DNA from: Hyphomicrobium nitrativorans NL23
GTDB taxonomy: Bacteria; Pseudomonadota; Alphaproteobacteria; Rhizobiales; Hyphomicrobiaceae
Direction of reading: 5' to 3'
Length of the DNA: 64,000 bases
Assembly: GCF_000503895.1 (NCBI RefSeq)
Contig: NC_022997.1
Location: 1,818,501 to 1,882,500 of the forward strand
Shown: positions 1 to 64,000 of the stretch, in pieces
Numbering within the stretch: position 1 is the first letter of the stretch
How the letters are laid out: every line of letters begins with the position of its first letter
Made by a program: the position numbers and the translations under genes
The notes under the pieces: generated by a model
What the model saw: the letters and a program-made list of their open reading frames with translations, nothing else
The model's database searches: none
What the model was told of the DNA's origin: nothing

Positions 1-482
1 CGGGCACGCTCTACAATTCGTTCGACAACCTCGACGATCTCATTCTCACGATCGAAGGCCGCCTCCTCGATCGGCTTCTCGACGAGTTGGATACCGTGCC
101 GGGGGACAGCGAGGCGCATGAGCGCGTCTATCGTATGGCGGATTGCTATCTGAATTTTGCCGGCGGCAATCCTCGGTTGTGGAACCTTCTGTTCGAGCAT
201 CACATCCCCGTCTCGCAGACCCTTCCCGACTGGTATCGTCAAAAGCTCGATGCGCTCGCGAGCAGGTTCGAGCAGGTGCTTCGGCCGTTATCGAAGGGGC
301 TCGGGGACGACGAGGCGCGGCGTTCGGCACGCGTTTTGTGGTCCAGTGTGCACGGGATCTCGTCGCTTGCGGTGGCGGATAAGCTTTCGATCGTCTCGGC
401 CGAGGAGGCCCCGGTTTTGATGCGAAACCTCGTTGGAACCTATCTCGCCGGCCTCGAAGCACGGTGTTCTACGGCGGGCTAA
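1..482 (+). CDS. TetR/AcrR-family transcriptional regulator, C-terminal part (5' end outside window)
   Basis: The reading frame is open from base 3 to the stop at 480-482, giving the last 159 residues. The first visible residues, GTLYNSFDNLDDLIL, match the end of a TetR helix-turn-helix and the start of helix 4 (the usual G-x-L/F-Y-x-H/Y-F pattern). The rest is an all-helical ligand-binding domain with no recognisable effector signature. TetR proteins are usually dimeric repressors that release DNA when a small ligand binds. The regulated gene is not visible because the upstream side is missing. The family call is firm; the ligand and targets are unknown. Confidence 0.85.
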   Translation, partial: GTLYNSFDNLDDLILTIEGRLLDRLLDELDTVPGDSEAHERVYRMADCYLNFAGGNPRLWNLLFEHHIPVSQTLPDWYRQKLDALASRFEQVLRPLSKGLGDDEARRSARVLWSSVHGISSLAVADKLSIVSAEEAPVLMRNLVGTYLAGLEARCSTAG

Positions 483-595
483 CCGGCCGCCTATCGCCGC
501 GTCATGACGTGCGGCCTCGGACGCTCCAGGTTTTTGGGATCGGCCGCATTTTCTTGCGGCGAGCCGGGTATCGATTTCGTCGAAAAATGCGCTAA

Positions 596-622
596 CGCCG
601 TTCCGATTAAGATGGAACGGCG
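596..622. repeat. Intergenic inverted repeat (9-bp stem, 9-nt loop)
   Basis: The arms cgccgttcc (596-604) and ggaacggcg (614-622) are perfectly complementary around the loop gattaagat. It lies about 115 bases after the TetR stop. The loop-side sequence resembles the first hairpin of the dispersed repeat at 40064, so it may be a degenerate copy. No T-tract follows, so a terminator role is only possible. Confidence 0.6.
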
Positions 623-720
623 CTGTCCCTCATCCGGATTCCTCGCACTGCTCGGTATCCGACCTCTCCCCGCCGGGAGCTGTTGCGAGACCTATTGGGC
701 GCCTCGTTCAACGTGCGTAT

Positions 721-748
721 CTGGATCCCGGCCTTCGCCGGGATGACG
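721..748. repeat. REP-like palindrome (ctggatcccgg...ccgggatgac type)
   Basis: The sequence begins ctggatcccgg and ends ccgggatgacg, with the arms cccggc and gccggg around ttc. Palindromes with these ends are scattered between genes in many alphaproteobacterial genomes. I see only this one clear copy here. Confidence 0.6.
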
Positions 749-814
749 GAATGAAAGGCAAAAATCGGCAGCTATATCCGTAACGTCACCCCGAGGTCCT
801 AAGTCAGAACGACT

Positions 815-1636
815 CTAGGGAGCCGATGACGGTTCGGGGGCGGCCGACTTCGTCTCGGGCAGTGTGCCGGTCGTGATGCCGTTAGGTGCCGGGGGCGTGT
901 CTGCGAAGCGGCTCGGTACATCCATGATGCCGAACCAGCTCTCCTTGGGCAAAAGGCGTTCGTTGAGCCCGGCCCACATGTCGCGTGAGGAGATGCCGCT
1001 CCAGAACGTGTGGGGCGAGGGCGCAAGCCAGATGGCGAGCGCGAGTGCGGCCGCCATGCCCGCCGTGCCGAGGGGATAACGCCGGTCGTAGACCTTGAGG
1101 GCCGTGCCGAAGGATGCCTTCACCCTTCTGTCGATCATGTCTACGGACGAGATTTCGTCGAGCGTGAGGTGGACGAGATAGCCGACCAGCATGAAGCCGC
1201 CCGCGAGCCACGCGACGCCCGCGTGCCGGTCCAACAGGTTGCCGAAAATCACCGCCGTTGCCGCCGCGGCGAACAGGGCCGCGAGAAGCGAGTGCCATGT
1301 GCCGCGGTGAATGGTGGAGTTGTGGAAGATCGTGTGGAGCCCGTAGCGGACGAAGAGGAGCGTGCCGAGCCAGAGCAGCCACAGTTCCGCGATCGAGAAG
1401 TGGTCGGCGGCGGCGAACAGGACCGCGAACGAGAAGAAGATCGCGAAGCCCGAGAAAAGGGCGCGGCTGGGGCGGCTGACGCGGAGATCGATGTCCGGCA
1501 GGATGGAGCCTACGACGCCCGCCAGCGTGACCGGGATCAGGTTTTCCGGTGCGATGACGTCGGCGGCGAGCGTCAGCGTCGCCAGCGCGCCGGCAACCAC
1601 CGTTCCGGTGGCGATGTGGGTGGTGAAGTTGGCCAT
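815..1636 (-). CDS. YdjM-like membrane-bound predicted metal-dependent hydrolase (DUF457)
   Basis: The 273-residue protein has several hydrophobic segments and the family's conserved polar motifs: H7 in TTHIATG, D48 and D50 in GSILPDID, H110 and H115 in HRGTWHS, and H156 and D160 in GYLVHLTLDE. Together these form the putative metal site of the LexA-regulated YdjM family, whose substrate is unknown. The start at 1636 was chosen because the encoded protein then begins MANFTTH, as in relatives, with ggggag 9 bases upstream; a longer frame upstream lacks family similarity. The C-terminal 40 residues are Pro/Ala-rich. It is divergent from the CDF gene. Confidence 0.8.
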   Translation of the reverse strand: MANFTTHIATGTVVAGALATLTLAADVIAPENLIPVTLAGVVGSILPDIDLRVSRPSRALFSGFAIFFSFAVLFAAADHFSIAELWLLWLGTLLFVRYGLHTIFHNSTIHRGTWHSLLAALFAAAATAVIFGNLLDRHAGVAWLAGGFMLVGYLVHLTLDEISSVDMIDRRVKASFGTALKVYDRRYPLGTAGMAAALALAIWLAPSPHTFWSGISSRDMWAGLNERLLPKESWFGIMDVPSRFADTPPAPNGITTGTLPETKSAAPEPSSAP

Positions 1637-1863
1637 GACGATGCGCTCCCCGAGCCGGATGCTCGCGCCGTTTCCCGCCCTGCGGCGCCCGTGTTGTCCT
1701 TGGGACCAGATTCGTGCGCGCGCGGGGAGCGCTGCGGCTCGTCCGGCTGTGGATAACGGGCGGCTTCGCCCGCGTGGGGAATGGTCGCGGAAGGCTGGCG
1801 CCTCGCAGCCTTCTCTGGCAGGAGGGGGCTCGCCGGTCGCAGATGACCGATGAAGGAGCAGGC

Positions 1864-2787
1864 ATGGATCCTCGGCCGAGCAAACCGCGCAAATTTTCAA
1901 CCGTCCAGTTCATCGGCGCGGCGAGCATCGTCGTGGCGCTTGCCGTTATGGCGCTCAAGTACGCCGCTTATCTCGTGACGGGGTCGGTCGCGCTCTATTC
2001 GGACGCGCTTGAGAGCATCGTCAATCTCGTGGCGGCGGTTGCGGCACTCCTCGCGATCACCTTCGGTGCGCGCCCGGCCGACAAGGAGCACCCGTTCGGG
2101 CATCACAAGGCGGAATATTTCTCGGCGGTGCTCGAAGGCGCGTTGATCATCGTGGCGGCGCTTCTGATCTTCCGGGAGGCGTACGACGCGCTGCTCTCCC
2201 CGCGAGATATCGAGGCCTTCGGTCTCGGCATGGGGCTCAGCGCCGTGGCGACGGCCCTCAACGGGGTGTGGGCCGCGTTTCTTATCCGGCGCGGCCGTCG
2301 GTATCGTTCGCCTGCGCTAGTGGCCGACGGCTGGCACCTTCTCACCGACGTGCTGACCTCCGTCGGCGTGATCGCGGGGCTTCTTCTCGCGAAAGCAACG
2401 GGGATCGCGCTGCTCGATCCGCTGCTCGCCGTTGCGGTGGCCGCCTATATTCTCTGGAGCGGGTCCAAGATCGCCATGGCGTCTCTGAGCGGGCTACTCG
2501 ACGAGGCGGCAGATGCCGATATCCAGGCCCGCATTCGTGCCGCGATCAAGGAAGGCGGGGGCGGTGCGCTCGAAGCGCACGGTGTGCGCACGCGCATCGC
2601 GGGGCCGGTGGTGTTCATCGAGTTTCATCTCGTCGTTCCCGGCGCCATGAGCGTGCACGAGGCGCACGAGATCTGCGACCGGCTGGAGGCAGCGCTGGAG
2701 GCCGAGATCGAGGGGTCGGACGTCGTGATCCATGTCGAGCCTGAGCATAAGGCCGAGGCGCGGACGACGGGCGCTATCCAGCTCTGA
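1864..2787 (+). CDS. Cation diffusion facilitator (CDF) family metal exporter
   Basis: This 307-residue inner-membrane protein fits the CDF architecture: about six TM helices (roughly 15-210) followed by a cytoplasmic ferredoxin-like domain (about 215-300). CDF proteins exchange Zn, Fe, Mn or Co for protons. The TM5 site is canonical (H158 and D162 in GWHLLTDVLTS). The TM2 site reads DALESIVN, so E50 and N54 stand where E. coli YiiP has two Asp residues. HPFGHHKAEY (76-85) is the usual loop motif. Start: aaggag lies 5 bases before the ATG. A start at 1843 is possible but lacks a site of this quality. The metal cannot be assigned. Confidence 0.9.
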   Translation: MDPRPSKPRKFSTVQFIGAASIVVALAVMALKYAAYLVTGSVALYSDALESIVNLVAAVAALLAITFGARPADKEHPFGHHKAEYFSAVLEGALIIVAALLIFREAYDALLSPRDIEAFGLGMGLSAVATALNGVWAAFLIRRGRRYRSPALVADGWHLLTDVLTSVGVIAGLLLAKATGIALLDPLLAVAVAAYILWSGSKIAMASLSGLLDEAADADIQARIRAAIKEGGGGALEAHGVRTRIAGPVVFIEFHLVVPGAMSVHEAHEICDRLEAALEAEIEGSDVVIHVEPEHKAEARTTGAIQL

Positions 2788-2865
2788 CGGGGCTTGGCGC
2801 GGCCAGGCTGTTCCCTGCGGGACAGCTTTCGGGAAGGGCTTGGTATCTGATAGTGTGCTGCGTCT

Positions 2866-2970
2866 AGAGCGTGATCAGTTTCGATTGAATCGAGATCACG
2901 CTCTATCATCTTTGATGAGACCTATGATTCACATTTCAGGCTGATAGGGCCTGAAATGATCATGGTCTGA
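2866..2970. repeat. Dispersed composite double-hairpin repeat, copy 1
   Basis: Two hairpins stand in tandem. The first has 11-bp arms agagcgtgatc (2866-2876) and gatcacgctct (2894-2904). The second has 9-bp arms atttcaggc (2933-2941) and gcctgaaat (2949-2957). They are joined by a spacer containing tcatctttgatgagac. Related copies occur at 7071, 40064 and 47543. This copy lies between the CDF gene and the FecR gene. Confidence 0.9.
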
Positions 2971-3024
2971 GGTCATGCGCGGAGCGCGTTCGCATCCGTG
3001 CGCCTTCACGGAAGGATGGCCACG

Positions 3025-4023
3025 ATGAAAAGTCCTTCGTTTCTTTCGAGCCTTACCTTTTCTTTCGCGCTTCTCGCGATGTCGGTCTCTGCGGCTTCGG
3101 CCCAGCAGGCGGTCGGCGAAACGCTCGTTGTCGTCAATCTCGTGACGGCAGCCTTCAACCGCGATACGCGCAGTCTCTCGGCGGGAGACGAGGTGCGCCA
3201 GAACGAGATCATCGAGGTCGGCCTCGATGCGCTCAGCGAAATCGAGCTTGAGGACAATACGAAACTCGCGCTGGGGCCGGGTTCGCGGCTGACGCTCGAC
3301 AAGTTCGTCTACGATCCCGAGAAGTCCAAGGGTTCGATCGTGCTCGATCTCGTCAAGGGCGCGTTTCGGTTCGTGACGGGCGTGGCCGAGAAGCCGACGT
3401 ATGTCATCAAGACGCCCGCGGCCGCGATTACCGTGCGGGGCACGATCTTCGATGTGTATGTCGAGGAGGCTGGCCTCGCGTGGCTGTTGCTGCACGAAGG
3501 CGCGGTGCAGGTTTGCAATATGCGCGGCCAGTGCCGCGACCTCGACGAGCCCGGGAAGCTGATCCGGATCGACGACGACGGAGACGTCGGCCCGCCCGTC
3601 AGATGGGCGTCTCTCGAAGGCAACGATCGCGTTCCGTTCGACGATGCGTTTCCGTTCGTCACGAGCGGGCCCGCTTTCGACGCCAAGCCCGTACTGACGC
3701 GCGAAGCCATCATGCTGGCCGCGTTGCCCAAGCCCGATAAGCCGAAGACCAGACCCGAAACACGGAAGAAGGCGGAGACGAAATCGCCGTCGAAGACATC
3801 GCGCAAGCGGGCGGCCGTGCCGTCGAAGACGAAGAAGAAGCCGCGGCGCCAGGCGAAGCGGAGCGGATCGGATGGGTCCGAATTTCTCGGCACGGCCATC
3901 GGGATCGGCGTCGGGATTGGGATTGGCCGGATCGGCGGCGGTGGCCGTAAGGGTGGCGGAGGCTACAGCGGCGGCCGTCCCGGAGGCGGTTCGTATGGAC
4001 GTGGCGGCCGTGCGCCCCATTGA
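3025..4023 (+). CDS. FecR-domain exported protein with basic and Gly-rich tail
   Basis: The 332-residue product opens with a Sec signal peptide (1-26, ending SAASA before QQ). A FecR-type beta domain follows at about 45-160, containing the features IELEDNTKLALGPGS and TPAAAITVRGTIFDV. After about residue 235 the protein becomes Lys/Arg-rich and then Gly-rich (KGGGGYSGGRPGGG). Unlike classical anti-sigma FecR it has no N-terminal cytoplasmic helix or TM anchor, so it probably acts in the periplasm or envelope. The start was chosen because ggaagg lies 9 bases before 3025. The gene is convergent with the CHASE2 cyclase 24 bases away. Confidence 0.8.
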   Translation: MKSPSFLSSLTFSFALLAMSVSAASAQQAVGETLVVVNLVTAAFNRDTRSLSAGDEVRQNEIIEVGLDALSEIELEDNTKLALGPGSRLTLDKFVYDPEKSKGSIVLDLVKGAFRFVTGVAEKPTYVIKTPAAAITVRGTIFDVYVEEAGLAWLLLHEGAVQVCNMRGQCRDLDEPGKLIRIDDDGDVGPPVRWASLEGNDRVPFDDAFPFVTSGPAFDAKPVLTREAIMLAALPKPDKPKTRPETRKKAETKSPSKTSRKRAAVPSKTKKKPRRQAKRSGSDGSEFLGTAIGIGVGIGIGRIGGGGRKGGGGYSGGRPGGGSYGRGGRAPH

Positions 4024-4047
4024 CGGGACCCACCCGGGGAGGCCGCT

Positions 4048-6246
4048 TTACGTGTTTGGGCCGGTCGCAAGCGCTTCGAGCATGCCGTCGAGCGACATGG
4101 CGGCGGGATGAGCGGATGCGAGGGCGGCCAAAGCCGCGCGGCAGGCGGTGCGCTTGTCTTGCATCGTTTCGCCATCGGCGGCGGCGGCCGATTTGAGGGC
4201 TGCATAACAGGCCGCGAATTTGCGGAACTCGGCCGATTGCGCGATCCGTTCGTCGCCTGCGAGCGCGAAGAGGCGTTCGGGGCGATCCTTGCCGGAGAGT
4301 TGCGCCGTAGCGTCGATTTCGAGGAATGCGAAGCCGGGCGCTTCTTGAACCGTTCTCTCGCCTGCGAGGATCGGGACGCCGTAGAGCTTCGTCGCACTCT
4401 CGATGCGGGACGCGACGTTCACCGCGTCACCTAGCACCGAATAATCGAACCGTTCGGGCGAGCCGACGTTGCCGACGCAGCAGGCCCCCGTGTTCAGGCC
4501 GATGCCGATGCGGATGGGCGTGTGGGGCAAGCCCTCGGCGGCGTTTCGGGCGGCGTCCTCGCGGTTGAGGCGGCGCATCTCGTGCTGCATGGCGAGGGCG
4601 GCTCGGCAGGCCGCGGCGGCGTGGCCGGGATCGGGAACGGGTGCGTTCCAGAAGGCCATCACCGCGTCGCCCATGAATTTATCGATGGTGCCGCGCCCGG
4701 CGAGGATGATCTCGGAGAGCGGCGTGAAGAGCCGGTTGACGAAGCGGATCAGCGTTTCTGCGTCCATGCCTTCCGAAAGCCGCGAGAAGCCGCGGACGTC
4801 CGCGAAGAGGAGGGTGACGTCGCGCATTTCGCCGCCGAGCTTGAGGCGCGACGGGTCTTGCGCGAGCTGTTCCAAAAGTGGGGCGGCGACGTAGTGGCCG
4901 AACGCGCGTTTGACGCGGGCGCGGTCGGTTTCCGTGCGGATGTAGGAGAGAAGCGAGCCGGTGAGATAGACTCCGACGAGGGCGAGCGCGGGATAAACCG
5001 GGTCGAGCAGATAGCCGCCTTCCGAGAATGCGAGCCACGAGCCCGTCGCGACGGCTGCGACGGCGCTTGCGCCGATGACGGCTGCTGCGAGCGCGCCCGA
5101 TCGATGGATGGCGACCGAGACGAGCACGCCTGCCAGAAGGAGAAAGACGATCTCGGCGCCGGTGGCGAATGGGGCGCGCGTGAGATGCGTCCCCGCCAGC
5201 ATCTGTTCGATGGCTTGGGCGTGGATCTCGACGCCCGGTACGGAGGCGGCGAGCGGTGTTGCGCGCAGATCGAGCAGGCCCGTTGCGCTCGCGCCGATGA
5301 GGATGTGGCGGCTGCGGACCTCTTCGGGTGTGAAGGTTCCGTCCAGGATCGTATGCGCGGAGAGATAGCGTCGGGGATCGGCGCGGGCGAAGTTGAGCCA
5401 GAGCTGGCCGTCGCTCGTGGTGGGGAGCACGGTCGCGCCGATGCGGACCGTTTCGACGCCTGTCTCCTGTCCGAATGCCAGCACGCCGCTTCCGCCCGAG
5501 GCGCGCACGAATGCCGTCGTTTCGCCCATGCCGGTGCGGAGCGCTTCGAGCACGAGGGTGGGCGCGAGCGTGTCGCCTGCGGAGACGAGGAGCGGGACGG
5601 AGCGGACGATCTGGTCGCGGGCGGGAAGCCAGTTGACGGCGCCTTCGCCGGCTGCTGCTGCGGCAAGCTCGGGCAGCGGCTCAATGGCGCCGGGAAAGCG
5701 CGGGACGAAGGTACGCGGATCGTCTCCCGCGGTGACCAAGGCCACTTTGGGTGTGCGAAGTGCGTTCGCGCGCGCGATGTCGCCTGCGAAGCCCAGTACG
5801 ACCGGCAGTTTCGTCATCGCGCTGGCGAGGAGGGTGTCGTTGGACGGAAGCGCTGCGAGTTCCGCGACGATGGGTGCGAGTTCGCGGCGGGTCTCTGCCT
5901 GTCGGGCGAGGGCAGCCGGCGAGAGGCGGTCGGGCTCCGCAAGGATGAGGTCGATGGCGACGGTTTTCGCGCCGGAGTTGGCCAGGCGTTCGACGATGCG
6001 GGCGAGTTCGGAACGTGGCCAGGGCCATTGGCCGATTTTTGCGAGGGAGGCTTCGTCGATGTCGACGATGCGGACGGGAAATGTGGGGTCGGCTTCGCGC
6101 GGCTTGAGGTTGAGGTAGGTGTCGAAGACGGAGAGCCGGAGGCGTGCGACGGGGTCGGGATCGAGAATGCGTAGCGCAACGGCAAGCGCGAGCACGGTTG
6201 CGGTGAGGATGAAATGGAGCGAGAGGCAGGGGAGCCGACGTTTCAT
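4048..6246 (-). CDS. CHASE2-domain class III adenylate cyclase
   Basis: The 732-residue membrane protein has an N-terminal TM helix (about 11-27), a CHASE2 extracytoplasmic sensor (about 35-330), three clustered TM helices (about 350-440) and a C-terminal class III cyclase domain (about 470-660). Visible catalytic features are the metal Asp in FADVRGFSRLS, the second Asp and the adenine-selecting Lys in DKFMGDAVMAFW, and the transition-state Asn/Arg pair in DAVNVASRIESA. The Asp in FDYSVLGD favours ATP over GTP. It should make cAMP in response to an unknown periplasmic signal. FecR and CHASE2-cyclase genes are often neighbours in alphaproteobacteria, suggesting joint function. Confidence 0.93.
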   Translation of the reverse strand: MKRRLPCLSLHFILTATVLALAVALRILDPDPVARLRLSVFDTYLNLKPREADPTFPVRIVDIDEASLAKIGQWPWPRSELARIVERLANSGAKTVAIDLILAEPDRLSPAALARQAETRRELAPIVAELAALPSNDTLLASAMTKLPVVLGFAGDIARANALRTPKVALVTAGDDPRTFVPRFPGAIEPLPELAAAAAGEGAVNWLPARDQIVRSVPLLVSAGDTLAPTLVLEALRTGMGETTAFVRASGGSGVLAFGQETGVETVRIGATVLPTTSDGQLWLNFARADPRRYLSAHTILDGTFTPEEVRSRHILIGASATGLLDLRATPLAASVPGVEIHAQAIEQMLAGTHLTRAPFATGAEIVFLLLAGVLVSVAIHRSGALAAAVIGASAVAAVATGSWLAFSEGGYLLDPVYPALALVGVYLTGSLLSYIRTETDRARVKRAFGHYVAAPLLEQLAQDPSRLKLGGEMRDVTLLFADVRGFSRLSEGMDAETLIRFVNRLFTPLSEIILAGRGTIDKFMGDAVMAFWNAPVPDPGHAAAACRAALAMQHEMRRLNREDAARNAAEGLPHTPIRIGIGLNTGACCVGNVGSPERFDYSVLGDAVNVASRIESATKLYGVPILAGERTVQEAPGFAFLEIDATAQLSGKDRPERLFALAGDERIAQSAEFRKFAACYAALKSAAAADGETMQDKRTACRAALAALASAHPAAMSLDGMLEALATGPNT

Positions 6247-6288
6247 GGTGCTCCCCCTCCCGCGCGCCGATGTCTCCTGCCCGCGTCG

Positions 6289-7047
6289 TCAGACGACGAC
6301 GGTGGCCTTCTGGCCCATCGCCTGCTGGATCGCGCGCAGCGGCGCGGATGCGCGCCACACGTTCTCGATGCGGAACTGCTCGTGGCCGCCGCCGAAGATC
6401 GTCAGCTTGGCGTCGATGTCGCTGGTGCCGAGACCGAGAAAGCCGAGGCCGAGGATTTTATGCGCGATCAGGTCGTCGCTGTTGCGGGTGAGACGGATGT
6501 GCATGACCGACCAGCTCTCGGGCGCGCGGCCGAGGATGCTCGAAAAGCGTTGCACGCGCTCCACCTGCGTGCCGCGGAAGCGCCAGTAAGAGAGGCGGTC
6601 CACGATGAAGACGATCACGAACCAGACGGCGAACAGGACCGACGACACGAGCATGTAGAACGCGAGGTTCATGTGCACGAGGAGGGCTGGCGGTTCGGCC
6701 CAGAATTCCCGCGTGTCCATGACGAAATATGTGCCCGCCGCAGCAGCGCCCATGAGGAGCAGCAGCAGGATCGCGTTGACGCCGCGCGCGCGGACGGTCG
6801 TGGCGACGATGACGACGAGAAGCACCAGCGTGAACGAGAGGCCGACCCATGCGCTTGGATGGATGAAGAGCGGTTTGATGCCGGCGCTGAAGTTCACCCG
6901 TTCGCCCTGGAAGTAGGTGAAGGCCGCGCAGAAATATCCGTAGGCCCAGACGACCCACCAATAGACGATGGGGGAGTGCGAATAGATGCGAATTTCCGGG
7001 CTGCCCTGTGGTGCGGGCGCGGCGGACTGATCGGACGGTGTGACCAT
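6289..7047 (-). CDS. Conserved membrane protein of unknown function
   Basis: The 252-residue protein has about four TM helices between residues 28 and 155. A soluble C-terminal region of some 95 residues follows, with alternating strands (SWSVMHIRLTRN, AKLTIFGGGHEQFRIE) and a final helix, suggestive of a bacterial PH-like fold. No catalytic motif is visible. The ATG at 7047 has ggaagg 5 bases upstream. It lies 42 bases upstream of the cyclase gene on the same strand, so co-transcription is likely. I do not recognise a named function. Confidence 0.75.
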   Translation of the reverse strand: MVTPSDQSAAPAPQGSPEIRIYSHSPIVYWWVVWAYGYFCAAFTYFQGERVNFSAGIKPLFIHPSAWVGLSFTLVLLVVIVATTVRARGVNAILLLLLMGAAAAGTYFVMDTREFWAEPPALLVHMNLAFYMLVSSVLFAVWFVIVFIVDRLSYWRFRGTQVERVQRFSSILGRAPESWSVMHIRLTRNSDDLIAHKILGLGFLGLGTSDIDAKLTIFGGGHEQFRIENVWRASAPLRAIQQAMGQKATVVV

Positions 7048-7070
7048 GCGGGCCTTCCCCCCTTATCCCC

Positions 7071-7173
7071 AGAGCGTGATCAGTTTCGATTGAATCGGGA
7101 TCACGCTCTGTCTCTTAGGTGAGACCAATGATTCACGTTTCAGGCTGGTAGGGCCTGAAGCGATCATGGTCTG
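7071..7173. repeat. Dispersed composite double-hairpin repeat, copy 2
   Basis: This copy is nearly identical to copy 1 in its first hairpin (agagcgtgatc ... gatcacgctct). The spacer and second hairpin have diverged (the second starts cgtttcaggc and closes gcctgaagcg). It fills the space between rimO and the membrane protein gene, both on the minus strand, where it could act as a processing or termination site after rimO. Confidence 0.9.
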
Positions 7174-7238
7174 CGGCCGGACTGTCGCACCGCCGTATGA
7201 CAACTGTCAACGCGGGCCGAATGGGCGACGGTTAACGG

Positions 7239-8606
7239 TCAGTCCACCGTTGCGAAGAGGTCGTAGTCGTCGGCGCCGGTGACGCGGGCCTTTACGATGT
7301 CGCCGGGCTTCAGCGTGCGTGCGCTTTCCAGGAACACGGTGCCGTCGATCTCGGGCGCGTCCCACTTGGAGCGGCCGATGGCGCCATCAGGGCCGACTTC
7401 GTCGACGATGACGTCGATCTCGCTGCCGACGCGGGCGACCTGGATCTCCGCCGAAATTTCCTGTTGGGCTTCCATGAAGCGGTGCCAGCGCTCCTCCTTG
7501 ACTTCCTCGGGCACGGCGCCCGGCAGTGCGTTCGCGGGGGCGCCTTCGACGGCTTCGTACTTGAAGCAGCCGATGCGGTTGAGGCGGGTCTCGCGCAGCC
7601 AGTCGAGCAGCATCGAGAAATCTTCCTCGGTCTCGCCGGGGAAGCCGACGATGAAGGTGGAGCGGATGGCGAGGTCGGGGCAGATCTCGCGCCAGCGGGC
7701 GATGCGCTCGGCTGTCTTCTCCTGGTGAGCCGGGCGGCGCATGGCTTTCAACACGGCGGGCGAAGCGTGTTGGAAGGGGATGTCGAGGTAGGGGAGGATG
7801 CGCCCCTCCGCCATCAGCGGAATGACGTCGTCCACGTGCGGATAGGGATAGACGTAGTGGAGCCGCACCCAGGCGCCGAGGTCTCCGAGCGCGCGCGTGA
7901 GATCGAGGAAGCGGGCCTTGAGCGGCGCGCCCTTCCACGGGGCTTCGGCGTATTTGATGTCGAGGCCGTAGGCGCTCGTGTCCTGGCTGATGACGAGGAG
8001 TTCTTTCACGCCCGCTTTCACGAGGCGCTCGGCTTCCGTCATGACGTGGTTCACGGGGCGGCTCGCGAGATCGCCGCGCAGGCTTGGAATGATGCAGAAG
8101 CTGCAACGATGGTTGCAGCCTTCCGAGATCTTCAAATAGGCGTAGTGGCGCGGCGTGAGGCGCAGGCCCTCGGGGGGTACGAGGTCGATGTAGGGATCGT
8201 GGAGCGGGGGCGCCGCGTCGTGCACGGCGGTGACGACCTGCTCGTACTGGTGCGGGCCGGTGACGGCGAGAACACCGGGGTGCACCTCGCGGATGCGGCC
8301 TTCCTCGACGCCCATGCAGCCCGTGACGATCACGCGGCCGTTCTCGGCCATCGCTTCGCCGATGGCATCCAGGCTTTCCTGCTTGGCGCTGTCGAGGAAG
8401 CCGCAGGTGTTGACGACGACCACGTCGGCGTTCGCGTAGTCGGGGGCGACCTGATAGCCCTCGGAGCGAAGCTTGGTGATGATGCGCTCGCTGTCGACCA
8501 GCGCTTTTGGGCAGCCGAGCGAGACGAAGCCGACCTTGGGGGCGGGCTTGACGGAGCGCGGGGCTGTGGCGGTCGGATCGCCGGGAGATTGGGATCGGGC
8601 GGTCAT
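7239..8606 (-). CDS. rimO: Ribosomal protein S12 methylthiotransferase RimO
   Basis: This 455-residue radical-SAM enzyme adds a methylthio group to the conserved aspartate of ribosomal protein S12. The N-terminal methylthiotransferase domain carries the three auxiliary-cluster cysteines in [22 protein letters not shown] and VTGCMG. The radical-SAM motif CNHRCSFC starts at about residue 164, followed by IIPSLRG as in RimO. The C-terminal TRAM-type domain spans about 385-455. [12 protein letters not shown] and the S12-type C-terminus separate it from MiaB. Length is typical of the family. The first 25 residues are a low-complexity Pro/Ser stretch. Confidence 0.96.
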
Positions 8607-8805
8607 CTGGGGCCTTGGTTGCCGAAAAACGGCCTTCTAGCACAGGAGCGGGGGGCGTGGAGCCCTCTTGCTGACGCAGGCGGCCGGTCCGGTCATTTTG
8701 GCCTCGCGAATTTCATACGGCTGTTACGGAACAGTGAAAATTCTGCCGGATACGCGCGTCCGGCAAGCCCTCGGGCGTGCGCTCGCTCCGGCAAGGGAGG
8801 AGCCC

Positions 8806-9489
8806 ATGGACGTCATTTTCTCGATCGGTCTGGTGGCAGGCGTTGTTTTGAACGCGCTGCTCGTGGTTACGCGCTTCAGCCGGCTTCAAATCTGGCCGTG
8901 CCCCGAAACGTGGAGCGCGGAGCAGGTGAGTTTTTGGACGCTCTTTCGCGTGACCAACGTTGCCGCGCTTGCGATCATTCTCTTCGGGATTACGCCGGGG
9001 CTGTTCGAGGTCCCGGTGCGGATCGCGGCGGCGGCCTTCGGCATCGTATGCTCCGGCTTTTATCTCTTTGCGTGTCTGGAACTCGGGCGCGAAAATCTCT
9101 ACTGCGGCTCGGCGGGCCTCAAGGTGCGCGGCATCTACCGCTGGAGCCGCAATCCGCAATATGCGACGGCGATCCCCGGCTATCTCGCGGGTTCTGTGGC
9201 GGCCGGAACGGTGGAAGCATTGGTTCTGGCGGCTGTCGTGTCGCTCGTCTTCTTCCAGATGGCGATGCTGGAAGACCGATGGCTGAAAGAGACGTACGGG
9301 GCATCGTTCGATGCGTACCGGCAGCGCGTCTCTCGCTTCTACAACGTGCGCCGCGTGCGCTCGCTTGGGCGAAGCGCGCGGCGGAAAGCGCGCGCGGTTC
9401 TCCGCCACGCAGCGCTCGACGCAACGGGTGCGCGGAGATCCCGGGTGCCCGCGCGCCGGAACGCGATACGGCAGCGTTTTGGCCGTTGA
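8806..9489 (+). CDS. Isoprenylcysteine carboxyl methyltransferase-like membrane protein
   Basis: The 227-residue protein has about four to five TM segments and the ICMT/phospholipid-methyltransferase signature GIYRWSRNPQYATAIPGYLAG, followed by the late motif EDRWLKETYGASFDAYRQRVSRF. Proteins of this fold bind S-adenosylmethionine at the membrane, but bacterial substrates are mostly unknown. The ATG at 8806 has gggagg close upstream. After the point where relatives end (RVSRFYNVR, about residue 183) there is an Arg/Ala-rich extension of about 45 residues, which looks like read-through of an ancestral stop rather than a domain. Confidence 0.8.
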   Translation: MDVIFSIGLVAGVVLNALLVVTRFSRLQIWPCPETWSAEQVSFWTLFRVTNVAALAIILFGITPGLFEVPVRIAAAAFGIVCSGFYLFACLELGRENLYCGSAGLKVRGIYRWSRNPQYATAIPGYLAGSVAAGTVEALVLAAVVSLVFFQMAMLEDRWLKETYGASFDAYRQRVSRFYNVRRVRSLGRSARRKARAVLRHAALDATGARRSRVPARRNAIRQRFGR

Positions 9490-9710
9490 TAAGCTCTGCT
9501 GCGGCTTTCTCATTCGTCCCTTCAAAGGTTTACCCCCCAACGCGAATCGCGTTTCCCTCTCTTTGAGACGAAGGCTGAAGATAGGCGTGCCGCTTGTCCT
9601 CGGGGTTTTTCCTTAGGTTTGCGCTGTGCGGTCCATTGGCCGCGAGATTTCGCGTTTGCAGGCTCGGTGCGCCGCTCGCGATTTAGGCGCGCAATTTATC
9701 AGGCGGGGTT

Positions 9711-12700
9711 ATGGGGCGTCCGACGCGGCAAGCGGTTCTGTTCTTCTTTGCTGGAAGCGTGATGCTTTCGGCCGGTGCTGCGGGCGTCCGCGCCAACGAC
9801 CCGTGCGTTGCGAACGGCACGACGCTCACCTGCAGCGGCGATCAGTCGGACGGTGTGGCGGAGTGGAGCGGCGCGTTCGAGACGCTGCTCGTAAATTCTC
9901 TCAGCGGGGCGATTGAGACGTCCAGTCTGTCGGGCATCTATTTCGTGACCAACGGCCAGCCCATGACGCTGCGCAGCAGTACGGGGCCGTTCGGCGTTTC
10001 TACGACCGGCGACGACGCGCCGGGAATCGAGGTCGCTTCCCGCGTGACCATCATCAACGGAGCGCACAGTTTCACGTCGGCCGATGTGGTCGTTTTCAGC
10101 GACGATACGATCGTGACAACGGGCGAGGAGAGTTACGGCATCGGGTTCGATGTCGTGACCGCCATTGTCGAAGCGACTGCGACCGCGGATGTCTCCGCGA
10201 CCGGGGCCAGCATCAACGCGACGAGTACGGGCCGTATCTCGACATACGGCGAGTTCGCTCACGGGATCGACGCGTTTACCGCGGTGTCCGCCTCAGCCAC
10301 CATGCCCGGGAGCCAGGCCGCCGTGGTGGGCGGCGACGTGACGGTTCGAGCCAATCGCGTGCAGACATTCGGCGACGAAGCTAAAGGCGTGTTTCTCCGT
10401 CAGAACCTTTCGGCGATCGGTGACGTGTTGGCGACGTCTACGGGAGGGCATTTGGCCGTCAGCTCGGGCATCGTGACCACGCGCGGTGTGTATGCGACAG
10501 GTGTGGGCGTTTCCTCGACGGCGTGGTTGCAGGGGGGCAATGCCTCGGGGAGCGCGGCTGCGATCACGATCGAAAGCGAGACTGTCGAGACTTTCGGCGA
10601 CTTTGCCAACGGCCTCTTGGCAGTGGTGTTCGGGTATGCGGATGCCGTAGACGTTGCGACGATCCTTGGCCGTGAAATATCCGTGACCAACTTGGGACGC
10701 GTGACAACATGGGGCGAGGCGGCAGATGGCATTGTCGTGTCGTCGGACTTTGTCGCGGTGAGCGATAACGCCGCCGCGTATGCGAGAGCGGGCGCTGTCG
10801 AAATCAACAACGAGGGCCTGATCGACGTTCGCGGCGATACGTCTTCCGGCATTCTCGTCACAGGGTACATCACGGCAGACACATTGGGTGCGACCGCTGC
10901 AGCTGTCGCCATCGCGGATGGCGTTACTGTGAACAGTCACGAGGTGCGGGCCTCCGGATATGGCGTTTCGGGTATCTCGGTCTACAAGACGGTACAGGCC
11001 GACAGCGCCAGCGGTGCGCAAGCTCACGGTCCCAACGTCACAATCAATGCCCACGACGTCTTTGTGAACGGGGATGACAGCGTGGGTATTATGGCCGTCA
11101 ACATGGTGTCATCATCAAGCCTCGACGGTTCAAGTGCGGCGTATGGTGGCGATATCCTCGTGAAAACGACGGGCACGGTTTCCGTCGCTGGGGCCAACTC
11201 ATTCGGCATTATGGCAGGCGGTATGGCGAACGCCGATACCGCGGAGCAGGGTGACGTTTCCATTCATGTGGCGTCCGGATCGGTCACGGCCGACGTCGCT
11301 GCGATTTTCTTTGCAAGCGAAGGCGACAATGGGCTTGCGAACTTCGGCACGATTTCCGGCCTGTTCGCGGTGGTTGGCGGCGGCGGCGACGAGGTGATCG
11401 AGAACTGGGGCACGATCATCGGCAGTATCGATGTCGGCTTCGGCGACAACGAATTCCATAACTACACGCCGGGCGTGTTCGTATCAGGCGATATCGTTCT
11501 TCTCGGGTCCGGCACGCTGACGAATGCGGGCCTGCTCACGCCCGGTGGTGCCGGGCTTTTGCAGACCACGGCGGTGGACGGGGATGTCGTGCAGACGGAG
11601 AGCGGGCGCTTTGCGGTCGATCTCGACTACGCGACGCTGGGTTCGGACCGACTTGGAATTTCAGGCACGGCGACGCTTGCCGGAACGGTGGTGGCGCATG
11701 CGATCGAGGGGCTTCCAGCCGCCGTTTTCAACCATCAGTTTCATATCCTGCATGCTGCCGGTGGTGTAGTTCCGGACGGGCTGACTGCGCAAGATACTGC
11801 GGTCGTCGATTACACCGTGCTTTTCGATCCAAACGGGCAAGACGTCTACCTTGGCGCTGCCATCGATTTCAGCGGTCGTGGCGGCCTCAACGCGAATCAG
11901 ACCGGGGTCGGCCGTATGCTGAACAGCATCCACTCGTACGGAGCGCCTGCGGCCATGGCGCCTGCTTTTGCGGCCTTGATGAACCTGCCGACGACCGCGG
12001 ATCTTGCGCGCGCGTACAATCAGGCTTTGCCGGGTGCGGCGGGGCAGCAGCAGGCTGAGGGACAAAGCGCTTCGGCGGACTTCTCGAACACGCTCATGAG
12101 TTGCCGTGAGGCGGGCGGACCGAATGCGGCGATCCGCGAGGGCGAGTGCCTCTGGGCACGGGCGCGCGCGACCGATATCAATGTTGACGGCTCGGCGACG
12201 AATGTCGGCTCGAACAGTCGGGTGGGGTCGTTCGCAGCCGGTCTTCAGGTCGCGATGGCGGCCGATTGGCGGATCGGCGTTGCGCTGGGTTACGATCTCG
12301 TGTCGCGTTCGACGCAGAGCGGCGCGTCCACAGACGGCGATCGCACGAACATCGGCGCGGTGGTGAAGTATAACCCTGGCCCGTACCTCTTGGCTGCGGG
12401 TGCGGCTGTAGGTTGGGGAACGTTCGAAACGGATCGGCGAATGGCCTTTGGAGGTTTTGCCGCAACCGCGACATCGAAAAGCGATACGGATTACGTCACC
12501 GGCTGGCTTCACGCCGCGTATCTCGCCGATCTGGGACGTTGGTATTTGAAGCCGCTCGTCGAAGCGCGGATGACCGAACTCGATTTTTCGGGCGCGCGGG
12601 AAACCGGCGGTGGCGGGCTCGGGCTCGTGATTGCGGGAGCACGCGATACGATGTTCAGCGTGTCGCCTGCGCTGGAAGTCGGGACGGAGTTTCGTTTCGA

Positions 12701-12968
12701 TGCGCTCGCCGTCTGGCGGCCGTTCGTGCGCGCGGGCGTGACGTGGCGTGACCAAGACAATTTGGTTACGCATGCGGCTTTCGCGGCCGCACCCGGCGTG
12801 CCGGGCTTCCAGATCGTGACGGAGGTGGATGACGTGCTGTTCGACATTAGCGCGGGCGTCGACGTGATCGGGGCCGACGGTGCGGTGCTTCGCGCGCAAT
12901 ACGACGGGAGCTTCGGCAGCACATCGAGCCAGAACAGCGTCAGCCTCAAGGGCAGCGTACCGTTTTAG
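9711..12968 (+). CDS. Autotransporter (type Va) with tandem-repeat passenger
   Basis: The 1085-residue protein starts with a signal peptide (about 1-29, ending GAAGVRAN). The passenger contains about ten tandem repeats of 40-50 residues between roughly 130 and 530, each marked by T-x-G-x-x-x-x-G-I/V (for example TTGEESYGIGF, ETFGDFANGLL, TTWGEAADGIV). These probably form a beta-roll or beta-helix. A linker with AGQQQAEGQSA leads to the beta-barrel (about 800-1085), which closes with the outer-membrane C-terminus SLKGSVPF. It is likely surface-displayed. No protease or lipase catalytic motif was seen, so adhesion is a guess. Confidence 0.88.
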   Translation: MGRPTRQAVLFFFAGSVMLSAGAAGVRANDPCVANGTTLTCSGDQSDGVAEWSGAFETLLVNSLSGAIETSSLSGIYFVTNGQPMTLRSSTGPFGVSTTGDDAPGIEVASRVTIINGAHSFTSADVVVFSDDTIVTTGEESYGIGFDVVTAIVEATATADVSATGASINATSTGRISTYGEFAHGIDAFTAVSASATMPGSQAAVVGGDVTVRANRVQTFGDEAKGVFLRQNLSAIGDVLATSTGGHLAVSSGIVTTRGVYATGVGVSSTAWLQGGNASGSAAAITIESETVETFGDFANGLLAVVFGYADAVDVATILGREISVTNLGRVTTWGEAADGIVVSSDFVAVSDNAAAYARAGAVEINNEGLIDVRGDTSSGILVTGYITADTLGATAAAVAIADGVTVNSHEVRASGYGVSGISVYKTVQADSASGAQAHGPNVTINAHDVFVNGDDSVGIMAVNMVSSSSLDGSSAAYGGDILVKTTGTVSVAGANSFGIMAGGMANADTAEQGDVSIHVASGSVTADVAAIFFASEGDNGLANFGTISGLFAVVGGGGDEVIENWGTIIGSIDVGFGDNEFHNYTPGVFVSGDIVLLGSGTLTNAGLLTPGGAGLLQTTAVDGDVVQTESGRFAVDLDYATLGSDRLGISGTATLAGTVVAHAIEGLPAAVFNHQFHILHAAGGVVPDGLTAQDTAVVDYTVLFDPNGQDVYLGAAIDFSGRGGLNANQTGVGRMLNSIHSYGAPAAMAPAFAALMNLPTTADLARAYNQALPGAAGQQQAEGQSASADFSNTLMSCREAGGPNAAIREGECLWARARATDINVDGSATNVGSNSRVGSFAAGLQVAMAADWRIGVALGYDLVSRSTQSGASTDGDRTNIGAVVKYNPGPYLLAAGAAVGWGTFETDRRMAFGGFAATATSKSDTDYVTGWLHAAYLADLGRWYLKPLVEARMTELDFSGARETGGGGLGLVIAGARDTMFSVSPALEVGTEFRFDALAVWRPFVRAGVTWRDQDNLVTHAAFAAAPGVPGFQIVTEVDDVLFDISAGVDVIGADGAVLRAQYDGSFGSTSSQNSVSLKGSVPF

Positions 12969-12977
12969 TTCCGAAGC

Positions 12978-13268
12978 GTGTGGACGAGAGGCGAAGGCTT
13001 GGCCCAGTTCGTGACGTTGGTATGGGGCGCCGCCATGATCGGTAACCTGATCGTGGCTATCCGCTTGTGCTATGCGATCGAGGCGCGCTCGGGAGTTAAG
13101 AACGGGCCGCAGTACGCCAATCTGTTTCCTGTTGCGCTCAACATCGGCGTGGCGCGGGACGCGGAAACGCAGCGGCTGCGGCGCAAGATGAATCTCCACC
13201 TGCTGTTCGTTCCGATCGGGTTCGCGCCGTTGATCGTCTTCGCTCTCTACATGGAAGGCATGATTTGA
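12978..13268 (+). CDS. Small membrane protein, unknown function
   Basis: The 96-residue protein has two hydrophobic segments (about 10-30 and 73-93) joined by a polar loop. It begins nine bases after the autotransporter stop, so it may belong to the same transcript. The start is uncertain: GTG at 12978 is the longest, and TTG at 12999 is an alternative. No family was recognised. Its stop overlaps the start of the next gene. Confidence 0.55.
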   Translation: MWTRGEGLAQFVTLVWGAAMIGNLIVAIRLCYAIEARSGVKNGPQYANLFPVALNIGVARDAETQRLRRKMNLHLLFVPIGFAPLIVFALYMEGMI

Positions 13269-13720
13269 GACGCGGCTATCTGCTCAAAGTTATTGCCGTG
13301 GCGGTTGCCTTCGTTGGAATGCCGATGGGTGCGCATGCGGATGGGGTCGCGCATCCGCGGGATGCCGCCGACGTTCTCATGCGCGGAATGCTGACGGGCG
13401 ATGTGAATGCCGTCGCGGCGCTCTATACGCCCAACGCCGTTTATCTCGCCCCGGATTCGCCCATGATAAGCGGGCGTGACGCAATCCGCGGCGTTTACGA
13501 GCGCCACTTGAGCGCCGGCCGCAGCACGATCCGGTTCTTCGACGTCAAGATCGACCAGGCGGAGAACCGCGCGCTTGTGGTTTGGCACTGGACTTCGGAA
13601 ATCGCGCGCGAGGGGGCGGAGGTTGTCCGCATGGACGGGCGCTCCATGGTCTACATGGTGCGGAGCGACAGCGGCTGGCAGATCAGTGCGGACATGCTGC
13701 AGACGCTGCCATCGCGTTGA
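13265..13720 (+). CDS. Exported SnoaL/NTF2-like (DUF4440-type) protein
   Basis: The 151-residue protein has a signal peptide (about 1-25, ending GAHA before DG) and an NTF2-like cone fold: DAADVLMRGMLTGDVNAVAALYTPNAVYLAPDS-type helix and strand, then SGRDAIRGVYERHLS, and the closing strand SGWQISADMLQ. Such domains bind small hydrophobic ligands or act as scaffolds; no catalytic set is evident. The likely start is TTG at 13265, which overlaps the previous stop as TTGA with ggaagg 7 bases upstream. This indicates translational coupling to the small membrane protein gene. Confidence 0.75.
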   Translation: MRRGYLLKVIAVAVAFVGMPMGAHADGVAHPRDAADVLMRGMLTGDVNAVAALYTPNAVYLAPDSPMISGRDAIRGVYERHLSAGRSTIRFFDVKIDQAENRALVVWHWTSEIAREGAEVVRMDGRSMVYMVRSDSGWQISADMLQTLPSR

Positions 13721-13742
13721 GACGGCGTTGGCAACGTGAGCC

Positions 13743-15548
13743 TCAGGGCTTCGCCTTCACGTAGCTTCCCGGTGCATCCTCGATGACGCCGAGCTTTTCG
13801 CCCGGCTCGCGCGGCGCGACCCAGTCGCCTGCGTATTTCGTGAGCCATTCCACCCAATGCGGCCACCAGGAGCCGGGATGGTCCTTGGCCATGCCGATCC
13901 ATTCGTCGAGCGTGTCGGCGGCGGCCTTCGGCGCTGTCCAGTACTGATATTTCATCTTGTCGGGCGGATTGACGACGCCGGCGATGTGCCCGGACCCCGC
14001 GAGCACGAACTCGACGGGGCCGCCCAGCAGTTTGGAGCCGATGAAGACCGAGCGGGCGGGCGCGATGTGGTCTTCTTTCGTGGCCACTTCGAAGACCGGC
14101 AGCTTCACCTTCTTGAGGTCGAGCTTGACGCCGGCGAGCGACATCTCGCCCTTGGCCAGCTTGTTCTCGTTATAGAATTCGCGCAGGTAGAAGTTGTGGT
14201 TGGCCGCCGCCATGCGCGTCGAATCCTGATTCCAATAGAGCAGGTCGAACGGGAACGGCTTTTTGCCCAGCAGGTAATTGTTGACGATGTAGGGCCAGAT
14301 CAGATCACGCGGGCGCATCAGGTTGAACACGTTGGCCATGCGCGAGCCGTCGAGGAAGCCCCGCTCGCCCATCATCTTTTCAAGCGCGGCGAGCTGGTCG
14401 TCGTTGGTGAAGAGCAGCAGGTCGCCCGCTTTCGTGAAGTCGAGCTGGGTGGTGAGGAACGTCACCGCGCGGAACGGCTCCTCGCCGCGTGCCGCACAGT
14501 AAGCGAGCGTTGCGCCCAAGAGCGTGCCGCCGACGCAGTAGCCCGTGACGTTGCACTTCTCGACTCCGGTCTCGCGCTTGACGGCGTCCGCCGCCGTCAG
14601 GATGCCTTCGAGCATGTAGTCCTCGAAGGTCTTATGAGCGAGGCGATGATCCGGGTTCACCCATGAGACGACGAAGACGGTGAAGCCTTGATCGACGGCG
14701 AACTTGAGGAAGCTCTTCGCGGGCGTGAGGTCGAGGATGTAATATTTGTTGATCCACGGCGGAACGACGAGGAGCGGAACCTCGCGCACTTCGTCGGTCG
14801 TTGGCGAATACTGGATGAGCTGGAAGATGTCGTTCTGGAAGACGACCTTGCCTGGCGTCGTCGCGAGGTTCTTGCCGACTTCGAACGCTTCCGTATCCGT
14901 CTGGCTGATCTTCAGGAGATCGCCCGAGCGCTCCATGTCGCGCGCCAGGTGCTCCATGCCCTGGACGAGGTTCTGCGCGTTGGTCGCGAACGTTTCGCGG
15001 ACGACTTCAGGGTTCGTCAACGGGAAGTTCGACGGCGAGAGCGCGCTCGACAGCATGCGGAGATAGAACTCCGCTTTCTGGCGCGACGCCTCGTCGAGCC
15101 CTTCGGTCTGCTCAAGCACGTCCTCGGCCCATTGGGTCGTGAGGAGATACGCTTGCTTCCAGAAGTCGAAATAGGGGTTCGTGGACCACTCGGGGTCCTT
15201 GAAGCGGTTGTCGGACGGCGGGGGCTCGACGATGGGCTCCACGGTTTCGCCGAGGGCGCGGCGGATCGAGGCGTTCCACAGATCGATATAGGAGCGGACG
15301 AGGGCGCCCTGGGCTTCGACCAGCTTTGCCGGGTCGGCCATCCAGAGGCGGGCGATTTCGGTGAGCGTCTTTGTCGCTTCGTTCGCTTCGCTCGCAGCCG
15401 AAAAGGGGGTGATTTTGGCGTCGGGCCGTTCCAGGAGCTCGCCCATCGCGCGGCCGCCCTCTTCGAAGACGCGCAGGATGTTCTTTGCGAACTCCTCCGG
15501 GTTCTCGATCCTGTAGGGGGTGGCGGATGTGGAGAACGGCTTGGTCAT
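13743..15548 (-). CDS. phaC: Class I poly(3-hydroxyalkanoate) synthase PhaC
   Basis: This 601-residue alpha/beta-hydrolase-fold enzyme polymerises (R)-3-hydroxyacyl-CoA into storage polyester at the granule surface. The catalytic triad is visible: C338 in the lipase-like box GYCVGG, the Asp in ATKEDHIAP (about 490), and the His in GSGHIAGVVNPP (about 521). The N-terminal PhaC domain and the length fit class I, which needs no PhaE or PhaR subunit. ATG at 15548 was preferred over TTG at 15578 because it gives the usual length. No phaA, phaB or phasin gene is adjacent. Confidence 0.95.
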   Translation of the reverse strand: MTKPFSTSATPYRIENPEEFAKNILRVFEEGGRAMGELLERPDAKITPFSAASEANEATKTLTEIARLWMADPAKLVEAQGALVRSYIDLWNASIRRALGETVEPIVEPPPSDNRFKDPEWSTNPYFDFWKQAYLLTTQWAEDVLEQTEGLDEASRQKAEFYLRMLSSALSPSNFPLTNPEVVRETFATNAQNLVQGMEHLARDMERSGDLLKISQTDTEAFEVGKNLATTPGKVVFQNDIFQLIQYSPTTDEVREVPLLVVPPWINKYYILDLTPAKSFLKFAVDQGFTVFVVSWVNPDHRLAHKTFEDYMLEGILTAADAVKRETGVEKCNVTGYCVGGTLLGATLAYCAARGEEPFRAVTFLTTQLDFTKAGDLLLFTNDDQLAALEKMMGERGFLDGSRMANVFNLMRPRDLIWPYIVNNYLLGKKPFPFDLLYWNQDSTRMAAANHNFYLREFYNENKLAKGEMSLAGVKLDLKKVKLPVFEVATKEDHIAPARSVFIGSKLLGGPVEFVLAGSGHIAGVVNPPDKMKYQYWTAPKAAADTLDEWIGMAKDHPGSWWPHWVEWLTKYAGDWVAPREPGEKLGVIEDAPGSYVKAKP

Positions 15549-15833
15549 GGCTTCAAAGATAGGCTCTTCGTGTGACAACGCCTAGTAGGAGAAAAGCATA
15601 GGCGCGAGGACTTAAGGCAGAGATGTGGACAAGGCCTGCACGCGGCACGTCGTGCCCTGCTGTCCCTGCCTCTGGACGTTCGAGGCCCGCTTAGCGTAAA
15701 CCTAGGGGCTTGTTGGGTGCCGGATGCTTAGCTGATCGCGTGCCCCCGCCGAAGATGGCGGGGTGTCACCGGACAATATGTCCATGCCGGACTGCACAAA
15801 CGCCCAGAAATCGTCCGTGATCGAGAGCCGCCC

Positions 15834-17060
15834 GTGATCGAGGAATTCCACCGCATCAAGCGTCTGCCGCCTTATGTGTTCGCCGAGGTGAACCGCCTCA
15901 AGGCCACAGCGCGAGCGCGCGGGGCGGATATCATCGATCTCGGGATGGGCAATCCGGATCTGCCGACGCCCCAGCACATCGTCGACAAGCTGGTGGAGAC
16001 GGTTTCTAAGCCACGCACGCATCGCTATTCCGCATCGAAGGGTATTCCGGGGCTGAGGCGCGCCCAGGCGGCCTACTACGAGCGCCGCTTCGGCGTGAAG
16101 CTCGATCCCGAGACACAGGTGGTGGCGACGCTCGGCTCCAAAGAGGGCTTCGCCAACATGGCGCAGGCGATCACGGCGCCGGGCGATGTGATCATTGTGC
16201 CGAACCCGACCTATCCGATCCACGAGTTCGGGTTTCTGATCTCGGGCGCTTCGATGCGCCATGTGCAGGCCGGCAACGGCGACGACTTCCTGCGCGCGGT
16301 CGAGCACGCGTGCCGCCATTCGATTCCGAAGCCGATTGCGGTGGTGCTGTCGTATCCGTCGAACCCGACGGCGATGACGGCCTCGCTCGACTTCTACAAG
16401 GAAGCCGTGGCGCTGGCGAAGAAACTCGACCTCATCATCCTGTCGGATCTCGCGTATTCCGAGATCTACTTCGACGACAACCCACCGCACTCGGTGCTGG
16501 AGGTGCCGGGTGCCGTCGACATTACGGTCGAGTTCGGCTCGCTCTCAAAGACCTACAACATGCCCGGATGGCGCATGGGGTTTGCGGTCGGCAACGAGCG
16601 GCTGATCGGGGCGCTTGCGCGGGTCAAGAGCTATCTCGATTACGGCGCCTTCACGCCGATCCAGGTGGCGGCAGCCGCAGCCCTCAACGGGTCGCAGGAT
16701 TGCGTGTCCGAGATCCGCCGCGTCTATCAGAGCCGGCGGGATTGCCTGGTCGAGAGCTTCGGACGGGCAGGGTTCCCGATCCCCCCGCCGCCGGCCACCA
16801 TGTTCGCGTGGTGTCCGATCCCCGAGCCGTTCCGGGCGCTGGGATCGGTTGAATTCGCCAAGCTTTTGATCGAGAAAGCCGACGTGGCCGTGTCGCCGGG
16901 GCTCGGTTTCGGCGAATATGGCGAGGGATATGTGCGGATTGCGCTGGTGGAGAACGAGCACCGTATTCGGCAGGCGGCCCGGTCGATCAAAAAGTTCCTC
17001 GCCCAGTCCCCTGAAACCATGCATAACGTCATCCCCATCCCGCAGACAGCCAGCCGTTAA
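15834..17060 (+). CDS. Class I/II PLP-dependent aminotransferase (AlaC / LL-DAP aminotransferase-like)
   Basis: The 408-residue fold-type I enzyme has the PLP Lys in SLSKTYNMPGWRMGF (about residue 239), the substrate-binding NPTYP and YPSNPTA motifs, and the C-terminal carboxylate Arg in GEGYVRIALVENE. Relatives are annotated as LL-diaminopimelate aminotransferase or as the alanine-forming AlaC; sequence alone does not settle which. It lies 29 bases before hom, suggesting an amino-acid operon. The GTG start has only a weak ribosome-binding site (gagag). Confidence 0.85.
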   Translation: MIEEFHRIKRLPPYVFAEVNRLKATARARGADIIDLGMGNPDLPTPQHIVDKLVETVSKPRTHRYSASKGIPGLRRAQAAYYERRFGVKLDPETQVVATLGSKEGFANMAQAITAPGDVIIVPNPTYPIHEFGFLISGASMRHVQAGNGDDFLRAVEHACRHSIPKPIAVVLSYPSNPTAMTASLDFYKEAVALAKKLDLIILSDLAYSEIYFDDNPPHSVLEVPGAVDITVEFGSLSKTYNMPGWRMGFAVGNERLIGALARVKSYLDYGAFTPIQVAAAAALNGSQDCVSEIRRVYQSRRDCLVESFGRAGFPIPPPPATMFAWCPIPEPFRALGSVEFAKLLIEKADVAVSPGLGFGEYGEGYVRIALVENEHRIRQAARSIKKFLAQSPETMHNVIPIPQTASR

Positions 17061-17089
17061 TAAAAGCTAGCCAAGCCATACAATTCGCC

Positions 17090-18424
17090 ATGTCAGAGCC
17101 TCTGACCCTCGGCGTTGCCGGTCTCGGCACCGTCGGCATGGGTCTCATTCAATTGCTTGAAGCCCACGCCGAGCGCTTGGAAAAGACGCTGGGGCGGCCG
17201 ATCCGCGTCACGGGCGTGTCCGCCCGCTCGCGCGGGAAGGCGCGTGACGCACTGATCGGCGACGCCCAGTGGTTCGACGATCCGGTGGCGCTTGCGCAGG
17301 ACCCGTCCAATGCCGTGTTCGTCGAGCTGATTGGCGGCGAGGAGGGGCCCGCCAAGGACGCCGTCGAAGCGGCGCTGAAGGCCGGTAAGCACGTCGTGAC
17401 GGCCAACAAGGCGCTGCTTGCGCGCCATGGGACGGCGCTCGCGCGGCTTGCGGAAGCGCATGGCGTTGCGCTCAACTTCGAGGCGGCCGTCGCGGGGGCT
17501 ATTCCGGTTATCAAGACGCTGCGCGAAACGCTGGTCGCGAACGGCGTCCGGCGTGTCTACGGCATTCTGAACGGCACCTGCAACTATATCCTGTCCGAAA
17601 TGACGGACGAGAAGCGGGACTTTTCCGAGGCGCTCCGCGAGGCGCAGGAGAAGGGCTACGCGGAAGCCGACCCCTCGTTCGACATCGGCGGCTTCGATGC
17701 AGCGCACAAGCTTGCGTTGCTCACCTGCCTCGCGTTCGGAACGACGGTCGCTTGCGACGAGATCCATGTCGAGGGGATCGAGACGATTACGCGGGCCGAC
17801 ATCGAGGCGGCCGCCGAGCTTGGCTATTGCATCAAGCTGCTCGGCGTGGCCGTTCAGAGTGCGGACGGGATCGAAGCGCGGGTGACGCCGGTGCTGGTGA
17901 ACGAAGAATCGCCGCTGGCCGAAGTTTCGGGCGTGACGAACTGCGTCGGGATCGACGCGGACTTCGTCGGCAATCTGCTGCTGGTGGGGCCCGGGGCCGG
18001 CGGGAAGCCTACGGCTTCTGCCGTTGCGAGCGATATCGTCGACATCGCGCGCGGGATCGTGATGCCGCCGTTCATCCGCCCGACGGACCGGCTGGCGCCG
18101 ATTGCGCCCATGAACCTTACGTCGCACCAGGGCAACTACTACATCCGTCTGTCGGTTTACGACCGGCCGGGCGCGATGGCGGCCATCACGCGGCGCATGA
18201 GCGACGAGAACGTTTCGCTCGAAAGCATCGTCCAACGCCGTCCCGGCGCGGTTCATCCCGGTCAGCCGGATGAGCCGCCTCCCGGCGCGGCCGAGGCGGC
18301 GGTGACCGTCATCATTCTGACCCACGATACGACGGAGGCGGCGATCCGGGCCGTGCTCCAGGCCATCGAAAAGGATGGTAAGGTGGCCGAGCCGCCGCAG
18401 ATGATCCGCATCGAAGAGCTTTAG
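17090..18424 (+). CDS. hom: Homoserine dehydrogenase
   Basis: This 444-residue enzyme reduces aspartate semialdehyde to homoserine for threonine and methionine synthesis. The NAD(P)-binding motif is GVAGLGTVGMGL (about 8-19), followed by the catalytic domain with NGTCNYILSEMT and the Lys/Asp region GYAEADPSFDIGGFDAAHKLALL. A C-terminal ACT domain (about 350-440, YYIRLSVYDRPGAMAAI) is the usual site of threonine feedback. It is the single-function type, without an aspartokinase domain. It lies between the aminotransferase gene and glpX on the same strand. Confidence 0.96.
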   Translation: MSEPLTLGVAGLGTVGMGLIQLLEAHAERLEKTLGRPIRVTGVSARSRGKARDALIGDAQWFDDPVALAQDPSNAVFVELIGGEEGPAKDAVEAALKAGKHVVTANKALLARHGTALARLAEAHGVALNFEAAVAGAIPVIKTLRETLVANGVRRVYGILNGTCNYILSEMTDEKRDFSEALREAQEKGYAEADPSFDIGGFDAAHKLALLTCLAFGTTVACDEIHVEGIETITRADIEAAAELGYCIKLLGVAVQSADGIEARVTPVLVNEESPLAEVSGVTNCVGIDADFVGNLLLVGPGAGGKPTASAVASDIVDIARGIVMPPFIRPTDRLAPIAPMNLTSHQGNYYIRLSVYDRPGAMAAITRRMSDENVSLESIVQRRPGAVHPGQPDEPPPGAAEAAVTVIILTHDTTEAAIRAVLQAIEKDGKVAEPPQMIRIEEL

Positions 18425-18443
18425 AGAGACAGGCGAGGACGCC

Positions 18444-19432
18444 ATGGCAAAGGATAACGGCAACGGCGGGCTCGACCGCGTGCTCGTACTCGAAGTTGCG
18501 CGGGTCACCGAAGTTGCGGCCATCGCCGCGGCACGGCTGAGGGGCGGGGCAACGAGAAGGCCGCCGACAAGGCCGCGGTGGACGCCATGCGGCACGAACT
18601 CGGCAAGGTGTCGTTCCGCGGCACGGTCGTGATCGGCGAGGGGGAGATGGACGAGGCGCCGATGCTCTACATCGGCGAGACGGTCGGCAACGGCACGGGG
18701 CCGGAAGTCGATATCGCCGTCGATCCGCTGGAGGGCACGACGATCTGCGCCAAGGCGATGCCGAACGCGCTTGCGGTTCTCGCCATTTCCGAGCGCGGCG
18801 GGCTGTTGCACGCGCCCGATATGTACATGAACAAGATCGCCATCGGGCCGGGCTATCCGGACGGTGTCGTGGATCTCGACGCGCCGGTGGAAGAAAACCT
18901 CGCGGCTCTCGCCAAGGCGAAGGGCGTGGCGGTCTCCGACATCACCGCGTGCATTCTCGACCGTTCGCGTCATGCGGATCTGATCAAGGCGGTGCGGGAT
19001 GCAGGCGCGGGCGTGCAGCTCATTCCGGATGGCGACATTGCCGGCGTCATCTGGACGACCGATCCGGCCGAGACGGGCGTCGATATCTATCTCGGATCGG
19101 GCGGAGCGCCGGAGGGCGTGCTGGCTGCGGCTGCGCTGCGCTGCATCGGCGGGCAGATCCAGGGACGGCTCGTGCCCTCGAACGACGAGGAGCGCGTGCG
19201 GGCCCAGAAGATGGGCATCACCGACATCAACCGGAAATTCCTGCTCGAAGACATGGCGTCTCCGGACGTGATCTTCGCGGCGACGGGCGTCACCGACGGC
19301 TCGCTGCTCGACGGCGTGCGCTTCAGCAACGGCACAGCCGAGACGGAAACCATCGTCATGCGCTCGAAGAGCGGCACGGTGCGGCGCATTAAAAGCCGGT
19401 TCCGTAACGCGCATCATGCCATCGAGGGATAG
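18444..19432 (+). pseudogene. glpX: Class II fructose-1,6-bisphosphatase GlpX, interrupted by a -1 frameshift
   Basis: The first frame encodes the GlpX N-terminus (LDRVLVLEVARVTEVAAIAAARL) but then runs into nonsense after about residue 34. The rest continues in another frame from about 18548 (GNEKAADKAAVDAMRHELG) to the stop at 19432. It includes the metal and substrate motifs GEGEMDEAPML, DPLEGTT and YLGSGGAPEG. Adding one G to the G run at 18541-18544 restores R-G-R-G-N and a product of about 329 residues, normal for GlpX. Everything else is intact, so this is either a very recent mutation or a consensus error. It follows hom by 19 bases. Confidence 0.85.
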
Positions 19433-19452
19433 GGCCTTAAGCGCGTGTGGTC

Positions 19453-19746
19453 CTAGGCTCCAAACTCAATCAGGATGGCGTCACGATGAGACGAGATGGG
19501 CCGAGGGCCAGGAGAAGTGCGACGAGCGATGCCTTCGCATCGGTCGAGCGCTTCATGCCGGAGGCGTGCTTCCAGCACGACGCCGCCATCGGCCCATCTC
19601 GCCTCACGGCGGAGCCGCGCGGTCCTTTTGTACGTCTGATGCGTCGCAAGGTCTTGCAAACCATGAGGTTTGCTGCAACCTCGCTCCTGCCAGCCGAACA
19701 AAAGCCCTCGCGTCGTGAGGCCATCCTGATTGAGTTTGGAGCCTAG
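19453..19746. mobile_element. MITE-like element with 27-bp perfect terminal inverted repeats
   Basis: The ends 19453-19479 and 19720-19746 are perfect inverted copies over 27 bp, starting ctaggctccaaactc. The outermost four bases are the palindrome ctag at both ends. They could equally be a 4-bp target duplication, as in IS5-group elements (YTAR), leaving 23-bp inverted repeats. Inside is a second 12-bp inverted repeat, gagatgggccga (19493-19504) with its complement at 19589-19600. At 294 bp no transposase fits. It lies between glpX and a small membrane-protein gene and forms the latter's stop codon. Confidence 0.75.
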
Positions 19747-19874
19747 CGCGCTTCGAGCTTGAAGCCCGGCGCGTCGATGACGACGGCCGACTGCTGGCTC
19801 TCGTAATAGAGGTAGCCCAGGATGGCCACGGCGGCGACCAGCACCAGAATCAGCACGTTCTTCGAGTTGTTCAT
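19743..19874 (-). CDS. Small single-span membrane protein (43 residues)
   Basis: The product is MNNSKNVLILVLVAAVAILG followed by YLYYESQQSAVVIDAP and a short tail: a single TM helix with a short periplasmic or cytoplasmic end. Small proteins of this shape are common in Hyphomicrobiales. The TAG stop lies in the ctag at the edge of the MITE-like element, so the natural C-terminus may have been altered by the insertion. The ribosome-binding site is weak (gggtg). Confidence 0.6.
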   Translation of the reverse strand: MNNSKNVLILVLVAAVAILGYLYYESQQSAVVIDAPGFKLEAR

Positions 19875-20042
19875 GGGGCACCCATGTTGAGCGTTGTGCG
19901 TGCACGTCTGCCACAAGGCCCGAGTCCCGACAAGCCGTGCCGCGGTTGTTGATAAAAGCGCCATCGGTCCGCGCCGGGCTCGTCTCTGGCGCGATCTCCT
20001 GAAACCCTGGGGCTTGGTGCGAATCGGGCGGGGATCTCTCTT

Positions 20043-21905
20043 ATGACGGCACTTCGGAAGGTGCGGGCAGCGTCCGTCGGCGAGGGCTCTGGAGCGGCGT
20101 TTCTCGGCGTGACGCAATCCGCGCGCGGCTACCGCTGGCAGGAGACGCTAGAGCCGCAGCGCGCCAACGAGGCGCTTGCGATCAGCCAGCAGCACGGGCT
20201 GCCGGAGTTGCTCGGCCGTGTTCTTGCGGCGCGGGGCGTGCGGCTCGACGAGGTTCCCGTTTTTCTCGATCCGACGATCCGGGCGCTGATGCCCGACCCC
20301 TCCTCGCTGACCGACATGGACAAGGCCGCGCGCCGCCTTGCGGACGCGGTCGTGCGGCGGGAGCCGGTCGCCATCTTCGGCGATTACGATGTGGACGGGG
20401 CCGCCTCGTCGGCGCTGGTCGCGCGGTTCCTCGCTCATCACGACGTGCCGCGGCGGATCTACATTCCCGACCGTCTGACCGAGGGCTATGGACCGAACGC
20501 GGCCGCGATCGATCAACTCATCGGCGAAGGCGCGAAGCTCATCGTGACGGTGGACTGCGGGACGACCAGCGTGGATGTGCTCGACGGCGCGACGGCGCGC
20601 GGCGTCGATGTGCTGGTGGTCGATCACCATCAGGCGGACGAGCGGCTGCCTGCGGTGCACGCGCTGGTCAATCCGAACCGGCTGGACGACATATCCGGGC
20701 AGGGGCATCTCTGCGCGGCGGGTGTCGTGTTCCTGGTGCTCGTCGCGACCGCGCGCGAACTCAGGCAGCGCGGATATTACGGCGCGAAGCAGGGCGAGCC
20801 GCCGCTGATGAGCGAACTCGATCTCGTTGCGTTGGCGACGGTGGCGGACGTGGTGCCGCTGAAGGGGCTCAACCGCGCCTATGTCACCAAGGGCCTCCAA
20901 GTGATGCGCGCGCGCGACAACGTGGGGCTTCGCGCGCTGCAGGATGCGGCGGGTCTCGGAGAAGCGCCGTCCGCCTACCATCTCGGTTTCATTCTTGGGC
21001 CGCGCATCAATGCGGGCGGACGCATCGGGGATGCGGGCCTCGGCGCGCGGCTGCTCTCGACGGAGGATGACACGGAGGCTGCGCGGATCGCGGCGCTGCT
21101 CGACCGTCTCAACAAGGAGCGCAAGGAGATCGAGCAGGCCGCGCTCGAAGAGGCGACGGCGATGGCGGACCGCATGATCGACGAGACGCCGGATCTCGGC
21201 ATTCTGATTGTCGGCTCGCCCGAGTGGCATCGCGGTGTCGTCGGTCTCATCGCCAGCCGCCTGACCGAGCGTTTCAAGCGGCCCTCGTGCGTGATCTCCT
21301 GGGACGAGGCGGCGCGCGGCGGCGGCGTGAACGGGACCGGATCGCTGCGGTCGGTTGCGGGGATCGACATCGGAGGATCGGTGCGCCGCGCGGTGGCGGC
21401 CGGATTGCTTCTCAAGGGTGGCGGACACGCGATGGCGGCGGGGCTGACCGTCGAGAAGGAGAGGCTCGCGGCGCTTCAGGTTTTTTTTGCGGCCGAGCTT
21501 TCCGGATCTGCGGCGCGGCTGGCCGCGCGTGCGTCGCTGTCGGTCGATGGGGCGCTTGTGCCCTCGGCCGTGAACGAAGCGCTCATCGATCTCCTGGAGC
21601 GGGCGGGACCTTACGGGCAGGGCAATCCGCAGCCGCGCTTCGTGTTTCCGGCGCACCGGGTGAAGTTTGCGAAGCCGGTTGGGACGGCGCACATTCGCTG
21701 CGTGCTTGAGGCTGGCGACGGCTCGCGGCTCGACGCGGTGGCTTTCCGGGCGGCCGGACAGCCTCTGGGCGAGCTTCTGATGGCCTCGGCGGGGGGGCTT
21801 CCCGTTCACGTGGCCGGGCAGCTTCGGCGCGACACGTGGGGCGGGCGCAACCGGATCGAGCTTCAGATCGAGGACGCGGCCGATCCCCGGGCGCAGGAGG
21901 CATAA
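20043..21905 (+). CDS. recJ: Single-stranded-DNA-specific exonuclease RecJ
   Basis: This 620-residue 5'-to-3' ssDNA exonuclease acts in recombination and mismatch repair. The DHH-family motifs are present: IFGDYDVDGAASS, VTVDCGTTS and VVDHHQAD (about residue 193), followed by the DHHA1 region with GGGHAMAAGLTVE, and a C-terminal OB-fold nucleic-acid-binding part. Length is slightly above the common 570-600 owing to an N-terminal extension of about 30 residues; a downstream start cannot be excluded. It runs in the same direction as hom and glpX but is separated from them by the MITE-like element and the small reverse gene. Confidence 0.95.
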   Translation: MTALRKVRAASVGEGSGAAFLGVTQSARGYRWQETLEPQRANEALAISQQHGLPELLGRVLAARGVRLDEVPVFLDPTIRALMPDPSSLTDMDKAARRLADAVVRREPVAIFGDYDVDGAASSALVARFLAHHDVPRRIYIPDRLTEGYGPNAAAIDQLIGEGAKLIVTVDCGTTSVDVLDGATARGVDVLVVDHHQADERLPAVHALVNPNRLDDISGQGHLCAAGVVFLVLVATARELRQRGYYGAKQGEPPLMSELDLVALATVADVVPLKGLNRAYVTKGLQVMRARDNVGLRALQDAAGLGEAPSAYHLGFILGPRINAGGRIGDAGLGARLLSTEDDTEAARIAALLDRLNKERKEIEQAALEEATAMADRMIDETPDLGILIVGSPEWHRGVVGLIASRLTERFKRPSCVISWDEAARGGGVNGTGSLRSVAGIDIGGSVRRAVAAGLLLKGGGHAMAAGLTVEKERLAALQVFFAAELSGSAARLAARASLSVDGALVPSAVNEALIDLLERAGPYGQGNPQPRFVFPAHRVKFAKPVGTAHIRCVLEAGDGSRLDAVAFRAAGQPLGELLMASAGGLPVHVAGQLRRDTWGGRNRIELQIEDAADPRAQEA

Positions 21906-22014
21906 TTTCGGCCGAGGAAGAGGGGCCCCGCGCGCTCTTGGCGCGCTTGCGTCTTCCGCCAAACCTCCCTATACCACGCCCTGCTGCGGCGTGCCGGCCT
22001 CTGCCCCGCCGCCC

Positions 22015-22089
22015 GGTCCCTTCGTCTATCGGTTAGGACGTCAGATTTTCAATCTGAAAAGACGGGTTCGACTCCCGTAGGGACCGCCA
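22015..22089 (+). tRNA. tRNA-Glu (anticodon TTC)
   Basis: A 75-base cloverleaf with encoded CCA (22087-22089). The acceptor stem ggtccct pairs with agggacc (22079-22085). The anticodon stem tcaga/tctga encloses the loop ttttcaa, with TTC at 22048-22050. The T-arm carries gttcgactc. The discriminator is G. Confidence 0.96.
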
Positions 22090-22223
22090 TTTATTTATCA
22101 TTCTATATCAGTGCGTTGTGACGCATCCTTCAAGCGAACTATACTAGAACGTCCGACTATTTTTCAATCGGACGCCGGATCGCGTCCGACTGAGGCCCAT
22201 TCTTCTGAATACGGAGAGACGCT

Positions 22224-22427
22224 ATGAGTTACGAGCGCGTCGCGGGCGAGATCGTTGAAAAGGTCTTCGGCAAGCCTAATCTCGGCATGGCCGCAACTCT
22301 GAAAGAGCAAGTCGATCTACAGAACGCAATCATCAAGGCTCTGCAGGACGAGCGCGACACGTGCGCGAAGCTCTGCCGGATCCACGGCGCCGACCGCGCT
22401 GCGGGCGAAATTACGTCCAGATCCTAG
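22224..22427 (+). CDS. Small hypothetical protein downstream of tRNA-Glu
   Basis: The 67-residue soluble, mostly helical protein (MSYERVAGEIVEKVFGKPN...) has a central heptad-like helix LKEQVDLQNAIIKALQDERD and two cysteines. The ATG has gagag about 5 bases upstream. No family was recognised. Its position just after tRNA-Glu and next to another short frame suggests a remnant of an integrated element, but no integrase or attachment duplication was seen. Confidence 0.5.
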   Translation: MSYERVAGEIVEKVFGKPNLGMAATLKEQVDLQNAIIKALQDERDTCAKLCRIHGADRAAGEITSRS

Positions 22428-22443
22428 CAAACGGAGTGACGCC

Positions 22444-22608
22444 TTGAGTGACACGTCCCTCGACGTTGACGGCATCCTCGCCAAGGCAGCGGCACTGCTA
22501 AGCCCCGTCTCGGGGATGTGCGTTCTGTCCGGCGCGAGCGTGTTGCTTGCGCGTGGATGTCCCCGTGCCTTGCCGTTCGGGAACACAGCTCGGTTGACGA
22601 CAGCTTAG
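22444..22608 (+). CDS. Possible 54-residue protein, unknown
   Basis: A TTG-initiated frame starts 17 bases after the previous stop, with ggag 7 bases upstream. It encodes MSDTSLDVDGILAKAAALL and then a Cys- and Ala-rich tail. It could be a truncated gene of the same lost element. Support is only positional. Confidence 0.3.
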   Translation: MSDTSLDVDGILAKAAALLSPVSGMCVLSGASVLLARGCPRALPFGNTARLTTA

Positions 22609-22666
22609 TCTGGATACGGGATTGCAGCCGCGGTGCGTTTCGCATCGCGGTGCCCATTTTGGCGTT

Positions 22667-23545
22667 TTATGCCACTTCGGCGTTGAAGTCGTCGCTCATC
22701 ACGAGCACGGGCGGTTCGAGGCCAGGATTGTGCGCGAGGAGGCCCGATAGCGCATCGACACGCCCCACCGACTGACGCCAGACATCCGCGGTCTCGCTAT
22801 TGGCGGGATCTGCGAGCACGCGCCGGCGTACCTTCAGAAATGCGTTGAGAAATTCTACTTCCCCGTCTTCCTCGTGCGCGGCAACGGTTTTCCGTGCGCG
22901 CTCCAATATGGCTCCGAAGGAATCGGGATCCTCGCCGCCGCCGTGCTGGAGGATCGTATCGTAGAGTATAAGCCGCCCGACGGGGAGGGTGACGCCGAGA
23001 GTGCGGGCTGCTTCCATCGCAGGGTTGAAGTACAAGCGGTCGGCGACCTCGTCACATGCCTGCTGAAGAAACGGCCCGCGGGCAAGTTCGCGGCCCCAGG
23101 CTTTCGCGAAGCCAGCCAATTTTGCGGAATCCGTTCCAGAGGCTTTCGGCGGGAGCTGTGCGAGAAATGGCGTCAGGCTGTTGGCGGCCGCGAGGTCCGT
23201 ATAGCGTTCGATGATCCAGCCGGTTTCGAGCTCGTTCGTGACAAATCCATATTGTGTGATCGTGTAGCCGCGGCCGTCGCCGAGGTCTTCGATGTAGCCG
23301 AAATCGGCCCGCGGTGCGCCGACCTCGAAAATGTTCGAGATCGATTTGATCCTTTGGACCATGGCCGTGTCGAGGTGCGGCTTTAGCCCGGTGCGCTCGG
23401 AGTGCGGCGCCATCTCTGCGACTCGCCCGATGTTTCGGTCCGCAATATGCGCGGCGCCAAATGCAAGGGACAATACAAAAATGTGGCGACGATTTATGCG
23501 CACGCCGCTTTGCGCGCGCGCTTGCGTCGAGGCTTCGGCCGTCAT
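22667..23545 (-). CDS. GH46-family chitosanase
   Basis: The 292-residue protein matches the GH46 fold along most of its length. The block YIEDLGDGRGYT (84-95) contains D90, the equivalent of the catalytic base Asp40 of the Streptomyces N174 enzyme. E74 in NIFEVG aligns with the general acid Glu22, with Bacillus-like spacing of 16 residues. The motifs ERYTDL, LYFNPAM and LYDTILQHGGGEDPDSFG also match. GH46 enzymes hydrolyse glucosamine-rich chitosan outside the cell. Residues 19-34 form a short hydrophobic segment that may be a signal or anchor. Start chosen at 23545: ggag lies 5 bases upstream. It sits alone on the minus strand in an accessory-looking region. Confidence 0.87.
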   Translation of the reverse strand: MTAEASTQARAQSGVRINRRHIFVLSLAFGAAHIADRNIGRVAEMAPHSERTGLKPHLDTAMVQRIKSISNIFEVGAPRADFGYIEDLGDGRGYTITQYGFVTNELETGWIIERYTDLAAANSLTPFLAQLPPKASGTDSAKLAGFAKAWGRELARGPFLQQACDEVADRLYFNPAMEAARTLGVTLPVGRLILYDTILQHGGGEDPDSFGAILERARKTVAAHEEDGEVEFLNAFLKVRRRVLADPANSETADVWRQSVGRVDALSGLLAHNPGLEPPVLVMSDDFNAEVA

Positions 23546-23812
23546 TCCCGCTCCGATCCGGCCCCCGCTGCGCGTATGCGCCGACCTGGAAGACCTGGCC
23601 GGACGCGTCGGATACGCACACTGGGTTGCGAAGCCGGGTGACCTCGATGCTGCTGCCGCTTGAGTTCGTGCGGTGCGGAAATGAAGTTCCCAACCGCTCG
23701 TCGACAATGATCAGCTATTTGGGGAAGCCAAGACGCCGGACGGTCCGGTCCACAGCTAACGGGGAATTCGTGGAGGGTGGCCGCAAGGGACGTGTCTGGG
23801 GTGCCACAGTCT

Positions 23813-23836
23813 TGCCAGTGCCAGTGCCAGTGCCAG
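23813..23836. repeat. Short tandem repeat, (tgccag) x 4
   Basis: Four perfect hexamers are followed by a fifth imperfect one (tgcggc). They lie outside any supported gene. Because the unit is 6 bp, a change in copy number would not shift a reading frame. Confidence 0.75.
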
Positions 23837-23909
23837 TGCGGCCAGCGCTGGGTTGTTGGCGAGCCTGGGACATGGGCTCGCTGCGCGTGTCTCCGGCGCC
23901 ATTCTCCGA

Positions 23910-23927
23910 CGACGTCATATGACGTCG
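23910..23927. promoter_or_regulatory. Perfect 18-bp palindrome, possible operator
   Basis: cgacgtcatatgacgtcg is self-complementary over 18 bases and lies about 180 bases before the DUF2946/copper-receptor genes. A dimeric regulator could bind here, but no known consensus was matched. Confidence 0.35.
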
Positions 23928-24015
23928 GTCAAGTGACCCCTTGAGATGCGCGTGTAACCTGAGATCGTTGATCGCCAACTGTGTCGGCGCGTGCGTTCGC
24001 GAGTGATCGGCGGTT

Positions 24016-24036
24016 GCCGCACCTACAGGGTGCGGC
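24016..24036 (+). promoter_or_regulatory. Hairpin in the probable leader of the copper genes
   Basis: gccgcacc (24016-24023) and ggtgcggc (24029-24036) form a perfect 8-bp stem with a 5-base loop, about 70 bases before the DUF2946 start. It could be an operator or an RNA structure in the leader. No T-tract follows. Confidence 0.35.
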
Positions 24037-24106
24037 TTATGCGCGATCTCGAAGGCTTGCCGGAATGTGACCGAACCGCAACAGGATCTCCCGCTCCGCC
24101 AGGTGG

Positions 24107-24532
24107 ATGATGATTAGCGCTTTGTCGATGTCCGCTTTCTTCCCTATTTCTGCCGAAGGCAACAAGGTGGCTTTCGTGCGCGCCGTCGGTTTCATCGTCG
24201 TCTTCGTGCTGCTGATCCGGGCCGCCGTTCCGGCCGGGTTCATGCTTGCGCCGGCGCATGCAGACGCCGGCGGTGTGACGATAGTGATCTGCACGGCGCA
24301 TGGCGTGCAGCACGTTCCTCTCGAAGACGAGCGCGAACAGCTTCCGTCGTCCGTCGAGGACTTCGACTGCCCGTTTGCCGCGTCGGCTCTACCGGCGCTC
24401 GCGAACGATCCGCCTGAGCTTGCGGCGGAGGTTCGCTATGCGGCCGTCGCGCACAAGCTCGCGCGCATTCAGTATAGCCTGACGCCTCTGCCGGGCGCTT
24501 CCTCTCCGCGAGGGCCTCCCGTTTCGGTCTGA
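24107..24532 (+). CDS. DUF2946-type exported protein, copper-associated
   Basis: The 141-residue protein has one hydrophobic segment (about 22-45) ending RAAVPAGFMLAP, then ADAGGVTIVICTAHG and a CPFA motif at about 86-89. This layout is typical of DUF2946 proteins, small envelope proteins usually encoded beside copper receptors or other copper genes. It lies 64 bases before the OprC-like receptor gene on the same strand, so co-expression is likely. The exact start is uncertain; ATG at 24107, 24110 or 24128 are options. Confidence 0.7.
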   Translation: MMISALSMSAFFPISAEGNKVAFVRAVGFIVVFVLLIRAAVPAGFMLAPAHADAGGVTIVICTAHGVQHVPLEDEREQLPSSVEDFDCPFAASALPALANDPPELAAEVRYAAVAHKLARIQYSLTPLPGASSPRGPPVSV

Positions 24533-24596
24533 CGTTCGCTTGTCGCGAGTGCCCACGACGGCTGCTCGCTCTCAGACCATCCAGGGAGTATCCACC

Positions 24597-26840
24597 ATGC
24601 TTTGCTCGCTTAACAGCGCGCGGACGAAGGCGTACCTGCTTTCGTCGGTTGCCATTCTTTCCGTATCCACGCTTTCGGCTGCGGTCGCACAAGAAGCCTT
24701 ACCGGAAATCGTCGTCGAACAGCCGAGTGTCGCGCAGGGCGCAGCTTTCGCCGGAAACGATATCGACGGTGAAGGCGAGAGAGGCGGGGCCGTGCTTCCG
24801 CCGGTTCCCAGCGTCGCAACGACGGGTCTCGCCGTCCCGCTCTCGACCACGCAGATCGACAGCGCCGAGATCCAGTCTCGTCTTCCCCAGTCGAGCGACA
24901 CCGCCGAGATGCTTCGATCCGCGCCAGGCGTCAGCATCTTCCAGGCCGGTGGGGTTTCGGGGATGCCCGCCATCAACGGTCTCAACGGCGACCGCGTCAA
25001 AGTTCTGCTCAACGGCATGGTGGTTTCGTCCGCGTGCGCCAACCAGATGAACCCGCCGCTCTCGTACGCCGATCCCTCGCAGATCGCTTATGTCGAAGTG
25101 CTGTCGGGCGTGACGCCGGTGTCGAAAGGCGGCGACAGCCTCGGCGGGACCGTGATCGTAGAATCGCATCCGCCGCATTTCGCCGACGCTGGAGAGGGCG
25201 TGCACACCTCCGGCAGCATCTCCGCGTTCTATCGCAGCAACGGCAACGGGGTCGGAACCGCCGCCACCGCTCATGCGGCGAGCAACAACGTCAGCGTCAA
25301 TTACTCCGGCGCGTGGACGCGCTCCGATAACTACGAGGACGGGCGCGGCCGCGACGTGCTCTCGTCGGAATACGAGTCGCAGAACCATTCCGTGCAAGTC
25401 GCTGTGCGCAACGGCGGCGACCTCTTCATCGTGCAGGGCGGCGTGCAGTACATTCCCTATCAGGGCTATGTGAACCAAGCGATGGACATGGTCGAGAACA
25501 AGGGCTGGTTCCTGAACTCGCGTTATGTCGCCGATCTCGGTTGGGGCAAGGTCGATGCGCGCGCGTTCTATCAGAACACCCGCCACGAGATGAACTTCCT
25601 CAAGGATAAGCTGCCCGGCGATATGCCCATGCTGACCGAAGGGCAGGACGCAGGATACTCGCTCAAGGCCGAGATCCCGCTGTCGGAGCGGGATTTGCTG
25701 CGGATCGGAAACGAGTTCCATCATCAGACGCTCGACGACTGGTGGCCGCCGGTCGCGGGCAGCATGATGATGGGGCCCGACACCTATTGGAACATCAACG
25801 ACGGGACGCGAAGCCGCCTCGGCACGTTTATCGAATGGGAACGGCAGTGGGATGCGGCGTGGTCGACGCTGCTCGGCGTGCGCAACGACATGGTGTGGAC
25901 GGATGCAGGTGACGTCGCGCCCTACAGCACGGCGCCCTGCATGATGATGATGGGCATGATGTGCATGATGCCCAATCCGGATGCCGGGGCCGCGACCGCT
26001 TTCAATGCCCGGGACAGATCGCGGACCGACACCAACTTCGACATGACGGCGCTGGCGCGCTACGAGCCGTCGGCTTCGGAGGCGTACGAGTTCGGCTATG
26101 CCCGTAAGACCCGCTCGCCCAATCTCTACGAGCGTTACACATGGGGCCACGGCTCGATGGCGATGCGCATGATTGGCTGGTTCGGCGATCTCAACGGATA
26201 CGTCGGCGATCCGGATCTCGACCCCGAGGTTGCGCACACCGTCAGCGTGACGGCAGGCTGGAGCGGCGGCGCGCGCAAGGATTGGGAGCTGAAAGTCACG
26301 CCGTACTACACGTTCGTGGAGGATTATATCGGCGTGCGGCTGTTGCGGTCCGCGGGCGACACCCGCTTTCTCCAGTTCGCCAATCACGATGCCGAACTCT
26401 ACGGCGTGAACGTTTCGGGAAGCCTTCTTCTCGCCGAGTCCGGGGCGTTCGGCCGTTTCGCGCTGACCGGATCGGCGGGCTACGTCCACGGCGAAAACGC
26501 GGATACGGGCGTCAGCCTCTATCACATGATGCCGCTCAACGGCACGCTCGCGCTGACCCATCAATGGGGTGGATGGACCAACGCAATCGAAATCTATGGC
26601 GTTGCAGGCAAGCGTAACGTCGATACGGTTCGCAACGAGATGAAAACGAGCGGCTATGCGCTGGTTAATCTCAGCACGAGCTACGAATGGGAGCGCTTCC
26701 GGCTGGATCTCGGTGTGCGGAACGTTCTCGACACGTACTATGAAGATCCGCTCGGCGGGCACTATTCGCACGCGGTGCCGCGCGACAACGTTCCGGGATT
26801 GGGGCGCTCGTTCAATGCCGGTCTGACGATGAAGTTCTAG
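24597..26840 (+). CDS. TonB-dependent outer-membrane copper receptor (OprC/NosA type)
   Basis: The 747-residue protein has a signal peptide (1-31, ending AAVAQ), a plug domain (about 85-200) and a 22-strand-type barrel ending in GLTMKF. The copper-binding pattern known from Pseudomonas OprC, CxxxM with HxM, is present as C147-M151 in ACANQMNPP and H330-M332 in TRHEMNF. A Met/Cys-rich loop, [11 protein letters not shown], lies near residue 450. No strong TonB box was identified, though LPEIVV (35-40) is a candidate. It probably imports or sequesters copper. The ATG has gggag 8 bases upstream. A strong terminator follows. Confidence 0.88.
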
Positions 26841-26877
26841 CGGCGACGTTCTCGTTTCCGTCCGTTCACGGGGGAGC

Positions 26878-26912
26878 GGCGGCGCTCGGGATTTTCCCGG
26901 CGCCGCCTTTTT
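26878..26912 (+). terminator. Rho-independent terminator after the copper receptor gene
   Basis: ggcggcgc (26878-26885) pairs with gcgccgcc (26900-26907). The stem continues with cggga/tcccg after a single bulged t, with loop ttt, and the hairpin is followed by five T residues. It lies 38 bases after the receptor stop. Confidence 0.88.
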
Positions 26913-27043
26913 GTATTCGGCCGTTTTCAGCGGGCGGGGCTTGCCATAGGTGCGGCCGAAGGCCTATTCGATGGCGAACCTCGCCTCCGATCGCATCGTC
27001 TGTCAGGAATTTGCGCGATCGCCTTCATACAAGTGAACTCGAT

Positions 27044-27394
27044 ATGTCCGACACCATCCACTGCGTGAAATGCCAATCGCCCTATGCCTACGAGGACAGG
27101 GGGATCTTTATCTGCCCGGAGTGTGCGCACGAGTGGTCAGGCGCGGAAACGCAGGACGAGGCGGTGATGGAGGAGGCTGTCGTTCGCGATGCCAACGGCA
27201 CGGTTCTCTCCGATGGCGATACGGTGCTGGTGATCAAGGACCTCAAGATCAAAGGCTCGTCGAGCGTGGTGAAGGTGGGCACGAAAGTGAAGAACATCCG
27301 TCTCGTGCACGGGGATCACGACATCGACTGCAAAATTCCTGGTGTTGGCCAAATGGGGCTGAAATCCGAGTTCGTCCGGAAGGTCGCGGAGTAA
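27044..27394 (+). CDS. PhnA/YjdM-type zinc-ribbon protein
   Basis: The 116-residue protein has an N-terminal zinc ribbon (C7, C10, C24, C27 in HCVKC and CPEC) followed by the PhnA beta-barrel domain with [18 protein letters not shown]. Members were named for alkylphosphonate loci, but no phn genes are nearby and the true function is unclear. The family call is secure from sequence. The start was chosen because [10 protein letters not shown] matches relatives; the ribosome-binding site is weak. It is a single gene. Confidence 0.88.
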
Positions 27395-27663
27395 GGGCGT
27401 CGGATACCCGGCCGTTTTAACCAGGTCCCTGTCTCTCGGGCCTGTGTGCGCTTGGCCTGCTCCGGCCCGGTCGGTGGGCTGGCCGGGGTCCGGGCGGGCC
27501 TCTTGCCGGGCTTACCAAGAGGGCCTGTGGGCGAAGATGCCTCCTAGCGGCGGGGGAGAAAACCGGCTAGGCATCCCCGATCACGAGATCCCTGGCGACC
27601 GGCGCGGGCACCTCCATGTTAGGGGCCGGCACGTCGCCCCCATTGGAAAAGCGCTTCCCGATC

Positions 27664-29721
27664 ATGACCTTTCCGTCCGTTCATCCCGCACTCGGCGGCG
27701 CACTCGCCGCGCGCGGATACTCCGCTCCGACGCCTGTGCAACTCGCGGTTCTTGAGAGCGAGGCGGCTGGCCGCGATCTGCTCGTCTCGGCCCAGACGGG
27801 GTCGGGAAAGACGGTGGCCTTCGGGCTGGCTATCGCGCCGAAGCTGCTGGGCGAAGCGGAACGGCTGCCTGAGGCGAGCGCGCCGATGGCTCTCGTCATC
27901 GCGCCCACGCGCGAGCTTGCTCTGCAAGTGCAACGCGAACTCGCTTGGCTCTACGCCGATACCGGCGCGCGCGTCGTCACCTGCGTCGGCGGCATGGATG
28001 CGCGTGCGGAAGCGCGTCAGCTCGGCTATGGCGCCCACATCGTCGTCGGCACGCCCGGGCGTCTGCGCGATCACCTCGAACGGCAGCGGCTCGACCTCAG
28101 CAAGCTCGGAGCCGTGGTGCTCGACGAAGCCGACGAGATGCTCGATCTCGGATTTCGTGAAGATCTGGAATTCATTCTCGACGCGACGCCGGAAGGCCGG
28201 CAGACGCTGCTTTTCTCGGCGACCATGCCGCGCGCCATCGAGGCGCTGGCGCGGCGCTACCAGCGTGACGCGGTGCGCATCGAAACGTTGCGGCGCAACG
28301 AGCAGCACGCGGACATCGAATATCGCGCCATTCGTGTCGCCCCGGGCGATGTCGAGAACGCGGTGGTCAATGTTCTGCGTCTCCACGAGGCGCGTGCGAC
28401 GATTGTGTTCTGCGCGACGCGCGCGTCGGTGAACCGGCTTCACGGGCGCCTTGTCGAGCGCGGGTTCTCCGCTGTGGCGATCTCCGGCGAGCTGACGCAG
28501 AACGAGCGCAGTCATGCGCTGCAGGCGTTGCGCGACGGGCGTGCGCGCGTTCTCGTGGCCACCGACGTTGCGGCGCGCGGTCTCGATCTTCCGGACCTTG
28601 CGCTCGTCATTCACGCAGATCTTCCGAACGATGCGGAAACGCTGCTTCATCGCTCGGGCCGCACGGGCCGGGCCGGCAACAAGGGGCTGAGCACGCTCAT
28701 CGTGCCGTTCAATCGCCGGCGCAAGGCCGATGGGCTGCTCGCGACGGCAAAACTCAAGGTCGTCTGGGAACCGGCTCCGAAGCCCAGCGATATTCGCGCG
28801 CGCGATCAGGAGCGCTTTCTGGCCGAGCCGTTTTTTACCGACGCGGCAAGCGAGGAAGAGACGAGCGCGGTGCGGGCTCTTCAAGCGCATCGCACGGCAG
28901 AGGAGATCGCGCTCGCGTTGGTCCGCGTCCATTTTGCGCGCCTGCCGGCACCTGAAGATCTCCAGGAAGATCCGGGACCGCCGCGCCGCGACGATCGCGC
29001 CCGGCCCCCGCGCGAGCGTTTCGAGCGCCCGGGCTTCGGTGCGCGCGAGAGGGAAGATCGGCATCATGCGGGGGCGCCGCCGTCGTCTCGCGAGGCTCGG
29101 GCTCCGCGCGCGCCGCGCGATCCCAATCGTCCGATGGTGTGGTTCCGGGTCGACATCGGCCGCGAGCGCAACGCGGATCCGCGTTGGCTGTTGCCGCTCA
29201 TTTGCAAGGCCGGGAACGTCACGCGCTCGGAAGTCGGCTCGATCAAGATCTTCGATCGCGACTCGCGCTTCGAGGTCGCGCAGGACGTGGCCGACAGTTT
29301 CGAAGATGCGGCGCGGGGGATGAAGCCCAACGAGGGGCGCATCTCCCGGCTCGGAGCATCCGTGCCGGCCGATGCACCGCGCGGGGATCGAGTGGAAAGC
29401 CCGCGGCCTCCGCGGAGAGATCGAGATCATAAGGACAGGGACGCTGGCCGGGAACGGGAAACGCGCGCGCGGCCGTCTTCACCTCCGGGTGGGCGCGGAG
29501 AGACGTGGCCGAAGAAGGCTTGGCACGATCGGGCGCAAGATCGCGGGCGCGAGCGGACCGAAGGGAAAGCCGGAGAGGCTCGTGATCGGAAGAGCGACGG
29601 TCCCAAGCGCCCGTTCAAAGGCGCCAAGCCTTTTGCCGCTGGGGCAAAGCCGAAGGGTGGGCAGAAGCCGGTCTCCAAATATGCCCACAAGAAGAAGCAT
29701 CGCCCCGCGCCGCAGAACTGA
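27664..29721 (+). CDS. DEAD-box ATP-dependent RNA helicase with DbpA-type RNA-binding domain
   Basis: The 685-residue protein has all core motifs: Q motif (PTPVQ), AQTGSGKT (43-50), PTRELA, VLDEADEMLD, LFSATMP, and HRSGRTGRAG in the second RecA domain (to about 370). A DbpA-like RNA-binding domain follows (about 490-560, MVWFRVDIGRERNADPRWLL), then a very basic Arg/Lys/Gly-rich tail. Such helicases (DeaD/CsdA/DbpA) remodel rRNA during ribosome assembly, often at low temperature. The 269-base GC-rich interval upstream, with a 7-bp hairpin near 27510-27537, could be a leader. ATG at 27664 fits the family better than 27616. Confidence 0.93.
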   Translation: MTFPSVHPALGGALAARGYSAPTPVQLAVLESEAAGRDLLVSAQTGSGKTVAFGLAIAPKLLGEAERLPEASAPMALVIAPTRELALQVQRELAWLYADTGARVVTCVGGMDARAEARQLGYGAHIVVGTPGRLRDHLERQRLDLSKLGAVVLDEADEMLDLGFREDLEFILDATPEGRQTLLFSATMPRAIEALARRYQRDAVRIETLRRNEQHADIEYRAIRVAPGDVENAVVNVLRLHEARATIVFCATRASVNRLHGRLVERGFSAVAISGELTQNERSHALQALRDGRARVLVATDVAARGLDLPDLALVIHADLPNDAETLLHRSGRTGRAGNKGLSTLIVPFNRRRKADGLLATAKLKVVWEPAPKPSDIRARDQERFLAEPFFTDAASEEETSAVRALQAHRTAEEIALALVRVHFARLPAPEDLQEDPGPPRRDDRARPPRERFERPGFGAREREDRHHAGAPPSSREARAPRAPRDPNRPMVWFRVDIGRERNADPRWLLPLICKAGNVTRSEVGSIKIFDRDSRFEVAQDVADSFEDAARGMKPNEGRISRLGASVPADAPRGDRVESPRPPRRDRDHKDRDAGRERETRARPSSPPGGRGETWPKKAWHDRAQDRGRERTEGKAGEARDRKSDGPKRPFKGAKPFAAGAKPKGGQKPVSKYAHKKKHRPAPQN

Positions 29722-29748
29722 GGCGCGGGCTTTCGCGATCGCTCGCTT

Positions 29749-32700
29749 TTAAGACACTGCGATTTCCTGTTCGCGCAGTGCGCGCTCGATGGCGACGTGC
29801 AGGTCGTTCATCACCGTCGAGCGATGCGCGAGCTGGAGCACGGACGCCCGCACTTCGAATTCGAGCGCGGAGGCCCCGAAGCCGGTGAAGAACACGCCCG
29901 GCGCCGGAGTGTCGAGGACATGGGGGGTGGCCTTCACCGCATCGAGGATCGCCATCTGCGCCCTCAGCGTGTCGGTGCCGTAGCGCACGGAGACCTTGAG
30001 CTTCACGCTGGTGATGCTGTCGGTCAGCGTCCAGTTGATCACCTTTTCCGTAATCAGAGACTTGTTCGGGATAATGATCTCGCGATTTTCGCCGTCCGTC
30101 ATGCTGGTGGCGCGGATGTGAATGCGCGAGACGGTGCCGGTGAGATTGCCGATGGTGACCGTGTCGCCCACGCGCACGGGCCGCTCGAAGAGGATGATCA
30201 GGCCGGATATGAAGTTGGCGACGATCTCCTGCAGGCCGAAGCCGACACCGACGCCGAGGGCGGCCACGATCCATTGCACCTGGCTCCAGTCGAAGCCCAC
30301 GCTCCGGAACGCGAACGCGATGCCGACGATTGCGATGACGTAGCGGCTGACGGCGCCGACCGCATAGCGCGTGCCGGCTTCCATGCGCAGCCGGTGAAGG
30401 GCGGTGATCTCCAGCAAGCCTGGCAGATTGCGGGCTGCGATGAAGGTGATGACGCCGATGGCGATTGCGATCATTACGTTCGATACGGTGACGGGCATAC
30501 TGCGCGTCGCACCGTCGACGGTGACCGTCTGCTGCCAGAGCGGGACGTCGAGCAGGGCGAGCGAGGGCAGAGCCTCGCGCCAGAAGACATAGAGTGCCGC
30601 GGACAGCAGCAGGAGCGTTGCGAGCCGCACGAGGTTGCGCGTTTGCTCGCTGATGGAGGCGATGTCGATCTCCGGCTCTTCGGGAGCATGGGTGACGGCT
30701 TCGCCGACGGCGTCGCTCGCCTCTTGGGCTGCGAGCTGGGCGCGGGCCTTTTCGCGGCGTTCATAGGCGCGCCGGATTTCGAGGCGGCGGCGGGTGACGA
30801 GCACCTGACGCATCACCACGCTGTGGCCGATGAAGGCCGCGACGACGATGGCCGCCGTCAGGCCGAGCCCGTTTTGGATTTGAGACGCACCGTCGTAGTA
30901 CCCGCCGAGCGCGAGGGCTGCAATGGCGAGCGGCGTCAAAACGATCAGTCCGAACCAGAGATACCGGGTGGCCCAAATCGTGCTGCCCGGCAGAAGCCGC
31001 TCGGCAAAAATGCCGTGGCGGGGATGCAGGGTTCGCCAAAGGAAGATCGCGAGCGCAATTCCTCCGGCGAGGAAGGCCATGCGTCCGAGCCCGTCCCGCA
31101 GATACTGCGCGCTGCTGGCGTGGATCATGCCGAGAATGAGTGTGACGGGGATGAGTGCGAATTTCAGCCACACCACGTTGGTCCACAGAAGGCCGCGCGC
31201 ACGCTCGGTCCAACCGAAGTGGGTCGAGAAAAGGCCGTGCTCCACGCTCACGAACTGCACGAACCTGAGGAATGTGACGAGGGCTGCAACGGCAAGCAGG
31301 CCCGTTCCGACGCCGGAAGTGAATTCCGCGGTTTGAGGCGGCTGGGTCAGCAGCCACCCCGCGTATCCGAAGAGGATGGGTGAGCGGAGTGCGAGAAGAG
31401 CGGATATGACGAGGGCTTCCGGCGTGCGCCAGTAGTTGTCCGTCGAATAGCGCCCCACCTTGTCGGCAATTCTCTTGAGGCGCCGGAACAAGCGGCCGGA
31501 GAAGGCCAGCAGCGCACCGAACATGGCAAGCACGAGGAGGGAGAGAGCCGGGCGCTCTAATGCGCGTTCCACGAGCGTCAGGCCGGCGGCTTTCCAGGCT
31601 TCGATGTCACCGAGCCAGGTGAAGCTCCGCCCCACCTGTGCGAGCCAGCCCGCGCCGATGGGCTCGGCGGTCGGCAGCCAGAGGAGGCGGCTGTTCAGGA
31701 GCGAGCTGAGCTGGTTCGTCTGGCTGAGCAAATCGCGTTCGGCGGCATTCATCTCGGCAAGCTGCGCGATCCGCGTGGCGAGCGTATCCTGAAGACTGGT
31801 GTAGAGATCGCGGCGCGTGACCACGAGCTTTTCGAGCGCGGGCTGAACGGTTTCGGGGATGCTTTCCCCGTCTTTTGCCGCGTTTGCCAAAAGCCGCTCG
31901 GCCATTGCCGCGGGGTTCTGAAGGGCGCGGCGCGCTTCTTCGGCGCGCAGACGCCGCAGGCGCGCATCGACGAGGGTCTGGTCTCGCTCGGCGATGCTTC
32001 GCTGCAGGCGCGTGCTGGACGGAAGCTGAGATCGCATCGCGCGCAGAAGCTCGCTGAATTCGCCGCCGATGCTGCCGATCTCCAACACCTGCTGGGCGGA
32101 GATTCGGGCGTCGCTGACGCGGGCGAGTTCGGTCTGAGTTTCGACGAGCCTCGTCTTGTTCTCGTTAACGAGGCGCACGGTGTCCGCTTCGCGCGTGCGA
32201 ATGACATCCGTATCTTTGACGTAAGCGTCGAGCACGCGATGCTGGGCGGAAAGCTGGCGTGCCTCCCGGTCGACCTCGCGCTGGGCCTTGGCCTGCTCGA
32301 CTTCGCGCAAGGCGGTGACGCGCGCTTCGATAAGCGGGATGCGCTTGTTCAGCTTTTCGAGCTTCGCGGCCATCAGATCGCGCCGCGCGGTGGCGGACGC
32401 CTGGCGCATCGGCAGGCTGATGATTTCCTGTTCGAGAAGATTGACGTTGGCGGTGCGTGCGCGCCGTTCGGCGGCGATGGCGACGCGGCGTGCTTCCGCC
32501 ACGATGGGGTCCGAGTCCACGGCCTGAGGCGCGTCGGGGCTTTCGAGGGTATCGAGGGCCTGTTTCTCGGCGGTCTGCTCCTCGCGTGCGCCGGTTGCGC
32601 GTGTGCCCATGTCGCGAAGGCGCGTGTCGAGCTGGGCAAGCTCGCTTCTCAACGTCGCCGCTTCGCCGCTGGCTGCGTCGAGCGCCTGCTGTGCTTCGGT

Positions 32701-33198
32701 GAGGGCGAGGCTGCGGATGCGGTTCGGGAACTCGGCCTCGTCGGCGCCGTTGGCGAGCGCTTCGAGCTGCTGCTTGGCTTCGGTAATGCGGTCGGCAGCG
32801 CGCTGGCTCGAGTCCTGGTAGCGCGCGGCGGTGGCTGCGCTCGCGGCTGCGGCCTCGTTGTGGCCGAGAGCGGCGCGGAGCAGGGTGAGCGCCTCCTCGC
32901 GAATGGCGGGGGCGACGTCGGTGCGCGCTTCGAGTTCGCCGATGCGCGACTTCACGCGTTCGATTGCCCGGCCGGGCGCGGGCGGAGGGCCGGCTTCGGC
33001 CTCGCTTGCGGCGGGAGGCTGGTCGGGTGCCGCCGCAGGGGGAGCATCGGGTGGCGCGGGCGGCGCGGCTGCGGGCGTTTCGCCGGCCGCCGGTGTGGGG
33101 GGAGCGGCCGGTGCATCCTGCGCAACGGCATGGGCTGCGAAAAGCTGGACCGCGAGTGCGACGGCAGCCCACGAGGCGAGGGAGCGAAGACGTGTCAT
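29749..33198 (-). CDS. Large mechanosensitive channel of the MscS superfamily (MscK/MscM-like)
   Basis: This 1149-residue protein has a signal peptide (1-26), a Pro/Ala-rich linker (to about 75), a long periplasmic coiled-coil region (about 80-450), about eleven TM helices, and the MscS pore and beta domain at the C-terminus. The pore helix carries ALGVGVGFGLQEIVANFISGL, followed by the beta-domain sequence ERPVRVGDTVTIGNLTG. Channels of this class open under membrane tension to release osmolytes; the large periplasmic part resembles KefA/MscK. It is convergent with the helicase gene, 27 bases apart. Confidence 0.92.
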   Translation of the reverse strand: MTRLRSLASWAAVALAVQLFAAHAVAQDAPAAPPTPAAGETPAAAPPAPPDAPPAAAPDQPPAASEAEAGPPPAPGRAIERVKSRIGELEARTDVAPAIREEALTLLRAALGHNEAAAASAATAARYQDSSQRAADRITEAKQQLEALANGADEAEFPNRIRSLALTEAQQALDAASGEAATLRSELAQLDTRLRDMGTRATGAREEQTAEKQALDTLESPDAPQAVDSDPIVAEARRVAIAAERRARTANVNLLEQEIISLPMRQASATARRDLMAAKLEKLNKRIPLIEARVTALREVEQAKAQREVDREARQLSAQHRVLDAYVKDTDVIRTREADTVRLVNENKTRLVETQTELARVSDARISAQQVLEIGSIGGEFSELLRAMRSQLPSSTRLQRSIAERDQTLVDARLRRLRAEEARRALQNPAAMAERLLANAAKDGESIPETVQPALEKLVVTRRDLYTSLQDTLATRIAQLAEMNAAERDLLSQTNQLSSLLNSRLLWLPTAEPIGAGWLAQVGRSFTWLGDIEAWKAAGLTLVERALERPALSLLVLAMFGALLAFSGRLFRRLKRIADKVGRYSTDNYWRTPEALVISALLALRSPILFGYAGWLLTQPPQTAEFTSGVGTGLLAVAALVTFLRFVQFVSVEHGLFSTHFGWTERARGLLWTNVVWLKFALIPVTLILGMIHASSAQYLRDGLGRMAFLAGGIALAIFLWRTLHPRHGIFAERLLPGSTIWATRYLWFGLIVLTPLAIAALALGGYYDGASQIQNGLGLTAAIVVAAFIGHSVVMRQVLVTRRRLEIRRAYERREKARAQLAAQEASDAVGEAVTHAPEEPEIDIASISEQTRNLVRLATLLLLSAALYVFWREALPSLALLDVPLWQQTVTVDGATRSMPVTVSNVMIAIAIGVITFIAARNLPGLLEITALHRLRMEAGTRYAVGAVSRYVIAIVGIAFAFRSVGFDWSQVQWIVAALGVGVGFGLQEIVANFISGLIILFERPVRVGDTVTIGNLTGTVSRIHIRATSMTDGENREIIIPNKSLITEKVINWTLTDSITSVKLKVSVRYGTDTLRAQMAILDAVKATPHVLDTPAPGVFFTGFGASALEFEVRASVLQLAHRSTVMNDLHVAIERALREQEIAVS

Positions 33199-33478
33199 GA
33201 ATGCGCCAGCTTTTCTGGTTCGAGCTTGTCCATCAACGGGTTGTTCCGCGTTCCTACGAAGGGCCGCCGATGCTGGAGGCTAGATTTTGGTCCATTGGGG
33301 CAATTGTGCGGCCGTGAGGTCCGTCGCAGGCTCGCTCCCCGGATCTTTTTCGATCCGCGCGGCGGTGCGGACACCTTAACCGTGGTGGAGGGACAGGCCA
33401 TCGGTACGAACGAACGGAACTGTCGCGGCGCTGAAGTGTTCCTGACTGACATTTCCCCGCCGATCACGAGGACATTCC

Positions 33479-34099
33479 ATGCCCGTTTTGCTGTACTCCC
33501 CTGGCGCCTGTTCGCTTGCGCCGCATATCGTTCTGGAGTGGCTCGGTGAGCCCTACGAGGCGCGCCGGGTCAAGATCGGTTCGCCGGAGCTCTTTCAAGT
33601 GAACCCGGCCGGGTCCGTGCCGGTGCTGATCGAGGACGACGGCTGGGTGCTGACGCAAGCGGGCGCGATCGTTCAACATCTCGCGCGCAGCCGTCCGGAG
33701 GCGGAACTCGGCGCGCTCGACGACGGGCGCGGTGAGGCGGAACTCGACCGATGGAGCTCGTTTTTTACGGGCGACGTGCATCCGTCGTTCTATCCGGTCT
33801 TCATGGCGGATCGATACACCACCGATACGAGCGAACAGGCATTGGAGGCCGTGCGGCAGGCCGGACTCAAGCTCGTGCGCCGGCGTTTCAAGATCCTGAA
33901 CGATCATCTCGTCGATAAGCCGTTCATTCTCGGTCCGAGGCGGTCCGTGGTGGATGCCTATGCGTTTCCGATGATCCGCTGGGCCTCGGCGAAACTTCCG
34001 GAAGGGCTCGATGCCTATCCCAACGTGGTGGCCTTGCACGACCGTATCGCAAACGATGCCGCGGTTCAGAAGGTGCTGGCGGAGGAAGACGCAGCGTGA
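33479..34099 (+). CDS. Glutathione S-transferase family protein
   Basis: The 206-residue protein has a thioredoxin-like N-domain starting MPVLLYSPGACSLAPHIVL, where C10 is the beta-class GST catalytic position. PAGSVPVLIEDDGWVLTQAGAI (about 42-64) supplies the cis-Pro and glutathione-binding residues. The helical C-domain ends about residue 200. It is probably cytosolic detoxification or glutathione conjugation; the substrate is unknown. It is divergent from the channel gene across a 280-base gap in which nothing else was identified. Confidence 0.9.
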   Translation: MPVLLYSPGACSLAPHIVLEWLGEPYEARRVKIGSPELFQVNPAGSVPVLIEDDGWVLTQAGAIVQHLARSRPEAELGALDDGRGEAELDRWSSFFTGDVHPSFYPVFMADRYTTDTSEQALEAVRQAGLKLVRRRFKILNDHLVDKPFILGPRRSVVDAYAFPMIRWASAKLPEGLDAYPNVVALHDRIANDAAVQKVLAEEDAA

Positions 34100-34108
34100 G
34101 CGTTCGCC

Positions 34109-34849
34109 TCAACGGTTCGCCGCGGATGCCGCAAGCGCGTCGAAGTCTTCTCTCCACGTCTTTATGCCCTCTGCGGTGGCGGTGTAGACCGCTTTGCCGA
34201 CGGCTTCGCCAAGCGTAGTGTGCAGGCCAGCGAAGGGAGCGCGGTGTTCTCCCCGCGGTGCCGCGATCACGATGCAGTCTGTTCCCGTCCCGGTGACTTC
34301 GACTCCGGCGCGTTGGACGTGCGCGTCGATGATGGCGGCCGTTCGAGCCTGTGTCGCGATGGACAGCGTTTCGAGAAACGCGGCCTCCGACAGCGGGCGG
34401 GCCACGTGGACGAGCGTGTTGATCGTGCCCGGCAGGCGCACCGGTTCGGCGATGCGCATTCCGACGCGCTCGCCGTTCGAAAGGCCGACCGTCGTCAGGC
34501 ACGTCGCGATGTCGCTCTCTACAACCGATTGGGCGGTGTGATAGCGCGTGATGTTGCGGGACGTCATAAGCGCGATGGCGTCTTCCAAACCTTCCGCCGC
34601 GATCTTCTCTTTGACGAGGGCCACGGGGTCGGTGTTCACGGTCAGATCCGCGTTGCGGACCTCGATCCAGGCGACCTCGCGCGCGATGCTTTTGCCGGGA
34701 TGCGTGAGCGACCAGCTCAACATCTCGTGCGGCTCAAAGAACGATGCCACCAGAAACGGCGGACGGCAGTCGATTGTGAAGGGGATCATCGCGAAACCGG
34801 AAAGCGTGTGGCATCGGGTGCTGTACAAAGCGTATTCTAGGCGGTTCAT
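34109..34849 (-). CDS. cbiZ: Adenosylcobinamide amidohydrolase CbiZ
   Basis: The 246-residue protein shows CbiZ signatures: LSNGERVG, GTINTLVHV, TGTGTDCIVIAAP and GLHTTLGEAVGKAVYTAT. CbiZ removes the aminopropanol chain of pseudo-B12 type cobinamides to give adenosylcobyric acid, allowing salvage and rebuilding. Relatives usually begin near the internal ATG at 34789 (MIPFTIDCRPPFLVAS), so the first 20 residues are doubtful. It is divergent from cobU, which is consistent with joint control of a salvage cluster. Confidence 0.9.
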   Translation of the reverse strand: MNRLEYALYSTRCHTLSGFAMIPFTIDCRPPFLVASFFEPHEMLSWSLTHPGKSIAREVAWIEVRNADLTVNTDPVALVKEKIAAEGLEDAIALMTSRNITRYHTAQSVVESDIATCLTTVGLSNGERVGMRIAEPVRLPGTINTLVHVARPLSEAAFLETLSIATQARTAAIIDAHVQRAGVEVTGTGTDCIVIAAPRGEHRAPFAGLHTTLGEAVGKAVYTATAEGIKTWREDFDALAASAANR

Positions 34850-34884
34850 AGAAGAACGCCACCGATGCGAGATCCCGACGCGCC

Positions 34885-35412
34885 ATGACCTCGTCCCACC
34901 ATCTGCCCCGTTTGACGCTGGTGCTCGGCGGCGCCCGCTCCGGCAAGAGCCGCTACGCCGAGGAGCTGATTACAGGCGCCGCGCCGCCGTGGGTCTATCT
35001 TGCGACGGCGGAGGCGCTGGATGACGAGATGCGCGAGCGGATCGCCCAGCATCGCCATCGGCGCAATGCGCAGTGGCTGACGACCGATGCGCCTCGCGAT
35101 CTTGCCGGCGCGATTGCCAAAGCCGATGGCGAGGGTCGCCCCATTCTGATCGATTGCTTGACGCTGTGGCTGAGCAACACACTGCTTGCCGGCGCGGATG
35201 TCGAGAAGGCGTGCGAGGATTTGGCGGTGGTGCTGGAAAAAGCGCGCGGCCCTGTCGTTGCGGTGTCGAACGAAGTCGGGTTTGGGCTCGTGCCCGAAAC
35301 GCCGCTGGGGCGACGCTTTCGCGACGCGCAAGGGCGGCTCAATCAGCAGGTCGCGGCGATTGCGGATCGCGTGGTGCTCGTCGCGGCCGGGCTTCCGTTG
35401 ACGCTCAAGTGA
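34885..35412 (+). CDS. cobU: Adenosylcobinamide kinase / adenosylcobinamide-phosphate guanylyltransferase
   Basis: The 175-residue bifunctional CobU/CobP enzyme phosphorylates adenosylcobinamide and transfers GMP to it before lower-ligand attachment. The P-loop GGARSGKS (15-22) is at the N-terminus. The guanylylation region contains QHRHRRNAQW, and LIDCLTLWLSN and SNEVGFGLVPETPLGRRFRD are family hallmarks. Its last 8 bases overlap the end of cbiB on the opposite strand. Confidence 0.95.
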   Translation: MTSSHHLPRLTLVLGGARSGKSRYAEELITGAAPPWVYLATAEALDDEMRERIAQHRHRRNAQWLTTDAPRDLAGAIAKADGEGRPILIDCLTLWLSNTLLAGADVEKACEDLAVVLEKARGPVVAVSNEVGFGLVPETPLGRRFRDAQGRLNQQVAAIADRVVLVAAGLPLTLK

Positions 35413-36397
35413 GCGCGCCCGGCATCGTGACGGCGAGGGCGGCGGCGAGAAGCGCGACGGTTGCGGCCTGTATGACGCACGCGAGCCGATAGATGCGCAG
35501 CGCGCGGCGGATGTCTGCGGCCGTTGCATCCGCAGGCCCCGTGCCCATCCAGTGGTCGTCGACCGTTTCGCCGCCGTAGCTGCGTGGGCCGGCGAGACGG
35601 ACGCCGAGGGCGCCAGCCATGGCCGCTTCGGGCCAGCCTGCGTTGGGCGAGCGGTGGCGGGGCGCATCGCGGCGGACGGCGGCCAGCGCGCTTCGTCCGC
35701 TCACGCCCGGCAGGAGAGATGCGGCGGCAGCGATCCAGAGCGCGGAGAGGCGGGACGCCGGAAGGTTCACGATGTCGTCGAGACGGGCTGCGGCCCAGCC
35801 GAAGGCGAGATGGCGCTCGGATTTGTGGCCGACCATGCTGTCGGCCGTGTTGATCGTTTTATAGAGGGCCGCACCGGGGAGCCCGCCGACGACCATCCAG
35901 AAGACCGGCGCGACGATGCCATCCGAAAAATTCTCGGAGAGGCTTTCGATTGAGGCGCGGCTCACGGCGGCGGTGTCGAGGACCGTCGTATCGCGGCCTA
36001 CGATTTGAGCGACGGCGCGGCGTGCGTCATCGAGCGTTCCGGTTTCCAGCGCGCAGGCGACGGCGCGGACGTGCTCGTCCAGGCTGCGCTGCGCGATGAA
36101 GGCGCTCGCAAGAATGCCGAGGATGACAAGGGCAAGCGGTTCGGGAACGAGGCTGCGCGTTACGAGTACGAGGCCGACGCTTACGGCGGTCGTTGCCGCC
36201 AGGCAAACGGCGAGGGCTCCGATCCCCGCCAGGCGGCGTCGTGCGAACGTGTGGCTGGGTCTGTTCCAGGCGTCGTCGCACCATGCTATCAGTCGTCCGA
36301 TCCAACTGACGGGATGGCCGATCGCGCGGAACAGCCAGCGCGGATAGCCGCATACGGCTTCGACGGCGAGACCTGCAAGGGCAAGTGAGGCGTACAT
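35405..36397 (-). CDS. cbiB: Adenosylcobinamide-phosphate synthase CbiB
   Basis: The 330-residue multi-span membrane protein links aminopropanol (phosphate) to adenosylcobyric acid. Motifs include GHPVSWIGRLIAWCD (N-terminal), SRASIESLSENFSDGIVAPVFW in the middle, and TINTADSMVGHKSERH, all characteristic of CbiB (called CobD in the Pseudomonas nomenclature). In this salvage cluster it would rebuild the chain after CbiZ removes the wrong one. It is divergent from cobD across 63 bases; the two promoters must lie there. Confidence 0.95.
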   Translation of the reverse strand: MYASLALAGLAVEAVCGYPRWLFRAIGHPVSWIGRLIAWCDDAWNRPSHTFARRRLAGIGALAVCLAATTAVSVGLVLVTRSLVPEPLALVILGILASAFIAQRSLDEHVRAVACALETGTLDDARRAVAQIVGRDTTVLDTAAVSRASIESLSENFSDGIVAPVFWMVVGGLPGAALYKTINTADSMVGHKSERHLAFGWAAARLDDIVNLPASRLSALWIAAAASLLPGVSGRSALAAVRRDAPRHRSPNAGWPEAAMAGALGVRLAGPRSYGGETVDDHWMGTGPADATAADIRRALRIYRLACVIQAATVALLAAALAVTMPGALT

Positions 36398-36460
36398 GGT
36401 TGCTATTCGCTATCGCGGAGGCGTTCGCCGTGGCGGGCGGCTCGAAGGTGTCGTGCTAGC

Positions 36461-37492
36461 ATGAGGCACGGCCGGCCGGAACCCGTCGCGCACGGCGGGG
36501 ATTTGGACCGGGCGCGTGCGCGGTTTCCCAACGCGCGGCTGCCCTGGATCGATCTTTCGACGGGCATTAACCCCGTGCCTTATCCGTTGCCGGAGCTTGC
36601 GCCGGAGCTTTGGACACGCCTGCCGATGCGTTCGGACGAGCGGCGGCTGAAGGAGGCTGCGGCGCGCCGCTATGGTGCCGCATCGCCGGACGCTGTCGTA
36701 TGCGCGCCGGGGACGCAGGCGCTCATTCAAGTGCTTCCTCGTCTCGTGGCGTCTTCCCGTGTCGCCGTGCTGGGGCCGACCTATGGCGAGCACGCCGCGG
36801 CCTGGCGGCAGGCGGGGCATGACGTCATGGACGTGGCAGATGCCGATGCGGCGCGCGGGGCCCACGTCGTGGTCGTCGTCAATCCGAACAATCCCACCGG
36901 GCGCATCGTGCCGCCGGATACGCTGCGCGAGGTCGCGGTGCGCCTCGACGCAGCCGGCGGATTGCTCGTCGTGGACGAAGCGTTCGCGGACGTCGCGCCT
37001 CAGAGCGCGAGTGTCGTGCCGGATCTGCCGCCATCGACGGTCGTGCTGCGCTCGCTCGGCAAGATGTACGGGCTCGCGGGCGTGCGTCTCGGCTTTGCGA
37101 TTGCGCAGGGTGACATGGCCCAGCGTATCCGTGAGGCGATGGGGCCGTGGGCTGTTTCCGGACCGGCTCTTGCTATCGGCGCGGCCGCGCTTGCGGACGA
37201 TGCCTGGCTCAATGCGTCGCGTGCAGCGCTCGATCTCGCGGCGAAGCGGCTCGATGGTTCACTCGAAGCCAACGGCTTGACCGTTCTTGGGGGAACGTCG
37301 CTGTTTCGGCTCGCCTCGCATCCCGAGGCTGCGCGCGTCGCGGAGGCGCTGGGTCGCGCGGGACTTCTGGTGCGGGAGTTTTCGTATGCGCCGACGTGGC
37401 TGCGCTTCGGATTGCCGGGGTCCGAGGCTGAGTGGAAGCGCCTCGAACGGGCGCTGGAGGCTGCGTGTTACGCAGAGCGCACGCCGTTCTAA
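36461..37492 (+). CDS. cobD: Threonine-phosphate decarboxylase (CobD/CobC type)
   Basis: The 343-residue PLP enzyme makes (R)-1-amino-2-propanol phosphate, the linker used by CbiB. It begins with HGGDLDRARARFP, continues with the family motif DLSTGINPVPYP, and has NPNNPTGR and the PLP Lys in SLGKMYGLAGVRLGF (about residue 201). The adjacent CbiB and nucleotide-loop genes separate it from histidinol-phosphate aminotransferase. Its stop overlaps the cobS stop by four bases tail to tail. Confidence 0.93.
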   Translation: MRHGRPEPVAHGGDLDRARARFPNARLPWIDLSTGINPVPYPLPELAPELWTRLPMRSDERRLKEAAARRYGAASPDAVVCAPGTQALIQVLPRLVASSRVAVLGPTYGEHAAAWRQAGHDVMDVADADAARGAHVVVVVNPNNPTGRIVPPDTLREVAVRLDAAGGLLVVDEAFADVAPQSASVVPDLPPSTVVLRSLGKMYGLAGVRLGFAIAQGDMAQRIREAMGPWAVSGPALAIGAAALADDAWLNASRAALDLAAKRLDGSLEANGLTVLGGTSLFRLASHPEAARVAEALGRAGLLVREFSYAPTWLRFGLPGSEAEWKRLERALEAACYAERTPF

Positions 37493-38229
37493 CGCGCGAG
37501 CGCAATGGCGATGACAACAAGCAGCAACAGGAGCGTTTCGGTGATCTCGACACTTGCGCCGAGGCAATCGCCCGTGATGCCGCCAAGACGCGCTTTCCAG
37601 TAGACGGCGACGAGCGGCACGATGAGCAATGCGCCGAGGAGCGCCGGCGCCGCCCACGCGCTCACGGCCGCGAGAACGAGGCCTTCAGCGGCCACGACGG
37701 GCTTGCTGATCTGCCATGAGAAGCGTTCACCCGATCCTTTGGCGAGCGGCGGCACGGCAAGGCTCCAGACTTGCGTGCCCCACCTTGCCCAGGCCGGGAT
37801 CAGCAGCAGCGCGGCGAGCGCCCAGGCGTTCGACGCAGGCACCTCGGCGAGGAGGACGAGCTTCGCGATAAGCTGCAACGCCATCGTGATCACGCCGAAC
37901 GCGCCGACGTGGGGATCGCGCAGGACCTCCAGGAAGCGGTTGGGATCGCGGTGCGCGGCGCCGAGACCGTCGGCGACGTCGCCCAGTCCATCGAGATGGA
38001 GTGCGCCCGTGATGCCGACCCAGATCACGAGCCCTACGAGCGCACCGACCCACGGAGAAACATGGCCGCCTGACCACACGCCGAATGCGACGAACGCGCC
38101 GACGATCAGTCCGATCAAAGGAAACCAGACGGCCGAGCGCGAAAGATCTTTCGGATCGAATTCGGCGAGCGCCGGCGCGGGCAGGCGGGTCAGAAACTGG
38201 AGCGCGTGGACGAAGGTGCGGAAGGTCAT
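37489..38229 (-). CDS. cobS: Adenosylcobinamide-GDP ribazoletransferase (cobalamin synthase)
   Basis: The 246-residue integral membrane enzyme joins adenosylcobinamide-GDP to alpha-ribazole (phosphate), the last step of B12 assembly. The start MTFRTFVHALQFLTRLPAP and the motif TGALHLDGLGDVADGLGA are diagnostic; GDCLGASVEITE near the C-terminus is also conserved. It is the third gene of a cobT-cobC-cobS run on the minus strand, overlapping cobC by 4 bases. Confidence 0.95.
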   Translation of the reverse strand: MTFRTFVHALQFLTRLPAPALAEFDPKDLSRSAVWFPLIGLIVGAFVAFGVWSGGHVSPWVGALVGLVIWVGITGALHLDGLGDVADGLGAAHRDPNRFLEVLRDPHVGAFGVITMALQLIAKLVLLAEVPASNAWALAALLLIPAWARWGTQVWSLAVPPLAKGSGERFSWQISKPVVAAEGLVLAAVSAWAAPALLGALLIVPLVAVYWKARLGGITGDCLGASVEITETLLLLLVVIAIALAR

Positions 38230-38822
38230 GGCTGCGCCACCTCGACGATTTCGCCCCAGATCTTCGCTCCGGCTCCGCGTCCGATTTCAAGCGTGATGCG
38301 CGTTGCGTAGTCGACGCGGAAGGCCCACGTCGAGGCAAAGGGCAAACCGCAGGCGAGCGAAAGAGTGGCGCGGATGGGGCCGCCGTGCGCGACAACGAGC
38401 GTACTCTCTGCTGGGTCGGCGTCGAGCAGCCGGTTCAGTGCGCGCAGCGTGCGGGCTTCGAGCATGCGCCAGCTTTCTCCGCCCGGAGGGGCCGGAGCTT
38501 CGGCGTCACGGTAGAAAGCGTCGAGATGGGCCGCGACGACAGGATCGGCTCGCAATTCCTCAATGGGCTTTCCGTCCCAATCGCCGAAGTCGAGCTCGCG
38601 CCAGTCGCTGTCAATCCTGAGCGGAAGGCCACGATCGCGGGCAAGGCGCTCGGCGAACGCGTGCGAGCGGCGAAGCGGGGTCGCCACGATGGCGGACCAG
38701 ATGCGGCCCTCGGTTTGCCGGATGAGATCCGCGGCCGATGCGTCCGTCGCGGCTGCATCTGTGCGTCCCAGCAGCACGCCCGGCATGTTCGTTCGCCCGT
38801 GGCGGATGAGATCGAGGCGCAT
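38226..38822 (-). CDS. cobC: Histidine phosphatase, probable alpha-ribazole phosphatase CobC
   Basis: The 198-residue protein has the phosphoglycerate-mutase-like catalytic motif IRHGRT (R7-H8-G9) and the second catalytic His in VVAHGGPIRA. In this operon the expected substrate is alpha-ribazole 5'-phosphate or adenosylcobalamin 5'-phosphate. The start at 38822 overlaps the cobT stop as TAATG, indicating coupling; a longer upstream frame would run through cobT. The end overlaps the cobS start (ATGA). Confidence 0.88.
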   Translation of the reverse strand: MRLDLIRHGRTNMPGVLLGRTDAAATDASAADLIRQTEGRIWSAIVATPLRRSHAFAERLARDRGLPLRIDSDWRELDFGDWDGKPIEELRADPVVAAHLDAFYRDAEAPAPPGGESWRMLEARTLRALNRLLDADPAESTLVVAHGGPIRATLSLACGLPFASTWAFRVDYATRITLEIGRGAGAKIWGEIVEVAQP

Positions 38823-39922
38823 TAGAGGGACTCTGAGACATGCGCTTCCGCGAAGGTGGCCATCTCGCCGTGCAACGCACAGGCGAGCCGCACGACGGAG
38901 AGGGCCACGGCTGCACCCGATCCTTCGCCGAGGCGCATTTTGAGATCGAGAAGAGGCTCGGCGTCGAGCGCTTCGAGGATGAGGCGGTGGCCCTGCTCCG
39001 AGGAGCGGTGCGAATAGATGAGCCAGTCGGCGCACGACGGATTGAGGCGTGTCGCTGCGAGCGCCGCTGCCGTGACGATGAAGCCGTCCACGAGAACGGG
39101 AATTCGGGATTGCGCGGCGGCGACGATGGCGCCTGCGAGCGCCGCGATTTCCAGGCCGCCGACTTTCATCAGCACATCCGCCGCCGGAACGTCCGGCGCC
39201 TTGAGCCCATGCAGATCGAGTGCGGCGTCGATGACGCGGGCTTTGTGGCGGATGCCGTCGCTGTCGAGGCCCGTTCCCGCGCCGACGAGATCGTTCGCCG
39301 CTTTTCCGAGCAGGGCCGCGGCGACCGCTGCGGCGGATGTGGTGTTTCCGATCCCCATCTCGCCGAAGATCAGAAGATGGGCGCCACGATCCACGGTGCG
39401 CGCTACGGCGCGGCGGCCGGTATCGAACGCGAATGCGGTCTCGTCCGGTGTCATTGCCGGGGTGGTTGCGAAGTCGCGTGTGCCATGGCAGGGCTTGTCG
39501 GTTACGACGCCTGCGACCTCCGACGTTGCGAGTGTGCCTGCGTCGACAACCTCCAAGCGGGCGTCCAGCTTGCGCGCGAGGACCGAGATCGCCGCGCCGC
39601 CGCTTGCGAAGTTGCGCAGCATCTCGACCGTGACCGCAGAGGGAAAGGCAGAGATACCTTGAGCCGTCACGCCATGGTCGCCTGCAAAAAGGACGATCTG
39701 GACGTTATCGGCGCATGGGCGCTCCGTCTCCTGAAGGGCCGCGAGCTGGATCGCAATCCGTTCGAGCGCACCGAGGGAGCCGGGCGGCTTGGTGAGGGTA
39801 TTCTGACGGGCTTCGGCAGCGTTTCGGTGCGTCTCCGAGGGGCGCGGACAGGCGGTGCCGAGCCATGCGGTATCGGTCATTTCGGATTGCGGCGGTGGAG
39901 GGTGTGTTTCATCGGAAATCAT
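38822..39922 (-). CDS. cobT: Nicotinate-nucleotide--dimethylbenzimidazole phosphoribosyltransferase
   Basis: This 366-residue enzyme activates the lower-ligand base to alpha-ribazole phosphate. Motifs include TKPPGSLGALERIA, VLFAGDHGVTAQGISAFP, GEMGIGNTTSAAA and the catalytic Glu in LGEGSGAA near residue 340. It is the first gene of the cobT-cobC-cobS operon; about 140 bases lie upstream before the hairpin repeat at 40064, without a recognisable cobalamin riboswitch. ATG at 39922 gives about 25 residues before homology begins; a later start is possible. Confidence 0.95.
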   Translation of the reverse strand: MISDETHPPPPQSEMTDTAWLGTACPRPSETHRNAAEARQNTLTKPPGSLGALERIAIQLAALQETERPCADNVQIVLFAGDHGVTAQGISAFPSAVTVEMLRNFASGGAAISVLARKLDARLEVVDAGTLATSEVAGVVTDKPCHGTRDFATTPAMTPDETAFAFDTGRRAVARTVDRGAHLLIFGEMGIGNTTSAAAVAAALLGKAANDLVGAGTGLDSDGIRHKARVIDAALDLHGLKAPDVPAADVLMKVGGLEIAALAGAIVAAAQSRIPVLVDGFIVTAAALAATRLNPSCADWLIYSHRSSEQGHRLILEALDAEPLLDLKMRLGEGSGAAVALSVVRLACALHGEMATFAEAHVSESL

Positions 39923-40063
39923 GGGCGATGTTTAGCCCTTGATCCGCGACGTTGACAATCGTGCTCTGAGTTCAGGGTTGACCTCGGTTAAGGCCTCGCT
40001 CCGGCTGTGCGATCCGTGTGGTCTGCTTTCAGAAGATGAAGCCTGGGAGGGGTTCTCCTTTCT

Positions 40064-40164
40064 AGAGCGTTTTCCGATCCGACGGAATCGGATCGGACGC
40101 TCTATCATCTTTGATGAGACCATGATCGCTTCGGACTGATAGGGTCCGAAGCGATCACGACCTA
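40064..40164. repeat. Dispersed composite double-hairpin repeat, copy 3 (variant first hairpin)
   Basis: The layout is as in copies 1 and 2, but the first hairpin is agagcgttttccgatcc, pairing with ggatcggacgctct. The spacer tatcatctttgatgagac matches copy 1 exactly. The second hairpin pairs cgcttcgga with tccgaagcg. The last bases, cctag, contain the stop codon of the MobA-like gene on the minus strand. Confidence 0.9.
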
Positions 40165-40749
40165 GGGTTTGGGGAGATCGGCTGGCGTGTCGATGTCGGA
40201 GAAAACCGCCTCGTCCGCGACGGGGACAAGAAGCGCTTCCGACCAATGGCGTTTGAGAAGGGCCTTGCCGCCTTCCGGGCCGTCGAGCCTTGCGAGGTCG
40301 TCGAAGTAGCGCCGCGGCCAGAGGACGGGGTTACGCTGGTTGCCGTCTTCGGTCGTCGGTACGACGATGCGGCGGCCCTCGGCGTCCGCGTAACGCCCGG
40401 CGAGCGCTTGGAGCAGCGTAACAGTCAGATACGGCATGTCGCCGGGAACGACGAAGGCGGCGGGCGTATCCGGCCGCAACGCACGGATGCCGCGGGCGAT
40501 GGAGCGGCCCATGCCGGAAGACCAGTCCTCGTTATGGACAAAGCGGAAGGAGAGACCGTCGAGTGCCGCTTCCACGGTCTCTCTATCGTGCCCTGTCACC
40601 ACGACGACATCGCCGACGCTGCTCTCCGCCAGGATGCGAGCGACGCGGCGAACAAGAGGCTCGCCGTCGAGATCGGCGACGAGCTTGTTGTCGTCGCCGA
40701 AGCGGCGGGACGCACCGGCCGCGAGGAGAACTGCGCCGATGCGATCCAT
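40162..40749 (-). CDS. MobA-like NTP transferase (MocA-type molybdenum-cofactor nucleotidyltransferase family)
   Basis: The 195-residue protein has the nucleotide-binding loop LLAAGASRRFGDDNKL (8-23), the metal-binding VVPGDMPYL and the late NPVLWPRRYF, as in MocA and related cytidylyl- or guanylyltransferases. It may make molybdopterin cytosine dinucleotide for xanthine-oxidase-family enzymes, but none is in the window; other NTP transferases of unknown substrate share this pattern. Its stop codon is inside the hairpin repeat. Confidence 0.8.
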   Translation of the reverse strand: MDRIGAVLLAAGASRRFGDDNKLVADLDGEPLVRRVARILAESSVGDVVVVTGHDRETVEAALDGLSFRFVHNEDWSSGMGRSIARGIRALRPDTPAAFVVPGDMPYLTVTLLQALAGRYADAEGRRIVVPTTEDGNQRNPVLWPRRYFDDLARLDGPEGGKALLKRHWSEALLVPVADEAVFSDIDTPADLPKP

Positions 40750-40785
40750 AAGTTTTCTCTCAAATGGCTGCCGCTGAGAAGCGCT

Positions 40786-41313
40786 TCATGCGCCGCGCGC
40801 GTCGCGGCGGGCCTGCGCCGCCTTCGTGCGTTGCGAGACGCTGCCGATCTGATCCGGCGGCACTTTCGTCCGGCGGCGCCGATTGTTGATCGGGTTCATG
40901 CCTTCATCCGGCGTCTTGTCGGATGAGGGATGATGCACGAACTTGTTGGCGCGCTTGAGGGCAAGGGCGCGATGAGCGGCGTCGATATTCGCTTCGCGGG
41001 CTTCCAGCTTGTTGAGACGATCCAGCTCCTTGTTCACGCGCTTGATCGCGGCGGCGAAGATCTGTTTGCGCCGCTGCGGCTGGTCGGCCGTGCCTGGAAA
41101 GCTCCCGCCGCGGGCTTCAGCCTTGCCGCGCTTTTCGCGGCGCTTCTGACGGGCAAGGGTGCGCTCCTTGTCGCGCAGATCGCGCAAGCGCACGCGCGCT
41201 GCGTGCAGGCCCTTGCCGTCGAGACCGTAAATGTCCGGGTGGTGCGTGGCCAGCACCGCCTGATATTCCTCGTGGTTCAGAACGCTCCGTTCGGATTTCA
41301 GGGATGTGGACAT
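40786..41313 (-). CDS. Conserved hypothetical protein, highly charged
   Basis: The 175-residue soluble protein is rich in Arg, Lys and Glu, with long helical stretches (RVRLRDLRDKERTLARQKRR, AAIKRVNKELDRLNKLEARE) and a basic end. It may bind nucleic acid, but no domain is recognised. ATG at 41313 was chosen because ggagga lies four bases upstream; an ATG at 41325 is four codons earlier. It follows in the same direction as the MobA-like gene. Confidence 0.7.
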   Translation of the reverse strand: MSTSLKSERSVLNHEEYQAVLATHHPDIYGLDGKGLHAARVRLRDLRDKERTLARQKRREKRGKAEARGGSFPGTADQPQRRKQIFAAAIKRVNKELDRLNKLEAREANIDAAHRALALKRANKFVHHPSSDKTPDEGMNPINNRRRRTKVPPDQIGSVSQRTKAAQARRDARGA

Positions 41314-41463
41314 CGGTTCCTCCATTCGGCTTTTTTCACGACGACGCTATCGCCCTCGTCTCCGAGGCGCAAACGCCCTGACTTTACATGTGTGTAAGGT
41401 CCGTGACGGAGTCGTTAACGGAGAGGCGTGCGGTCCTGTTCCGTGCGATGGGCGTGGAAGCCT

Positions 41464-42279
41464 TCAGCGCTGTACGAAGGCTTTCTCGATGACGAAGTCG
41501 GCGGGGCTGCCGCTGCTGCCTTCCTCGAACCCGCGTGCGCCGAGGAGCGCCGAGACGTCGGTGATGAGGCCGGGGTTGCCGCAGATCATCACGCGGTCCG
41601 TTTCGAGGTCGAGCGGGGCAAGGCCGAGATCGGCGAAGAGCTTTCCGCTCGCCACGAGATCGGACACGCGGCCCGTGTTGCGGAACGCCTCGCGGGTGAC
41701 GGTCGGATAATAGTGGAGCTTGCCTGTTGCGAGTTCGCCCAGAAGCTCATGGTTTTCGATCGCGCCGACAACGCTGTTCGCGAAGGCAAGTTCGTCGACG
41801 GTACGGCAGCCGACAGCCATTACGATGGTGTCATAGCGCTCATAGGTTTCGGGGTCGCGGAGCAGGCTTGAGAACGGGGCGAAGCCGGTGCCGGTCGCGA
41901 GAAGCAGGAGGCGGCGCCCCGGCCGGAGGTAGCCGTTGACGAGCGTGCCGGTGGGCTTGGGGCCGATCAGGATCTCGTCGCCCGGCCGAATGTGCTGGAG
42001 GCGCGAGGTCAGCGGACCGTCGGCGACCTTGATCGAGAAGAATTCGAGATTGTCGTCGTAGATGGCGCTCGCCATGCTGTAGGCGCGCAGGAGCGGGCGG
42101 CCGTCGACCTCCAGGCCGATCATGGTGAACTGGCCGCTTTCGAAACGGAAGGCCGGCGAGCGGGTGGTTTTGAAGCTGAAAAGCGTGCCGGTGTAATGCG
42201 TGACATCGAGGATGGTCTCGACGAGCAGATTGCCGATCTTCTTGCGCGGAGCTGCGCTGGGCTGATCGAGAACGGACAT
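41464..42279 (-). CDS. fpr: Ferredoxin--NADP(+) reductase
   Basis: This 271-residue flavoenzyme moves electrons between NADPH and ferredoxin or flavodoxin. The FAD-binding motif RAYSMAS (about 80-86), the NADP-binding LLLATGTGFAPFSSLLRD and the late MICGNPGLI are present. The C-terminus FVIEKAFVQR resembles the bacterial (subclass I) FPR enzymes linked to oxidative stress. An FNR/FixK-type palindrome lies 93 bases upstream of the start. Confidence 0.95.
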   Translation of the reverse strand: MSVLDQPSAAPRKKIGNLLVETILDVTHYTGTLFSFKTTRSPAFRFESGQFTMIGLEVDGRPLLRAYSMASAIYDDNLEFFSIKVADGPLTSRLQHIRPGDEILIGPKPTGTLVNGYLRPGRRLLLLATGTGFAPFSSLLRDPETYERYDTIVMAVGCRTVDELAFANSVVGAIENHELLGELATGKLHYYPTVTREAFRNTGRVSDLVASGKLFADLGLAPLDLETDRVMICGNPGLITDVSALLGARGFEEGSSGSPADFVIEKAFVQR

Positions 42280-42371
42280 GCTGGCTCCCCTGCGTTAACT
42301 GGGCTCTGGCGGGCTTTCATGCATGGATTGGCACCGGGGGCAAGGACATACCCGGGCCTGGCGTCTCTCGC

Positions 42372-42385
42372 TTGACGGGGATCAA
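42372..42385. promoter_or_regulatory. FNR/FixK-type binding site upstream of fpr
   Basis: ttgacggggatcaa matches the FNR/FixK consensus TTGAT-N4-ATCAA with one changed base. It lies between fpr and the Crp/Fnr gene, about 93 bases before the fpr start, a plausible upstream activator position. An almost identical site is at 48179. Confidence 0.6.
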
Positions 42386-42405
42386 AGGATTTGGGGACGG
42401 CCGCG

Positions 42406-42433
42406 AAAATCGCGCGGGCGAAATGCCCGCGCG
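42406..42433 (-). terminator. Probable terminator of the Crp/Fnr gene
   Basis: A perfect 9-bp stem, cgcgcgggc (42411-42419) with gcccgcgcg (42425-42433), is followed on the minus strand by atttt. It lies 31 bases after the Crp/Fnr stop. The T-run is short, so efficiency is uncertain. Confidence 0.55.
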
Positions 42434-42464
42434 GCCAGCTTATCGATTTCGAGCGAGCCGGATC

Positions 42465-43142
42465 TCAGGCTGCGTCGGCTAAGCGGTGCAAGATCGGCAT
42501 GTCGACGATTTCGAGGCCGCGGGGCGTGTCCCGTACGGCGCCCTGAATTTTCAGGTTCAAAAGCGCGGCGCTCAGGTTCTCGATGCTCATATCGAGCCGC
42601 TCGGCGACGAAGCCGGCAGTGAGGTCGTCGGAAATCAAAGTGCCGTTTCGCCCTTCGCTCACATTGAGCCCCGAAAGCGCGAGCAGGAGATTTGCAACGC
42701 GTGCGGTTGGCGTAATGGAAGCTTGGCGAACGGTCTGCTCGCGCAGATAATCGAATTCCCGTTCCACTGCGGCGGTCATCCGAAACGAAAGCCGGTCGTC
42801 GTGATCGAGCGCATCCTTCAACTCGTCTTCGGATACCACGCTCACAACGGTGTCGACCATGGCCTGGCCCGTCGTTGAATGAATGTCGAGATGGCCGAGG
42901 CCGATAATGTCGCCGGGGAACGCGAATTCGATCACTTCGTGGCGGCCGTCCGCCCAAAGGACGTAATGGCAGATGGCGCCGCGCTCGACGCGGTAAAGCG
43001 TCCGTTCGTCGCCCGCCTGGAAGAGGATTGCACCCGTCGCGACGCTTTGGAGGACGTTGCCGGAATGAAGCGCGCCGGGGTTGAGCTTCTCAAACCCGCC
43101 CCGCACATCCATGAACTCTTCCGACCGGCACATGGTCGCCAT
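42465..43142 (-). CDS. Crp/Fnr-family transcriptional regulator
   Basis: The 225-residue protein has a cyclic-nucleotide-like sensor domain (about 30-140, GAILFQAGDERTLYRVERGAI and EFAFPGDIIGLG) and a winged helix at the C-terminus with recognition helix SDDLTAGFVAERLDMSIENL. It lacks the N-terminal cysteine cluster of oxygen-sensing FNR, so it is nearer FixK or other non-Fe-S members. An FNR/FixK-type box lies downstream of it and ahead of fpr, making fpr a likely target. Start: ATG 43142; MDVRGGF at 43112 is an alternative. Confidence 0.88.
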   Translation of the reverse strand: MATMCRSEEFMDVRGGFEKLNPGALHSGNVLQSVATGAILFQAGDERTLYRVERGAICHYVLWADGRHEVIEFAFPGDIIGLGHLDIHSTTGQAMVDTVVSVVSEDELKDALDHDDRLSFRMTAAVEREFDYLREQTVRQASITPTARVANLLLALSGLNVSEGRNGTLISDDLTAGFVAERLDMSIENLSAALLNLKIQGAVRDTPRGLEIVDMPILHRLADAA

Positions 43143-43494
43143 CGCACGCTACTCCTTACTCTACCGGCATGTATAAACCGGCCCTGCCTTAATCAAGTCA
43201 TATTTGGCTTCACCGGACGCAGGTAAGCCTATCGATTGAAACGTAAAACTTCGTTCACGTCCGTCTGTTCCCGTCGTAACAACTCATTTACGTTTGCTGC
43301 GACGTTTTCGATCAGTCCGGCGCGAGGCGGCAATCGGGCTTCTTTTTTCCTTTGTGAAATGAGCCTTTGGAGGGCGGCCTGCGCAGCGCCGGGCGCTCTC
43401 CGTGCCGGGTTTATGACAGGCTAATCGTTTGATTTGTCTTTCCAGACGGCCTCCCGTAAGACCGCTTCTAACAAAGTGACGGGCGGGGGACGGG
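43143..43494. other. Gene-free stretch between the Crp/Fnr and pit genes
   Basis: The 352-base divergent intergenic region should contain both promoters. It holds a 9-bp inverted repeat, aaacgtaaa (43239-43247) and tttacgttt (43287-43295), 39 bases apart, of unknown meaning. Short frames here lack good starts. No Pho-box was recognised before the phosphate transporter. Confidence 0.5.
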
Positions 43495-45021
43495 ATGGCG
43501 GAGCAGGGCCGTGCGCGGGGAGCCATCCGGCCGCGCCGCGTAAGGAAGCTGACGCTCGATAAAGATCTCGGAAAGATCGAGCAGGTCGGGCAGGTCACCC
43601 GCTCGCTGACGCTGCGCTTCCTGGGGCCGGGGATCGCGCTCATTTTTCTGGTCTTCGCGGGGAGTTTTGCGACGTACCATATCGGCTCGGCGCCCAGCGG
43701 GCTGCTGATCGTCGCCGCGGCCGTCATTGCGGCCTATCTGGCGCTCACCATCGGCGCGAACGACGTGGCCAACAATGTCGGGCCTGCGGTCGGCGCGCGT
43801 GCGCTCACCATGACGGGTGCGCTGCTCATCGCGGCCGTGTTCGAAAGTGCCGGGGCCCTGATCGCCGGTGGCGAGGTGGTCGAGACCATTTCGAAGGGGC
43901 TCGTCGATCCCGCGTCGGTGCCCGATAGCGGCGTGTTCATCTGGATCATGATGTCGGCGCTGTTGGCGGCGGCGGTTTGGGTGCATTTGGCGACGGTGCT
44001 CAACGCCCCGGTTTCCACCACCCACGCCATCGTCGGAGGGGTGCTGGGTTCGGCTTTGGCGGCGATGGGGATGGAGCCGATCAACTGGCCGGTGCTAGGG
44101 GCCATCGCGGCAAGCTGGGTGATCTCCCCCGTGCTAGGCGGTGTGATCGCGGCTCTGCTGCTCGCCTTCATCAAAGTCATGATCATCTACCGGGAGGATA
44201 AGATCGCTGCGGCCCGGCGCTGGGTGCCCGTTCTCACGGCCGTCATGGCAGGGGTGTTCGGCGGATACCTGGTGGTGAAGGGCTTCGGGCGCATCTGGAA
44301 GCCAAGCCCCGCCGCAGTTGCGGCGCTCTCTGTTGCGGTGTTCGCAGTGGTCTATGCAGTCGTAAAGCCGCTGATCCGCCGCCAGTCGGAGGGCATGGAA
44401 AACCGAAACCAGTCGCTACGGCGGCTGTTTCATCTGCCACTCATCTGCTCGGCGGCGCTGCTTTCCTTCGGTCATGGCGCCAACGACGTCGCCAATGCGG
44501 TGGGGCCACTGGCCGCGATCCTTCATGCTGCCGACCAGGGCCCGATCGGTTCGGATGTGGCGATCCCCCTCTGGGCCATGATGATCGGTGCCGTCGGGAT
44601 CAGCCTTGGCCTTTTGCTGTTCGGCCCGCGCCTGATCCGTCTCGTCGGTGAACAGATTACCAAGATGAACCCTATGCGGGCATTCTGCGTGGCGCTTTCA
44701 GCGGCGATCACGGTGATCGTGGCGTCCTGGTTCGGTATGCCCGTGAGTTCCACCCATATAGCCGTGGGCGCGATCTTCGGGGTCGGCTTCTTCCGCGAAT
44801 ACTGGACCGTGCACAGCCGGCGCCGCCGCCACTTCGTTCGAGCGCACGGGGTCCCCCATGACCCTAACAAGCTCGCTCCGGTGGATCAGGAGGAGTTTCG
44901 GCGTCGAAAGCTTGTCCGCCGATCCCATCTCATGGCGATCGCCGCAGCCTGGGTCATCACGGTTCCCGCGGCTGCAACGCTCTCTGCACTGACGTTTTTG
45001 GCGATCCAGTTCGCGCGCTGA
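43495..45021 (+). CDS. Inorganic phosphate transporter, Pit family
   Basis: The 508-residue PHO4-type permease has about ten to twelve TM helices and two duplicated signature repeats, TIGANDVANNVGPAVGARA (about 82-100) and GHGANDVANAVGPLAAI (about 323-339). Pit proteins take up metal-phosphate by proton symport, constitutively and with low affinity. A cytoplasmic N-terminal extension of about 45 residues precedes the first TM, as in the larger alphaproteobacterial members. No pit accessory (DUF47) gene is adjacent. Confidence 0.93.
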   Translation: MAEQGRARGAIRPRRVRKLTLDKDLGKIEQVGQVTRSLTLRFLGPGIALIFLVFAGSFATYHIGSAPSGLLIVAAAVIAAYLALTIGANDVANNVGPAVGARALTMTGALLIAAVFESAGALIAGGEVVETISKGLVDPASVPDSGVFIWIMMSALLAAAVWVHLATVLNAPVSTTHAIVGGVLGSALAAMGMEPINWPVLGAIAASWVISPVLGGVIAALLLAFIKVMIIYREDKIAAARRWVPVLTAVMAGVFGGYLVVKGFGRIWKPSPAAVAALSVAVFAVVYAVVKPLIRRQSEGMENRNQSLRRLFHLPLICSAALLSFGHGANDVANAVGPLAAILHAADQGPIGSDVAIPLWAMMIGAVGISLGLLLFGPRLIRLVGEQITKMNPMRAFCVALSAAITVIVASWFGMPVSSTHIAVGAIFGVGFFREYWTVHSRRRRHFVRAHGVPHDPNKLAPVDQEEFRRRKLVRRSHLMAIAAAWVITVPAAATLSALTFLAIQFAR

Positions 45022-45225
45022 TTCATCCCGGCGGTTTCAAGTTCCCTCTGCAATTCGCGCAGATTTTCGCCGTTGAACGGCTTTGCGTCTCCCGTCAACG
45101 CATTTTTGCGCGACTAAAGCGCCCGAAATGTCGGCTGAGTGCATATTTTTTAAGTATCCGACCGTACGTTTTTGTGGGTTAGGGAAGAAATTCGTCAGAA
45201 TCATACTCGGCATCGTTTCTGAACT

Positions 45226-47544
45226 ATGTGTACTCAAACGCGAAGCGGTTCGTGGCCGCAAATAGATCTGCTTATCGCGCGTGTGCGGGGATGGATTGTT
45301 CCTGGGCTGATCGTCGTGCTGGCGGCGCTTGCAGTCTTCAACTTCGCTGTTTTGATCGCTGCCGATTTCCACCCTTCTGTCTTCGCCATTTCCTTGGTCT
45401 GTATGCTCACCGTTTTCGTCGCGGCGGTTTCGGTTGCGTTTGCCAGGGACGAGACGTCGCGCGCCGACGACTTCGAGCGCGAGGTGAGTTCCTACCGGCA
45501 TATGCTCGACGAGCATTTTCTTGTGTCGAAGATCGACGCGTCAGGCCGCTTTTGCGAAGCCAATCAGAATCTGCTGAACCGCACCGGCTATTCGAGCGAC
45601 GAGTTCGCTCGCCGGGTGGTCGACGGTGCCGGGTCCGGGCTTTGCAATCTTGAGCAACTTTCGGACATGTGGGCGACCGTGCGGCTCGGGAAAACATGGT
45701 CGGGCGAATATTGCGATCAGGGTAAGGACGGACAGCCGCTTTGGGTCAAGGCCATCTTCGTGCCCTGGCGCAATGCTCGCGGCGAACTCGAATGCCTGAG
45801 CACGATCGGTGTCGACGTGACCGAGCAGCGGAGTGCGGAGCAGGAGCTCAAACGCGCGCATGCGCGTCTTGAGGCTTTTATCAAGCATGTGCCGGCTGCG
45901 GTGGCGATGTTCGACACCGAGATGCGCTATGTCGCGCATACGGACCACTGGCTGCACGACTATGGGCTCAAAGAAAAGTCGCTCGTCGGGCGCAGTCACT
46001 ACGACGTGTTTCCCGAGATTCCGCAGTGCTGGAAGGACAAGCATAGCCGGATTCTCGCGGGCGCTACGGAGAGCTGTGAGGAGGAACGCTTCCAACGGGC
46101 GGACGGATCGGAGAACATCCTGCGCTGGGAAGTGCGCCCGTGGTATCTGCCCGATCAGACCGTGGGCGGGCTTATCATGCTCACGGAGGAAATCACCGAA
46201 CGCAAGAAGATGCAGGACGACCTGTGGAAGCTCGTGAAGCTCGACAGCCTGACCGGCCTGCCGAACCGTCTGCTGTTCGGCGAAACGTTGCGGGATGCGA
46301 TCGGAACCGCCGATGCGAATGGCGACCTCTTGGCCGTCACGCTGATCGATATCGACAACTTCAAGGAGATCAACGACACGCTGGGCCATGAGGCAGGCGA
46401 CGAACTCTTGAAGATCGTTGCGCGCCGCCTCGAAGATATGCTCGGCAGCACCGCCAATATCGCTCGCCTCGGGGGCGATGAATTTGCCGTGCTCATCGGC
46501 GGGCATCGTGAGGTCGACGAGATCGAAGTGACGTTGGCGCGGGTCAAACGGTTTCTGTCCGAGCCCGTAAAGATTGCGGGCGCGATGCGGTTCTGCTCGA
46601 CCAGCTTCGGTGTGACGGTCTATCCGCGCGACGCGGTGGAGCCGGGCGATCTGCTCAAGAATGCGGATCTGGCGCTCTATCGTGCGAAGAGCGTGGGGCG
46701 CGGACACATCGGCCAGTTTACGCCCGATCTGCGTGCTGCGATCAATCGCCGGGTCGAAATGCAGGAAGATGCGCTCGAAGCATTGCAGCGCGGAGAATTC
46801 GTCCTCTTCTTCCAGCCCATCATCCCTGCCGATCCGTCGGATCCGCCTTCATTCGAAGCCCTTCTCAGGTGGCAGCATCCTGTGCATGGCCTGCTCACGC
46901 CGGGCTTCTTCGAAGAGGTTTTGGAAGAGCCGCGCGTGGCGGCTGCCATCGGCGTGCGCGTCATCGATCTCGCATTGGAGCAGGTTGCGGCCTGGCAGGC
47001 GGAAGGGGTCGCGTTCGGCCGTGTGGCCGTGAACGTGACGTCGGCGGACTTCGCGTTCCGCTGCTTCGCGTCTCATCTCAAGAGCCGTCTCGACCATTAC
47101 AACGTTGCGCCGGAGCGGATCTGTATCGAGGTGACGGAGCACGTCTTCCTCGGAAGCGGGACGCAACACGTCAGCGACGCACTACAGCGGCTTGCCGAAC
47201 TTGGCGTCGAAATCGCGCTCGACGATTTCGGCACGGGTTACGCTTCGCTTTCGCATATCAAGGCGTATCCGATAGGCCGTCTCAAGATCGACCGATCGTT
47301 CGTCACCGACATGGAAGAGAACAAGGACAGCCTGTCCATCGTGCAGGCCATCGTCCAGCTTGCGCGCAGCCTGGGCCTTTCCACGACCGCCGAGGGCGTG
47401 GAGAAGGACGAGCAGGCGATCCTGCTCCGGAGCATGGGATGCGCGAGCCTGCAGGGCTTTCATTTCTCGCGGCCGAAGCCCGCGGCAGAGCTCGGTCCTT
47501 TCCTCAAAAAGATCACCGAGCACGGGGCGGCGACCGCCGCTTAG
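45226..47544 (+). CDS. Membrane-anchored PAS-GGDEF-EAL cyclic-di-GMP enzyme
   Basis: The 772-residue protein has two N-terminal TM helices (about 24-45 and 52-72), two PAS/PAC domains (about 90-200 and 215-330), GGDEF (about 345-500) and EAL (about 520-765). The cyclase motif RLGGDEF (about 415) is canonical. The phosphodiesterase residues are also intact: EALLRW, EVTEHVF, DDFGTGYASL and KIDRSFV. Both activities are therefore possible, with the balance set by the PAS domains. The stop codon TAG lies at the edge of the hairpin repeat. It is convergent with uspA. Confidence 0.94.
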   Translation: MCTQTRSGSWPQIDLLIARVRGWIVPGLIVVLAALAVFNFAVLIAADFHPSVFAISLVCMLTVFVAAVSVAFARDETSRADDFEREVSSYRHMLDEHFLVSKIDASGRFCEANQNLLNRTGYSSDEFARRVVDGAGSGLCNLEQLSDMWATVRLGKTWSGEYCDQGKDGQPLWVKAIFVPWRNARGELECLSTIGVDVTEQRSAEQELKRAHARLEAFIKHVPAAVAMFDTEMRYVAHTDHWLHDYGLKEKSLVGRSHYDVFPEIPQCWKDKHSRILAGATESCEEERFQRADGSENILRWEVRPWYLPDQTVGGLIMLTEEITERKKMQDDLWKLVKLDSLTGLPNRLLFGETLRDAIGTADANGDLLAVTLIDIDNFKEINDTLGHEAGDELLKIVARRLEDMLGSTANIARLGGDEFAVLIGGHREVDEIEVTLARVKRFLSEPVKIAGAMRFCSTSFGVTVYPRDAVEPGDLLKNADLALYRAKSVGRGHIGQFTPDLRAAINRRVEMQEDALEALQRGEFVLFFQPIIPADPSDPPSFEALLRWQHPVHGLLTPGFFEEVLEEPRVAAAIGVRVIDLALEQVAAWQAEGVAFGRVAVNVTSADFAFRCFASHLKSRLDHYNVAPERICIEVTEHVFLGSGTQHVSDALQRLAELGVEIALDDFGTGYASLSHIKAYPIGRLKIDRSFVTDMEENKDSLSIVQAIVQLARSLGLSTTAEGVEKDEQAILLRSMGCASLQGFHFSRPKPAAELGPFLKKITEHGAATAA

Positions 47545-47646
47545 AGTGTGCCCGTGTTCGATCGAAAAGGATCACGCTCCGGGGCTCTTCGGTGAGCCCG
47601 ACTATCACGCTTCAGGCTGGTAGGGTCCGAAGCGATCATGGTCTAG
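47543..47646. repeat. Dispersed composite double-hairpin repeat, copy 4 (degenerate first hairpin)
   Basis: The first hairpin is decayed (agagtgtg ... cacgctcc), while the second half cttcaggctggtagggtccgaag keeps the family pattern. Its first base pair overlaps the stop of the GGDEF-EAL gene, and its last bases, ggtctag, provide the stop of uspA on the other strand. It therefore fills exactly the gap between two convergent genes and may terminate both. Confidence 0.85.
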
Positions 47647-48080
47647 CGGCAGATCAGGACCGGCGTGGTGCTGTGCGTGAGCACCTTGTTCGCTTGGCTG
47701 CCGAGCAGGAAGCGCATGAGGCCGCGCCTGCCGTGCGAGGACATGACGATCAGATCGCATCCGAGCTTGTCGGCAGTTTCGATGATGCCTTCGGCCGGGA
47801 ACTGGTCTTTCACGTGGAGCGTGTTGCACTCGACGCCGAGCGCCTTGGCCTCCGTCTCCACCGCGGACAGGATGCGGGCCGCGTTCGCCACGACGCTCTC
47901 TTCGTAGTCCTTGATCGGAAACGCCATCGCGACCTCGCCGGGCGCCACGGCAACCCACGGCTCCGACACGTTGATCGCCGTTACTTTCGTGCCGAGGGCC
48001 TTGGCGATGGCAAGTCCTTGGGCGACGGCCTTCTGGGCCAGCTCCGAACCGTCGGTGGCGATCAGAATGTGTTTGTACAT
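47643..48080 (-). CDS. Universal stress protein, UspA family
   Basis: The 145-residue single-domain protein starts MYKHILIATDGSELAQKAV and ends with the ATP-binding signature SSHGRRGLMRFLLGSQANKVL and PVLICR, so it is of the nucleotide-binding type. UspA proteins support survival under starvation, oxygen limitation or oxidative stress. An FNR/FixK-type palindrome lies about 100 bases upstream of the start, suggesting induction at low oxygen. The stop is in the hairpin repeat. Confidence 0.93.
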   Translation of the reverse strand: MYKHILIATDGSELAQKAVAQGLAIAKALGTKVTAINVSEPWVAVAPGEVAMAFPIKDYEESVVANAARILSAVETEAKALGVECNTLHVKDQFPAEGIIETADKLGCDLIVMSSHGRRGLMRFLLGSQANKVLTHSTTPVLICR

Positions 48081-48415
48081 CTTTTCTGGCTCCAGGGCTG
48101 TCGATTGAGGGCGTCGGGTTGAGGCGGCCGATTGTACGCCGCACGGACCTTTATAGAGACGCGTTTCTTTGCCGGAAGTTGACGAAGATCAACGTTCGAT
48201 CGGCGCATGCGGCTTTGGCTTCGGGTCGAGACCGATGGCGCCTCGCCGATCCGGCTCGGTCCGGCGCTGCGCCTGCCGAACCGGGAAATGGTAGCGGCTC
48301 GACGCCGCGCTCTCAATCGTGGCGGCGGGCTGGCCTTCGGTTTATGGGTTGGCGGTTCGCTATGCCGACCCCAGATGTCGGGTTAGGGCCGACGCGGCCG
48401 GGAGTTGAGGTTTTC
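48081..48415. other. Gene-free stretch between uspA and the DUF454 gene
   Basis: The 335-base divergent region contains the FNR/FixK-type site at 48179-48192. An open frame runs through the second half into the DUF454 gene, but its product is Arg-rich with no family resemblance. The GTG at 48416 has a good ribosome-binding site, so I treat the upstream part as leader. Confidence 0.55.
48179..48192. promoter_or_regulatory. FNR/FixK-type binding site upstream of uspA
   Basis: ttgacgaagatcaa differs from the FNR/FixK consensus TTGAT-N4-ATCAA at one position and shares the ttgac...gatcaa form with the site before fpr. It lies about 100 bases from the uspA start and 224 bases from the DUF454 start, so uspA is the likelier target. 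Confidence 0.6.
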
Positions 48416-48790
48416 GTGCAGAAACTCGCCTACATGACGATTGGAAGCGTTGCGACGCTGTTGGCGTTTCTCGGCGCTCTGCTGCCGGGATTGCCGACGA
48501 CGCCGTTCCTCCTGGTCGCGCTTTGGGCGTTTGCCCGCTCCAGCGAGCGTCTGCTCGGTCTGCTTGAGCGTACGCCTTTGCTCAGCACCGCGCTCGCCGA
48601 GGCGCGCCGGTTCGAGGAGCGACGCACCATCCGGCGTGAGATCAAGCTGTTTGCGCTGGCCTGCGCGTGGGGCTCTGTGCTGGTGACGGCGCTGGCTGTC
48701 GGCCTTTCGCGGCCTGTCCTGCTGGGGGTGGTCGCCACCGCGGCCGTGGGCGGGACGATTGCGATGTGGTGGTTTCCGACGGAGCGGTGA
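48416..48790 (+). CDS. YbaN/DUF454-family inner-membrane protein
   Basis: The 124-residue protein has three hydrophobic segments and the DUF454 signature FLGALLPGLPTTPFLLVALWAF near the N-terminus, followed by SERLLGLLERTPLL. Function is unknown; some members sit near heme or iron genes. GTG at 48416 was chosen since gagg lies 6 bases upstream and the length then equals E. coli YbaN. Confidence 0.82.
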   Translation: MQKLAYMTIGSVATLLAFLGALLPGLPTTPFLLVALWAFARSSERLLGLLERTPLLSTALAEARRFEERRTIRREIKLFALACAWGSVLVTALAVGLSRPVLLGVVATAAVGGTIAMWWFPTER

Positions 48791-48953
48791 GGTTGCCGGT
48801 GCGCTGAGGGGTGGTTTGATTTTCCCTCGGCGCGCTGAGGCAAGACCCATTGTAGGCGGCGCAGCAATCGGGTAAACACGCCGCGCGGGGGCGGTCCGAA
48901 GGGGCCCGCCGATCCGCGCGGTGCATCGCCCTCCAGGGCACCACGCGCCAAAA

Positions 48954-49028
<75 letters not shown>

Positions 49029-49060
49029 TTTTTCTTCGATAAATCAGTCTGATACAAACG

Positions 49061-49090
49061 AAAAAACCGGGGCGTGGAGAGCCACCCCGG
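49061..49090 (-). terminator. Rho-independent terminator of the Cys-rich protein gene
   Basis: The hairpin ccggggcgtgg (49067-49077) with ccaccccgg (49082-49090), one base bulged, is followed on the minus strand by six T residues (aaaaaa at 49061-49066 on the plus strand). A second perfect 8-bp hairpin (49097-49118) stands between it and the gene end at 49140. Confidence 0.8.
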
Positions 49091-49139
49091 CCTGGACGCT
49101 CCCGATTGTCCGGGAGCGATGAACGACTGCTGGCCGCGA

Positions 49140-49421
49140 TTAGCGGGCGGCGACGCGGCGCTCGACTTCCGACTTCGAGACTTCGCCGGCCTTGATCAGG
49201 GCCGTGACGCAGCGGTTCGACAGGTTGTGGCCGTTGGCGCGCATGCACTTGCGCACGCCCGGTGTGCCGAGGCCATGCTGGCTGCAGTAGGAGTAGTAAT
49301 CCGAGGCGCAGGCCATCTTGACGCCGAGGCTGACGGCTGCGGCCTGCTGGGGAGTTGCGCTCGCGAGGACGGCTGCTGCTGCGGCGAGGGCGGTGCGGAA
49401 GCTCTTGCTCGTGAGGGTCAT
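49140..49421 (-). CDS. Small exported cysteine-rich protein
   Basis: The 93-residue product has a signal peptide (about 1-28, ending QQAAA) and then a compact domain with four cysteines in the pattern ACASDYYSYC...KCMRAN...RCVTAL. It resembles the Cys-rich repeat small proteins found in many Hyphomicrobiales. The mature domain is probably disulphide-bonded in the periplasm. Function is unknown. A clear terminator follows, and the gene is monocistronic. Confidence 0.8.
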   Translation of the reverse strand: MTLTSKSFRTALAAAAAVLASATPQQAAAVSLGVKMACASDYYSYCSQHGLGTPGVRKCMRANGHNLSNRCVTALIKAGEVSKSEVERRVAAR

Positions 49422-49660
49422 GGCGATCTCTCCCTTTCCTGGCGCGTCTTCGACACGACCTGCCTGTGTGTTTCGATGGAGAGACTTTGCGCCCTATGCC
49501 GCGCGCCCGCTGTTCCCGGAGGAACGGCCAAGGATTTTTTCGAGCCTGGTCTACGGTCCTGTCTCTCCGCCGCACCATTTCCGCGTTAGGCCCATTGGGG
49601 ACGTCGGGAACGGTTCTGCCGGTTCGTCCTTGGGATGCGATGGCCGCAGGGAGATGCGCG

Positions 49661-50032
49661 ATGAAATATGCAGTATTCTGTTATCATTCGGAAAATGTGG
49701 TTTGCGCCTGGAGCCGTGAGCATGACGAGGCCGTCATGGCCAAGCTAGGCGCCGTCCAGGAGAAGTGGGCGAAGGCCGGGAAGCTCGGACCCGTCGCCCG
49801 GCTGATGCCGACGACGGCAGCGACGACCGTCCGCAAGGACAACGATCCGCCGCTCGTGCTCGATGGGCCGTTCGCGGAAACCAAGGAGCAGTTGCTCGGG
49901 TTTTTCATGATCGATTGCGCCGGTCTCGAAGAGGCGCTCGCGTTCACGCGGGAGCTTGCCGAGGCAAATCCGGGTGGAGCGTACGAGGTGCGCCCTGTCG
50001 GCTATTTCGTGGATTGGAGTGCAGGTGCGTGA
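49661..50032 (+). CDS. YCII-related (DGPF-type) protein, ECF42 partner
   Basis: The 123-residue protein is a YCII-related ferredoxin-like domain starting MKYAVFCYHSE and containing the family's DGPFAETKEQLLGFF motif. Genes of this type commonly precede ECF42 sigma factors; the biochemical role is not established. ggag lies 7 bases before the ATG. Its stop overlaps the sigma-factor start as GTGA, indicating translational coupling. Confidence 0.9.
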   Translation: MKYAVFCYHSENVVCAWSREHDEAVMAKLGAVQEKWAKAGKLGPVARLMPTTAATTVRKDNDPPLVLDGPFAETKEQLLGFFMIDCAGLEEALAFTRELAEANPGGAYEVRPVGYFVDWSAGA

Positions 50033-51287
50033 CGGATCTCGTCTGGCTCGACGCGGCCGTGACCGGCGCGCGCCCGCAGGTCATGGCTGCGCTGCTCCGC
50101 TATTTCCGCGATCTCGACCGGGCGGAGGAGGCGTTCCAGGAGGCGTCGCTGCGCGCGCTCAAGACGTGGCCGCAGAACGGCCCGCCGCGCGATCCCGCCG
50201 CGTGGCTCATCATGGTCGGGCGGAATGTGGCGATCGACCAGCTTCGGCGCGAGCGACGCTCGGAGGAACTGCCGGACGAGGCTGTGCTGTCCGATCTCGA
50301 CGATGCGGAAGACGCGTTGGTGCAGCGGTTGGACGATGGGCATTACCGCGACGATATCTTGAGGTTGCTGTTTACGTGCTGCCATCCCGATTTGCCGGCC
50401 ACACAGCAGATCGCGCTCGCGTTGCGCGTGGTGTCCGGCCTTTCGGTGAAGGAGATCGCGCGCGCGTTCCTGGTGAGCGAAGCTGCGATGGAGCAGCGTA
50501 TCACGCGCGCCAAGCGGCGGATTGCGGAGGCGGCGAGCGGCTTCGAAACGCCAGGGCCGGTGGAGCGTGGCGAGCGGGCCGGCGCGGTGGCGGCCATGGT
50601 CTACCTCCTGTTCAACGAAGGATATTCGGCGAGCGGCGGGGAGGTGCAACTTCGGCGCCCGCTTGCGGAGGAAGCCATCCGTCTTGCGCGGCTGTTGCTG
50701 CGGCTGTTTCCGTCCGAGCCCGAGATGCTGGGTCTTCTGTCGCTCCTCCTGCTGCAGCATGCGCGGGCGGCGGCGCGCGTCGACGGGAACGGCGAGATCG
50801 TGCTGCTCGACGATCAGGATCGGCGCCTCTGGGATCGCGGCATGATCGCCGAGGGAGAGGCGCTTTTGGACAAGGCGATGCGTCATCGGCAGCCCGGCCC
50901 TTATCAGTTGCAAGCGGCGATAGCTGCGCTGCACTCAACTTCGGCATCGCCTGCCGAGACCGATTGGGGCGAGATCGAGCTTCTCTATGCCGGGTTGGAG
51001 CAGATGGAGCCGTCACCCGTGGTGACGTTGAACCGAGCGGTGGCGGTCGCGCGTGCGCGGGGGCCGAGGCGGCGCTTGCGATGATCGAACCGCTGGCGCC
51101 CAAACTCTCGGGCTACTTCCACTTCTTCGGCGTGCGGGGGGCGTTGCTAAAAGAGCTTGGGCGGACAGCCGAAGCGCGGGAGGCGTTCGACCGGGCCATT
51201 GCGCTGGCGCGGACGGCACAGGAAGCGGCGCACATCCGGATGCATCTCGATGGCCTGGATGCGGGCGTAGGGCCGCGGGCTCCGTGA
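50029..51287 (+). pseudogene. ECF42-type sigma factor with C-terminal TPR-like extension, frameshifted near its end
   Basis: From GTG 50029 the frame encodes sigma-70 region 2 (ALLRYFRDLDRAEEAFQEA), region 4 (VSGLSVKEIARAFLVSEAAMEQRI) and the long C-terminal DUF6596/TPR-like domain of this ECF group. At about 51059-51063 the frame is lost: the first frame ends at 51084, while the conserved ending (GAEAALAMIEPLAPKLSGYF to HLDGLD) continues in the next frame to 51287. One extra G in the G5 run restores a product of about 419 residues. No anti-sigma gene is adjacent; in this group the C-terminal domain is thought to control activity. Confidence 0.85.
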
Positions 51288-51428
51288 GAAAGGTGCTTGG
51301 ATCGCCCGGCGCGGATTGACGGGAGACGTGCAGAATTTTTTTGCGTCGATGTCGGATCGTCCCAAGTCGCGCCGTCCTTGCAGGGTAGCCGAGTCCAATC
51401 CGGGCCGGGCAACGAAGGAGAAAGCGTC

Positions 51429-51986
51429 ATGATCGAGACGGTTCTTTATATCGCGGCTGGGCTCGCAGCGCTGGCTGGGGCTGTCGTCGCGTACGCGTGG
51501 ACCCGGCCGGATACGTTCAGGTTTGCGCGCTCGACGCGCATTGCGGCCGCCCCCGAGGCGATCTTCCCGCTTATCAACGATCTCAAGGCGTTCTCGTCCT
51601 GGTCTCCGTTCGAGAGGAAGGATCCCAACATCAAAAGCACCTATTCCGGACCTTTGAGCGGGATTGGGCAGAGGCACGATTGGGACGGGAACAGAGAGGT
51701 CGGCGCGGGCTCGGTCGTGATCACGGAGTCGGTGGCGCCGTCTCGTATCGGCATGGAACTCACCATGCTGAGGCCGATGAAAGCCGTGAATCAGGTCACG
51801 TTCACACTCGTTCCCGACGATGGCGCGACCACGGTGACGTGGGCGATGGAGGGACGGATGCCGCTCGTCTCTAAGGTTCTCGACGTGGTCGTCGGCATGG
51901 ATCGGATGTGCGGGGCGGAATTCGAAGCGGGTCTTGCCGCTCTCAAAGACAAAGTCGAAGCGCCGCGGCTGTCGGCCGTGGCATAG
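51429..51986 (+). CDS. SRPBCC (START/polyketide-cyclase-like) family protein with N-terminal anchor
   Basis: The 185-residue protein has an N-terminal TM helix (about 4-24) and then a START-like domain: FRFARSTRIAAAPEAIFPLINDL, FSSWSPFERKDPNI, and the closing helix with MDRMCGAEFEAGLAALK. Such domains bind hydrophobic ligands; no specific ligand is suggested. aaggag lies 8 bases before the ATG. It lies between the ECF42 gene and the BNR-repeat gene, all on the same strand. Confidence 0.85.
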   Translation: MIETVLYIAAGLAALAGAVVAYAWTRPDTFRFARSTRIAAAPEAIFPLINDLKAFSSWSPFERKDPNIKSTYSGPLSGIGQRHDWDGNREVGAGSVVITESVAPSRIGMELTMLRPMKAVNQVTFTLVPDDGATTVTWAMEGRMPLVSKVLDVVVGMDRMCGAEFEAGLAALKDKVEAPRLSAVA

Positions 51987-51995
51987 GGGGGTAGG

Positions 51996-53075
51996 ATGGC
52001 TCAGGTTCTCGTTGTCGTCGGTACCAAAAAAGGGACGTTCCTGCTCAAAAGCGATGCGGCGCGCCGCGATTGGGTTTTGAGCGGTCCGTTCTGCGCAACG
52101 TCTCCGATCCAGCACGCGATTGGCGATGCCGAAACGGGGACGATCTATTCCGCGGCTGGGGATGCCTGGTTCGGCCCAGCCGTGTGGAAATCAACCGACC
52201 TCGGCGAAACGTGGACGCATTCGAGCGAGGGGCTCGCGTATGCGGAAGGCGAGGAACCGATCAAGGCGGCGTGGAGCCTCGCGAAGGTCGATGGCGTGCT
52301 CTATGCCGGCGTGGAACCTGCCGGGCTCTTCAAAAGCACGGATGACGGCCAGACGTGGTCGCACGTGCCGGGTCTTCGCGATCATCCGTCGCGCGCCGAG
52401 TGGACTCCCGGCGGCGGCGGGCTCATTCTTCATCACATCGTGCCGCATCCGGTCGATGCAAAAAAGCTATGGGTCGGCATCTCGGCCGCGGGCGTCTTTT
52501 ACACGGAAGACGGCGGCGCGACGTGGGAGCCGCGCAATCGCGGCACGCGTGCCGATTACAATCCCGAGGATCAGCGCTACCCGGAATTCGGCCAGTGCGT
52601 GCACAGCCTCGCTCTTGCGCCGGGCGGCGGCGAACGGCTCTATCAGCAGAATCATTGCGGCATGTACCGCAGTGACGACGGCGGGCGGCAGTGGACGAGC
52701 ATCGAGGCAGGGCTTCCGTCCACGTTCGGGTTCCCGTCCGCTGCGCATCCGCGCGATCCCGAGGCGCTGTTTCTGCTGCCGCTCAACGGCGACATCAAGG
52801 GCCGCTACATGCCGGACGCACAAGCCGCGGTGTGGCGCACGCGCGACGGCGGGGCCTCGTGGACGGCTTTGAGGAACGGGCTGCCGCAGGAGCACGCCTA
52901 TTTCGGCGTGTTGCGCCAAGCGCTCGCGACGGATCGGCTGGAGCCGGCGGGCGTTTATTTCGGTACAAGTGGCGGGGCGTTGTACGGCAGCGCCGACGAG
53001 GGCGAGAGCTGGATGCGGCTTGCGCAGCATCTGCCGGCGATTTCGTCCGTTGAAACGCTTGTGATCGAGGATTGA
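51996..53075 (+). CDS. BNR/Asp-box repeat beta-propeller protein (sialidase/VPS10-like fold)
   Basis: The 359-residue soluble protein has repeated Asp-box motifs: STDLGETW, STDDGQTW, TEDGGATW, SDDGGRQW, TRDGGASW and SADEGESW, which mark a beta-propeller. It lacks a signal peptide and the catalytic Arg triad and Tyr of true sialidases were not recognised, so hydrolase activity is doubtful. It begins MAQVLVVVGTKKGTFLLKSD, typical of a widespread cytosolic family often encoded directly before a MoaD/ThiS-like gene, as here. The two genes overlap by one base (TGATG). Confidence 0.87.
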   Translation: MAQVLVVVGTKKGTFLLKSDAARRDWVLSGPFCATSPIQHAIGDAETGTIYSAAGDAWFGPAVWKSTDLGETWTHSSEGLAYAEGEEPIKAAWSLAKVDGVLYAGVEPAGLFKSTDDGQTWSHVPGLRDHPSRAEWTPGGGGLILHHIVPHPVDAKKLWVGISAAGVFYTEDGGATWEPRNRGTRADYNPEDQRYPEFGQCVHSLALAPGGGERLYQQNHCGMYRSDDGGRQWTSIEAGLPSTFGFPSAAHPRDPEALFLLPLNGDIKGRYMPDAQAAVWRTRDGGASWTALRNGLPQEHAYFGVLRQALATDRLEPAGVYFGTSGGALYGSADEGESWMRLAQHLPAISSVETLVIED

Positions 53076-53398
53076 TGGACAGCAACGCGCGCGGTCTGGA
53101 ACAGAAAGACGGTGTCTCGCCGCTCGTCGATACGACGGTGACCGTCGTATTGCCGCGCGCTTTACTCGGGCTGTTTCCCGACGCGCCGCGCGAGCTTTCG
53201 GTCGAGGCGCAGACGGTGTGCGAGATGATCGCCCAGCTCGACGCGCGCTGGCCGGGAATGCGGGATCGCTTGCAGGATTCGACGCCAGCCGTGCGCCGCC
53301 ACATCAACGTTTTCGTCGGCGGGCGGCGGGCAACGCTTGAGACCGCGCTGAGAGACGGCCTCAAGGTTTATGTTCTGACTGCAATCTCCGGCGGTTGA
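53075..53398 (+). CDS. MoaD/ThiS-like ubiquitin-fold protein ending in Gly-Gly
   Basis: The 107-residue protein has a beta-grasp fold pattern (TVTVVLPRALLGLF, CEMIAQLDARWPGM, HINVFVGGRRA) and ends ISGG, the C-terminal diglycine needed for adenylation and thiocarboxylation in sulfur carriers. No E1-like MoeB/ThiF or MoaE gene is in the window. Coupling to the BNR-repeat gene (TGATG) suggests the two products act together. Whether it is a sulfur carrier or a protein modifier is unknown. Confidence 0.87.
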   Translation: MDSNARGLEQKDGVSPLVDTTVTVVLPRALLGLFPDAPRELSVEAQTVCEMIAQLDARWPGMRDRLQDSTPAVRRHINVFVGGRRATLETALRDGLKVYVLTAISGG

Positions 53399-53412
53399 AC
53401 GCCCGGACGGGA

Positions 53413-54624
53413 TCAGGGCTGCGGCGGCGGCATCGCTCCGGGGCCTGGTCCCGGCATCGCGCCCGGCGGCGGTCCGCCTGCACCGGGCATTCCTGGGAAT
53501 CCCGGCGGCAAGGCGCCGCCCGGCATGCCACCCGGACCGGGCATTCCGCCGGGCATTCCTGGCATCGCACCGGGCATGCCCGGCATCTGGTTCTGCGCGC
53601 CTTCGGTTTCGGCGGTCTCGTCCTCGACGAGTTCGTCGAGCTTCTTGTAGATCGTCTGCACCTTGGTCGGGTGGACCTGGAATTCCCAGCCTTTCGCGCG
53701 GTTTGTAATGTCGTCTGCGGCCGTCTTCGCGTCGCCCTCGCCGGTCGCTTCGATTCTGGCCCAGCCGCCGTCCATCTCGCGACGGACGCTCATCGCGATC
53801 TTGAGGCCGTTGTCGAGCGTGAGCGTCACGGTGCCGGCTTCGCCGCCCTTGGCCTCGGTTGCCTTGCGGGCTCTGTCGAGGTCGAGGAAAGACGACGCTT
53901 CGATGATGTTGTCGACGGCGTTGATGTAGCGGATTTTCTTTCCGTCCGGGATGGTGGCGAGCTGATGGCCTTTGCCTTCGTCGAGGCGCTTCACTTCGTA
54001 TTTCCGGTCGCCCGGAATTTCGACGGTGGCGCTGGCGATGGTCTCGGTTGGAACTTCGAACACGCGGGGAGCCGCCCAGTCGCGCAGCGCGGTGCCGCCC
54101 ACGATGCGCTCGTCCGCGAGCCAGCTCTGTGTCTCGCCCGGACGGCGGACATACGTGCCCGCAACCGTCATGCCGGACTGGCCGAAGCGGGTCTTGCCGG
54201 CGATGATCTCGCCGAGCTTTTCGCCGTCCTTGTCCTCAAGGCGGATCAAGCGGGCGACGTTGTCCTTCGCGGGATCGCTTACGTCGAGCAGGTGATAGCG
54301 GTCGGGCATCGCCGTCTTGGCTTCGACAAGCTCGGCTTCAGCGAGTGCGTTGACGAACGCGTGAACCTTCTCCGTGCTGGCCGGATAGCCATCCTCGCTT
54401 TGGATCGCCCACCGTTCGCCGGATTGCTCGATGGTGGCCGTGGTGCCGCCCTGCTCGATGATGATGCGCGCAAGGTTCGGCGCGGCCGCTTCCAGGTTGG
54501 GCAACACTTTGCCTGCGCTCTTGGTCCCGAGCGTCCAGGGGGCGTTGGCCGTGTACACGGTGGCTGCCGCGACGAGCGAAAGCGCGGCCGCTGCTGCCAG
54601 GACGGCGAACTGTCGGGGTGTCAT
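53413..54624 (-). CDS. DUF4340 protein of the Gld-type ABC operon, with Met/Pro/Gly tail
   Basis: The 403-residue protein has an N-terminal TM anchor (about 5-24) and an extracytoplasmic DUF4340 region with repeated beta-rich modules (AIIEQ-type strand near 55, RYHLLDVSDPAKDNVARLIRL). The last 65 residues are a low-complexity tail of MPG, GMPG and PPG units. DUF4340 proteins are encoded with GldG-like ABC components and probably form part of the same envelope complex. ATG 54624 was chosen as the first start before the TM helix; ggag lies 10 bases upstream. It is the last gene of the operon. Confidence 0.85.
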   Translation of the reverse strand: MTPRQFAVLAAAAALSLVAAATVYTANAPWTLGTKSAGKVLPNLEAAAPNLARIIIEQGGTTATIEQSGERWAIQSEDGYPASTEKVHAFVNALAEAELVEAKTAMPDRYHLLDVSDPAKDNVARLIRLEDKDGEKLGEIIAGKTRFGQSGMTVAGTYVRRPGETQSWLADERIVGGTALRDWAAPRVFEVPTETIASATVEIPGDRKYEVKRLDEGKGHQLATIPDGKKIRYINAVDNIIEASSFLDLDRARKATEAKGGEAGTVTLTLDNGLKIAMSVRREMDGGWARIEATGEGDAKTAADDITNRAKGWEFQVHPTKVQTIYKKLDELVEDETAETEGAQNQMPGMPGAMPGMPGGMPGPGGMPGGALPPGFPGMPGAGGPPPGAMPGPGPGAMPPPQP

Positions 54625-54655
54625 CGGTCTCGATCTCCGGCTTTTCTTGTCTGTC

Positions 54656-56662
54656 TTACGGCTTTGCGGACGGGCGGCGGCGAGAGCGCCATGCCGTCCA
54701 ACCCAAGCCGACCACCGCAATGAGAAGCGGCACGAGCGCGATGTTCGCGAACTTCAGCCAGCCGTCCAGGCTGTCGATGTTCTGGCGCAGCGCGAGTTTG
54801 ACCTGGCGCAATTCGCGGCGGGTCTCGACCATCTGGTTGCGGAAGCCGTCGATGGCCTCACGCTCCTTGTCGGAGACGATCACGTTGCCGGCGGCGGCCG
54901 CGCTCTGCAGCTTTTCGAGTTCCTGCTCGACGCTCTTAAGGCGCTCGGTGAGGGCCTGCTCCTTCTCGCGGTATTGACGCTCGGCGTCGCGGCGCAGTTC
55001 TTCAACCCGCGTGAAGGTCCGATCCTTGATGCCGCGTCCGCGCAGCGCGATGAGGTCGTCCGAGCCCGTCAGGTTCTCCAGTGCGCCGACGATGAAGGCG
55101 GCGTTGTGTGCATGAGGAATCACGAACTGACGGCCCATCATCTGGCGTGTTTCGGCCCAGAACTGGTCGGCGAGGATGTCGCTGTCGGCGACCACGATGG
55201 CGTTGATCGGGCCGGATGCGACGTGGTTCGGGCCGGGCGTCGCTTCGGCGGCGGGCTTGGCCTCTTCGGTCTTGTCGCCATCCTTTGCGTCGCCCGCCGC
55301 GCCGGTTCCGAGATCGGTGTCGTCCTTCGGCTGTCCGCCCGGAAACGCGCTCCTGGCCTCGCCCGAGACGCGGGCTGCGAGGGTCAGCGACTTGCCACCC
55401 GGCTTGTAGTCACGGAGCAGGCCGAGCGGATTGGAGCCCATGCCGGTGTGGCTCGCCGAAACCTCCATCGCGTCGGTGGACGTCGTGAGGATCGGTGTGA
55501 TCGTCGTCGAAGCGCCGGGCACCTGCGTCAGGTAGCCGGAGGAGGCGAGGTTGAGGTTATCGACGCCCTGAGACAGCACGTCCTGATTGTTGATGTTGTC
55601 GCCCGAGAGGCCGAGCCAGGCGACGAATTCGGTGACGGTGCCCTCGCTGCCGCGGCCGAACTGAACGCGGCGGGCGTTGCGGATGTCGGCTGCAACCTTG
55701 GTCGGGTCGAATTCGAGGCCCCAGGCCTTGAGCAGCTTGGTGAGTTCCGCGCGGCCTTCGCCCGGCACCTGCATGAGGTGGAACTGCGAGGCTTCCGGCA
55801 TCGGGTCGATGAGCGCGACCACCTTGCCGCCCTTCAGCACGTACTGGTCGATCGCGTAGGCGGCCTGAGCGGTGAGGCCCTTGGGCTGTGCGACGAGCAG
55901 CACGTCGATGCGGTTCGGGATCTCGGTGACGTCTTCGGCCAGCTTCTCGACGTCGAAGAACTCGCGGATCTGGGCCATGATCCCCCAAGCGGGCGTCTGC
56001 TGCTTGGTCATCGGGTTTTCGCCGCCATCGAGCGGAAGCGCGCTGATGACGCCGACGCGGCGCTTTTCCGGGCTCGACAGCGAATGGATGAGCTTGGTGA
56101 TCTCGTATTCGACGAAGTTCTCGCGATCCGGCGAGAAGAACGCGATCAGCTCATGGCCGTCGGTCGAGTTGGTGGCGGAGAGGCCGAAGTAGCCCATCTC
56201 GCCCTCGGCGTTGAGGCGGCGGCCGGTCAGACCCGAGGCGACGGCGCGGTCCTCCGCGTCGGAGAAGGGCTCGGGATCGAGATATTCGACCTGGAGCTTG
56301 CCGCCTGAGATGCGGCTGAATTCTTCGAGCATCGAGCGGATGCGCTCGAAATAGCGGGCGTGCGAGGGGGCGAGTTCGCCAAGTCGGCGCGAAAAGTAGA
56401 CGCGCGCCGCGATCGGCTCGTCCATCGCCTGCAGCACGGCGACCGAGCCGGGAGAGATCGAGTAGAGACGATCCTCCGTCAGGTCGGCCTTCCAGTTGCC
56501 GAAGACGTTCGACGAAATGAGATTGACGGAGAGAAGCAAAACACCGGCAAGGGCGAGGCCGCCCCACGCGAGCTTGGCTGCGGAAAGGTTGGACGCCCAG
56601 GCGACGAGGCCGGAGAACATCGCGGAAAGACGGGCGCGCACGGCGCTAAGAAGATCTGTCAT
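54656..56662 (-). CDS. GldG-like ABC transporter auxiliary/permease protein
   Basis: The 668-residue protein has an N-terminal TM helix (about 30-52), a large extracytoplasmic ABC-transporter auxiliary domain (DLTEDRLYSISPGSVAVLQ, IDVLLVAQPKGLTAQAAYAID), a coiled coil near 575-630 and a C-terminal TM helix followed by a basic end (RSRRRPSA). GldG-type proteins pair with GldA and GldF; in Bacteroidetes they serve gliding, elsewhere their role is unclear. ATG 56662 lies 11 bases after the GldF stop; a longer frame upstream overlaps that gene and is not coding. Confidence 0.9.
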   Translation of the reverse strand: MTDLLSAVRARLSAMFSGLVAWASNLSAAKLAWGGLALAGVLLLSVNLISSNVFGNWKADLTEDRLYSISPGSVAVLQAMDEPIAARVYFSRRLGELAPSHARYFERIRSMLEEFSRISGGKLQVEYLDPEPFSDAEDRAVASGLTGRRLNAEGEMGYFGLSATNSTDGHELIAFFSPDRENFVEYEITKLIHSLSSPEKRRVGVISALPLDGGENPMTKQQTPAWGIMAQIREFFDVEKLAEDVTEIPNRIDVLLVAQPKGLTAQAAYAIDQYVLKGGKVVALIDPMPEASQFHLMQVPGEGRAELTKLLKAWGLEFDPTKVAADIRNARRVQFGRGSEGTVTEFVAWLGLSGDNINNQDVLSQGVDNLNLASSGYLTQVPGASTTITPILTTSTDAMEVSASHTGMGSNPLGLLRDYKPGGKSLTLAARVSGEARSAFPGGQPKDDTDLGTGAAGDAKDGDKTEEAKPAAEATPGPNHVASGPINAIVVADSDILADQFWAETRQMMGRQFVIPHAHNAAFIVGALENLTGSDDLIALRGRGIKDRTFTRVEELRRDAERQYREKEQALTERLKSVEQELEKLQSAAAAGNVIVSDKEREAIDGFRNQMVETRRELRQVKLALRQNIDSLDGWLKFANIALVPLLIAVVGLGWTAWRSRRRPSAKP

Positions 56663-56673
56663 GATGCTCACTC

Positions 56674-57420
56674 TCAGGCGGATTTCTTCTGGCTGACGGC
56701 GATGGCGTTGGCGAACAACGCGAAGGCGATGAGCGACAGGAAGAAGATGATGGAGTCGAGGGTCAGGACGCCGCGCGTGATCTGCTCGTAGTGGGTGAGG
56801 AAGCTCATCGTCGCGACGCCGTCGGCGACGAAGCGCGGAGCCCACGCGCGGACGGAGTTCTGCACCAGCTCCATGCCGCTCGTCACGAACAGGAAGCACA
56901 CGGTTGCGGCCAGGATGAACGCGATCACCTGGTTCTTGGTCATCGCGGAGATGAAGGCGCCGATGGCGAGGAAGGCGCCGGCCATCAGGAAGCTGCCGAT
57001 GTAGCTTGCGAGGATCACGCCGTTATCGGGATCGCCGAGGTAGTTGACCGTGATCCACATCGGGAACGTCAGGACGAGCGCGAGGCCGATGAAGGCCCAG
57101 GCGGCCGCGAACTTTCCGAGGATCGCTTCCGTCGGCGAGATGGGGAGCGTCATCAGAAGCTCGATGGTGCCGCTCTTTCTCTCCTCGGCCCAGAGGCGCA
57201 TGGCGACGGCGGGCACGAGCAGCAGATAGAGCCAGGGATGATAGGCGAAGAACGCATGCAGGTTCGCCTGCCCGCGGTCGAAGAAGCCGCCGATGTAGAA
57301 GGCGAATGCGCCGGTGGCGGCGACGAAGATGGTGAGGAAGACGGCGGCAAGCGGCGTCGCGAAGTAGGCGGCGAACTCGCGCTTGGCGATGATGTAGGCG
57401 TTGCTCAGGGTATCGCGCAT
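56674..57420 (-). CDS. GldF-like ABC transporter permease
   Basis: This 248-residue ABC-2-type permease has six TM helices, with LWAEERKSGTIELLMTLPIS as the coupling region facing the ATPase. Its start at 57420 lies 4 bases after the ATPase stop. With the ATPase, GldG-like and DUF4340 genes it forms a four-gene operon. The transported substrate is unknown. Confidence 0.9.
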   Translation of the reverse strand: MRDTLSNAYIIAKREFAAYFATPLAAVFLTIFVAATGAFAFYIGGFFDRGQANLHAFFAYHPWLYLLLVPAVAMRLWAEERKSGTIELLMTLPISPTEAILGKFAAAWAFIGLALVLTFPMWITVNYLGDPDNGVILASYIGSFLMAGAFLAIGAFISAMTKNQVIAFILAATVCFLFVTSGMELVQNSVRAWAPRFVADGVATMSFLTHYEQITRGVLTLDSIIFFLSLIAFALFANAIAVSQKKSA

Positions 57421-57424
57421 GGGA

Positions 57425-58375
57425 TCAGGCCTGGGTCGAAGTGGTGATGTCGCGGAAGACGTCGTCGAGCTTTGCCCGTTCGACGAAGAGCTCCTGGTAG
57501 GGGAGCTGCTCGCGGGCCAGAAGCTCGCCAATCGCTTTCGCGGGGGTGGAGCCGTTCTTCGGCAGCGCCCGAAGCTGGATCAGGCCGCCGGTTTTGCCGG
57601 CCGTTTCGACGGCGGCGACCTCGGGAAGGTTCTGTACCGCGTTGGCGATCCGCTCGGCGTCGGTCTCGGCCACCTTAATCGCGACGGCGCCGTGGCTCGC
57701 CGCGCGGCCCAGCAGGCTCTCTGCGGTGCCGTCGGCGATGATGCGGCCCTTGTTAATGATGACGGCGCGCGTGCAAACGGCTTCGACTTCCTCGAGGATG
57801 TGGGTCGAGACGATGATCGCCTTCGTCGCCGCCATCTCGCGGATCAGCTCGCGGACATGGTGTTTCTGGTTGGGGTCGAGGCCATCGGTCGGTTCGTCCA
57901 TGATCAGGACGGGCGGGTCGTGCAGGATCGCCTGGGCGATGCCGACGCGGCGCTTGTAGCCCTTGGACAGCGTTTCGATGCGCTGGTCGACGACGCCGCC
58001 GAGGCCTGCGCGTCCGATAGCGGCTGCAACCCGTGTGTCGACGTCGGCGCCGCGGTAGCCGCGGATTTCCGCGATGAAGGCGAGGAAGGTGGTGGGCGTC
58101 ATGTCGCCGTAGGCCGGGGCGCCTTCCGGCAGGTAGCCGAGCCGGGTTTTCGCGGCTTTCGGCGTTGCTTGCACATCGAAGTCGCAGATGCGCGCGGTGC
58201 CGGCGTCGGGTTCGAGAAAGCCCGCGATCATTTTCATGGTCGTGGATTTTCCGGCGCCGTTCGGTCCCAGAAAGCCCAGAACTTCGCCTTTTTTTACGGA
58301 GAGAGAGATCCCGTCGACGGCTGTAATCGCGCCGAAAGTCTTTCTCAGGCCGTCGGCCTCAATGAGAGCCGCCAT
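57425..58375 (-). CDS. GldA-like ABC transporter ATPase
   Basis: The 316-residue ATPase has Walker A GPNGAGKST (about 38-46), Q-loop region YLPEGAPAYGDMT, a signature motif of the form TLSKGYKRRVGIAQ in place of LSGGQ (as in GldA/NosF-like members), Walker B VLIMDEPTDGLDP and the switch His in STHILEE. The C-terminal 80 residues form the extra domain of this subfamily. It is the first gene of the operon. Confidence 0.93.
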   Translation of the reverse strand: MAALIEADGLRKTFGAITAVDGISLSVKKGEVLGFLGPNGAGKSTTMKMIAGFLEPDAGTARICDFDVQATPKAAKTRLGYLPEGAPAYGDMTPTTFLAFIAEIRGYRGADVDTRVAAAIGRAGLGGVVDQRIETLSKGYKRRVGIAQAILHDPPVLIMDEPTDGLDPNQKHHVRELIREMAATKAIIVSTHILEEVEAVCTRAVIINKGRIIADGTAESLLGRAASHGAVAIKVAETDAERIANAVQNLPEVAAVETAGKTGGLIQLRALPKNGSTPAKAIGELLAREQLPYQELFVERAKLDDVFRDITTSTQA

Positions 58376-58665
58376 CTCGCAAGTCCTCCCTGTGCCGGCA
58401 TAGGCTGCCGAACGTGTCGCGTGCGAAGCGCGAATTTATTGAGATGCGTGCTCGTTTCAAGGAAAAAGGCGCTGATTTTGCTCGCCTTAAGAAAAGTTCA
58501 TCCTACGTAGGGACTGGCGCGTGGGTTAGGAGTGTGCTTTGCGCGCGCGTTGATCGGCGCTCGCGTGGCGCGGAATGTCATCCCCTGCCTCGTGGGGATG
58601 CCGTCTTGTTCGCAGATGGCGAATTTGCCATGTCTGGCTGCTTGTTCAGCTCGGAGCCCGATACG

Positions 58666-59445
58666 ATGGCCGCTGCCCCCGCCGCAAACCCGCATAGTCC
58701 GCCGCCGCCTCTCGACGTCATCCCAGCGTCCCTTTGGGCGCCGCGCCGGTCGGACGCGTGGTGGTGGCTTTATTTGCCGCTCGTGCTGTTCGCCGCTCTG
58801 CTCACGATCTCGCTCGCGTGGCCCGATTTCTATCGCGCCTACATTCTTCCCGAGGGCTACGGATTTCTGGAACTCGGTCATTTCCTCATTCCGTTCGCGG
58901 CCGCCATTCTTTCGTTGCGGCTTTTGCTGCTCCGCTTGGTGCGGGAAAGCTGGCCGCTGTGGCTGTTCATTCTCGTATTCGGCCTCGGCAATTTTTACAT
59001 CGCGGGCGAGGAGCACAGTTGGGGTCAGCATTTCTTCAACTGGAGCACGCCGGCCTATTGGTCCGAACTCAACCGGCAAGCCGAGACGAACCTGCACAAC
59101 GTCTCGCACTGGTTCAATCACCGCCCGAGACTGGTGCTGGAAATCGGGATTGCAATCGGCGGCATTCTGATCCCGCTCATTCAGTCGCGCGCCGGGCTCT
59201 TTCGCCAGCCGCTGCTGGCGCTGCTCACGCCGCCAGTGCAACTCACCGTCGTCGCGGTCGTCGCGCTCGTGGTGAAGGTGATCAATCACCTTTGGAAAGG
59301 CGACGTCGTGGGGAAGGAACTGCTCATCCGCCCGAGCGAAGCGCTCGAAACGTTCATCTATCTTTTTCTGATTTATTACGTGATCGTGCTGGGGCGGCGT
59401 CTTTCCGCGCTCGACGCGGCGGGCGTGCGTCACGTTCCGCTCTAG
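58666..59445 (+). CDS. Conserved membrane protein with EExSWGQ motif, unknown function
   Basis: The 259-residue protein has about six TM helices and a conserved polar block GEEHSWGQHFFNWSTP, followed by QAETNLHN, which is the hallmark of a widespread uncharacterised membrane family. The clustered Glu, His and Asn residues suggest a metal or catalytic site in the membrane plane, which is inference. ATG 58666 has ggag 9 bases upstream; ATG 58630 is an alternative. It is divergent from the Gld operon. Confidence 0.78.
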   Translation: MAAAPAANPHSPPPPLDVIPASLWAPRRSDAWWWLYLPLVLFAALLTISLAWPDFYRAYILPEGYGFLELGHFLIPFAAAILSLRLLLLRLVRESWPLWLFILVFGLGNFYIAGEEHSWGQHFFNWSTPAYWSELNRQAETNLHNVSHWFNHRPRLVLEIGIAIGGILIPLIQSRAGLFRQPLLALLTPPVQLTVVAVVALVVKVINHLWKGDVVGKELLIRPSEALETFIYLFLIYYVIVLGRRLSALDAAGVRHVPL

Positions 59446-59457
59446 CGGACGCTGCGA

Positions 59458-59721
59458 TCAGCGCGAGAGCGTCAGGCTGCCGGAGCGGGATGCGACCGAG
59501 TAGGTGCCGTAAAACGGTACGCCCTTTCGGGGGCCGGACGATAGGCGCCCTTTGAGGTCGAAGCTCCAGCCGTCGGCGTGCTCGATCATCTCGTCGATGT
59601 CGGCGTCGACGGGCTCGTCGCCGATGCGAAAGTGTACGGGCTCGCGTCCCGGATACACGAGCGCCCACTGCAAGGCTGGCTTGTCGGGACCATCGGAGAT
59701 TTTCAGAACGGCTTCGGTCAT
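59458..59721 (-). CDS. Small conserved hypothetical protein
   Basis: The 87-residue protein is probably all-beta: VLKISDGPDKPALQWALVYP, then an acidic middle (GDEPVDADIDEMIEHADGW) and SVASRSGSLTLSR at the end. The ribosome-binding site ggagg is 9 bases upstream of the ATG, supporting expression. No family was recognised. It follows the next gene upstream (59748-60008) by 26 bases, so the two may share a transcript. Confidence 0.65.
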   Translation of the reverse strand: MTEAVLKISDGPDKPALQWALVYPGREPVHFRIGDEPVDADIDEMIEHADGWSFDLKGRLSSGPRKGVPFYGTYSVASRSGSLTLSR

Positions 59722-59747
59722 CGCTTACGCCTCCTCCCTGTCTCTGC

Positions 59748-60008
59748 TTACGAGCGTGTGCCGAGGGTTGCGGGATCGATGACAGGGCCGCGCCCGTTTG
59801 CGCCCGTCGGCGGCCAGGCTTCCTTGCCGAGTGCCACGTCTTTCAGCGTATCGATATCGCGAAGCCCCTTCTCGGCGGCCCCGAATACGCGCTTCGCCAT
59901 CAACTCGACCGGGACGTCCACGCCGCTCGCTGCGGCTTCCTCGCTCGCTCTTTCGATGGCTTCCTGCAGCCGTTTGAGTTCGTCCTGGGTGTAAGACGCA
60001 ACGTTCAT
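59748..60008 (-). CDS. Small conserved hypothetical protein
   Basis: The 86-residue soluble helical protein starts MNVASYTQDELKRLQEAIER and has a C-terminal Pro/Gly-rich end. The start was placed at 60008 because aaggag then lies 8 bases upstream, whereas for the ATG at 60014 it would be too close. It is divergent from sitA and so shares the Fur-box region. Confidence 0.6.
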   Translation of the reverse strand: MNVASYTQDELKRLQEAIERASEEAAASGVDVPVELMAKRVFGAAEKGLRDIDTLKDVALGKEAWPPTGANGRGPVIDPATLGTRS

Positions 60009-60111
60009 TCCCATGTCTCCTTCGCGTGCTTGCAGTTGGAGAGCCCGCGCGGCTGCGCGACGCGACTGAACTTGAACGCATGCCGACGGCAGCGGTTCCT
60101 TGGGTCATAAA

Positions 60112-60155
60112 TGAGAATGGTTCGCAATACTGTTGACAATTGAGAATCGTTCGCA
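60112..60155 (+). promoter_or_regulatory. Two Fur/Mur-type boxes overlapping the sitABCD promoter
   Basis: Two near-identical direct repeats, tgagaatggttcgcaa (60112-60127) and tgagaatcgttcgcat (60141-60156), resemble Fur-family operators of the tgagaatnattctca type in their first half. A -35-like ttgaca lies between them (60133-60138), with a -10-like hexamer just after the second box. Binding by Fur or Mur would block the promoter when iron or manganese is plentiful. Confidence 0.7.
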
Positions 60156-60200
60156 TAAAGCTTCGGTGTGTGACACGATGCGAAAATCAAGGTGGGACGA

Positions 60201-61184
60201 ATGGTTGTGACAAAGGGGCGGGCCGGTTTCCGGCTTGGAGTTTCGGCGCGTTCGCGGGGAGCGTTGCCTCGATCGGCAATGACATCCGCGATGGCGTTTT
60301 GCTGGGCGCTTGCCGCCATTGCGATGGCGCATCCTGCGCACGCAGAAGAGCCGAAGGCGCGGGCGGAGCCGTTGCAGGTCGTCACCACATTTACGGTGAT
60401 CCGGGACATTGCGCAGAACGTGGCGGGGGACGCAGCCGTTGTCTCCTCCATCACGCGACCGGGGGCCGAGATCCACGACTATCAGCCGACGCCTGGCGAT
60501 ATCGTGAAAGCGCAGTCGGCCGACCTCGTGCTTTGGAACGGCCTCAATCTCGAACGCTGGTTCGAGCGCTTTTTCGAGAATGTGCGCGATGTGCCGAGTG
60601 CGGTGGTGAGCGAGGGCGTGGAGCCGATGGGCATCGGTGAAGGGCCGTATACCGGCAAGCCCAATCCGCACGCGTGGATGTCTCCCACGGCGGCGCTCGT
60701 CTATGTCGAGAACATCCGCAAGGCGTTGAGCCAGCACGATCCCGTGAATGCCGAAGTCTATGCGGCAAACGCGGCCGCATACAGCGAGAAGATCAAGACG
60801 CTCGATGCGTCCGTGCGTTCACGGATGGCGGGCATTCCCGATGGGCAGCGGTGGCTTGTCACCAGCGAAGGCGCCTTCAGCTATCTCGCGCGCGACTACG
60901 ACATGAAGGAAGCGTTCCTGTGGCCCATCAACGCGGACGAGCAGGGCACGCCGCAGCAGGTTCGGCGGGTGATCGATCTCGTGCGCGCCAACGGCATCCC
61001 GGTGGTGTTCAGCGAGAGCACGGTTTCCGACAAGCCTGCGCGTCAGGTGGCCAAGGAAACGGGCGCGCGGTATGGTGGCGTGCTTTATGTCGATAGCCTG
61101 AGCACCGAGGACGGGCCCGTGCCGACCTATCTGGATCTTCTGCGCGTGACGGTGGAAACGATCGTCGAGGGCTTCACGTCGTGA
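60201..61184 (+). CDS. sitA: Manganese/iron ABC transporter substrate-binding protein SitA
   Basis: The 327-residue cluster A-I metal-binding protein carries a signal peptide (about 20-49, ending PAHAEE). The four metal ligands are visible: His in [11 protein letters not shown], His in [10 protein letters not shown], Glu in [10 protein letters not shown] and Asp in [16 protein letters not shown]. No His-rich loop is present, favouring Mn/Fe over Zn. ATG 60201 has aaggtggg close upstream; a GTG at 60192 is possible. It is the first gene of a four-gene overlapping operon under Fur-type boxes. Confidence 0.93.
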
Positions 61185-62098
61185 TCTCCGGCACGGTGCA
61201 GAGTGCTGCGTCTCCTGGCCTCGAACGCCAGGGGACGCCGTTCATTGAGGCGGACGGTCTCTCGGTTGTCTACGCGAACGGGCATCTCGCCCTCCGCGAC
61301 ATGAGCTTTGCGCTGCAAGGCGGGACCATCACCGGCCTCGTCGGCGTCAACGGGTCCGGAAAATCCACCCTGTTCAAGGCGATTATGGGGTTCGTGCGGC
61401 CGACGCGCGGCACCATCCGGATCGCCGCGCGCCCCGTCTCCGAGGCGCTTCGGCAGAATATGGTCGCGTACGTTCCGCAGAGCGAGGACGTGGACTGGAA
61501 TTTTCCCGTCCTCGTCGAGGACGTGGTGATGATGGGCCGTTACGGCCATATGGGCTTTCTGCGTATTCCGTCGAAGGTGGATCGCACCAAGGTGGCGGAG
61601 GCGCTCGACCGTGTCGGCATGAGTGCGTTTCGCACGCGTCAGATCGGAGAGTTGTCCGGCGGGCAGAAGAAGCGCGTCTTTCTTGCCCGTGCGCTGGCGC
61701 AAGAGGCGAAGATCGTGCTTCTCGACGAGCCGTTCACGGGTGTGGACGTGACGACGGAAGCGGCCATCGTCGATCTCCTGCGTGAACTGCGGGCACAGGG
61801 GCATCTCATGCTCGTTTCGACGCACAATCTCGGCAGCGTGCCGGAGTTCTGCGATCATGTGCTCCTGATCAACCGCGGCCTCGTTGCGGCGGGGCCGACC
61901 GCGGAAACGTTCACGCAGGCGAACCTGGAAGCGACGTTCGGCGGCGTTCTCCGGCACTTCAAGCTCGCAGGCGCCGATCTGCATGACGACGACGACCGGC
62001 GCTCTCTGACCGTGCTCACCGACGACGAGCGCCCGCTGGTGTTCTATGGCGAAGCTGGCTCAGAACCGCGCGGGCGCGCGAAGGACGAGGGCGCATGA
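61181..62098 (+). CDS. sitB: Manganese/iron ABC transporter ATPase SitB
   Basis: The 305-residue ATPase has Walker [10 protein letters not shown], the Q-loop [12 protein letters not shown], signature [15 protein letters not shown] and Walker [13 protein letters not shown], typical of metal importers. The GTG start overlaps the sitA stop by four bases (GTGA), so translation is coupled. The last 40 residues form a charged tail beyond the usual end. Confidence 0.94.
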
Positions 62099-62946
62099 GC
62101 GAGCTCCTCGTTCCGTTCGAATACGAATACATGGTGCGGGCCATGTGGGTGGCCGGGCTCGTCGGCGCCGTGTGCGCGTTTCTTTCCGCCTATCTCATGC
62201 TCAAGGGATGGTCGCTGATGGGAGACGCGCTCGCGCACGCCATCGTGCCGGGTGTCGCGGGAGCCTATCTGCTCAAGATCCCGTTCGCGGCGGGGGCGTT
62301 TGTGGCCGGTTTTCTTGCCGCGCTCGGCATGTGGCTCGTCCGGCAAACGACGAAGCTGCGCGAGGATGCCGTGATCGGCGTCGTGTTCACGACGTTTTTT
62401 GCGGCAGGGCTTCTGATCGCGTCGATCAATCCAACTGCCGTCAATGTGCAAACCATCGTGCTCGGGAACATTCTCGGCATTTCGGACGAGGATGCGCTGC
62501 AGGTGGTGCTGATCGCGGGCGTTTCGCTGGTCGTGCTGGTGCTCAAGTGGAAGGATCTCATGCTCGTCTTCTTCGACGAGCAGCAGGCGCGCGTCGTGGG
62601 GCTCAATCCGAATGCGCTCAAAATTCTGTTCTTTACGCTTCTGAGCGCGTCGGCGGTGGCTGCGTTGCAGACGGTCGGCGCCTGCCTTGTCATCGCGATG
62701 GTGGTGACGCCCGGCGCGACGGCGTATCTTCTGACCGACCGCTTCGGGCGTCTGATCGCGATCAGTGTCGCGATCGGTGCGGGCACCGGCGTCGTCGGCA
62801 CCTACATCAGCTTCTTTCTCGACGGCGCGACGGGCGGCGTGATCGTTGTCCTGCAGACGCTGATCTTCTTTGCCGCCTTCTATTTCGCGCCTCGGCATGG
62901 CCTCTTGGCGTCCCGTCGCGGGAAGGCTGCGGAGGACGGCGCCTGA
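62095..62946 (+). CDS. sitC: Manganese/iron ABC transporter permease SitC
   Basis: The 283-residue permease of the ABC-3 family has about eight TM helices. [26 protein letters not shown] and [14 protein letters not shown] are family signatures. Its ATG overlaps the sitB stop (ATGA). It is similar in sequence to the following permease, as expected for a two-permease Sit system. Confidence 0.93.
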
Positions 62947-63809
62947 TGGAGAGCTTCACCGGCTTTTTTACCGAACCCCTTGCGTTCGCTTTCATGCAAC
63001 GCGCGCTCGTCGTTGCCGTGTTGATCGGTGCCGTCTCCTCGGTGCTGTCCTGCTATCTCATTCTCAAGGGGTGGTCGCTCATGGGCGATGCGATCTCCCA
63101 CGCGGTGCTCCCCGGGATCGTGCTCGCGTTCGTGCTCGGCCTTCCGCTTGCAATCGGCGCGTTTGCAGGCGGCCTCTTTTGCGCGGTCCTGACCGGATAT
63201 TTGAAGGAGAACAGCCGCGTCAAGGAAGACACCGTTATGGGCGTGGTGTTCTCGGGCATGTTCGGGCTGGGTCTGGTGATGTTCGTCAAGGTCGATACCG
63301 ACCAGCATTTGAGCCACATCCTGTTCGGAAACATCCTGGGCGTCAGCGGCCGCGACGTTGTCGAGATTGCGATCGTGGCCGGGGGCACGCTGCTCATCGT
63401 GCTCGGCAGGTGGCGCGATCTCCTGCTTTACTGCTTCGATCCCCAGCACGCGCGCGCCATCGGTTTGTCCGTGCGGACGATCCACTACGGACTTCTCATC
63501 CTGCTTTCGCTCACGATCGTGGCTTCGATCAAGGCGGTCGGGATCATTCTTGTCGTGGCGATGCTCGTCACGCCGGGTGCGACGGCCTATCTGCTGACGG
63601 ATCGCTTTCCCCATATGCTCGCGATCTCTGCTGCTGTTGCCATTGGCGCAAGCGTGTTCGGCACGCTTTTGAGCTTCAAGATCGATGTCGCGACGGGGCC
63701 TGCGATCGTCTTGATCCAAGCGGCCGTTTTCTTCGCGGCATTTCTGTTCGCCCCGAAAAGCGGTTTGATCACCCGCAAGCTCGCGTTGCGGCGAGACGGC
63801 GTGGGTTAA
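62946..63809 (+). CDS. sitD: Manganese/iron ABC transporter permease SitD
   Basis: The 287-residue ABC-3 permease, paralogous to SitC, carries [22 protein letters not shown] and [17 protein letters not shown]. The start overlaps the sitC stop by one base (TGATG). Together SitC and SitD form the heterodimeric channel used by SitA and SitB. About 120 bases follow before the next gene; no clear terminator was seen there. Confidence 0.93.
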   Translation: MESFTGFFTEPLAFAFMQRALVVAVLIGAVSSVLSCYLILKGWSLMGDAISHAVLPGIVLAFVLGLPLAIGAFAGGLFCAVLTGYLKENSRVKEDTVMGVVFSGMFGLGLVMFVKVDTDQHLSHILFGNILGVSGRDVVEIAIVAGGTLLIVLGRWRDLLLYCFDPQHARAIGLSVRTIHYGLLILLSLTIVASIKAVGIILVVAMLVTPGATAYLLTDRFPHMLAISAAVAIGASVFGTLLSFKIDVATGPAIVLIQAAVFFAAFLFAPKSGLITRKLALRRDGVG

Positions 63810-63932
63810 GCTCCGTCTCGATCCGATGCATGCGTATCATCGAAATTGGACACCGTGCAGTGAATGTGCGACTTGAGATCATGCGGCCGCATGGCTGCAT
63901 GGACTTAAGTCGTCATTGAAGGGGGTGTGCTC

Positions 63933-64000
63933 ATGTCCAATCGCGCGATCGAGGATCTGGAGGGTATCGGGAAGGTCATCGGCGGCAAGCTGCGTGCTGC
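63933..64000 (+). CDS. Start of a helix-hairpin-helix protein (DUF4332-like), cut by window end
   Basis: The visible 22 residues, MSNRAIEDLEGIGKVIGGKL, contain a helix-hairpin-helix turn (EGIGKVIG) typical of DUF4332-type proteins. aagggggt lies upstream of the ATG at good spacing. The rest lies beyond the window, so the family is tentative. Confidence 0.6.
   Translation, partial: MSNRAIEDLEGIGKVIGGKLRA

Follow-up and report, generated by a model that had tools for sequence, protein, structure and literature searches.

A hairpin repeat family of Hyphomicrobium points one way along the NL23 chromosome, on both replication arms

The window analysed here is a stretch of 64,000 nucleotides, positions 1,818,501-1,882,500 on the single 3,653,837-bp contig of Hyphomicrobium nitrativorans NL23. 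It carries four + strand copies of a repeat of about 100 bases, here called H, among genes that are ordinary by Pfam. Copy 1 (2866-2968) has cation efflux and FecR-like genes as neighbours, copy 2 (7071-7172) a radical SAM/TRAM gene, copy 3 (40064-40163) DBI_PRT and MobA-like genes, and copy 4 (47543-47644) GGDEF/EAL and Usp genes. An earlier note on this DNA had described copies of this length at 2866, 7071, 40064 and 47543 with a double-hairpin layout, and the sequence confirms this. The note had placed all of them between genes; by ORF and Pfam analysis, copy 4 overlaps at its left end the stop codon of the upstream GGDEF/EAL gene (45226-47544), and its right end reaches that of the minus-strand Usp gene.

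Each element consists of hairpin 1, a short linker and hairpin 2, in that order. Hairpin 1, with arms agagcgt/acgctct in most of the four copies, is of type B in copies 1 (2866-2904) and 2 (7071-7109), of type A in copy 3 (40064-40103) and diverged in copy 4 (47543-47580), as read from the sequence and, for copies 1 and 3, from the fold. Hairpin 2 was scored with model R1 in copies 1 (2918-2968, 74.4 bits), 2 (7122-7172, 74.6 bits), 3 (40117-40163, 49.3 bits on + and 30 bits on -) and 4 (47595-47644, 53.5 bits). This hairpin extends further than first described, with an outer stem agacc...ggtct and a tca bulge on the 5' arm of the window copies except copy 3. Its tip triplet is AGG/CCT (as in copy 1) or GGA/TCC (as in copy 3); the two arm forms given before, ttcagg and cttcgga, do not cover copy 4, which is mixed (cttcagg with tccgaag). 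The loop has the form ctGRTAGGG in the window copies and, in correction of the earlier note, reads ctgatagggcc, ctggtagggcc, ctgatagggtcc and ctggtagggtcc in copies 1 to 4. The linker had been thought to be kept throughout; we found tcatctttgatgagac in copies 1 and 3 only, with tctcttaggtgagacc in copy 2 and ggggctcttcggtgagccc in copy 4. In copies 1 (linker 2905-2917, by sequence and fold) and 3, a small tcatc-ttt-gatga hairpin separates the two main hairpins.

The 5' arm carries the bulge, which makes the hairpins asymmetric and the element's two strands unlike each other. In the bulge-less hairpin 2 at window 40117-40163 and in that at genome position 3,628,987, the 5' arm matches the 3' arm, as fold-back (quasi-palindrome) repair of DNA would give. 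Copies 1 and 3, folded whole as single-stranded DNA of the + strand, gave z values of -8.4 and -10.2 against shuffles, and their folding far exceeds shuffles on either strand. An Rfam search of the window matched only two tRNAs, and H had no match at the gathering score.

The possibility that the genome holds no further copies did not apply: the pattern KRTAGGGYCYGAARYGATCA, with up to two mismatches, matched the whole NL23 genome 98 times and its reversed control 0 times. Scans resolved 77 separate places with H in NL23; a covariance model, whose totals are a separate count, gave 110 matches in NL23, 127 in G001 (strain LHD-15) and 42 in G007. With genes called by a simple codon-composition ORF caller, without annotation, ORF overlap was at most 10% for 64 of the 77 places and more than half for nine, which bears out a genome-wide, mostly intergenic family. 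The density is uneven, with 27 of the 77 places at 0-0.8 Mb and seven at 0.8-1.6 Mb. All seven other members of the genus searched carry pattern matches, from 3 (G003) to 77 each. Outside Hyphomicrobium the matches are near background: 16 in 15 of 52 genomes, at most two in each, against five for the reversed control. A further scan returned 83 stretches, 75 from Hyphomicrobium, five from one Hyphomicrobiales MAG and single stretches from MAGs of Gemmatimonadetes, Thiohalocapsa and Anaerolineae, these three without the remainder of the element.

The family is modular, as had been proposed, with two types of hairpin 1, tandem copies of hairpin 2 and a nested third hairpin. The hairpin-1 types are tied, not strictly, to the tip variant of hairpin 2 (3/7 versus 8/1, p 0.02, in 19 classifiable places). 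Hairpin-2 neighbours less than 200 bases apart are spaced 59 bp in 20 of 20 pairs, forming tandem units of that length, and each array lies on one strand. The hairpin-2 loop holds a second, nested hairpin at 11 places in the NL23 DNA examined and in at least 12 of the 27 loci with copies in G001, inverted once (L129). Compensatory change was upheld in part. In 35 distinct copies, chosen for diversity from 47 diverse hairpin-2 copies, both partners vary at 10 of 19 pairs, in 51 cells, and shuffles gave a mean of 16.8 cells with 0 of 500 reaching 51; this control leaves the relatedness of the copies in, and 30 of the 51 cells come from one two-state tip swap (AGG/CCT versus GGA/TCC), so they represent few events. 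The earlier note had suggested selection at the RNA or DNA level; selection for an RNA function was not borne out. The Rfam search was negative. Species turnover, widely differing copy numbers and the presence of identical copies are better accounted for by a mobile DNA element.

When a chromosome is replicated bidirectionally from a single origin, each strand changes between leading and lagging at the origin and the terminus, and oriented sequences should therefore flip there. On the closed NL23 chromosome, H was found in one orientation almost throughout: 92 of the 98 pattern matches are forward and six reverse (control 0/0), and by place the count is 69+/8-. The origin region was placed by a parS-like cluster at 418-422 kb and the terminus by a dif-like site (2,297,144) that departs from the dif word at two positions; both limits rest on matches to parS and dif words. 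Between them the right arm carries 31+/1- and the left arm 38+/7- (binomial 1.5e-8 and 3.1e-6). The direction of the flanking genes does not explain this orientation and was rejected as its driver, as the 69 + copies occur in all four arrangements (++ 21, +- 19, -- 17, -+ 12).

Mismatch scoring took in 82 of the 98 matches, the 16 unscored ones including two minus copies. Exact-consensus hairpin-2 copies were 29/29 on +, 19 of them on the left arm; the counts were 22+/3- with one or two mismatches, 16+/1- with three to five and 11+/0- with six or more. The minus copies are thus not clearly old, since three of the four scored are nearly as young as exact copies; gene conversion could be another source of the young look of copies. 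At five of the eight minus places, H overlaps a predicted ORF. Near 1,742,760 lies a degenerate copy that was read as - by the model and as + by its hairpin-1 end.

For comparison we used the octamer GCGCTGGG, chosen among 6,294 words after repeat masking in the same NL23 DNA and then tried on other species. Octamer and gene-strand counts cover 564,135 or 892,253 of the 3,653,837 NL23 bases. The octamer counted 60+/0- on the right arm and 2+/33- on the left, or 95/95 with limits of 0.396 and 2.396 Mb read from the same data. It flips at 0.387-0.405 Mb and at 2.368-2.424 Mb, the latter 70-130 kb beyond the dif-like site. Because the flips lie near the origin and the terminus, the left arm of NL23 is not inverted. 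Contigs of two further species, G003 and G007, also contain an octamer flip; in G001 the octamer agrees with H on contig C2 and opposes H on C1, and near the terminus of G001 (C6) and G003 (C1) its occurrences are few and mixed. Motifs of the KOPS/AIMS type have strong strand polarity and flip at the origin and terminus. The octamer behaves like these and is a candidate for a Chi- or KOPS-type motif in Hyphomicrobium; H is polar too, but does not flip (left arm 38+/7- for H versus 2+/33- for the octamer). In the window, the octamer occurs nine times, all on + (genome 1,821-1,864 kb). A lone parS-like site with one mismatch lies at NL23 2,422,533, near the octamer switch at the terminus. A KOPS-like role for the GRTAGGG loop was dropped, as outside the repeats the loop words show little polarity (right and left arms: GATAGGG 11/10, 18/13; GGTAGGG 11/5, 6/8). 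The direction of rRNA genes as a fork marker was set aside; a 16S search gave no match in five genomes.

Related genomes agree with NL23 to differing degrees. The 77 pattern matches of G001 lie on eight contigs, seven with at least two places, and none is mixed; copies flank the parS cluster on both sides (C2), and the same holds for one dif-like site (C6). A second dif-like site in G001, nearer the E. coli word, lies at L200 (C2:948690), away from the one that resembles that of NL23. In G002, G003, G005, G006 and G007, none of the 14 contigs with at least two separate places is mixed, among the matches listed. In Hyphomicrobium sp. D-2 and H. sulfonivorans S1, two of five multi-place contigs are mixed, and at their loci (L213-L273) H opposes the octamer at 10 of 16 sites and the skew alone at two more, often in strongly skewed DNA. 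The polarity of H over the whole chromosome is well supported in the NL23 group; the one-way rule is clear for that group and not for the wider genus. In the best-sampled genomes, neither gene direction nor replication direction explains the one-way orientation.

The GC skew of these chromosomes is also unequal. In NL23 it was +0.063 on the right arm and -0.009 on the left over 892 kb; in the set of 564,135 bases, the left-arm values ran from -0.064 close to the terminus up to +0.028 close to the origin. Outside NL23, where the skew was taken on stretches of 12-20 kb, G001 gave +0.066 and -0.012, G007 -0.049 and 0.000 (contig reversed), and G003 a similar, noisier picture with two of 20 samples strongly negative; in all four species sampled, one arm is strongly skewed and the other nearly flat. 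Among 29 sites in G001, G002, G003, G005 and G007, 24 had an octamer excess (five set aside); at seven of these H and the octamer run together (absolute skew 0.054-0.066), and at the other 17 they run in opposite directions (at most 0.040). At 25 loci of G004 and G006, H runs with the octamer at four and against it at five, and the rest are undecided. About 55% of NL23 genes lie on + in the DNA examined, and the left arm is slightly + biased. Among the data that SkewDB counts as hard to explain are about 250 chromosomes whose arms differ strongly in skew, according to the available part of PMC8941118. We make no claim of a common cause for skew and repeat polarity.

A second family, Y (L149:10515-10650 and, over a longer span, L149:10515-10917), is a repeat of about 110 bp, often just past the 3' end of a gene or tRNA or a T-tract, and forms a separate group in which BLAST-level similarity to H was not found. 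Its 58 NL23 matches, merged by hand, make 40 places at 36+/4- (right arm 20/2, left arm 16/2), with 11 versus 1 in evenly placed samples; three matches in G001 agree with the direction of H on those contigs. Gene context was read for 38 of the 40 places. Gene direction may play a part here: 25 of the 34 + copies with context have a + gene on the left, which often stops no more than 20 bases away, and a tRNA gene of matching strand is found close to four + copies and one - copy. The MITE-like family X (L082:4132-4321, L087:663-829) was mixed, 4/3, in a small sample all from the left arm. Repeat W (L076:1790-1940 and four more places) was on + at two right-arm places and on - at three left-arm places; all five would fit a replichore flip, in a sample too small to decide.

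Insertion sites of H differ between species. Among 27 G001 loci, two match the position of a recognisable NL23 copy, and eight have a flank match in the NL23 DNA examined, among the matches listed. In NL23, one such site (L131) looks empty and another (L134) may hold a remnant; the intergenic DNA is too diverged for the ortholog comparison to resolve an exact empty site or a target duplication. At the left edge, 48 of 67 hairpin-1-like starts follow T (the 67 include chance matches), and at the right edge AG follows GGTCT in 39 of 68 right ends. We regard H as a non-coding, non-autonomous mobile hairpin repeat family of Hyphomicrobium, like MITEs and REPs in size and place.

MITEs are short, non-coding and dispersed between genes. 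H shares these features, and no transposase of its own was seen in a search for Y1_Tnp only; H differs in that no clear terminal inverted repeats or target duplication came to light, and the MITE-like X was unoriented in our sample. Like the REP/BIME elements with RAYT (in the available part of PMC2817692), H consists of short, mostly intergenic palindromes in many copies and clustered arrays. H differs from them in lacking a GT(A/G)G head, its hairpin consensus starting with AGAGCG and AGACC; in arrays that are direct and not alternating (20/20 close pairs, one strand); and in an orientation that, within the NL23 group, is tied to the chromosome. A REP/RAYT origin was rejected because the Y1 transposase (PF01797) was absent from all six Hyphomicrobium genomes, with 5 of 14 control genomes positive. 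The Bordetella BRE are intergenic repeats of 75-91 bp, reported as not co-oriented with the fork, whose tandem number varies between species, as in H; the available part of that paper (PMC3110155) makes no mention of one orientation along the whole chromosome. No printed precedent for chromosome-wide one-way repeats was found in the literature within reach, which mostly leaves out subscription journals and includes parts of PMC3110155 and PMC10030826.

We consider it an even chance that H is a mobile hairpin repeat whose insertion is made, or survives, in one parental strand chromosome-wide, regardless of fork direction. In this reading, an enzyme would act on single-stranded hairpins, and insertion would thus enter one chosen parental strand, so that new copies would be made or survive in that strand only, whichever way the fork runs. 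The strand choice would have to be set over the whole circle; it could come from old strands being inherited unequally, from single-strand transfer or from selection for co-orientation. As Y, for which no relation to H was detected, obeys the same rule, the asymmetry probably belongs to the chromosome or the cell cycle rather than to H.

Selection for co-orientation, under which misplaced copies cause harmful inversions or H serves as a circle-wide polarity signal (for example, for DNA entering the bud), is rather doubtful. It needs no strand memory, as the sign would pass down within the clade, and it agrees with the mixed orientation of X in the few copies sampled and with three minus copies of one or two mismatches that could be young and unpurged. 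However, direct repeats should do equal harm through deletions, and exact-consensus copies are already 29/29 on +; a span from three pattern matches in G003 to 127 model matches in G001 speaks against the need for a signal.

Insertion coupled to the lagging strand, followed by an arm-sized inversion or combined with mostly one-way replication, is unlikely. Such a history would agree with a left arm nearly without GC skew and with slightly more + genes, and with the predominant opposition of H to the octamer in D-2 and S1. Against it, the octamer flips in NL23 and inside contigs of G003 and G007, which shows an arm that is not inverted, and exact-consensus copies on the left arm are 19/19 on +; the skew is more negative close to the terminus than close to the origin, whereas forks overrunning the terminus would leave the opposite pattern. 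Given the octamer flips, we hold both an inverted left arm and one-way replication unlikely.

Insertion into DNA that arrives by Hfr-like conjugation, with one chromosomal strand transferred, would be expected to give one polarity on both arms, and the crowding of H at 0-0.8 Mb agrees with it, yet no steady fall in density runs around the circle; we think this very improbable. A gene-linked orientation, with H or Y acting as terminators or 3'-end elements behind genes, has scant likelihood: the gene and tRNA neighbours of Y favour this, but H occurs in all four gene arrangements, and with genes only about 55% on +, Y still has only 4 minus copies in 40. An assembly or tool artefact, for which nothing spoke, can be practically dismissed, as the assemblies of several species agree, reverse matches occur on other contigs and the NL23 control gave 0.

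Returning to insertion in one parental strand, an extended form would give one-way repeats and one-armed skew a single cause, namely that the parental strands are non-equivalent over generations in a budding bacterium. For example, the sister with the old Watson strand would be favoured in the lineage that leaves descendants, and single-strand insertions and deamination would be kept on one strand only. We regard this as a long shot, because a pure inheritance model would make a heavy demand, namely that at about 90% or more of divisions the lineage that survives is that of one particular sister, and because Caulobacter tests were negative. About 70% of E. coli cells are reported to retain the old strand at the old pole, and tests in Caulobacter and Bacillus, cited in the same paper, found no strand preference (PMC8379921, available part). 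A model exists for retention of template strands by mother cells (PMC6532511, available part). In the budding relative Hyphomonas neptunium, forks travel along both arms, and one sister origin halts at the stalk base and later enters the bud (PMC6650430, available part).

The octamer flips and H and Y do not, which points to some process able to distinguish one strand from the other all around the chromosome. With a repeat family that keeps a record of strand choice, questions of strand inheritance could become testable.
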